A stretch of 38,629 nt of DNA from Chloroflexota bacterium (GTDB taxonomy: Bacteria > Chloroflexota > Dehalococcoidia > DSTF01 > RBG-16-68-14): the NCBI GenBank assembly GCA_022562155.1, contig JADFPV010000020.1, positions 1 to 38,629 of the forward strand, given 5' to 3'. Every line of letters begins with the position of its first letter. The stretch's first letter is position 1. A program made the position numbers and the translations under genes. This document shows positions 1 through 38,629 of the stretch, in pieces. The notes under the pieces were generated by a model, which saw only the letters and a list, made by a program, of their open reading frames with translations, searched no databases and had not been told where the DNA came from.

Positions 1-1663
1 CCGGGACGGCGATGTTATCGATGGCGAAGCCTGGTTGCTGGAGCGCCGTGTCCGTGATGTATTCGAAGCGAAGTTGGATCACCGTGCCTGCGTACTCCGT
101 GAGATCGATGCGCTCCTGGACCCAGCCGTCGGTGCTGCCCGTGTAGCCGGGTCCGTAGGCAACGTCGAGAGGATCGTCCGTCGTTGTTCGACGCCCCTCC
201 AGCGTCTCCCACGTCGCGCCGCCATCTTCAGAGACGGTTACGTGCGCGTAATCGAACCAGCGCTCGATGTCGAACCATGTATCGAATGTGAGGGTTGCCT
301 CGGCAACGCCGGTGAGGTTCAGCTCCCGCGTGAGCATCGAATCGATGTTGTCGCCCCGCCCCGACCACCAGAACGCCCCATCTGCATCGGCCTGGGCTGC
401 GAGCACCGGGACATCCGTTGCTCCGTTGAACGCGAACTCGACACCGGGCTGGAACTCGCCAGCTCGGATCTGGATGTAGTCCGCGGCGAACTGGCTCACC
501 GTGCTCTCGCCCGAGGCGTCCGCATCGTCGGTCGTCGGAGCGCTCACTTCGATCTCTGCGTAGCCGTATGGGCCGCTCGGCGCGTCGACGAAGTTTGCCG
601 CCGCCCAGTCCGCGACGATCTCCGCGAACGTACGGTTTGATCCGACCTCTTCGAGGAAGGCCACGACGCCTTCAACGCTGTTCTCAGGCCGCGACGCCAG
701 GTCTGCGACCTCGGCTCCCGTCTGTTCGATCAAATACTCGAAAAACAGACTGCTCGCCTGGTAGTGTCTCGCACTGCCTCCGATGGCTGCCCAGGCGTTG
801 AGCTGTGTGTCGGGCCGGTCCAGAAAGGCGCCGAAAGCGCCGCGAGCGCCGGAAACGAGACCGGCCGCGAACTCGGACAACCCTTCATTCACCCAGGCCG
901 ATTCATCGGGATCGAGTTCCAGATGGCTTAGGTGTTGCAGCTCGTGAGCCAACACGAACGTATAGTCCGGCGAGCCGGGGACGACAGCAAGCAGGTTCAC
1001 ATAGACGGTTTCGCGCTGGTTGCTATGCGGCAATACGGTTCTTGGATAGGTATCGAGGTCGCTGATGTAGCCGCCGATGGCCCCGCCGAGGTCGGCGTGG
1101 AGGATCACGATCCGATCGTCGCCGTCCACGCCTGGGCTCGGAGGCAGGCCGAACGCGCCGGTCACCGCCGGCCAGATGTCGTCCTCAAAGGAGGCGACCG
1201 CTGCATCGAGGTCGTCCGGCTCGCCGTCGTAGCCATCCTCGAAATAGTAGTACGCATGCGGCGAGACTGCTTCGAGAATCGCAGAGAGCGTTCGGTATCG
1301 CGGCTCATCGTCCGGGTCCAGTGCGATCATCAGTACGTCGAACTCGGCTACATCGCCAATCGAGGGCTGCGGCAGGTCGACCGTCATCGGAAGTCCAGCC
1401 CTACCCTCGAAGCGACGGGCGAGGTCGATTAGGTCGCGGGCGCGAGGCTCGTCCGTGCCCGTCGACACGAGGCCAGGCGTAGCGCTAGGCAGAGCAGTCG
1501 AGGAGTCGATGCGGTCTCCGCCGTCCGCGCAGGCGGAAACGACAACGACCACCAGAAAGAGAAGAGCCGCCCCGATGAGATCGAGGCGGCTCGAGGTTCC
1601 TAACGTCGAGATGTTAGCCAGCCCGCGGGTGGGCTTTCTCGTAGACGCGCCGAACGTGCTCAT
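1..1663 (-). CDS. Secreted lipoprotein metallopeptidase, immune-inhibitor-A-like (partial, C-terminus off left edge)
   Basis: Read manually on the minus strand and absent from the ORF track because it has no stop inside the window. Open frame from ATG at 1663: MSTFGASTRKPTRGLANIST...LLFLVVVVVSAC (lipobox) ... FVLAHELQHLSHLE (HExxH at about 933-950) ... WFDYAHVTVSEDGGATWETLEG...GYTGSTDGWVQERIDLTEYAGTVIQLRFEYITD, a pattern typical of M6-like/immune inhibitor A C-terminal domains. Overlaps the 3' end of xerD by about 50 bp. Confidence 0.8.
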   Translation of the reverse strand, partial: MSTFGASTRKPTRGLANISTLGTSSRLDLIGAALLFLVVVVVSACADGGDRIDSSTALPSATPGLVSTGTDEPRARDLIDLARRFEGRAGLPMTVDLPQPSIGDVAEFDVLMIALDPDDEPRYRTLSAILEAVSPHAYYYFEDGYDGEPDDLDAAVASFEDDIWPAVTGAFGLPPSPGVDGDDRIVILHADLGGAIGGYISDLDTYPRTVLPHSNQRETVYVNLLAVVPGSPDYTFVLAHELQHLSHLELDPDESAWVNEGLSEFAAGLVSGARGAFGAFLDRPDTQLNAWAAIGGSARHYQASSLFFEYLIEQTGAEVADLASRPENSVEGVVAFLEEVGSNRTFAEIVADWAAANFVDAPSGPYGYAEIEVSAPTTDDADASGESTVSQFAADYIQIRAGEFQPGVEFAFNGATDVPVLAAQADADGAFWWSGRGDNIDSMLTRELNLTGVAEATLTFDTWFDIERWFDYAHVTVSEDGGATWETLEGRRTTTDDPLDVAYGPGYTGSTDGWVQERIDLTEYAGTVIQLRFEYITDTALQQPGFAIDNIAVP

Positions 1664-2540
1664 CTGTGATGCGCGTGTAGACCTGCGTTGTGGAGATGTT
1701 GGCATGCCCCAGCAGTTCTTGCACATTGCGTAGCGGCGCACCGCCCCTCAGCATATGAGTGGCGAAACTGTGCCGCAAAGAGTGCGGCGTCACAGGCCCC
1801 TCGATCTGCGCGTCCTTCGCGTATTGCTTCAGGATCAGCCAGAAGCCCTGCCGGGTCAGCCGGTCGCCCCGCCGGTTCACGAAAAGTGAACGCTCGGCCT
1901 TGTTTTTCACCATACGGGGCCGGCCATCGTTTAGATACCCGACAAGCGCCCGCAGCGCCTGAGCGTGAATGGGAACAGAGCGTTCCTTGGCGCCCTTGCC
2001 CAGGCAACGCGCCATCGGGCTGCGCTTGTCGAGGGAGATGCTGTCGAGATCGAGCGAGACCAGCTCAGTTACTCGCAGACCCGTGGCGTAGAGCAGTTCG
2101 AGCATCGCCTGGTCGCGCAGCGCTTCCGGCGTCTTGCGCTTGGCTGGCTGCTCCAGCAACTCGTCCACCTGCTGCACCGTGAGCGGCCGCGGCAGCGTCT
2201 TGCCGACGCGAGGCGACTCGAGGCTTTCGGTGGGATTCCGCTCGATAGTACCTTCGGCATGGAGGAACTGGAAGAAGGACTTGACCGCTGCGACCTTTCG
2301 CGCGACCGAGGCGCCCGCGTAGCGCCTGTTCTTCAGCTCAAGAACAAAATCGACGATCGTGTCCTTGCCGATCTCACGCCAGTCCGTCGGTTGGCCGTTG
2401 CCGTTTCCGCTGGTCCCGTTTCCGTTCTCAAGGTATGTATGGAACTGTGACAGGTCGTTCCGGTAGGCGGCGATGGTATTTTCGGATGCTCCCTTTTCGG
2501 CCGATAGGAAGTGCAGAAATTGGCCAATGCGATCTTCCAT
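1614..2540 (-). CDS. xerD: Tyrosine recombinase XerC/XerD
   Basis: 308 aa; N-terminal SAM-like domain; catalytic pattern ATGLRVTEL (R), HSLRHSFATHML (HxxR), LLGHANISTTQVYTRI (H...Y). Confidence 0.92.
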   Translation of the reverse strand: MEDRIGQFLHFLSAEKGASENTIAAYRNDLSQFHTYLENGNGTSGNGNGQPTDWREIGKDTIVDFVLELKNRRYAGASVARKVAAVKSFFQFLHAEGTIERNPTESLESPRVGKTLPRPLTVQQVDELLEQPAKRKTPEALRDQAMLELLYATGLRVTELVSLDLDSISLDKRSPMARCLGKGAKERSVPIHAQALRALVGYLNDGRPRMVKNKAERSLFVNRRGDRLTRQGFWLILKQYAKDAQIEGPVTPHSLRHSFATHMLRGGAPLRNVQELLGHANISTTQVYTRITDEHVRRVYEKAHPRAG

Positions 2541-2610
2541 GACGCAGACCTCACCTCGTTCTGGTGCTACTCGGGACTGGTTTTTGTGTACCGGGTCTTG
2601 TGGGTGACCC

Positions 2611-2641
2611 CATACTACACGCCGTCATCGGGCTTGTCCAG
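2611..2641 (-). promoter_or_regulatory. Candidate promoter for xerD
   Basis: Minus strand TGGACA-17 nt-TAGTAT upstream of the xerD ATG. Coordinates approximate. Confidence 0.4.
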
Positions 2642-2961
2642 CGATGGCAAGCCTGCGGCATAAATCTTTCGGAGAAAACTTTCCACAGCCTGGAGATCGG
2701 CCGGTCGGAACTGCGTAGGCGCTGCGCTTGTAACCGATCTCGGTCACCCGCGCGCGGACCCACGGGTGGCCTTGGACAACCCACTGCCCGCGCCACCGTC
2801 CGCTGCAACCAGCCCAACCCGTGGCGTTCAGGCCGCCGGCCTGGCCGTCCGGTCTGTTGTTGCAGCCAGGCGCCGGGCTGGCGGAACCGGCGGTAGCTGG
2901 TCGCCAACGGGCCAGCCTACACCACGGCCGATCGCGCACCGCACCGCAAGCGATATAGGGC

Positions 2962-2991
2962 TTGACAAGGCTGAATAGAACATGTATTCTA
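2962..2991 (+). promoter_or_regulatory. Sigma70-like promoter with overlapping LexA/SOS-box-like palindrome
   Basis: TTGACA (2962-2967) - 17 nt - TATTCT (2985-2990). Imperfect palindrome TAGAACATGTATTCTA (2976-2991) covers the -10 and is close to the Gram-positive LexA box GAACnnnnGTTC with one mismatch. Confidence 0.6.
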
Positions 2992-3021
2992 ATGCGGCAA
3001 CCCACAGAAAGGGGCGGGGAA

Positions 3022-3795
3022 ATGACCGAAAACGCATTCGACGCAAGCAAGTATCTCACGAAACTCAGCGGCAAGGACTACCTGGAAGTGAAGTGGCGCC
3101 TCCTCTGGCTGCGCACCGAACATCCGGACGCCGTGATTGAGACCGAGCTGGTCAAGCATGGAGCCGGCCTGGCGCTCTTCAGGGCTAGGGTCACGATTCC
3201 GGGAGGCGGCATAGCGACCGGCTGGGGCAGCGAGACGGCGGACGATTTCGGCGACTTCATCGAGAAGGCGGAGACGAAGGCGCTGGGCCGGGCGCTGGCC
3301 GCGCTCGGCTACGGCACGCAGTTTTGCGAGGACTTCGACTTCACCGCTGAGACGGCACTCGAGCCTCAGCGAAAGCGCCAGTCTCCATCCACATCCGGCC
3401 CCGCAAAGTCCGGATCAGTACAACGAGCGAAGCGGCGCGTCGTCGATGCGCCGGTCTCCCGCAACGGGCTACAGGTCCTGCGGGACGGTAACGGCGTGGC
3501 GACGACATCGCAGGTGAAGGCGATCTACTCCATCGCACGCGACGCGGGGGGCGACGAGGACGCGGTCGAGGAGCGTTGCCGCGCGGTCTTCAGCTGCGCG
3601 CCGGCCGAACTGACGAAGCAGCAGGCCTCGGAGTTCATCGACCTGTTGCGGGAGACGACGGCGGCCGTGAGCGGCCGAGCCGTCGGGAGCGGCCGGACTG
3701 CCGCTGTGGCCAACGACAATCGGGCGGCTGCCGTAGCGAGTGACCGGCAAGGCGCCGTGCCGAGCGACCGGCACGCCGCAGCCCAGCCTGCCTAA
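3022..3795 (+). CDS. Rad52/DdrA-like single-strand annealing protein candidate (conserved hypothetical)
   Basis: Start at 3022 after AGAAAGGGGCGGGGAA. YLEVKWRLLWLRTEHPDAVIETELV...GWGSETADDFGDFIEKAETKALGRALAALGYGTQF resembles ssDNA-annealing/Rad52-like proteins. C-terminal ATTSQVKAIYSIARDAGG...LTKQQASEFIDLLRE resembles the C-terminal module common in phage annealing proteins. Confidence 0.6.
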   Translation: MTENAFDASKYLTKLSGKDYLEVKWRLLWLRTEHPDAVIETELVKHGAGLALFRARVTIPGGGIATGWGSETADDFGDFIEKAETKALGRALAALGYGTQFCEDFDFTAETALEPQRKRQSPSTSGPAKSGSVQRAKRRVVDAPVSRNGLQVLRDGNGVATTSQVKAIYSIARDAGGDEDAVEERCRAVFSCAPAELTKQQASEFIDLLRETTAAVSGRAVGSGRTAAVANDNRAAAVASDRQGAVPSDRHAAAQPA

Positions 3796-3879
3796 TGCCT
3801 TCCGCGGCCTGTCGCGCCTTAGCGCCTTAGCGCCTCTGGCGTTATCATGGTGCCCGCACACATCTGAGGAGGAGGCACC

Positions 3880-4893
3880 ATGGCAACGAAAATTGGCATC
3901 AATGGCTTTGGGCGTATCGGCCGGCAAGTCTTTAAGGCGATTCGAGATCGGCACGGCGACAGCCTCGAGGTGGTCGCGATCAACGACCTGGTCGACGCGG
4001 AGACCAACGCCCACCTTCTGAAGTACGACTCCAATTACGGACGGTTCGACGGCACTGTCGAGGCCTCCGGCAGCTCGATCGTCGTTGACGGAACGACCAT
4101 CCCGACGTTCGCCGAGAAGGACCCGAGCGCGATTCCGTGGTCCGACGCCGGCGTCGAGATCGTCGTTGAGTCGACCGGCTTATTCACAGACGCCAACTTG
4201 GCGCGCGGGCACCTCGGCGGTACCACGAAAAAGGTCATCATCTCCGCGCCCGCCAAGAACGAAGACATCACGGTCGTTCAAGGCGTCAACGCCGACAAGT
4301 ACGACCCGAGCAAGCACCACGTCATCTCCAACGCCTCCTGCACTACGAACGGCCTGGCGCCACCCGTCAAGGTGATCCTGGACAATTTTGGCATCGTCAA
4401 AGGCCAGATGACGACGGTCCACGCCTACACGAACACGCAGCGCGTCCTCGATGTCGCTCACAAAGATGTCCGCGAAGGCCGCGCGGCAGCCCTGAACATC
4501 ATTCCGTTCACGACGGGTGCGGCGAAGGCGCTGAAGCTGGTGATCCCAGAGATGGAAGGAAAGCTGGACGGCTTAGCCTACCGCGTCCCGACTCCTACAG
4601 TTTCGATCGTCGAGGTCGTCTGCCTGACGGAGCAGGACACGACGCCGGAACAGGTCAACGACGCGATGCGCGAAGCCGCGTCAGGGCGCATGAAGGGCAT
4701 CCTGGACGTCATCGACGACCACGTTGTCTCGATGGACATGAAGGGCGACGAGCACTCATCGATTGTGCACGCGCCCGTCACGAACGTCGTCGCCGGCAAC
4801 CTCCTGAAGGTCGCCGCCTGGTACGACAATGAGTGGGGCTACTCCTGCCGCACCGCGGATCTCTGCAACCTCCTCGCCAGCAAGGGATGGTAG
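3880..4893 (+). CDS. gap: Type I glyceraldehyde-3-phosphate dehydrogenase
   Basis: INGFGRIGR, SNASCTTNGLAP, WYDNEWGYS motifs; SD gaggagg upstream. Confidence 0.98.
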   Translation: MATKIGINGFGRIGRQVFKAIRDRHGDSLEVVAINDLVDAETNAHLLKYDSNYGRFDGTVEASGSSIVVDGTTIPTFAEKDPSAIPWSDAGVEIVVESTGLFTDANLARGHLGGTTKKVIISAPAKNEDITVVQGVNADKYDPSKHHVISNASCTTNGLAPPVKVILDNFGIVKGQMTTVHAYTNTQRVLDVAHKDVREGRAAALNIIPFTTGAAKALKLVIPEMEGKLDGLAYRVPTPTVSIVEVVCLTEQDTTPEQVNDAMREAASGRMKGILDVIDDHVVSMDMKGDEHSSIVHAPVTNVVAGNLLKVAAWYDNEWGYSCRTADLCNLLASKGW

Positions 4894-5348
4894 GGGCGCT
4901 ACCTGGCGCGTCTCACATCTGGCTCCTGTTCGCAGTTGGCGCTCTCTCGGCTGTCCTCTGGACCGCATGCTCCGGCGACAGTGAACCCGCGGGCCCCACG
5001 GCTACACCCGCCTCGGCCATCGACGGCGAGCTGACCGTAATCGCGTCTGAATGGGGATTCGGCCCGGAAGGCATCATCCTCCAACAAGGCGAGGAAGTCC
5101 GGATCACGCTCCAAAACGACGGCGCGATCATCCACAACCTGAAGGTCAGCGGCCTAGAAGTCGACGTCATCGCGGACATGAGCAGTGGTGGGTTCTCGGC
5201 TGACGAAGGAGAGCTGCTCGTCGGAGCCGACTCCAAGGACATAGGCACCATCACGTTCGTCCCCCTAGAGCCTGGCGAGTACGCCTTCTACTGCTCGATC
5301 GGGAGTCACCGCCAGCTGGGCATGGAGGGAAGCCTCATCGTCGAGTAG
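4887..5348 (+). CDS. Cupredoxin-domain lipoprotein
   Basis: ATG at 4887 overlaps the gap stop; signal peptide with WTAC lipobox-like site; C-terminal PGEYAFYCSIGSHRQLGMEGSLIVE matches a type I copper-site pattern. Confidence 0.8.
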   Translation: MVGALPGASHIWLLFAVGALSAVLWTACSGDSEPAGPTATPASAIDGELTVIASEWGFGPEGIILQQGEEVRITLQNDGAIIHNLKVSGLEVDVIADMSSGGFSADEGELLVGADSKDIGTITFVPLEPGEYAFYCSIGSHRQLGMEGSLIVE

Positions 5349-5464
5349 ACGGCTCGCGCTCTGTGATCTTCACCACTGGGTTCAAGCGATCAAACCGCTA
5401 GGCTGCACTGAAGCGCATCGCTGGAGGTTCGCATTATGGTAGGTGAGCCGCGCAGCGTGCTAGA

Positions 5465-8400
5465 ATGTCAGACAGCTGCGTGTCTATGAGCGACCAAGGC
5501 CCTTTCGGCAAGAAACCCGTAGACCCTCGGCCAGAGCAGCCGGTGGAGGAATCGCTCGCCCCCACCGTCCAGACCCAGCGCGGCGTTACGCCACCTACGG
5601 CCGGCCCCCGATCTTCCATCGCCTCTCGCTTGTCCAGCATCCCATCGCCCGTCATCTCTAAGACAGCCCTCACATTCTTAGTGCTAGCGATCATCCTCAT
5701 GTTCGCGGGATTCCTGCGACTGACAGCGCTGAACTGGGACGACAACCACCACCTACATCCCGACGAACGGCACATCTCCTCGACGCTGAGCCGGCTCGAA
5801 ATACCAGGCAGTATTAGCAGCTATTTCGATACCGACACCTCACCGCTGAATCCATACAATCGCGACACGAACAGCTTCGTCTATGGCACGGCTCCCGTCT
5901 TCGCAGCGAAGATCGTCGGCAACCTGAGCGGCTCCTTCGGTTTCGGCGACCGCACGAGCTACGACGCGATAACGATCGTCGCCCGCTTCCTCAGCGCGCT
6001 GGCGGACATTGGCAGTGTGGTGTTCGTCTTCCTGATCGGGCGCAAGCTCTTCAACTCGAGAGCAGGACTGCTTGCCGCCCTGCTCTATACATTCTCGCCG
6101 CTGGCGATCCAGCACTCCCACTTCTTCGTCGCCGACCCGTTCGCGACGTTCTTCGGGTCAGCCGCCCTGTTCTTCTCGCTCCGCATCGTCAAGGACGGTC
6201 GCTGGTCCGATTACGCATTCGCCGGCCTGATGGTCGGCCTCGCTACTGCGTCCAAACTGACGGCCGTTTCCTTAGTGCCCGTCATAATGCTGGCAGCCGG
6301 GATCCGAGCATGGCCAGCACTCTGGCCGCTAATCCAGAGCTACTTATACCCTGAGAAGCAGCAGGCGCCGCGTCCTACTCAGACGGGCCCCGGGCTCGTG
6401 CCTGGCGTTCTGTTGGTACTATTCGTCGCGTTCCTGGCCTTCCGGATCACCCAGCCATACGCATTCCAGACGCCGGGCATCAACGACTTCGCGGTCTGGC
6501 AGGACGATTTCGATTGCGCCAACTGTGGCTTCTTGACGGAGTGGGCGGGCCGAACGCTCAATCTCAATGAGCAATTTGTTCAGGACCAGATCAACCAACA
6601 GAACCTGCTCAGCACCGGCAGCTGGCCGCCGAACGTCCAGTGGATCGGCCGGACGCCGCTGCTCTACCCGGCCGAGCAGATGGTGGTCTGGGGCATGGGG
6701 CCCGCGCTCGGGATCGCCGCCGGCCTAGGTGTCCTGTTCTTCGCCTGGCTCGCCTTCACCCGAAAGGAGTTGTTGCTGCTCGTACCGCTCGCATGGGTGG
6801 GCGGGTACTTCTTGGTGATGGGTACCCAGTTCTCGCTTTACATGCGCTACTTCCTGCCGATCTACCCCACACTGGCGGTGTTCGCCGCTGGGTTCTTGCT
6901 CGCGGTGTGGTCGTGGGCGCAGAAGGGCAACCTGCCCGCCGCGGTCGCCGGCCAACTGCGCCCGTTTGCTAGACCGGCGGCGCTAGCCGCTCGAGGAGCC
7001 GTCATCGCGACGGTCCTGCTGACCGTGCTGTGGGGCCTCGCCTACTTCCATATCTACTCGAAGCCTGTGACGCGCATCGAAGCGTCGGCGTGGATCTACG
7101 CCAACATTCCGGCGGGCGCGACTGTCTACAGCGAACATTGGGACGACCAATTGCCCTTAGGTCTTGCAGGCATCGGCAACATCGGCCAGTACGAGACCAG
7201 CAGCTTCACCAACTTTGAAATCGACAACGAGGCGAAGGTCGCGGCGCTCCTACAAAACCTCGATACGGCAGAGTACATCATCCTCGCGAGCGACCGGCTT
7301 TCCCAGACGATCCCGAGAGCGCCGGCCACCTATCCGATCACGACGCGCTACTACGACGCGCTCTTCTCAGGTGAGTTAGGGTTCGACCTCGTCGCCGAGT
7401 TCACGTCATATCCGGAGGTCTTCGGGATCGCGATTCCGGACGGCGGCGCCGAGGAGGCGTGGACCGTTTACGACCATCCCCCCGTCCATATCTTCCAGAA
7501 GAACGCTAGCTACTCGCACGACCGAGCAGTCGCGGTGCTCGGCGCCGACGCATTCGTCGATGGGCTATCGATACCACCGCATCTAGCCGGCACGAACGGG
7601 CTGTTACTCCGGCCGGACGACCTAGAGACGCAGCAGCAAGGCGGCACGTTCAGCAGCATCTTCGACGAGGACAGCATCCAGAACAAGATCCCGCTCTGGA
7701 CGTGGCTCTTGGTCGTTGAGCTTATCTCGCTGGCCGCGCTACCGATCGGGTTCCTAATCTTCAGGGCTCTTCCCGACCGCGGCTACCTGCTTTCGAAGCC
7801 CCTCGGCTTCCTCGTACTCGGCTATCTAGTCTGGATGGGCACCAGTCTGAAGTTGTTCGACTTCAGCCGCACGAGCATCGGCGTGACGCTCGCGCTGATG
7901 CTCGTGGCCGCCGCGGGTGTCGCCTGGCTCACGCGCGACAGCATTCGTGACTTCGTCAAACAGCATTGGAAATCGATCTTAATGTGGGAGGCGCTCTTCC
8001 TGGGTGCGTTCCTGCTCTTCTATATGATCCGCCTCAGCAACCCGGACCTCTGGCATCCGGCGCGCGGCGGCGAGAAGCCGATGGACTTCGCATATCTCAA
8101 CGCGGTGATCCGCAGCACGACGATGCCGCCGTACGACCCTTGGTTCTCAGGCGGCTACATCAACTACTACTACTTCGGCCAGTTCCTCACGGCGATGCTG
8201 ATCAAGTTCACGGGCATTCTGCCTGAGGTCGGCTATAACCTGGCCGTGCCGCTGTTCTTCGCGCTTGCCGTGGGAGCCGTGTACTCACTGGTGTTTAACC
8301 TCGCGGAAGGCACGCGACGCTTCATCCGACGGCGGCCATCGGGAGGCCGGATCGGGCCAGCGGGGCCGATACTGGCAGGCTTCGGAGCGGTGTTCCTCGT

Positions 8401-10474
8401 CATGATCGTGGGCAACTTAGGTGGCATCGATCAGCTCATCTCTAACTTCTCGCGGATCTCGCCGTGGCACATCGCCCCGAACCTGTCGTCGATTATCCCC
8501 GGCGCCGACGTGCCGATCCCCCTGATTGGCGGTGCCGTTGCGACAGCGGGCGGACTGAAGGCGATGCTGTTCGACGGAGCCGAACTTGGTCTCAGAGCGG
8601 ATTGGTACTGGGCGCCCAGCCGTGTCATCGGAGCGCCGCCGGGCCAGCCGGGACCGATCACGGAGTTCCCGTTCTTCAGCTTCCTCTTCGCCGACCTCCA
8701 CGCGCACATGATGGCGATTCCGTTCGCGATCACGTCGCTGGCTGTCGGGGCGGCCGTCGTCCTAAACGCGACGCGCCTTATGCGAGAGAGCGACGCCTAC
8801 CGCAAGTGGGCCGGCTGGGGCCTCGTCGTTATTTTGGCGCTGTTGATCGGCGCGCTGCGCTGGATCAACTCCTGGGACTTCCCGCCGTTCCTGATCATGG
8901 CCGTTGTGGCGATCTTCATCGCCGAACGCACGATAGAACGCAGCTTCACTTGGCCGATGATGGGGCGGGCGGCCCTCAAGTCTGTCGCGCTTGTGGTCTT
9001 GAGCATTCTCTTCTTCTATCCGTTCCAGGCCAACTACGAGCTGCCCGCGACGGGCTTCATCAGGCTCCATGACCGTCAGACGACGCCCTTCCATCAGTAC
9101 CTTGCCCACTTCGGCGTCTTCCTGTTCCTGTTCGGCGGGCTGGTCGCCGTCCTCGTCGCTCGCGGTGTCAGGCGGCTCGGCCTAGCGACGTTCATGGGCT
9201 CGCTGAGCGCCCTCTTCGTCGGCCTCCTCGTTCTGGCCACGCTTATCGTAGGGCTGAGTGGACCGTTGCTCGATGCAAGTCCGCTCTCGATCACGGTTAG
9301 CGGCCTGTCGGCCACTGGTTTCCTGCGCGACACCTTCTCTGGCATCTTCGCCCCACTCCCGGGAGCCAACATTGTTGATGCATCACCGGACGGTCAGGGC
9401 GACCGGCTCGGCACACCCGTCGTGGCGTTCGCGATCTTCGGCCTGGCGATGCTCGTTCTGCTCGGCTGGCTGAGCCTGAAGCGAGTTCGCGGCGATGTCG
9501 CCATCCGGCTACTCATGCTGGGCATGGTGGCGATGGCGCTCGTCCTGAGCGCAGGCGTCGAGGTGGCGGTGCTAAACCCGGACATCCAGCGTATGAACAC
9601 CGTGTTCAAGTTCTATCTGCACGCCTGGGTCCTGATGGCCGTGCCCGCCGCCTTTGCCGCCTGGTACGTGCTGGACGTGATCCGGCCGACAATACCGTTC
9701 GCTATCTCCGCGACGAAACCAGCGACCGAGGCCGAGCCACAGCCGGTCATGGTAACCCCGGATACCGCACCAGCTCCCGCCGCACAGCCCGAAGTGGCGC
9801 GCCCGGGGCCGCGTATCCCAAGCTTCGGCTTGCGGATGACCCCTGTGTTGGTGCGCACGTTCGCGTTCGTCGGCGCCGCCCTTGTCCTTGGCGCGCTCGT
9901 GTATCCGCTGGTCGCGACGCCGCAGCGCGTACAGGACCGGTTCGAGAACCAGACGGCGATCCAGCCAACGACGGACGACGGTTTCGCTTACATGCTGGGC
10001 GGCGAGTACGGCGACGAAAACGGGACGATTCAGCTTGTGGACGACTTCGCCGCGTTCCAGTGGATACGCGAGAACGTCGAGGGCTCGCCTACGATTATTG
10101 AAGGCGTTACACCGCTCTACCGCTGGGGCAGCCGATTCACTGTGAACACGGGTCTCCCTGCCGTGTCAGGCTGGGACTGGCACCAGACCCAGCAGCGTGA
10201 CGGGCTCTTCAAGATCATTGGGAACAACCTGATCAGGAATCGATTCGCCGAGGTCCAACTCTTCTACAACACGCCGGACCCGGTCGAGGCGCAACAGATC
10301 CTGAGGAAGTACGACGTCCGGTACGTCATTGTCGGCGAGCTGGAGCGCATCTATTTCAACGGCATCGATAAGTTCGAGCAGGGGCTAGGCGGCACGCTGC
10401 GGCTGCGGTTCGACTCAGGCAAGACCCAGATCTACGAGTTCGAAGACAGCAACGCGTTTATCGCCACGAACTGA
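5465..10474 (+). CDS. Giant polytopic membrane protein: GT39/PMT-like N-terminal half plus DUF2298 (Chlor_Arch_YYY) C-terminal half
   Basis: 1669 aa, many TM segments. N-terminal [13 protein letters not shown] resembles the ArnT/PMT-type luminal acidic motif; [12 protein letters not shown] is the YYY motif of the Chlor_Arch_YYY/DUF2298 family. Confidence 0.8.
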
Positions 10475-10490
10475 CCGGCGAGCCCGCCTC

Positions 10491-10519
10491 TTGACAGCGC
10501 TCCGCCCTGGAGCTAGCCT
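10491..10519 (+). promoter_or_regulatory. Sigma70-like promoter of the thi operon
   Basis: TTGACA - 17 nt - TAGCCT immediately upstream of the TPP riboswitch. Confidence 0.55.
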
Positions 10520-10537
10520 GCGAAGTACACACGAATC

Positions 10538-10645
10538 ATGCGGGAGCTGGGGATCCGCGATGTGCGCGGACGGCCCGGCTGAGAGGCTCCGGACGGCCCG
10601 GGGCGACCGCCAAACCTGATCTGGGTAATGCCAGCGAAGGGATCG
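10538..10645 (+). ncRNA. TPP (THI-box) riboswitch
   Basis: Diagnostic CTGAGAGG and ACCTGATCTGGGTAATGCCAGCGAAGGGA motifs upstream of thiD/thiC. Confidence 0.95.
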
Positions 10646-10656
10646 AAAGAACCTGA

Positions 10657-10690
10657 CGCCGCCGGCAACCCGGCGGCGATTCTCATTTCT
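10657..10690 (+). terminator. Riboswitch expression-platform hairpin
   Basis: Perfect 9-bp stem CGCCGCCGG-CAAC-CCGGCGGCG followed by a T-containing stretch (attctcatttct). Confidence 0.6.
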
Positions 10691-10710
10691 GAGCCGCCGT
10701 CGATGCCTAG

Positions 10711-11559
10711 GTGGTCGCTATGACTCGCCGCGTGCCGTCGGTCATGACGATCGCGGGTTCGGACTCAGGCGCGGGCGCAGGCATCCAAGCCGACCTCAAG
10801 ACGTTCGCCGCAATGGGCACGTTCGGCACCTCCGCGATCACGGCCATCACCGCCCAGAACACGCAGGCCGTCCTTGACGTCTTCGCGCTGCCGCCCGCGC
10901 TCGTCGCGGCGCAGATCGACGCCATCGTGAGCGACATCGGCGCGGACGTGACCAAGACCGGCATGCTTGCGAACGCGGACATCGTCAACGTGGTCGTGGC
11001 GAAAGTAGAAGAACATGGACTTCGACCGCTCGTGGTGGACCCGGTGATGGTTTCCAGCAGCGGCGACCGCCTCTTCGAGGAAGACGCCGTGGACGCGATT
11101 CGAGATCGGCTGCTACCCCTCGCGACCGTTCTCACACCTAACCTGCTCGAGGCGGAAGTCCTGCTCGACCGCAAGCTGGCTTCGTGGGACGACATCCGCG
11201 ACGGCGCCAAGGAGCTGGTCGAGATGGGCGCGGGGGCTGTCGTCATTACGGGTGGCCACGCCGCCGTCGCCGCCAGCAAGGGCGCCGCCACCGACTTCTT
11301 CTATGACGGCCATGGGTTCCACGAGTACACCACCACCCGAATCGACACCAACAACACGCACGGCACAGGCTGTACGTTCGCGTCGGCGATCGCGGCGGCG
11401 CTGGCACGCGATACAGACCTGCGCGGGTCGATCGCGATGGCGAAAGCGTACGTCACGAAAGCGCTGCAGGCGGCATATCCAGTAGGTCACGGGCGCGGGC
11501 CCGTTCATCACTTTTTCAGGTTCTGGCAACCAAGGATCTACGACAAAGCTCAGCGATAA
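10711..11559 (+). CDS. thiD: Hydroxymethylpyrimidine/phosphomethylpyrimidine kinase
   Basis: MTIAGSDSGAGAGIQADLKTFAAMGTFGTSAITA...VDPVMVSSSGDRL...NTHGTGCTFASAIAA; downstream of TPP riboswitch. True start may be 10720. Confidence 0.96.
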   Translation: MVAMTRRVPSVMTIAGSDSGAGAGIQADLKTFAAMGTFGTSAITAITAQNTQAVLDVFALPPALVAAQIDAIVSDIGADVTKTGMLANADIVNVVVAKVEEHGLRPLVVDPVMVSSSGDRLFEEDAVDAIRDRLLPLATVLTPNLLEAEVLLDRKLASWDDIRDGAKELVEMGAGAVVITGGHAAVAASKGAATDFFYDGHGFHEYTTTRIDTNNTHGTGCTFASAIAAALARDTDLRGSIAMAKAYVTKALQAAYPVGHGRGPVHHFFRFWQPRIYDKAQR

Positions 11560-11589
11560 CAGCTCTACGAAGAGAGCAAGGAGGAGAGC

Positions 11590-12924
<1,335 letters not shown>

Positions 12925-12948
12925 CAGAGAAAAAGGCGTAGCGACAGT

Positions 12949-12967
12949 CCGCCTCCGGCGGGGTTTA
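12949..12967 (+). terminator. Possible intrinsic terminator after thiC
   Basis: CCGCC-TCC-GGCGG followed by GGTTTAT. Confidence 0.4.
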
Positions 12968-13001
12968 TCCGACCAACGAAACGGAACGAAAGAAGCATGC
13001 G

Positions 13002-13853
13002 ATGAGTATAGACATACTCGAAGTTCTGAGACTGCGGGGCTTTGATTCGGAACGGCCCTTCAAACTCGTCCGGCATCAGGCGTCAGACTACGACATTCTT
13101 GATCTGCAACGCCGTGGGTGGCTAGAAGCGTATCAGGCCTACCAGAGCAAGCCTGTATTCGACGGCCTCGAGCGAATCGTCGCGTTCGTTGCGCTAGCCG
13201 GAACGCGAGCCCGCTTTGAGGGCGTCTACCAGGTACGTGAACGCAGGCCAGGCCACGAGGGGAACTTGCCTACAGGATGTCCAAATGAGAACTGGAGTAG
13301 GTCGCGTTACTACTATGACCTGCGTCGAGAACCCGGCTTTGAAGACCTTGAGAACCGCGTGGTCATCGAATGGGGATCTGCAACGAGAGCATGGCACCAG
13401 AGGCCACGCGCCAAGGAAGTCGTGCAAGTCCTGCCGCGCGGAGCTGTACTCCCGACCTTCGACGACTACCTAGGCTTCACGCTGACCCACACTGAACTTA
13501 GGGACTTGTGCTCACAACCCGAAGCCAATGAAGACTGGCGCTCCCGTCTGAGGGCCGTTGCCGGTGTCTACCTCATCTTGGCAACCACGACCGGCCACCA
13601 GTACGTCGGCTCAGCATCCGGTACGGAAGGCATTTGGGGACGATGGAATGCCTATGCAACTAATGGACATGGTGGCAACAAGCTCCTGAGAGAGCTCGTT
13701 GCGAGAGATCAAGCCTATCCAGATGCGTTCTCGTATTCGATCCTTCAGATACTGCCGCCCACTTTCGCACGGAGTGCTGTGGTCGACGCAGAACGGAAAT
13801 ACAAGGAGAAGTTAGGGAGCCGCGCAACCGGCCTCAACGTGAACCAGCCATGA
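13002..13853 (+). CDS. GIY-YIG nuclease family protein with N-terminal extension
   Basis: GVYLILATTTGHQYVGSASGTEGIWGRWNAYATNGHGGNKLLREL...E...KEKLGSRATGLNVNQP matches the GIY-YIG core. Confidence 0.8.
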   Translation: MSIDILEVLRLRGFDSERPFKLVRHQASDYDILDLQRRGWLEAYQAYQSKPVFDGLERIVAFVALAGTRARFEGVYQVRERRPGHEGNLPTGCPNENWSRSRYYYDLRREPGFEDLENRVVIEWGSATRAWHQRPRAKEVVQVLPRGAVLPTFDDYLGFTLTHTELRDLCSQPEANEDWRSRLRAVAGVYLILATTTGHQYVGSASGTEGIWGRWNAYATNGHGGNKLLRELVARDQAYPDAFSYSILQILPPTFARSAVVDAERKYKEKLGSRATGLNVNQP

Positions 13854-14122
13854 TCTTCCTCGTCCGCCGTCTGACCGGTAGCTGGCGCTCCGCGACGCGC
13901 GCACGGCTGCTCTACGTCGTGGTGGCAATCGCGTTCTGCGGCCTTGCCGTGGCCGGAGCCATAAACGGCAACGCAGCCGTCACGGTGCTGGCGGTGGTGG
14001 CCGCGATCTTCGCGCTGGGAATTACGGTCATCGCGTCGAAACTATCAGCGGCGCCGGGGGGGGAACCAGAACACCTAGTAGCTTCGCTAGAATGGAGTCC
14101 AGCGACGATTGGAGGCAAATGA
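13850..14122 (+). CDS. Small two-TM membrane protein
   Basis: Overlaps the GIY-YIG stop; two hydrophobic segments; contains a G8 tract at 14056-14063. Confidence 0.55.
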   Translation: MIFLVRRLTGSWRSATRARLLYVVVAIAFCGLAVAGAINGNAAVTVLAVVAAIFALGITVIASKLSAAPGGEPEHLVASLEWSPATIGGK

Positions 14123-14124
14123 TT

Positions 14125-14541
14125 ATGGTAAGAACCTGGGCTGACGAGATGGCTGACTGTCGAAAAGTAGTTGACCCCTTACTAGAGGAACTGCGCGACG
14201 AGATTGCCCCTGATCTCAAGTGGGGGTTCGTCCCGGAACTCGGTTTCGAATTTGATGCTGTAGCTCTGGAACTTACCCGCGAGACTGGGCGATCGCGAGT
14301 GTTCGTGACGTTCGAAGCTTGGGTGAACGCGGCAAGCGATCCAAGCGACATGCGGGACAGGCTCCGGCATCTGGCGAAGAAACTCGGCACTGGCAAGAAT
14401 ATCGTCTATGCGATCACAAGCACCGGCGTGATCGAGAAACCGCCGCGGGTTTCTATACAGCAGCTCCTCGACGAGGCGGCGGGGATCGAGGCTGACGTTG
14501 AGACGGAGCGATTTCGGAAGTCGCTGAAGGCTTCAAGGTAA
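14125..14541 (+). CDS. Hypothetical protein; candidate partner of the downstream ParE/RelE-like gene
   Basis: GGAGG at 14111-14115 with 9-nt spacing to the ATG at 14125; 6-bp gap to the next gene. No family recognised. Confidence 0.6.
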   Translation: MVRTWADEMADCRKVVDPLLEELRDEIAPDLKWGFVPELGFEFDAVALELTRETGRSRVFVTFEAWVNAASDPSDMRDRLRHLAKKLGTGKNIVYAITSTGVIEKPPRVSIQQLLDEAAGIEADVETERFRKSLKASR

Positions 14542-14547
14542 GACCCG

Positions 14548-14793
14548 GTGCTCTATATCCTCTTCCGCGAAGCCGCTGGCATGCGCCTCATGAGTCTCCA
14601 CGGGTGGGACCGTGAGAGAATCGCCGACGCTATCATGCTTCTCGCCGATTCGCCACGACCACCGAAAGCTCGGAGGATGAAAGGAAGAGGAAACGCATAC
14701 GACATCTGGGTTGGGAAAACGCGGGTCCTGTATCAGATCACCCGTAACGGTCCAGAGGAAGACGTCGCTATCACCATTCTGCGAATTTCTTGA
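14548..14793 (+). CDS. ParE/RelE-like toxin-family protein
   Basis: GTG start; [58 protein letters not shown] fits the ParE/RelE core pattern (LKG..yrirvG.yRvlY.i). Confidence 0.7.
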
Positions 14794-14801
14794 GGACTAT
14801 C

Positions 14802-15608
14802 ATGAACGACAATCTCACAATCGCCGGTAAGGAATTCATCTCGCGCCTGATCCTGGGCACGGGAAAGTACGACAGCCCGGAGACCTGCCTGGCAGCGCTC
14901 GAAGCGTCCGGGACCGAGATGGTCACCGTCGCCATCCGGCGGCTCGACCTCGATAATCCGGACAAGCCGACGGAACTGGACTACATCGACTGGTCGCGCT
15001 ACACGATCCTGCCGAACACTGCCGGCTGCCAGACGGTCGAGGAGGCGCTGCTGACGGCTCGGCTCGGCCGCGAGCTGACGGGCTCCGACTGGGTCAAGCT
15101 GGAGGTGATCCCGGACCCGAAGTATCTCCTGCCCGACCCGATCGGCACGCTGGAAGCGGCAACGGCCTTGATCGACGAGGGGTTCACGGTCCTCCCCTAC
15201 ATCCACGCCGACCCGGTGTTGGCAAGCCGGCTCGAGGAGATCGGCTGCGCGACGGTCATGCCGCTCGGCTCTGCTATCGGGTCCGGCCAGGGCATCCTTA
15301 CGCTCGACGAGATCAAGATCATCGTCGAAAAGGCCAGCGTACCCGTCGTCGTCGACGCCGGCATTGGCGCGCCGTCCGACGCCGCGCTTGCGATGGAGAT
15401 CGGCGCGGACGCCGTGCTTCTCAACACCGCGGTCGCGCTGTCCCAAGACCCGCCAGCCATGGCCCAAGCGATGAAGCTGGCCGTAGAGGCCGGCCGTCAA
15501 GCGTATCTGGCCGGCCGAATCCCGAAGAAAGCCTACGCCTCCGCCAGCAGTCCCGTCGAGGGGGTTGCTCACATAGGGAAAGCGCCGAAGCGCATTCCGG
15601 TCTCCTAG
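14802..15608 (+). CDS. thiG: Thiazole synthase
   Basis: [51 protein letters not shown]. Confidence 0.97.
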
Positions 15609-15612
15609 CGAC

Positions 15613-16281
15613 ATGGAATCCAGAGCGCGGCCGGCCCGCATGCTGCGCTGGCCGGAGCCCTGTCTGATGCTGATCACGGATCGCGCGCGGCTGCGAGGCC
15701 GGAGCATGGAAGAGGTTGCGTCGCAGGCCGTCGAAGGCGGCGTGAACGTTGTGCAGCTCCGCGAGAAGGACCTCCCGACAGGCAATCTCTACGACCTGGC
15801 AGCGACGCTTCATGCCGTCCTGCGGGGCCGGGCCCTGCTGCTCATCAACGACAGGCTCGACATCGCGCTCACGGTTGGCGCGGACGGCGTTCATCTACCC
15901 GAGCACAGCCTGCCCGGGAGCAAGAGCCGGGAGGCTGCAGGAGAAGCCTGCATCGTCGGGCGCGCCGTTCATAGCGTGGAAGCGGCCGTGACGGCGGAAG
16001 CCGGTGGCGCGGACTACGTCCAAGTGGGGGCGATCTACGAGACTGCGTCCAAGCCGGGTGTGACGCCCGCCGGGCTCGACCTCGTGACAGCGGTACGAGA
16101 CGCCGTTGGCATCCCGGTCATGGCTGTCGGGGGCATCGACGCGACCAACGCCGCCGACGTCATCGCGGCGGGCGCGGACGGAGTCGCCATCATCGGCGCG
16201 ATCATGGACGCCGACGACCCGGCCGATGCCGCAAGAGAACTGCGTGCGGCCGTCGATGGGGCTTACGCGCCAGTCTCATGA
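15613..16281 (+). CDS. thiE: Thiamine phosphate synthase (or TenI-like paralog)
   Basis: [75 protein letters not shown]. Confidence 0.9.
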
Positions 16282-17675
16282 TCATTCTCACCGTCAACGG
16301 CGAATCGAGGACGGTCGATGACGGCACGTCGATCATCAAGCTGCTCGAGACGCTTGGCATCGAACAACGCCGGGTCGCCGTCGCCATCAACGGCGAAGTC
16401 GTCCCCCGCACAGAGCACGAGCAGACCAGCCTGAACGACGGCGATCAGGTCGAGATCGTACGGATGGTTGGCGGCGGCAGTCTCGAAGCTGGAAGTTCGA
16501 AGCTGGAAGCTCCCTCCGGCCAAGGACCTCGCGTCTCGAACATCGAACATCGAATGTCGATGCAGGATGGAGCCGACGTCATCGTCGTCGGCGCGGGCAT
16601 CGTCGGCTGCGCGATCGCGTACGAGTTGACGCGGCGCGGAGCGTCGTGCATTGTGATCGATAGCCGGCTGGTCGGCATGGCGGCGACCAACGCCGCTGCG
16701 GGCATCCTGGCGCCGTACGCGGAGTTCCAACGGCCGAGCACGCTCGTGAGCATCGGGCTCGAAAGCCTCACGCTCTACCCGCGGTGGGTCGAACAGCTTC
16801 GAGAGGAAGTGCCAGGAATCGACGTCGAGTTCCAACTCAACGGCGTGCTGCGAGTCGCCTTCAACGACGGCGAAATGGCCGATCTACGCAAGGGGCTGGC
16901 CTACCAAGACGAGACCGGCCTAGAACTCATCGAGCTGGACGCCGCCACCATACGAGAGGTCGAGCCGCGGCTCAGTCCTGAGGTCGTCGGTGGGCTGCTC
17001 TGCCCGGACGAAGGGCAGGTCAGCAACCAGCTCTTCACTCTGGCCCTCTCGCGAGCGGCCAAGCAGCGCGGCGCGCGGTTCTATGAGCGCAGCCCCGTAA
17101 CCGGCTTCCGCCGGTCTCGTGGACGCGTCACGACTGTCCGTACCACCACCGGCGACTGCGCCTGCGACCACCTGGTGCTGGCGGCTGGCCCCTGGACACG
17201 AAAGCTCGCCAAGAAGCTCGGTGCTGATGTGCCGACACGCCCGATCCGCGGCCAGATGATCGCGCTGGGCGGCATGAGCACGCCGATTCGACACGTTGTT
17301 TGGGGACCGCGCGGCTACCTATTGCCCCGCGCAAATGGCCTCGTTTTCGCGGGCGCGACCGTCGAGGACGTCGGCTTTCGGTTCGGCACAACGAAGCACG
17401 GCCTCGCACAGGTCCGGCGCGGCGCGTTCGAGCTTGTGCCACAGCTTCGCCACGCCCGCGAACACTTCTCGTGGTTCGGCCTCCGTCCCAACTCGCCCGA
17501 CGGCCTGCCCATCCTCGGCGCACTGCCCGGCTGGGAGAACGTCACGCTCGCTACGGGCCACTTCCGCAGCGGCATCTTGCTAGCGCCGGTCACGGGCAAA
17601 CTAATCGCGGAAGAGATCGTCTCGAATAAACCCACCGACAGATTGACGCCGTTCAGGCCCGGCAGGTTCGCCTAG
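16278..17675 (+). CDS. ThiS-ThiO fusion: sulfur carrier domain + glycine oxidase
   Basis: N-terminus [28 protein letters not shown]...[10 protein letters not shown]...[13 protein letters not shown] is ThiS. After a roughly 30-aa linker, [29 protein letters not shown]...GRM-less FAD enzyme ending [21 protein letters not shown] is ThiO-like. One uninterrupted frame. Confidence 0.9.
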
Positions 17676-17697
17676 GGGCGTTCAGCCGTCGGGGCTT

Positions 17698-18318
17698 TCA
17701 ATTGAACGCCGCTACCAAGGCCTCCGCAGCCGCCTTGGGGTCCTCAGCACCACAGACCGCGCTGATGACGGCCACGGCGTCCGCTCCCGCCGCGAGTACT
17801 TCGCTGATGGTCGACGCATCGATGCCGCCGATGCCCACGACAGGCACGTCCACCACAGCCTTCACCTCCCGCAGCCGCTCTGGCGTCGCGGCGCGCGTGC
17901 GCTCCGGCTCCTTGGAGGCCGTCGGGAACATGCTGCCTACGGCGATGTAGGACGCGCCCGCCACCTCCGCCGCGCGCGCTTCGTCCACGTTGTTCGTGGA
18001 CGCGCCGATGACAAAGCTGTCTGGCACCAGACCCCGGACGACATCCGCGGGCAGGTCGCCCTGCCCGACATGTACGCCGTCGGCGGCGACGGCGAGCGCC
18101 AGATCGACGTGGTCGTTCACGATGTAGAGCGCGCCGTACTCCTTGCAGAGTTTGCCCAATGCGCGAGCGTCCGCGAGCTGGACGCCCTTCTCGCGGCGCT
18201 TGTCGCGCCACTGGATAATCGAGGCGCCGCCCGCAAGCGCCTGCCGCGCGACGTCGACCGGATCGCGGCCGCCGCAGGCGTCCGGATCGATGATGACGTA
18301 CAGGCCCCTGATCGACAT
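17698..18318 (-). CDS. thiE: Thiamine phosphate synthase-like protein (second ThiE/TenI paralog)
   Basis: GLYVIIDPDACGGRDPVDVARQALAGGASIIQWRDK...LYIVNDHVDLALAVAADGVHVGQGDLP...YIAVGSMFPTASK. Confidence 0.9.
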   Translation of the reverse strand: MSIRGLYVIIDPDACGGRDPVDVARQALAGGASIIQWRDKRREKGVQLADARALGKLCKEYGALYIVNDHVDLALAVAADGVHVGQGDLPADVVRGLVPDSFVIGASTNNVDEARAAEVAGASYIAVGSMFPTASKEPERTRAATPERLREVKAVVDVPVVGIGGIDASTISEVLAAGADAVAVISAVCGAEDPKAAAEALVAAFN

Positions 18319-18358
18319 GGCTCCATCATAGTACGGCTGGCCTCGTTATGATGAGAGA

Positions 18359-19300
18359 ATGCGTCCACACCAACTGCTGATGCTAGTCGTGCTGAGTATC
18401 CTCTGGGGCTCGGCGTTTACGCTCGTGGAGGTCGTGCTGGAGGAAGCTCCACCTCTCACGCTCGTTGCGGGCCGTCTCACCGGCGCGTTCCTGTTCCTCG
18501 GTGGCGCGTTTCTTATCAGCGGCAGGAGCATCCCGCGCGACATGGCCTCCTGGCGTGCCTTTGTCTTCCTGGGCGTGGTGAACAACGTCTTCCCGTTCAT
18601 TCTGCTGACTTGGGGCCAAGACCGCATCGACAGCAGCCAGGCCGCTATCCTCGTTGCCAGCATGCCCTTGTCGACTGTGATTCTCGCTCACTTCTGGATT
18701 AACGAGAAGCTCACGATCGACCGCGCGCTGGGCGTGCTGGTCGGATTCGGCGGCGTGTTCGTATTAGTCGGCGGCGACCTGCGCGACCTCACGGGATCGG
18801 GCACACTGGGGCAGTTCGCCGTGATTGCAGGCGCCGTTGGCTATTCGACGGGCACGGTCTTCGCCCGTCGGTATCTGCAAAACGCGGACATTATCGTCAC
18901 CGCGACAGGCCAAACGATGGTCGGTGCCGCGATCATGATCCCGGTCGCCCTAGCAATCGATACGCCGTTCGATCTCTCCGTGTCAGCGAAAACGGCGCTC
19001 GCCTGGGCGGCGCTCGGCATCTTCCCGAGCGGTGTCGCCTACCTGATCTTCTTCCGCCTGGTCCGCCAAGTGTCAGCGACCCAGGCATCGATGGTCACCT
19101 ACCTGATCCCGATCACCGCGATCCTGCTAGGCGTGTTCGTGCTCGATGAAACGGTTAGCTCCAGCAGCTTCGGCGGCTTGGCGCTCATCATCTTCGGCAT
19201 CTGGGTCGTGAACGGGGGTTGGAGCTGGGTCTCGCCAAGGTTCCGGCAGCGCACCGTCGCCGTTCCGGAGCCAGTCATCGCCGAAGAGCCCGACGGCTAG
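18359..19300 (+). CDS. DMT/EamA-family transporter
   Basis: ILWGSAFTLVEVVLEEAPPLTLVAGRL...; ten-TM-like hydrophobic pattern with duplicated EamA halves. Confidence 0.88.
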   Translation: MRPHQLLMLVVLSILWGSAFTLVEVVLEEAPPLTLVAGRLTGAFLFLGGAFLISGRSIPRDMASWRAFVFLGVVNNVFPFILLTWGQDRIDSSQAAILVASMPLSTVILAHFWINEKLTIDRALGVLVGFGGVFVLVGGDLRDLTGSGTLGQFAVIAGAVGYSTGTVFARRYLQNADIIVTATGQTMVGAAIMIPVALAIDTPFDLSVSAKTALAWAALGIFPSGVAYLIFFRLVRQVSATQASMVTYLIPITAILLGVFVLDETVSSSSFGGLALIIFGIWVVNGGWSWVSPRFRQRTVAVPEPVIAEEPDG

Positions 19301-19320
19301 TACAGCAACGAGAGCCGGAC

Positions 19321-20169
19321 TCAGGCTGGCGTCTGGCCCTTCGCCTGCAGGTATGCGGCGATCGCTTCTTCCCACGGCCGTAGTTCCGCCAGTCCTGCCT
19401 CTGCAAGCGCTCGATTCTCCAGCACCGAGAACGCAGGACGCCGCGACGGCAACGCCAGCTCTTCGCTGGTGATCGAGGTCAGGCTGGGCTCCAGGCCCAT
19501 GAGTTCGAAGACCTTGGCGGCGAGTCCGTACCAGGAAGTGCTGCCGCTGTTCGTGATGTGGTACAGACCGAAGGCGTTCGTTGCGGCCAGCTCCTGCAGT
19601 TTCATCGCCAGGTCATGGGTGAACGTAGGCGACGAGATCTGGTCGTCCACGACGCGCAGCGGCTCGCCGGCCTGGGCTTTGCGAATGACCGCTTCGACGA
19701 AGTTGCTGCGGGCGTTCACGCCAAAGAGGCTCGACGTCCGCACAACGTAGTGCCTCGGATTACTCTGTCTGACGAAGTGCTCCCCCGCCAGTTTCGACAC
19801 GCCGTAGACATTGAGCGGGGCCGGAACGTCATCCTCCGCATAAGGACTTCCCTTCTCTCCATCGAAGACGTAGTCCGTGCTGATGAACATCACGGCGGCA
19901 CCGACAGCCTCTGCCGCATCGGCCACGTTCTTGGCGCCTTCGGCATTTACCTCAAAGGCAGTTGCGGAGTTGGTTTCGCACTCGTCCACTCGAGTGAAGG
20001 CTGCGGCGTTGATGACAAGGCCCGGCCGCTCGCGAGATATCACTCCGTGAACGGCGTCTCGATCAGAGATGTCTAGTTCATCGTGAGCGAAGCCCTGAAT
20101 GTCGTCGTTCCAGACATCGATCAGGTCTGCGCCTAACTGGCCTTTGCTACCGAAGAGGAGCGTCTGCAT
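19321..20169 (-). CDS. rmlD: dTDP-4-dehydrorhamnose reductase (SDR)
   Basis: Start MQTLLFGSKGQLGADL at 20169; DISDRDAVHGVISRERPGLVINAAAFTRVDECE; STDYVFDGEKGSPY. Confidence 0.9.
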   Translation of the reverse strand: MQTLLFGSKGQLGADLIDVWNDDIQGFAHDELDISDRDAVHGVISRERPGLVINAAAFTRVDECETNSATAFEVNAEGAKNVADAAEAVGAAVMFISTDYVFDGEKGSPYAEDDVPAPLNVYGVSKLAGEHFVRQSNPRHYVVRTSSLFGVNARSNFVEAVIRKAQAGEPLRVVDDQISSPTFTHDLAMKLQELAATNAFGLYHITNSGSTSWYGLAAKVFELMGLEPSLTSITSEELALPSRRPAFSVLENRALAEAGLAELRPWEEAIAAYLQAKGQTPA

Positions 20170-20206
20170 CAGGAGCCCGCGAGCATGAGCGCCGCGGGAC
20201 CTTGTT

Positions 20207-21016
20207 TTATCGGCCCTTGAACTCCGGCGCGCGCTTCTCCGCGAAGGCGCGCGGCCCTTCTTTGGAGTCTTCCGTCGATCGGATAATGGCCATCGCACGG
20301 TTCGCGTCCTCGAGAGCCTGTTCGACAGTGCTATCGTAGCTGCGATACACGAGCTGCTTAGCGGCCTGGATCGCGACAGCGGGCCCCGCGACGATGCGCT
20401 GCGCCAGCTCTCGGGTCGCCGGCATCAGGTCGTCCGGCGGCACCGCCTTCGACGCGTAGCCGATGCGAACGGCCTCTTCAGCGTCGATGAAGTCGCCCGT
20501 CCAGATCAACTCCAGCGCCTTCGCCAGCCCGACGATGCGCGGCAAGTAGTAGCAGCCACCGTCGCCGGGGACGAGGCCGACTTTCACGTACGACATCGCG
20601 ACACGCGCTGTCTCCGAGAAGATGCGAATGTCGGCCATGCTGCACATGTCCATGCCCGCGCCGACGGCGGCGCCGTTGACGGCCGCGATATACGGCTTGT
20701 CCAGCAGCGCTACGGCGCGCGGCACATAGTGGACGCTATCGCGCAGCCAGTTCCGGAAGTCTGCGGCGGTAGTGGGCGGTGCTTCCCCGTCTTCGGTCAT
20801 CGGTGTGCCGCTTCGCAAGTCGGCACCGGCGCAGAAGCCTTTGCCCGCGCCGGTCACGATCACGGCGCCCACCGCCGAGTCCAGCCTGGCGTCCTCCAGC
20901 GCATCCGCCCACTCGCGGATCATCGTTGGCGTGAACGCGTTCCTGCGTTCGGGGCGGTTCAGCGTGATCGTCGCTATCCCGTCCGACTTCTCATAGAGGA
21001 TCTGCTCGAAATCCAT
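20207..21016 (-). CDS. Enoyl-CoA hydratase/isomerase family protein
   Basis: ATITLNRPERRNAFTPTM, VIVTGAGKGFCAGADLR, AAVNGAAVGAGMDMCSMADIRI. Confidence 0.93.
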   Translation of the reverse strand: MDFEQILYEKSDGIATITLNRPERRNAFTPTMIREWADALEDARLDSAVGAVIVTGAGKGFCAGADLRSGTPMTEDGEAPPTTAADFRNWLRDSVHYVPRAVALLDKPYIAAVNGAAVGAGMDMCSMADIRIFSETARVAMSYVKVGLVPGDGGCYYLPRIVGLAKALELIWTGDFIDAEEAVRIGYASKAVPPDDLMPATRELAQRIVAGPAVAIQAAKQLVYRSYDSTVEQALEDANRAMAIIRSTEDSKEGPRAFAEKRAPEFKGR

Positions 21017-21184
21017 ATCTGCCTCGTTTTCTAAGCTAGACGTAGGCTAGCGACGTTCTGGGCGAGGCAATTGTAGCAGAAGGTACGTCAGCTAGACGCT
21101 ACCGTCGCCGATGCTCTATCATTTGTGCGTAGCCTCACAAAGTGAGGCCCTTCACATGCGCAGATGACCGCCGGAGGTGCACCA

Positions 21185-21718
21185 GTGACCATCGACACTC
21201 GCTGGACAGACGTAGACAAGCTGTTGCAGCCCGCCCCCAAGGGGCGCGAGGAGCTGCACATGCGTGCCGTCCAAGACATCGCGCAGGCCCGCTTCGAATT
21301 CCCAACGACGGAGAACCCATCGCTCCGTACCTTCGTCAACATCCCCGAGGCGACCCTCCCAGTCACTGACACAGACGGCAGCGAGTTGGTCCCAGACATT
21401 GTCGTCGTCGACACGCCCGGCAACATCCTCAAGATCCTCGCAGCAGTCGAGACCGGCGAGACGGTCACCGAGGAACGCGCTAAGGAGGCTTGGCAGCCAT
21501 TCTCGAAGCTGCCGGACGCCGCGTTCTACCTCTATGTGCCGGTCGGCTACGGCGGGCAGGCGAAGAAGATCTGCAAGGGCCTGAAGATCGACGTCTACGG
21601 CTTCCGCACGTGGCGTTACATCCCGCAGGGGGTCGAGATCAACGAGATCTCAGAGCCGCCGGAGATCATCCACAAGCTGATGCCGCCCTTCGCCCGCCGC
21701 CTCCTGCGCGGCCAGTAG
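21185..21718 (+). CDS. Conserved hypothetical protein
   Basis: GTG start at 21185 (VTIDTRWTDVDKLL...); coherent 177-aa globular sequence; no family recognised with confidence. Confidence 0.6.
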   Translation: MTIDTRWTDVDKLLQPAPKGREELHMRAVQDIAQARFEFPTTENPSLRTFVNIPEATLPVTDTDGSELVPDIVVVDTPGNILKILAAVETGETVTEERAKEAWQPFSKLPDAAFYLYVPVGYGGQAKKICKGLKIDVYGFRTWRYIPQGVEINEISEPPEIIHKLMPPFARRLLRGQ

Positions 21719-21919
21719 GGACACTCAAACCTAGACGCTGGGAGCTAGAAGCTCGGGCTCGACGCGCAAGGCTCGAAGTCGATGCCAACTGGCCGCCCGT
21801 CACCTCGCATCCATCCTGAGCCAGTCGAAGGATGGATTTCTTCGCCGTTCATCTGTAGGTAGGTCATCGGGTCACCCCTATCTACAATCGAGCTTCCAGC
21901 TTCCAACTTCGAGACCACC

Positions 21920-23011
21920 CTACCCTGCCAGCGCCGCTTCGATCTCCTCCGCCTGTTCCGGGTAGCGCGAGGCGTACGCGCGCACCAGGCCGAAGCAGCC
22001 GCTGATCATCATGTCGCCGTGGGGCGTCGCGAAGTAGGGGTCGAGCCTGCTACCGCGTAACCGTCCGCGCTGTGGCCCTGTGACCGCCAGGAAGGGCTTC
22101 GCGCCGTTCGCTTCGGACTCCGCGTAGAAGACGCCGTGGCCCTTGCTATCGAAGACCTCTTCGTGCGCCAGCGTGCCGGCGATGAGGCGCTCAGTGAAAT
22201 CCTCAATCTGCTCGGTCGTCATCTCGCCTGTGTGGTGCTCATAGAGACTGTGGATGTGTGTATCCCGCAGGTGGAACGCGAGCGCGTGCATGTTGCCCAA
22301 GTTCAAGACGAGCTGCTCCTCGGCATCTGCCACCTGCGGGTCCTGAAGCGCTCCCAGCGCCGCTGCCGGGCCGGTGTCGAGGAACACGGTCGGCACGTCC
22401 ACGTCGACGCCTGAGAGCATGGTGCGCGCGCGAGTGAGATAGTCCGGCAGCTCGTCCGGCAGGCAGGCGAAGGCGCAGAGGTCGTTCTCTTTGGAGACGA
22501 CGCGACGCAGGTGGTCGAAGCGGAAGAGCCGGTCCGAGTAGTCCGGCGGCGAATTGCCGTGGTCGAGGCAGCCTAACGCCAAGCCATCGAAGTCGACGGC
22601 GACATCGAACGCCGAGAGCGCAGCCCGGATCGCGCCCAGGTCGAGGTCGCGTAGCTCGATGCGGTCGACGTCAACGAGGGCCTCGCCCTCTTCGTCCGAG
22701 ACGATTCGCACGCCGATCGCCTCAACCCGCGTCAGGTCGTCATCGAACGTCCGCGCTGCCTCCGCGGTCGCGTAGGCAACCCCGCCCGCCTTCAGGTGGT
22801 CCTCCAACGCCCAGTGGCAAGGGCCCCCTCCCTGGATGACACCCGTGAGGTAGACCGAGCGCTTGGCCTGCGTCGCCCGGCGGATTTTGCCCTCCGCGAT
22901 TTTCGTCGCGCTGGGCATCACGAGCTTGACGCTGTTCTCGATGGCGCCGGACGAGTCGAACACCAGGATGTCCTGCGTGCCGGTGCCCATATCGATGGCG
23001 AGGATGCGCAT
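21920..23011 (-). CDS. DUF1786-family ASKHA-fold protein
   Basis: MRILAIDMGTGTQDILVFD phosphate-1-type motif; full-length pattern consistent with DUF1786. Confidence 0.75.
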   Translation of the reverse strand: MRILAIDMGTGTQDILVFDSSGAIENSVKLVMPSATKIAEGKIRRATQAKRSVYLTGVIQGGGPCHWALEDHLKAGGVAYATAEAARTFDDDLTRVEAIGVRIVSDEEGEALVDVDRIELRDLDLGAIRAALSAFDVAVDFDGLALGCLDHGNSPPDYSDRLFRFDHLRRVVSKENDLCAFACLPDELPDYLTRARTMLSGVDVDVPTVFLDTGPAAALGALQDPQVADAEEQLVLNLGNMHALAFHLRDTHIHSLYEHHTGEMTTEQIEDFTERLIAGTLAHEEVFDSKGHGVFYAESEANGAKPFLAVTGPQRGRLRGSRLDPYFATPHGDMMISGCFGLVRAYASRYPEQAEEIEAALAG

Positions 23012-23050
23012 GACTACATTGTATCAGCGGCATCAGGGAGAGGGCCTAAC

Positions 23051-23074
23051 TACCGCGCATTGAAATGCGCGGTA
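23051..23074. repeat. Perfect palindrome with GA core (11-bp arms)
   Basis: TACCGCGCATT-GA-AATGCGCGGTA. Confidence 0.9.
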
Positions 23075-23228
23075 TAGCTGCTACCCGCAGCACCGCTAGC
23101 GGTCGAACTTTTCGAGCCGGTCCATCTGTGTTCGGATGTAACGACGTACGATATGCTTTGCCCCGACTGGAACCGGCTTCCAGACATACCCGCGCTGCAT
23201 AAGGCCATCTTCTGTTCTGCTTCTCATG

Positions 23229-23248
23229 CTGCGGACTTCAGTCCGCAG
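23229..23248. repeat. Palindrome with TC core (9-bp arms)
   Basis: CTGCGGACT-TC-AGTCCGCAG. Confidence 0.9.
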
Positions 23249-23274
23249 TGTTCTTTCTCCTCCTCAGAACCCAA

Positions 23275-23318
23275 CCACCCGCCGGACGAGGAAGGTAAGA
23301 GGAAAATCCGGCGGGTGG
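23275..23318. repeat. Long inverted repeat (12-bp perfect arms)
   Basis: CCACCCGCCGGA (23275-23286) / TCCGGCGGGTGG (23307-23318); extendable by flanking ACCCAA/TTGGGGT with a 1-nt bulge. Confidence 0.9.
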
Positions 23319-23340
23319 CTTGGGGTCGGGGAGAACTCGA

Positions 23341-23372
23341 TCGAGCAGTGGTTGTGGTGGGAGACTGCTCGA
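23341..23372. repeat. Inverted repeat (9-bp perfect arms)
   Basis: TCGAGCAGT (23341-23349) / ACTGCTCGA (23364-23372). Confidence 0.9.
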
Positions 23373-23395
23373 CCGAGCTGGTTACGGGACGTGAA

Positions 23396-23494
23396 CTACA
23401 GACGCGGATCCGTTAGCTCACCCGTGTACCACTGATGAAAGAGATACGCGCTCGAGAGCAACAGTACGAGCACGAGAACTAATGCGAAGGTCAT
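23396..23494 (-). CDS. 32-aa single-TM small protein (not in ORF track)
   Basis: MTFALVLVLVLLLSSAYLFHQWYTGELTDPRL, preceded on the minus strand by AAGGGGGaccggaac (SD-like) and, about 80 bp further up, a TTGACA-17-TATAGT promoter. Confidence 0.6.
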   Translation of the reverse strand: MTFALVLVLVLLLSSAYLFHQWYTGELTDPRL

Positions 23495-23553
23495 GTTCCG
23501 GTCCCCCTTGGTCTGGCTTCGGCCACTCCACGTGGAGCGTCCGTCTCGCATAT

Positions 23554-23603
23554 ATGTTCTTGGCGAACATCCGTACTATAGAACAGGCATGCTGATTTGT
23601 CAA
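23554..23603 (-). promoter_or_regulatory. Strong sigma70-like promoter with downstream inverted-repeat operator
   Basis: Minus strand TTGACA (23598-23603) - 17 nt - TATAGT (23575-23580), then ATGTTC-GCCAA-GAACAT (23554-23570) at about +5 to +20. Confidence 0.65.
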
Positions 23604-23669
23604 GGGGTGCCCGAGATAATCAAAGGCCGAGCTAGCTCGAAGCTAGATTGAAGCTACTGGATCAGGATC

Positions 23670-23689
23670 CTGCGGACTGAAGTCCGTAG
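23670..23689. repeat. Palindrome with GA core
   Basis: CTGCGGACT-GA-AGTCCGTAG (one wobble). Confidence 0.85.
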
Positions 23690-23705
23690 CTCCTTTCGGT
23701 GGAAG

Positions 23706-23725
23706 CTGCGCATTTCAATGCGCAG
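23706..23725. repeat. Palindrome with TC core (9-bp arms)
   Basis: CTGCGCATT-TC-AATGCGCAG. Confidence 0.9.
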
Positions 23726-23777
23726 GGGGATGTTTCGTCTGCCGATAGCCGCCCACTTCTGTGCGCGATGGTACGCG

Positions 23778-24416
23778 CTACTTGCCGCCGCCGTCCGTCT
23801 TTCCAGCGCTGGCCGTCCCGATTGGTTCGTACGAGCCCAGCTTGTCCTGCTGGCGCCACTGATTCCTGCCCTGCTGAAGTAGATCGCCGCCGAACATGTC
23901 GCAACAGAGGATCGCCGGGAACCCGTCGACCTCAAGCTTTTTCATCGACTCGGTGCCCAGATCCTCGTACGCGATCACCTCGAGGCTCTTGATCGACTTC
24001 GAGAGCAGCGCTCCAGCGCCGCCGACGGCCAGGCAGTAGGCCGCCTTGTGATCCTGCAGCGCCTGCTGCACCATAGGGCCGCGGCCGCCCTTGCCAATTA
24101 GCATCTTCACGCCTAGCTCCAGCATCTGCGGGGTGAACGGGTCCATGCGCATCGACGTCGTCGGGCCGGCCGAGCCGATGACGCGGCCCGGCCGCGCCGG
24201 CGTAGGTCCGACGTAGTAGATGATCTGGCCTGTCAGATCGACAGGCGGCTCCTTGCCCTCCTCCACGCCCGAAATCAGACGCTTGTGGGCAGCGTCGCGC
24301 GCGGTGTAGATCGTGCCGTAGAAGCGTACGTGGTCGCCCGCCTTCAGCTGGGCGATGTCGTCCTCGTTCAAGGGCTCGCTGATGCGGATCTCGCTGTCGG
24401 TCTTCTCTACAGGCAT
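23778..24416 (-). CDS. Class I fumarate hydratase beta subunit / tartrate dehydratase beta-like
   Basis: GDHVRFYGTIYTARDAAHKRL...YYVGPTPARPGRVIGSAGPTTSMRMDPFTPQMLELGVKMLIGKG. Confidence 0.9.
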   Translation of the reverse strand: MPVEKTDSEIRISEPLNEDDIAQLKAGDHVRFYGTIYTARDAAHKRLISGVEEGKEPPVDLTGQIIYYVGPTPARPGRVIGSAGPTTSMRMDPFTPQMLELGVKMLIGKGGRGPMVQQALQDHKAAYCLAVGGAGALLSKSIKSLEVIAYEDLGTESMKKLEVDGFPAILCCDMFGGDLLQQGRNQWRQQDKLGSYEPIGTASAGKTDGGGK

Positions 24417-24513
24417 GTTACGTCTCCTTCAACGGCCACAGAATCTACACGGATGAACACAGGTTGTACGAACACTCCTAAACGAATCTGTGAAGACGTG
24501 TGCCCATCTGTGG

Positions 24514-24918
24514 CTATTGTTTCTCCGCTTCTGGGACATCAACGTTGACGACCACGTTCTCCTGTCCGTCACGTGCGACGATCATTACGACCGGCGTGTC
24601 GCCATCCGCGTTCAGCTCTTGATGAACGACCTGCGGCGGTACATAGATGAAGTCGCCGGGGCCGGCCTCGACCGTCTCTTCCAGCTTGTCGCCGAAGCGG
24701 AAGCGAGCGTGGCCGCTGATGATATAGATACTGCTCTCGACCGGCCCGTGATGGTGTGCACCCGACGCCATGCCGGGCTCCATCGTCACGTGGCCGACCC
24801 AGATCTTCTCGGCGCCGACGGTCGATCCGGCGACGCCCGCCTCGCGATGCATGCCGGGCGTCTGGGCCGTGCTCGAGTCGCGTTCGTGCGGGCGTACGAC
24901 TTTCAGCTCGCCACTCAC
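24514..24918 (-). CDS. Cupin-domain protein
   Basis: WVGHVTMEPGMASGAHHHGPVESSIYIISGHARFRFGDKLEETVEAGPGDFIYVPPQVVHQELN. Confidence 0.9.
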   Translation of the reverse strand: MSGELKVVRPHERDSSTAQTPGMHREAGVAGSTVGAEKIWVGHVTMEPGMASGAHHHGPVESSIYIISGHARFRFGDKLEETVEAGPGDFIYVPPQVVHQELNADGDTPVVMIVARDGQENVVVNVDVPEAEKQ

Positions 24919-25226
24919 GTGCCTGCCCGCTCCGGCCTGGTGATTCGCAGCAGAACCTCATCGTCCTCTTCCCACTGCTCGAACGCGAAGAACCGGCAAC
25001 ACTCGCGCTCTTCGTCCACGAACGTGCTCATGCGATCCCACATCCCAGGCGTCGCCTCAAAATGGAAGATCGTGCTGTGCTCGCTCGTCTCCTGTGATCG
25101 AGCCATGTCGAGGAACGCGGAAGGCGATTCCTTGCGCCGATCTGCCCAGTCCTTATCGAGCAGACAGACCTGCTCAGCGTTCGGATCAAGCGCCGGGACG
25201 ATACGTTTTCTCGGCTCAGTTACCAT
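24915..25226 (-). CDS. Small hypothetical protein with FVDEERECCRFFAFE cysteine motif
   Basis: Overlaps the cupin start by 4 bp; ECC-F-F motif resembles a small family often annotated near metal-related genes. Confidence 0.6.
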   Translation of the reverse strand: MVTEPRKRIVPALDPNAEQVCLLDKDWADRRKESPSAFLDMARSQETSEHSTIFHFEATPGMWDRMSTFVDEERECCRFFAFEQWEEDDEVLLRITRPERAGT

Positions 25227-25321
25227 GCGGGTGTTCTCCTAGCTCTCAGGCTCGAAACTCGAGAGTTCAGGTCTCGGCTCAAGCTCATCCAGCTTCCAGC
25301 GTCTAGCTTCGAACTTCCAGA

Positions 25322-26191
25322 TCACAGCTCCGCTTCTTTCAGTCGTGCGCTGTGGCACTGGAGGTTGACGGCCACAGGCATCGCAGTGATATGCGTCGGG
25401 TAGGTCTCGATGTTCACCGCGAGCGCCGTGTTGATGCCGCCGACCGCCTGCGGCCCCACGCCCAGCGCGTTGACGCGCTCCAGCAGCTCCCTTTCGAATT
25501 CCGCCGTCTCAGCGTCCGGACTCGGGTTGTCGACGCTGCGGATGACACCCTTCTTCGCCAGATACATCGCGTACTCGGACGAGCCGCCGACGCCCACGCC
25601 TACGATCAGCGGCGGGCAGGGATTCCCGCCCGACTCTTCGATCGTACGCAGGACGAAATCGACGATGGGCTCCTTGCCTGCGGAAGGCAGGAAGACCTTG
25701 AAGGCGCTCATGTTCTCACAGCCGCCGCCCTTCGGCAGCACTTTTAGCTTCAGCCCATCGCCCGGGACGATGTCGACGTGCACAACAGCGGGCGTGTTGT
25801 CTTTCGTGTTTACGCGGCTGGAGAACGGGTGGTCGACCATCGAGGCGCGCAGGTACCCTTCCGTGTAGCCCTTCGCCACGCCCGCGTTGATCGCGTCCGT
25901 CAGTAAGCCGCCGACGATGTGCACGTCCTGCCCCAGCTCGACGATGACAACCGTCGTGCCCGTGTCCTGGCACAGCGGCAGTTGTTCGTTCTTCGCGATA
26001 TCGACGTTCTGCAGGATCTCGACAAGCACCTGCTTGCCCAGCTCGGACTGCTCAGTGTCTCTCGCACGTTCGATGCTGGCGACGACGTCTTCCGGCAGGA
26101 AATGCGTCGCCTCTTGGCACAATTCGGCGATTGTGGCCGTGATCTCGTCCGCGTTGATTTCGCGAACGCCAGTAGGTGTGTCTGTTGTCAT
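25322..26191 (-). CDS. Class I fumarate hydratase alpha subunit
   Basis: LPLCQDTGTTVVIVELGQDVHI, DNTPAVVHVDIVPGDGLKLKVLPKGGGCENMSAFKVFLPSAG, VGVGVGGSSEYAMYLAKKG. Confidence 0.93.
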   Translation of the reverse strand: MTTDTPTGVREINADEITATIAELCQEATHFLPEDVVASIERARDTEQSELGKQVLVEILQNVDIAKNEQLPLCQDTGTTVVIVELGQDVHIVGGLLTDAINAGVAKGYTEGYLRASMVDHPFSSRVNTKDNTPAVVHVDIVPGDGLKLKVLPKGGGCENMSAFKVFLPSAGKEPIVDFVLRTIEESGGNPCPPLIVGVGVGGSSEYAMYLAKKGVIRSVDNPSPDAETAEFERELLERVNALGVGPQAVGGINTALAVNIETYPTHITAMPVAVNLQCHSARLKEAEL

Positions 26192-26216
26192 GATGGGCCT
26201 ACCATTCTGTGAACAT

Positions 26217-26273
26217 CGCGACAGGCCTTCGCCTGGCGCGTTCGTCTCCTAGTAAGACAGGCTTCAGCCTGTC
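26217..26273. repeat. Two adjacent TC-core palindromes
   Basis: CGCGaCAGGC-CTTC-GCCTGgCGCG (26217-26240) and GACAGGCT-TC-AGCCTGTC (26256-26273). Confidence 0.85.
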
Positions 26274-26314
26274 GCGGTGATTCTCACTTCAGTATAGCTC
26301 CCCGTTCCTGCGCC

Positions 26315-27136
26315 TCAACCGGGTCCGCCGGCCCCTCTGCTCCGCCGCCCTACCGACAGCGTCATCACGAGCGGGCGTGTGATCGCACCGGCGAACTCGG
26401 CATCGATGAGCCCACAGACGTCGCCGATCATGGCTTCCTGCTGCGGGGGCTCCATCGCCTGCGTGCCGGAGTACGAGCGCATCAGGTCCCCGTATTCAGC
26501 CGACGTATAGGTCTGGTCCCAGCGATAGCGGTGCAGGTGTATCTCTTCGAACAGGCCGCTTGCTACCAGGCCACCGTACTCTGGCGGCGTAAGCTCGTCT
26601 TCGGTCGGGAGCGCGAGAGGCGGATCGTTCTGTTGGTGGTGATCGTAGACGGGCTGCACACGAGCGAAGAAGCCATGATCGGCAGACGAATTGATCTGAT
26701 TCGTGTGGACGACCGCCAGCGTGCCGCCGTCGCGCAGCAGGTCGTGGGATCTCTGGAACCGCGTTTCGGGTTCAATCCAGTGAAACGACGTCGCGGCGAG
26801 CACGAGGTCGAACGCGCCCGATTCCAACTCAGCGTCCTCGAACTTGCTGGTCAGCACCTCTAGCCGCGGGAACTCGCCGCCGAGCTTTGTGCGGAGAAAC
26901 TCGGCCAGCCGCTCGCCCTGTTCTACCGCCGTAACTGCGATGTCGTGCTCCAACAGCGGCCGCGTCGCCTGGCCAGTCGCCGGCCCGATCTCGACTGCGC
27001 GCCGGTGGCCGCCGCTCCGAAGATACGAGAACAGCTCGTCGAACAACTCCGGCGGGTACGTGGGCCGGACGCGGTCGTAGATCTCGGGGACGTTATCGAA
27101 TCCCAGGCCGTCGTCGGCCCGGACCTTCTTGGGCAT
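26315..27136 (-). CDS. Class I SAM-dependent methyltransferase
   Basis: AVEIGPATGQATRPLLEHDIAVTAVEQGERLAEFLR...FDLVLAATSFHWIEPETRF. Confidence 0.9.
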   Translation of the reverse strand: MPKKVRADDGLGFDNVPEIYDRVRPTYPPELFDELFSYLRSGGHRRAVEIGPATGQATRPLLEHDIAVTAVEQGERLAEFLRTKLGGEFPRLEVLTSKFEDAELESGAFDLVLAATSFHWIEPETRFQRSHDLLRDGGTLAVVHTNQINSSADHGFFARVQPVYDHHQQNDPPLALPTEDELTPPEYGGLVASGLFEEIHLHRYRWDQTYTSAEYGDLMRSYSGTQAMEPPQQEAMIGDVCGLIDAEFAGAITRPLVMTLSVGRRSRGAGGPG

Positions 27137-27147
27137 GAGCTTGGTCT

Positions 27148-28092
27148 CTAGCCTTCGATTAGGCCGAACAGCTCTTGGGTGACATCCGCGGCGGCATTGA
27201 TCTTCGCCTTCTCAGCTTCGCTGACGGCCACTTCGTAGACCTCTTGGATGCCACCGTCGCCCAACTTGGCGATCGTCCCGCAGAATGTGTCCTTGATGCC
27301 GTACTCGCCATTGAGGTGCACCGAGCACGGGATCAGGCGGCCTTGGTCGAGGATGATCGCCTCGACCATCTCCATCGTTGCCGTCGCGGGCGCTTGGAAC
27401 GCGCTGCCGGTCTTCATCAGCCCGACGATCTCCGCGCCGCCCTTCATGGTGCGCTCCACGATCGCGTCGATCTTGTCCTGCGAAAGCAGCGAAGCGATCG
27501 GCATGCCGCCGATCATCGTGTTGCTGACAATCGGGACCATTGTGGTGTCTGTGTGGCCGCCCAGCACGTAGCCATGGACGTCGCGGATCGAGACGCCGGC
27601 CTCACGCGACACGAACGTCCGGTAACGCGCCGTGTCCAGCATGCCGCCCTGGCCGATCACCCGCTCGCGCGGGAAGCCTGTCGCGTCCATCGCGACGTGG
27701 CACATCACGTCCATCGGGTTGGCGAAGATAATCATCGCCGCGTTGGGCGAATGCTCTGCCGCCGGCCCCGCGACGAGGCGCATGATTTTGGCGTTGATGT
27801 TGAGCAGGTCCTCGCGGCTCATGCCCGGCTTGCGGGCCGCACCCGCCGTGACGACGATGACGTCGGAGTCAGCCGTCTCCTCCCAGGTATCGGCGGGAAT
27901 AATCTCGCTCTCGAAACCCGCCCAGGCCCCGGACTGTGCGGAGTCCAGCGCCTTGCCGTGGTGCAACGTCTCGACGATGCTCGGCTCGTCCTTCAGCACA
28001 ATGTCGCAGATGTTCTTCTCCGCCAGCCGCTGGGCCATCTCCCCGCCCGTGTTCCCGGCCCCGGCGATGGTGACCTTCTTGCGTGTACTCAT
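27148..28092 (-). CDS. mdh: Malate dehydrogenase
   Basis: MSTRKKVTIAGAGNTGGEMAQRLAEKNICDIVLKD...VTAGAARKPGMSREDLL...VIGQGGMLDTARYRTF; the longer ORF start at 28155 reads through a repeat and is unlikely. Confidence 0.95.
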   Translation of the reverse strand: MSTRKKVTIAGAGNTGGEMAQRLAEKNICDIVLKDEPSIVETLHHGKALDSAQSGAWAGFESEIIPADTWEETADSDVIVVTAGAARKPGMSREDLLNINAKIMRLVAGPAAEHSPNAAMIIFANPMDVMCHVAMDATGFPRERVIGQGGMLDTARYRTFVSREAGVSIRDVHGYVLGGHTDTTMVPIVSNTMIGGMPIASLLSQDKIDAIVERTMKGGAEIVGLMKTGSAFQAPATATMEMVEAIILDQGRLIPCSVHLNGEYGIKDTFCGTIAKLGDGGIQEVYEVAVSEAEKAKINAAADVTQELFGLIEG

Positions 28093-28118
28093 GGGTCTTT
28101 CCCCCTTCTGTAGCTTCT

Positions 28119-28180
28119 CCATCCTGAGCTTGTCGAAGGACGGAGATAACGGCACTCACCCTTCGACAGGCTCAGGGTGG
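28119..28180. repeat. Inverted pair of CCTGAGCnTGTCGAAGG interspersed repeats
   Basis: CCATCCTGAGCTTGTCGAAGG (28119-28139) and CCCTTCGACAGGCTCAGGGTGG (28159-28180). Confidence 0.9.
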
Positions 28181-28240
28181 CCTATTTTGGTCGAGTTCGC
28201 CCGTTCCGCCGCACAGCATACCGAAGCTAAGGCTTACGTC

Positions 28241-28954
28241 TTAGGCGTCGCTCGGGTGCGCGACAGCCCACACACGCACCGGCTCCGAAACGCCCTTCAG
28301 CTCGCGCTCGCCGCGGTCCTCGAACTGGACATCGGCGGACGTCCGCGCCAGGTCGCGCACGGTGCCCGATACCAGAATCTCACCCGGCGCAGCGATGTCC
28401 TGCACCCGCGAGGCTACCTGCACCGCGCCACCGTGGACATTGTTCCCCTCGCGCACCACATCGCCGGCATGGATGCCAAGGTGCAGCGGCAACCCGGCCT
28501 CGTTGCCGAGGTCGCGGCAGCGCTGTGCGGCGTCGATCGCCTCACGCGCAGACGTGAAGACGGCCATCACGCCATCGCCCAGCACCTTGCCTTCTACTGG
28601 AGTGCCTTCGGACTCCGTGATGGCCGTCCGCAGCGATGCGTCTAGATCGCGCTCCTTCGCGCGGAACGCCGCGTCGCCCAGCTCCTCCGTCAGCCCCGTA
28701 GAGTTTGCGATGTCCGCGAAGAGGATGATGGCGGTGCCGGAGGGCAGCTTTGGATCCGCTTTGCTAGGAGCGCCGTCGCCTTCGCCTCCGCTCAGGACAG
28801 GCTCCGCGAGGAATCTGATCCTCGCCCAGAACCCATTCCGCTTTGATCTCCCCTCTCCCACTAGGGGGAGAGAGCCTGCCCGCAGGGGGCCGGGGGTGAG
28901 GGCCCTACGCTTGTAGCTTCTCGATGATCGCGTCGGCGACCTGCGATGTGCCAA
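28241..28954 (-). CDS. Class III adenylate/guanylate cyclase homology domain protein (start uncertain)
   Basis: AIILFADIANSTGLTEELGDAAF, VEGKVLGDGVMAVF, PLHLGIHAGDVVREGNNVHGGAVQVASRVQDIAAPGEILVS. Confidence 0.85.
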   Translation of the reverse strand: MAHRRSPTRSSRSYKRRALTPGPLRAGSLPLVGEGRSKRNGFWARIRFLAEPVLSGGEGDGAPSKADPKLPSGTAIILFADIANSTGLTEELGDAAFRAKERDLDASLRTAITESEGTPVEGKVLGDGVMAVFTSAREAIDAAQRCRDLGNEAGLPLHLGIHAGDVVREGNNVHGGAVQVASRVQDIAAPGEILVSGTVRDLARTSADVQFEDRGERELKGVSEPVRVWAVAHPSDA

Positions 28955-29987
28955 CCGCGCTCGGGTCCTCGCGGTCGGCCTTCAGGTCGTACGTGACAGA
29001 CGTGCCTTCGCGGATCACATCGGCCATCGCCTGCTCCAGACGGTCGCCCGCTTCCGTCTCGCCGATGTGGCGCAGCATCAGCATGCCGGAGAACATCATC
29101 GCCATCGGGTTGACCTTGTTCTGGCCCTTGTACTTCGGCGCGCTGCCGTGCGTCGGCTCGAAGAGCGCCATATCGTCGCCGATGTTCGCGCCGGGCGCGA
29201 CGCCGAGCCCGCCGACCAGCCCCGCGCAGAGGTCCGAAATGATGTCGCCGTAGAGGTTGGGCAGCACGAGCACGTCGAACTGCTCCGGCCGCTGCACGAG
29301 CTGCATGCAGAGGTTGTCGACGATCGTGTCCCAGAACTCGATGTCCGGGTAGTCCTTCGCGACGTCCCGCGCGACTTCCAGGAACAACCCGTCCGAGTAC
29401 TTCAGGATGTTCGCCTTGTGGATGGCCGTGACCGACTTGCGGCCGTTCGCCTTGGCGTACTCGAACGCGTACTTCACGATCCGCCGTGAGCCCATCTCGG
29501 AGATCGGCTTGAGCGACACGCCGGCGTCCTCGCGTATCGCAGCTTGGCCGCTCGCCTGCGTCAGCTCCGAGAGCTTCGTAACCCACTCCGAGCCCTTTTC
29601 GAACTCGATCCCCACATACAGGTCCTCCGTGTTCTCTCGCACGATGACGATGTCGACCGCGTCGTAGCGAGTGCGGACACCGGGGTATGTCTTGCAGGGC
29701 CGGACGCAAGCGTAGAGGTTGAGCGTCTTCCGCATGGCCACGTTCACCGATCGGAAGCCGGTGCCGACCGGCGTCGTCACGGGGCCCTTGATCGCGACCT
29801 TCCGCTCTCGGATCGAGTCGATAACGGAGTCCGGCAGGGGCGTACCTTCGCGCTCCATGACGTCGACGCCCGCCTCTTGCACGTCCCAATCGAAGTCGAC
29901 GCCCGTGGCTTCCAGTACGCGCTTCGTCGCGTCCGATATCTCAGGGCCGGTGCCATCGCCGGGGATGAACGTGACGGCATACGCCAT
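28905..29987 (-). CDS. icd: NAD-type isocitrate/isopropylmalate dehydrogenase family, likely isocitrate dehydrogenase
   Basis: VTFIPGDGTGPEIS, RENTEDLYVGIEF, VTAIHKANILKYSDGLF, NLYGDIISDLCAGLVGGLGVAPGANIG. Confidence 0.93.
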   Translation of the reverse strand: MAYAVTFIPGDGTGPEISDATKRVLEATGVDFDWDVQEAGVDVMEREGTPLPDSVIDSIRERKVAIKGPVTTPVGTGFRSVNVAMRKTLNLYACVRPCKTYPGVRTRYDAVDIVIVRENTEDLYVGIEFEKGSEWVTKLSELTQASGQAAIREDAGVSLKPISEMGSRRIVKYAFEYAKANGRKSVTAIHKANILKYSDGLFLEVARDVAKDYPDIEFWDTIVDNLCMQLVQRPEQFDVLVLPNLYGDIISDLCAGLVGGLGVAPGANIGDDMALFEPTHGSAPKYKGQNKVNPMAMMFSGMLMLRHIGETEAGDRLEQAMADVIREGTSVTYDLKADREDPSAVGTSQVADAIIEKLQA

Positions 29988-30134
29988 GTTGAATGACTCC
30001 TTCTGCTGCTACTGCCGAGTGCCACCGGGTTCTTGCCCAGTCTAACATCTACCCTGCGCAGCCAGAAGTGCAGCTCTGGGCGCGCGGAGGTAGGCCTTCA
30101 CACCGCCTCACGATCAACCGAGAATGAGTATGGA

Positions 30135-30614
30135 ATGACAGCAAAGCGAGCAACCAAAGCCGAGACCGCACACGGCCTTTCCAAGGCAGAGGCCTGTAAG
30201 GCGCTCCAGGTCGCGCCCACCGCCGACGAGGAGCTGATCACGCAGGCCTACTGGCATCAGGCGCGCAAAGTGCGCTTGCTGGCCGCCAGAGACCCAGAGG
30301 CCAGGGCGGAATTGGATAAGCTCAATCGAGCCTTCCTGGTCCTGAACCCCGCTCGTGCAGAGGCGCCCTTGACTGGCGAGGCACCGCCTGCAACTACGGG
30401 TCCGTTTGCGACCGAAGTCGTCGCTTCTGTGCGCCGCGTCGTCGACCAAACGAAAGCCCGCTGGCCGAACCACATCCCAGAGGTCACGACGCTTGTCGCC
30501 ACGACCGCCATCCTGACGTACCTGGCGCTCTCAGCGGGCGCGGAGCCGATCTGGACGTTGATTGTGGCAGGAGCAGCCGCCGTCGCGATCTGGGCGCCCT
30601 GGCGCCGCCTCTAG
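30135..30614 (+). CDS. DnaJ-like domain, C-terminally membrane-anchored protein
   Basis: KAEACKALQVAPTADEELITQAYWHQARKVR...ELDKLNRAFLVLNP resembles a J-domain; two C-terminal TM segments. Confidence 0.65.
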   Translation: MTAKRATKAETAHGLSKAEACKALQVAPTADEELITQAYWHQARKVRLLAARDPEARAELDKLNRAFLVLNPARAEAPLTGEAPPATTGPFATEVVASVRRVVDQTKARWPNHIPEVTTLVATTAILTYLALSAGAEPIWTLIVAGAAAVAIWAPWRRL

Positions 30615-31024
30615 CGCCCCTTCGGCGATAACACCACGAACGCACATCCTGACACATCAGCAACGCCCTGAAACCAGGCCTGCGCCGCCTGCGGCAGGCT
30701 ATGGGTGTCTGGCAGCGCCTCATCGGGCGCAACCACGCACGCCGTGGCTGCGTGCGACTCTTCGCCGGTCCAGTAGCGGAGGTCCGGGTTGTGGAGGAGG
30801 TTCTGTACCCAGTGCGACCTGCGCCCTCGATACGTACTCACCAGCAGGCGATCGCCGAACGCCGTGGCCAGCACCGGCGTCCGGTGCGGCCGGCCGCTGC
30901 GCCAGCCGGTCGTCTCTAGCACGATGAGGCCGGCCGGCAGCACTCCCGGCGCTGCGACACCGGAACTGGCGATCGGCCCTAAAACCGCATCGAGCGCCTG
31001 GTAAAACTCCGTCTCGAGCGTCAT
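30611..31024 (-). CDS. Deazaflavin-dependent nitroreductase family protein
   Basis: [50 protein letters not shown] pattern. Confidence 0.85.
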
Positions 31025-31494
31025 GGCTGGCCGCCTCGGCGGGGTTTGTCGAGGTCAGCGGTATCGAGCAGGATCGTCACTGGCCCATCGTTCTCCAGAC
31101 CAACCTGCATATACGTGCCGAAGCGGCCCATCGCTACTTCGACACCGAGATCGCGCAACGTCTGCGCGAAGGCGTCGACCAGCGGAGCAGCCTCCTCAGG
31201 CTTGGCCGCAGCGACGAAACTCGGACGCCTGCCCTTCCGTACGTCCGCCAGCAACGTGAATTGGCTCACCACGAGCGCCGCGCCGCCCGATTCAACCAGT
31301 GAGATGTTAAACCGGTCCTGATCGACGCTGAAGATCCGCAAGTCCGCCGCTTTCTTGGCGAGCCGTTCCGCATCGCGCTGCTGATCGCCCATAGCTACGC
31401 CCACCAGTATGAGCAGTCCTGAGCCGATCGACGAGATTTCGTCACCGTCGACGGTGACGGAGGCACGCGTCACGCGCTGGAGCACCGCGAGCAT
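31021..31494 (-). CDS. dtd: D-aminoacyl-tRNA deacylase
   Basis: [42 protein letters not shown]-like [25 protein letters not shown]. Confidence 0.95.
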
Positions 31495-31506
31495 CGTGAC
31501 TGAGGG

Positions 31507-31818
31507 CTAGGAGGCTGCGGCCGCCTCGGTGTCTTTGGTGGACGAATCCTTTGTGGACGAACTGTCGCCGGACGAGCCTTTATCGTCACTTCTGGAGTCT
31601 GATGAGTCGACACTTGCCGCGGCAGCCTCCGAAGGCGGTGCCTTCCGGCTGTCTGTTTTGTAGAACCCGCTGCCTTTGAAGACAATCGGCGCCGCCTGGA
31701 TCACACGCTGGGCCTTTCCACCGCAGGAAGGGCACTTCTGTTGCGCGGGCGCGTCGAAGCCCTCGCGCTTCTCATATAGATTGGAGCACTTTGCGCACTG
31801 GTATTCGTATGTTGGCAA
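31507..31818 (-). CDS. FmdB-family zinc ribbon protein with Ser/Asp-rich tail
   Basis: MPTYEYQCAKCSNLYEKREGFDAPAQQKCPSCGGKAQRVIQA. Confidence 0.93.
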   Translation of the reverse strand: MPTYEYQCAKCSNLYEKREGFDAPAQQKCPSCGGKAQRVIQAAPIVFKGSGFYKTDSRKAPPSEAAAASVDSSDSRSDDKGSSGDSSSTKDSSTKDTEAAAAS

Positions 31819-31891
31819 TTGATACGCCTTACTTAATTACGGTTATGTTCGATAAGTCTATCGGAATGCCGCCTCGACACACAATGGAGCC

Positions 31892-32260
31892 CTACTGAAG
31901 GTCCGGCAACGCTAGTCCGCTGCCATCATCCGCGGAAAACACGCCAATCGCGCCGATCACCTCGCCCTTAGCGTCGCGAAGAAGCGATAGATGCCCGGGG
32001 AATCGCGAGATTGTACCGTCCCGGTGTGCGACAGGAATGTTCGCCATCGCAGGATCGAAGCTCAGACTACCACGCTCCAGCGCGGCGCGAAACGCGGCCC
32101 AGTGGCGATCGCGATAGGACTCGGGAATAATCAGCTCCAGCGATTGCCCAACGGCACTCTCAGCATCGTAACCGAACAGCTTTTCAGCTCCCTCGCTCCA
32201 GGTCCGTATCACACCACGGAGATCGACCACAATAACTGCATGCGCGTTCATGTCGACCAT
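31892..32260 (-). CDS. Single PAS-domain protein
   Basis: VIVVDLRGVIRTWSEGAEKLFGYDAESAVGQSLELIIPESYRDRH...AHRDGTISRFPGHLSLLRDAKGEVIGAIGVFSADD. Confidence 0.85.
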   Translation of the reverse strand: MVDMNAHAVIVVDLRGVIRTWSEGAEKLFGYDAESAVGQSLELIIPESYRDRHWAAFRAALERGSLSFDPAMANIPVAHRDGTISRFPGHLSLLRDAKGEVIGAIGVFSADDGSGLALPDLQ

Positions 32261-32279
32261 GTATATCAGAACGAGGGGG

Positions 32280-32308
32280 TTGACAGGGGAGCAGATAGAT
32301 GGCATACT
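32280..32308 (+). promoter_or_regulatory. Sigma70-like promoter without an obvious downstream gene
   Basis: TTGACA - 17 nt - CATACT. Confidence 0.45.
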
Positions 32309-32370
32309 CGTACTTGATATCCGGCAATGAGGTTCCGGTAATGAATTACGCAGAATCTGGTAACGAAAGT

Positions 32371-32408
32371 GAACAGCCCGCCAGCGAACGGGCGCTGGCG
32401 GGCTGTTC
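32371..32408. terminator. Perfect 16-bp inverted repeat (terminator-like or structured RNA hairpin)
   Basis: GAACAGCCCGCCAGCG-AACGGG-CGCTGGCGGGCTGTTC. Confidence 0.75.
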
Positions 32409-32766
32409 GGTAGGAAAGCACTGAACGCCGATTAGGCTAGACCGGCGTCGGTGCGCTTAGGGAGGGAGCGGCTCGGTAGGGCCGCTCCCACAAGAGACCA
32501 GCGCCGGATCCGACGTTCCTGCTCCCCGCAGACCAAGAACGCCTGCTCCCCACACTGGGACTCCACAAAACGTGCGGACGCGCGTACATTGCACGCGCGT
32601 CCGCGATGCGACCACCCACCACCAGGACATCGCGCGGATGGCAAAAAAGTACGACAGGGCCACTTCGTCGCCTGTCGTGTCTCAGGTGCGATTCTTTCGC
32701 GTTGCTCTTGCTTAGCCCGTATACCCTCATCGGTCATCCTTGTACCGAGTCCCTACCCCTAGGGGC

Positions 32767-32808
32767 TTGACGGCAGCACTCATTATGAATATTATTGCAT
32801 GAGTGCTG
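32767..32808 (+). promoter_or_regulatory. Promoter/operator of the HTH pair
   Basis: TTGACG (32767-32772) - 17 nt - TATTAT (32790-32795), embraced by perfect 10-bp inverted repeat CAGCACTCAT (32774-32783)/ATGAGTGCTG (32799-32808). Confidence 0.6.
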
Positions 32809-32933
32809 AAGAACGAGTGCCGTTACATGTTACCTCTATCATGCTCAAGAACTCTTGAAGTCAATTGCATGTTCAACATTACGTGTATTGTAATGCATGA
32901 AATCTATTTGTCAACCCCCCTGGAGTAGTTTCT

Positions 32934-33251
32934 ATGGCAAAATCTTGGGGCTTCCTCACCAACCATGCTCACGTTCTCATTCAGATCGCCCGCGATCCCC
33001 GATCCACGGTGAGGGAAATAGCCAACGCTGCCGGAATCACCGAGCGAGCCACGCACTCAGTGCTAGGTGATCTGCGAGAGGGTGGGATCGTCCATGCGAC
33101 ACGCGACGGTCGCAACAACGTATACAGCATCGACATTCAGACGTTGATCAAGGGCGAACGCTGGAGCGCTTCCGACATGGAGATCCCACAATCCCTGATT
33201 GACGCGACGCTACGAGGTCTCGCAGGTGTGGCAACTGGGATACCAGCCTAA
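32934..33251 (+). CDS. MarR-like winged-HTH transcriptional regulator (copy 1)
   Basis: WGFLTNHAHVLIQIARDPRSTVREIANAAGITERATHSVLGDLREGGIVHATRDGRNNVYSI. Confidence 0.85.
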   Translation: MAKSWGFLTNHAHVLIQIARDPRSTVREIANAAGITERATHSVLGDLREGGIVHATRDGRNNVYSIDIQTLIKGERWSASDMEIPQSLIDATLRGLAGVATGIPA

Positions 33252-33255
33252 TAGC

Positions 33256-33600
33256 ATGCGCCGCTGGGGGTTCCTTACCACTCATGCTCTGGTGCTGATT
33301 TGCGTGACCCAGCACCCCCACTCAACCGTTCGCGAAATTGCCAACACCGTTGGCGTGACCGAGCGGGCGGGCCACTCTGTCCTGCGCGATTTGCGCGATG
33401 CTGGCATCATCGATGCTGAACGCTCCGGGCGGCGCAACAGCTACACCATCAATTTCGAGCACCTCGTCTCGTTTCGCCGTGAGGGAACGGCGCCGGAGTT
33501 GGTGCCAGACACCTTCGTGAGCGCTCTCATGGACGGCCTTCTGCCACTCCAATCGCCGGAATTCCCGCCATTCGAGGACGAAGTTCACCCGATCAACTGA
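33256..33600 (+). CDS. MarR-like winged-HTH transcriptional regulator (copy 2)
   Basis: MRRWGFLTTHALVLICVTQHPHSTVREIANTVGVTERAGHSVLRDLRDAGIIDAERSGRRNSYTI; clear paralog of the upstream gene; ATG at 33256 follows the upstream stop by 4 nt. Confidence 0.85.
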   Translation: MRRWGFLTTHALVLICVTQHPHSTVREIANTVGVTERAGHSVLRDLRDAGIIDAERSGRRNSYTINFEHLVSFRREGTAPELVPDTFVSALMDGLLPLQSPEFPPFEDEVHPIN

Positions 33601-33669
33601 TCATTAGCTCGCTCTATTCTCAGATGCCGGCCTGCGCTCCGGGCGAAACTTAGCCGACACTTAGTTAGC

Positions 33670-34917
33670 ATGGCGAATCTGGTCACCTTAACGGTCCCAC
33701 CTCTGAACGGAGGGGGGAGAGAGGGCGCGTTCACTCGTGTTCAGCGCTGGCTTGCCCTTGCGGCCGATAACATCCTCGGCCCGACGGAGGCACAGGCCCA
33801 GCGCGTCGACGTCATTCGACGCGCGATCGTAGCGGGCACTATTATCGCCATCCTGCCGATCCAGCAGATGCAGATCCCAGGCTGGCCGGCCGTCATGGGC
33901 GCCTGCGTCGTCGCGCTGTCTTACGATGTCCTGCTAGCCTGGCTTGTGTTCGCAAAAAAGCGCTACTTCATGGCGAACGTCTTGGGACTGTCCCTTGACG
34001 CCCTCATCCTGATGGGCGCGTCCTTCTACGTGTTCCGCGAGATGGGCGCCGCCGGCGCGACATCCAGTATCTGGCTCGTGTTCTTGATCTACATCGTCAT
34101 CGGTGGGTTCACCCTAGCGCCGCTCGGCTCCCTGGCCTATACCGCCATCTGGACATCGTGGTTTGCTCTTGCGACACTCATGTACTTTTCCGCCGGCACG
34201 CTCTACTATGACGACTTGCCGATACGCCTCATCTTCATGGCTCTCATCGGTCTCGTTTCGCTGGGCATGGCCAACGAGCTGCAGAAGAAGCGCACAAAGC
34301 TGGAACAGCAGAACCGGCAGACTATGGGCATGCTGGCAACGCTCGTCGAGGCGCGCGACACGGACGCCGGCGCTCACCTGCATAGCATCCAGGAGTTCTC
34401 GATAGCGCTGGCCAGGCGCTTGGGCTTCTCAGAGAAGGACGCGCGGGAGATCGCCTACGCCTCGATGATGCACGACGTTGGAAAGGCGAACGTCCCGGAC
34501 TCCGTGCTCAAGAAGCCCGGCAAGCTGACCGCTGAAGAGCGGCGAATCATGCGCGACCACACTGCCTGGGGAGATCAGCTGCTCTCAGAGAACGACGACT
34601 TCGAGCTGGCGCGAGTCGTAGCGCGCTCGCATCACGAACACTGGGACGGTTCTGGGTACCCGGACGGCCTCAGCGGCCCCGATATCCCGCTGGTGGCGCG
34701 GATCGTAGCCGTCGCGGACATCTACGATGCCCTGATCAGCAAGCGGCCTTACAAGGAAGCATGGACCCAGCTCGAGGCAATCCGGGAGATAGAGCGCATC
34801 GCGGGTTCGGACCTAGACCCGCAGATCGCAGGAGCCTTCATTGCGCTCTGGCATGACGGCACGATCAAGCGGATCGAGGACTCACCTCCGGACATCGAGC
34901 ACCAGCAAGCCGCTTAA
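33670..34917 (+). CDS. Membrane-anchored HD-GYP domain phosphodiesterase
   Basis: Several N-terminal TM segments, then MMHDVGKANVPDSVLKKPGKLT, HHEHWDGSGYPDGLSG, RIVAVADIYDALISKRPYK. Confidence 0.93.
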   Translation: MANLVTLTVPPLNGGGREGAFTRVQRWLALAADNILGPTEAQAQRVDVIRRAIVAGTIIAILPIQQMQIPGWPAVMGACVVALSYDVLLAWLVFAKKRYFMANVLGLSLDALILMGASFYVFREMGAAGATSSIWLVFLIYIVIGGFTLAPLGSLAYTAIWTSWFALATLMYFSAGTLYYDDLPIRLIFMALIGLVSLGMANELQKKRTKLEQQNRQTMGMLATLVEARDTDAGAHLHSIQEFSIALARRLGFSEKDAREIAYASMMHDVGKANVPDSVLKKPGKLTAEERRIMRDHTAWGDQLLSENDDFELARVVARSHHEHWDGSGYPDGLSGPDIPLVARIVAVADIYDALISKRPYKEAWTQLEAIREIERIAGSDLDPQIAGAFIALWHDGTIKRIEDSPPDIEHQQAA

Positions 34918-34933
34918 GAGCCTAGAACGAGCG

Positions 34934-36253
34934 TCAGTGCTCGCCTCGGTCGCCGCCGCTGACTGCGTCCACTTCCGTCCCGCTCACCGCGGCGCGCGCA
35001 TGTCGGAAGAGCTGCGGAACCTCTCGCCGCTCCCAGAAGAGCCAGCCAAGCGCCAACAAGATGTACATGAATCCAAAGCCAACGCGTACCTCATCAACCG
35101 GTATCGCAAGCTGGATGGAGAACAGTACAAAAATCAGAGACGCCTCGCGTATGCCGAACCGCAGGTTCAACAACACGGCCACAGCGAATAGCGACTGTGC
35201 GGCCGTCAGAAAGACCTCATGCGCCTGCCTGCCATCCACCGGCAGCGCATCGAGCGTCCCGCCGGAGATGCTATAAGCGATCGGGAGCGATCCGACCAGC
35301 AGCGTCCACTGATTGACTTTGGATGAGATCAACAGCGTCATCGCCGCACCTGCGCGGCCACGCAGGGCCAGCAAACCCGCCAGGATAAACTCCGGCGACT
35401 CCGATGCGAGCGGTGCTAGCCACTGCACTAACAGAAACTCGTCGATCCCAAGCGATTCCCCGGTCTCCACAAGACCGTTCGCGAACGGCTCCGCCGCCGC
35501 GAACACCACGCCCGCCGCGAAGATGAAGATGCCGATCACCGCAGCCCACTTGCGCTTTGGGGTCAGGGCCGCGATCGTTAGCGCGGGGCCCATCAGTTCA
35601 TGCTCGCTGGGAGGCGTTCGGGACGACATGATGAGATAGAGCCCGAACAGGCTGATCAGAACCGCGCTGTCGATCAGCGATAGGCTCTCCTTAAGCGGGA
35701 TCGAGAAGCTGTACAGCGTCGCGACGCCAAGGAAGATTAGCCCGACTGAATTTGACTTGCCGACCGAGAGTTCATTCTTACGCGTCTTGAACCAAAAGAG
35801 GAAGAACACCAACGGCCAGGCGAGGCCGATCAGCAGCCGGTTCGCTCCTGTCATGTTCGCCAATGCCAGCTCCACTGCCGGCGTCTCGCCAACTTGCAGC
35901 AGGCTTGGGTCCAATAACTCTTGGCCTGCCGTCCATGCGAAATAGATATCGACGGCATATTCCGGCAGGACGGCGATTATCGCGAGGACGGCGAGCGCCA
36001 GCGTGGCCGAGACGAGCTGCTCCGCCACTTCAGACGCCCAAACGAGCAGCGTCGCCGCCGCCATAATCGAGATACCAAAGATCAACGCCTCGATCGTAGG
36101 ATCGATGTGAACGTCCGCTATGCCTGTGATATCCAGCAGACGGAGCACTGGCCCAGGTGCCGCTATGACAGCCGCGACTGAGATCTGAAGCCAGTTCCGT
36201 GCGTGATTGACAGGCCCCGGCGGGGCCTGGGAATGTGCCTTGTCGTCAGACAT
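34934..36253 (-). CDS. Sodium/calcium (cation/H+) exchanger family membrane protein
   Basis: Two homologous halves with VLPEYAVDI and ASESPEFILAGLLALRGRAGAAMTLLISSKVNQWTL alpha-repeat-like motifs; polytopic. Confidence 0.8.
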   Translation of the reverse strand: MSDDKAHSQAPPGPVNHARNWLQISVAAVIAAPGPVLRLLDITGIADVHIDPTIEALIFGISIMAAATLLVWASEVAEQLVSATLALAVLAIIAVLPEYAVDIYFAWTAGQELLDPSLLQVGETPAVELALANMTGANRLLIGLAWPLVFFLFWFKTRKNELSVGKSNSVGLIFLGVATLYSFSIPLKESLSLIDSAVLISLFGLYLIMSSRTPPSEHELMGPALTIAALTPKRKWAAVIGIFIFAAGVVFAAAEPFANGLVETGESLGIDEFLLVQWLAPLASESPEFILAGLLALRGRAGAAMTLLISSKVNQWTLLVGSLPIAYSISGGTLDALPVDGRQAHEVFLTAAQSLFAVAVLLNLRFGIREASLIFVLFSIQLAIPVDEVRVGFGFMYILLALGWLFWERREVPQLFRHARAAVSGTEVDAVSGGDRGEH

Positions 36254-36303
36254 CTCTACACAGTAGGATAGGCCACACCTGACCTACGTTCGAGTTCTGG
36301 GAC

Positions 36304-37185
36304 ATGCTTCGACTCCTAGTAGCACTTTCGATCATCGCCAAGGCCGGCCTTCTGGCCGTCTCCTGGATCATCTCCGAGCGCGTGCTGCACCCGCCGCGAA
36401 AAGCCGAGGACCACACGCTGGATGACTTCGACCTGCCCGGCCGGGAGGTGACGTTCTTGAGCCGTGACGGGACCAAGCTGGCCGGTTGGTACTTCCCTGC
36501 GGGAGGCGCCCCTTCCCCCGGGATTGTGCTCTCGCACGGCCACGGGCGGAGCCGAGCCGAGCTACTCCCACATGCCAATTTCCTCTACCAGGCGGGCTAT
36601 ACCGTCCTGGTCTTCGACTACCGCCACCGAGGCGAGTCTGAAGGGACAGAGGTAACGATGGGCCTGCGCGAGCAGGACGACCTACAGGGCGCGATCGACC
36701 ACATCGTGGTGCAACCGGACGTGGACGCGCGCCACATTGGGGTCGTGGGCCTCTCGATGGGCTCCGTTGTCGCGTTGCTCGTCGCGGCGCGCGATGAACG
36801 GATCAAAACCGTCATCGCCGAATGCCCGTATTCGGCCGCTGATGCCGTCATGACACGCGCGCTCGAACATTTCTATCATCTGCCACGCTTCCCCTTCGCC
36901 GTAGCAGCGAAGTGGCTGATCGAACGCCGCCTCGGCCAATCGCTAGACGTGGCGAACGCCATCGACGTCATCCGCCGCCTCGCCCCGAGGCCCATCTTCC
37001 TCATCGCCGATGAGGCCGACGCTGTCCTTGGACCTGAAGAGACGCACCACCTGTACGACGCGGCCCGCGAGCCAAAGCGCTTCTGGCTCATCCCGGGCGC
37101 GGACCATGCCCGAGGCTGGCAGACGGCTCCGGAGGAGTACGAGCGCCGCGTGTTGGAGGCCTTCGACGAAGTCCTGCGCCCATAG
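36304..37185 (+). CDS. Alpha/beta hydrolase
   Basis: GIVLSHGHGRSRAELLPHANFL, GVVGLSMGSVVALLVA (GxSxG), C-terminal DHARGWQ. Confidence 0.92.
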   Translation: MLRLLVALSIIAKAGLLAVSWIISERVLHPPRKAEDHTLDDFDLPGREVTFLSRDGTKLAGWYFPAGGAPSPGIVLSHGHGRSRAELLPHANFLYQAGYTVLVFDYRHRGESEGTEVTMGLREQDDLQGAIDHIVVQPDVDARHIGVVGLSMGSVVALLVAARDERIKTVIAECPYSAADAVMTRALEHFYHLPRFPFAVAAKWLIERRLGQSLDVANAIDVIRRLAPRPIFLIADEADAVLGPEETHHLYDAAREPKRFWLIPGADHARGWQTAPEEYERRVLEAFDEVLRP

Positions 37186-37219
37186 ACGCAGACGGCGTCG
37201 AGGCTCGCCGCAGACACAG

Positions 37220-37245
37220 ACGCGCCCCGAACGATCGGGGCGCGT
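37220..37245. terminator. Bidirectional terminator-like hairpin
   Basis: ACGCGCCCCGA-ACGA-TCGGGGCGCGT, 11-bp perfect stem, between convergent genes. Confidence 0.75.
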
Positions 37246-37268
37246 TGCTACTTACTGCGTTTTATGGG

Positions 37269-38384
37269 CTACGGGATGATGACCGCACGCCGTACCTTGG
37301 TGCCGACGCCTTCCTTCTGCCACTCCGCCTCCTCGAACGCCCTGTTGATGTCGTCCAACGCGTACTTGTCGTGCGAGACGACCTCCTCGTGCGGGTACTT
37401 GTTCTTGGTGCGCACCAAGAAGTTCAAGGCCTGCGGGATCACCCACGGGTCGTACATCACAACGCCCATGATCGTCTTGCTACCCCAGACGAGCGACGAA
37501 GGATCGAACTCCATGGTGTTGCCGAAGCTGATGTTGCCGATCTCCAGGTACGTACCACCGCCGCGCACCATCTGAAGACCCTCCGACACAGCCTGCGGGA
37601 TGCCCACGAACTCGCCGACAACGTCGGCGCCGCGCCCGCCCGTTAGCTCCATGACCTTCTGAACGCGAGCGGCCACGTCCGGGACCTCACTGATGTTGAT
37701 CGTCTCGTCCGCGCCGAACTGCTTCGCCATCTCCAGCCTGTCGGCCAAACCGTCGATTGCGATCACCAGACCGGCGCCCATCTCCTTGGCGACGGCGCAG
37801 GCGTTCATGCCCAGGCCGCCGGCTCCTTGCGCCACAAACGTGTCGCCCATTTGCAGGCCGGCCTGCTGGAGGCCATAGGTCACCTGCGAGAGCGCACAGT
37901 TTACGGGAGTGACCATCTCGTCGGAGAGCTCGTCCGGCACCTTGAAGACCCAGTGGCCGGAGCGCAGGTAGTAGTACGTCCCATAGGCACCGTTGAACGG
38001 GCTGGGGCCGGCGGCCATCGCGGCCAGCTTGGCCGGGCAGGCCGCGAACTCGCCCTTGTTGCACTGGTAGCAACGGCGGCACGGGTAGAAGTATGCGTAG
38101 CAGACGCGGTCGCCTTCGGCCAGGGGCTGGCCCAACGAATCGGTCGTGATGTTGGACCCCAGCTTGTCGACGCGGCCCGTCATCTCGTGCCCAACGACCC
38201 CGCCGGCCATCGCCGCGAACACGGGCGAATCGCCCCGCCAAATGTGCAGGTCCGAACCGCAGACGCCGGCCATCGAGACCTTGACGACGATCGCCCCAGG
38301 ATCGGGGTCCGGTATGTCGAACTCCTGCATCTCGTAGCCCTGGCCGGGGCCCTTGAAGACGGCAGCCTTTGCTGTTTCAGCCAT
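37269..38384 (-). CDS. Zinc-dependent alcohol dehydrogenase family (MDR) protein
   Basis: Start MAETAKAAVFKGPGQGYEMQ at 38384; VCGSDLHIWRG, GHEMTGRV, CYQCNKGEFAACP, AQGAGGLGMNACAVAKEMGA. Confidence 0.92.
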   Translation of the reverse strand: MAETAKAAVFKGPGQGYEMQEFDIPDPDPGAIVVKVSMAGVCGSDLHIWRGDSPVFAAMAGGVVGHEMTGRVDKLGSNITTDSLGQPLAEGDRVCYAYFYPCRRCYQCNKGEFAACPAKLAAMAAGPSPFNGAYGTYYYLRSGHWVFKVPDELSDEMVTPVNCALSQVTYGLQQAGLQMGDTFVAQGAGGLGMNACAVAKEMGAGLVIAIDGLADRLEMAKQFGADETINISEVPDVAARVQKVMELTGGRGADVVGEFVGIPQAVSEGLQMVRGGGTYLEIGNISFGNTMEFDPSSLVWGSKTIMGVVMYDPWVIPQALNFLVRTKNKYPHEEVVSHDKYALDDINRAFEEAEWQKEGVGTKVRRAVIIP

Positions 38385-38489
38385 ATCTCTCCACCTTTCG
38401 TTTGCGAATCGCCCGCCGCTAACGCGGGTCAACAGATTCTTGCAAACGACAGCTAGATATGTCAAGGCCCGTTGAGTACCATAGAGGCG

Positions 38490-38629
38490 ATGTCTCCTGC
38501 TCCACGTCATCTGCTGGCCTGCCTGCTGCTGCTCGCTTGTATCGGTTCGTTGCTCGTGTCGTGTGGAGGAGACGGCGATAGCGACATTGCAGCGAGCCCC
38601 ACCGTCAGGCCTACGTCCGCGCCTACCCA
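38490..38629 (+). CDS. Lipoprotein (partial, runs off right edge; not in ORF track)
   Basis: MSPAPRHLLACLLLLACIGSLLVSCGGDGDSDIAASPTVRPTSAPT... with LLVSC lipobox. Confidence 0.65.
   Translation, partial: MSPAPRHLLACLLLLACIGSLLVSCGGDGDSDIAASPTVRPTSAPT

Follow-up and report, generated by a model that had tools for sequence, protein, structure and literature searches.

The microprotein gene and its promoter

The window, a stretch of 38,629 nucleotides from an uncultured Dehalococcoidia bacterium, carries on its minus strand an unannotated frame of 32 amino acids behind a promoter with several predicted LexA boxes (Table 1). The working labels f1, f2, f3, f4, f22 and f29 denote families in the class Dehalococcoidia, f1 being the window gene's own. 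The elements described by the first-pass annotation of this DNA are found in place: the hydrophobic frame, given there as 33 codons and consisting of 32 codons plus the stop, the Shine-Dalgarno-like AAGGGGG, and the TTGACA-17-TATAGT promoter, with its spacer of 17 nt.

In a six-frame search of 60 relatives, the peptide is present once in its own genome, in four of five relatives of the same family (71-87% identity), and as weaker matches across the order beyond the family. The aligned frames of G000 and G002 differ by 2, 0 and 12 changes at codon positions 1, 2 and 3, respectively. Across the f1 alignment, substitutions again fall mostly at third codon positions, and the UTR and 3' region vary freely. 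Conservation and codon pattern rule out a chance ORF and mark the 32-aa frame as a real gene, as expected from the original proposal of a small single-TM membrane protein; the conservation of frame and operator, which that proposal had named as the point to check, is found in relatives for both the peptide and the upstream boxes.

Promoter-like sites this good are by themselves not rare (one found, 0.4 expected by shuffling), and the site is raised above chance because the upstream promoter/box pattern and the protein are both conserved. The arrangement TTGACA-N12/13-(T/C)GTTCTAYNGTAC...TGTTC precedes the orthologous frame in all 11 genomes compared, which come from two families. Scanning the DNA of public genomes with a 39-nt promoter pattern returns 12 loci, of which seven are the microprotein gene and five lie in other groups. 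One of these five (L048, in Oscillospiraceae, a Firmicute) is, by our reading of the protein, a uvrB promoter, and its match to the pattern is an independent sign of an SOS promoter layout.

Table 1. Features of the microprotein locus, and a further predicted LexA box, in window coordinates
Feature	Position	Strand	Details
-35 element TTGACA	23598..23603	-	Identical in all five f1 members
LexA box 1 (predicted)	23580..23593	-	AGCATGCCTGTTCT, other strand AGAACAGGCATGCT; in the -35/-10 spacer; 10.5 bits
-10 element TATAGT	23575..23580	-	Lies within GTTCTATAGTAC; unchanged among the five f1 members
LexA box 2 (predicted)	23564..23577	-	AGTACGGATGTTCG, other strand CGAACATCCGTACT; overlaps the end of the -10; 12.2 bits
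LexA box 3 (predicted)	23547..23560	-	AGAACATATATGCG, also read as GAACATATATGC; 10.3 bits
Shine-Dalgarno-like AAGGGGG	23503..23509	-	8 nt before the ATG; purine-rich variants aligned in relatives
Microprotein ORF	23396..23494	-	32 codons and TAG, ATG at 23494; codes for MTFALVLVLVLLLSSAYLFHQWYTGELTDPRL; single-TM
3' hairpin 1	23336..23377 (arms)	-	-25.3 kcal/mol, z -7.8; sequence not conserved
3' hairpin 2	23275..23318	-	-25.8 kcal/mol, z -5.6; among relatives, only G002 and G005 have a similar one
LexA box (predicted)	2977..2990	+	AGAACATGTATTCT; 16.9 bits, best in the window; upstream of ORF 3022-3795

LexA boxes and predicted SOS control

The lexA and recA genes of the window genome were looked for in its assembly and not found, presumably because the assembly is incomplete, and LexA specificity is consequently taken from close relatives. 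At 16 lexA loci of relatives, the -10 of the promoter is followed by an AGAAC-N4-(G/A)TT(C/T) box, in sequence the Gram-positive type of LexA box. The box matrix used here is trained on lexA promoters only, with eight distinct lexA boxes from these relatives. Boxes in the recA promoters of relatives combine one perfect and one degenerate half, reading GAACAAATGTCT or GAACAGATGTAC in f4 and GAACGTTTATGC in f1, where the degenerate second half is the same as in the window gene. These genomes thus share GAAC-N4-GTTC boxes in their lexA and recA promoters with the Gram-positive LexA regulon (Cheo box), except that the second half-site is here often degenerate (GTAC, ATGC), which the presence of two or three boxes in tandem may offset.

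The seven best matrix sites in the window are at 2977, 23564, 23580, 23547, 25822, 32536 and 625. Those at 25822, 32536 and 625 are single sites and are taken to be chance. The microprotein promoter carries three boxes of the organism's type, GAAC-N4-GTTC, about 16.5 bp apart. Box 1, also read as GCATGCCTGTTC, keeps its position in all f1 and f4 members, and box 2, also read as GTACGGATGTTC, is conserved in the same members. The positions orthologous to box 3 in four family relatives read AGAACGAACGTTCC, AGAACGCATATTCT, AGGACACGCGTTCG and CGAACACATATTCG and score 13.1-16.3 bits, with AGAACGAACGTTCC, AGAACGCATATTCT and CGAACACATATTCG close to perfect.

The first-pass annotation had taken an inverted repeat, ATGTTC-GCCAA-GAACAT, for the operator and had considered its geometry unlike a textbook LexA box. 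The repeat is present after the -10, but it is not an operator dyad: it is made of the facing half-sites of boxes 2 and 3 and exists because these boxes are spaced 17 bp apart. Matrix and alignment both identify the GTTC-N5-GAAC repeat as this junction and rule it out as an operator. The reservation about geometry is withdrawn, as all three boxes have the GAAC-N4-GTTC form of the relatives' lexA and recA promoters. An alphaproteobacterial-type direct repeat, GTTC-N7-GTTC, was also rejected; it is not the pattern of the lexA or recA promoters. The suggested SOS-type control is borne out as a prediction from three boxes of the relatives' lexA/recA type, conserved across six families, and LexA very probably binds the microprotein gene, which would be induced accordingly.

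A likeness had also been pointed out between this promoter and a GAACATrTAT stretch at 2976. The similarity is real (at 2978), and it falls in the box with the best LexA score of the window, just after a TTGACA hexamer. The plus-strand ORF that follows encodes 257 aa matching a phage family of unknown function (phrog_27776, E 6e-22). This ORF is predicted to be a second SOS gene of the window; its product is possibly, at a guess, a recombination protein.

Distribution across Dehalococcoidia

When 11 peptides of two families are built into a profile (A1), weak matches appear in another four families of the class. The DNA upstream of these matches, which was not used in the search, has a promoter of the same sort: TTGAC, a LexA box whose final GTTCTA merges with the -10, and, 16-37 bp further on, another box. 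A second profile (A2), searched over 396 genomes and complemented by targeted fetching, yields 57 members in the six families named above. A box of >=8.0 bits lies upstream of every one of the 57, and for 52 of them there are two or three, most often spaced by 16-17 or 30-34 bp; in random windows, two boxes occur in 0.2-1.3%.

Because the promoters of some A2 rows had already been viewed before these rows entered the profile, a clean subset is given separately. It comprises 38 new matches (E<=1e-3) that were found by protein only and lie outside the profile, 31 of them with a box and 27 with two. The seven without a box comprise four f4 paralogues that follow a lysine-rich gene, a second copy in G010, a fragment internal to a transporter, and a chance match. 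Matches inside long ORFs have no box at the threshold (best 7.2 bits).

The second f4 paralogue, found downstream of a lysine-rich (KKPAAKK) gene and ending LKAA, is apparently independent of LexA. Its loci (L108, L109, L110, L111 and L112, in G014, G013, G008, G011 and G015) have no boxes and were set aside. In an AT-richer genus of f29 (G250, G282 and G258; L161, L164 and L168), the LexA boxes form a near-perfect, mirror-image pair set 20 bp apart, and the tail differs, reading RNIN; the sites in G250, AGAACAGGTGTTCT and AGAACACCTGTTCT, are ideal.

Distant members rest on promoter and motif jointly; single-TM sequences are easily matched by composition. Among the members that score weakly against the profile there could be unrelated helices, for which chance pairing with two boxes is unlikely. 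A class-level family of TM microproteins under predicted LexA control is well supported, the SOS control being drawn from comparison. A search of 301 genomes of the phylum gives one weak match outside the class, inside a 331-aa frame, and the named records with the gene are Dehalococcoidia or Chloroflexi MAGs. At this sensitivity the family looks restricted to the class. The lexA gene is present in 257 of 296 class genomes, and its presence alone does not explain the distribution of the family.

Protein features

AlphaFold2 models the window peptide as one helix spanning residues 2-24 (mean pLDDT 88). Residues 1-19 are free of charge in 49 of the 57 members, including the window protein, whose helix has no charge at all. 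The juxtamembrane motif is LLxQWxxGxL: after the helix comes QW, QF, QY or EW, usually followed by G-x-L. Members range from 26 to 73 aa. No Pfam or NCBIfam model is matched significantly, and five members checked for a LysM domain have none. PHROGs returns weak matches only, to phrog_33013 (function unknown, E 0.005) and to a spanin (E 0.08), such as a bare TM helix might give.

The tail is short, with an acidic character in f1-f3 and most of f4 and a basic one in most f29 members. Among complete f29 proteins, 22 of 33 end in AA, mostly RRAA, with G376 adding one more, and such ends are expected in about 2% of proteins given that alanine makes up 14% of tail residues. A conserved f29 tail, FP(H/R)LAPP followed by RRAA at the C terminus, is seen for example in L090, L144, L146 and L155. 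Since ClpXP recognises the ssrA tag by its C-terminal AA, rapid turnover can reasonably be proposed for f29 members, where RRAA may, tentatively, be a degron. This suggestion excludes the window protein, which ends in DPRL and, like its f1 relatives, has no RRAA.

A candidate SOS division inhibitor

Between bacterial groups, SOS division inhibitors show no sequence relationship, and they are short enough to be missed by gene calling. Those known outside the relatives of E. coli are small single-TM proteins (PMC4211646, PMC13396833). SidA, of 29 aa, targets FtsW (PMC4211646); YneA binds TM7 of FtsW, and models place SosA, ChiZ and SidA on FtsW too (PMC13396833).

Taken as a whole, the locus is best explained as an SOS-induced, single-TM microprotein that is, somewhat more probably than not, a SidA-like division inhibitor. 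SidA of Caulobacter crescentus has the same size of about 30 aa, a single TM helix and a stand-alone gene under LexA control, which is predicted here. It differs in phylum and in LexA box type, shares no family model, and has no counterpart of the f29 RRAA tail; the two are likened by build, not by alignment. With YneA, SosA and ChiZ the family has in common a single N-terminal TM helix, a GAAC-N4-GTTC-type LexA box and possible proteolytic turnover, whereas its members are much shorter and have no LysM domain. Many Gram-positive SOS division inhibitors adjoin lexA (PMC6851548); in the loci examined the microprotein gene does not, which counts against a division inhibitor.

On the side of the target, SEDS proteins (FtsW/RodA) are encoded by all 14 carriers in a sample against 54 of 128 class genomes, a weak argument: the carriers fall into only about three independent clades, and the association could reflect shared ancestry. 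The window genome encodes two SEDS proteins, so that an FtsW-type target is present. No SulA was found in 20 relatives, the window genome included. By analogy, inhibition of division is somewhat probable for the microprotein, and FtsW is a possible target of it.

The same protein might instead have another job in the membrane, such as the control of a transporter, of a membrane protease or of the respiratory chain when DNA is damaged. One-helix microproteins that tune larger membrane complexes are numerous, and LLxQWxxGxL could be any docking surface. Such a role is nonetheless unlikely: the gene stands alone among varied neighbours (DUF1786, MiaB-like and others) that supply no partner gene, and an SOS-only promoter fits a checkpoint better.

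Somewhat less likely still is an SOS toxin of the TisB type, in which the peptide would assemble in the membrane and dissipate the proton-motive force, leaving dormant, damage-tolerant cells, possibly with an antisense RNA as a check. TisB and DinQ of E. coli are depolarising single-TM toxins under LexA and resemble the family in size, single helix and (here predicted) LexA control (PMC8309996, PMC3567139). The helix of TisB, however, bears four charged residues that form a polar stripe, a feature at odds with the uncharged segment of most members. A divergent or antisense promoter is neither called near the gene nor conserved in the f1 alignment, no structured 5' leader is seen to be conserved, UTR length and sequence vary freely, and the 5' leader in the window folds with a z of only -1.9. 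The group acting on FtsW/FtsI is favoured over the depolarising toxins in that the charge stripe is absent, no conserved antisense RNA is visible, though one may exist, and all sampled carriers have SEDS proteins.

That the transcript matters and not the peptide, as a leader or small RNA controlling a downstream DUF1786 gene, is very improbable: this gene follows on the strand of the microprotein frame in the window, in G013 (f4) and in G071 (f29), and strong hairpins follow the frame, but selection acts at the protein level, other members have different neighbours, and neither hairpins nor UTR are conserved.

As a SidA-like inhibitor, the protein would work as follows. In the undamaged cell, LexA dimers bound to the tandem boxes, two or three in number, would cover the spacer, the -10 and the transcript start, keeping a near-consensus promoter shut. 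On damage, LexA cleavage stimulated by RecA would free the promoter, and a protein of 26-73 aa would be made in a burst and insert as one uncharged helix with its LLxQWxxGxL motif. It would then bind a septal membrane protein, with FtsW, on the model of SidA and YneA, as the foremost candidate, and delay division until the DNA is repaired. In many relatives the C-terminal RRAA may mark the protein for ClpXP, letting division resume quickly. The complete picture, an unrecognised Dehalococcoidia family of SOS checkpoint proteins in which one TM helix docks on FtsW and stops septation, with removal through an RRAA degron in one large family, is offered as a tentative proposal.

The original finding holds and is exceeded: the family extends over the class, and by analogy a SidA-like checkpoint role is the leading interpretation. 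No paper on a Chloroflexi SOS effector was found in the open-access literature, and if the proposal is true this would be, to our knowledge, the first SOS effector of the phylum. It would also be evidence that unrelated bacteria repeatedly invent the same kind of inhibitor, and would mean that members as short as 26 residues act as checkpoint proteins. The largely uncultured Dehalococcoidia would gain a testable DNA-damage checkpoint, and the peptide, natural and very small, is a candidate for binding the septal cell-wall machinery. The candidate family came to light when a weak protein profile was combined with the LexA boxes of the organism itself, and the recipe of a short TM frame with tandem LexA boxes is applicable to other phyla.

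Surrounding locus

The two strong hairpins reported downstream of the frame are present on the minus strand. They are not conserved in sequence among relatives and hence form no defining part of the system; alignment likewise rules them out as a conserved regulatory RNA, and they look like variable 3' structures, probably transcript ends. The downstream DUF1786 gene lies at 21920-23011 (-) in the window; the loci that share this arrangement in f4 and f29 are L010 (G013) and L092 (G071), respectively, and other members differ.

Palindromes with TTCA/TGAA loops, GCGCATTTCAATGCGC and GCGGACTTCAGTCCGC, occupy 23055-23070, 23231-23246, 23672-23687 and 23708-23723. Each sequence occurs exactly twice in the 2.77-Mb genome at <=1 mismatch, and the two pairs flank the microprotein gene, nested and in inverted order. 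The palindromes are REP-like, which does not explain why the paired stems are unique to the microprotein locus. Relatives have similar GC-rich stems with TTCA/TGAA loops, some of them next to GTAG.
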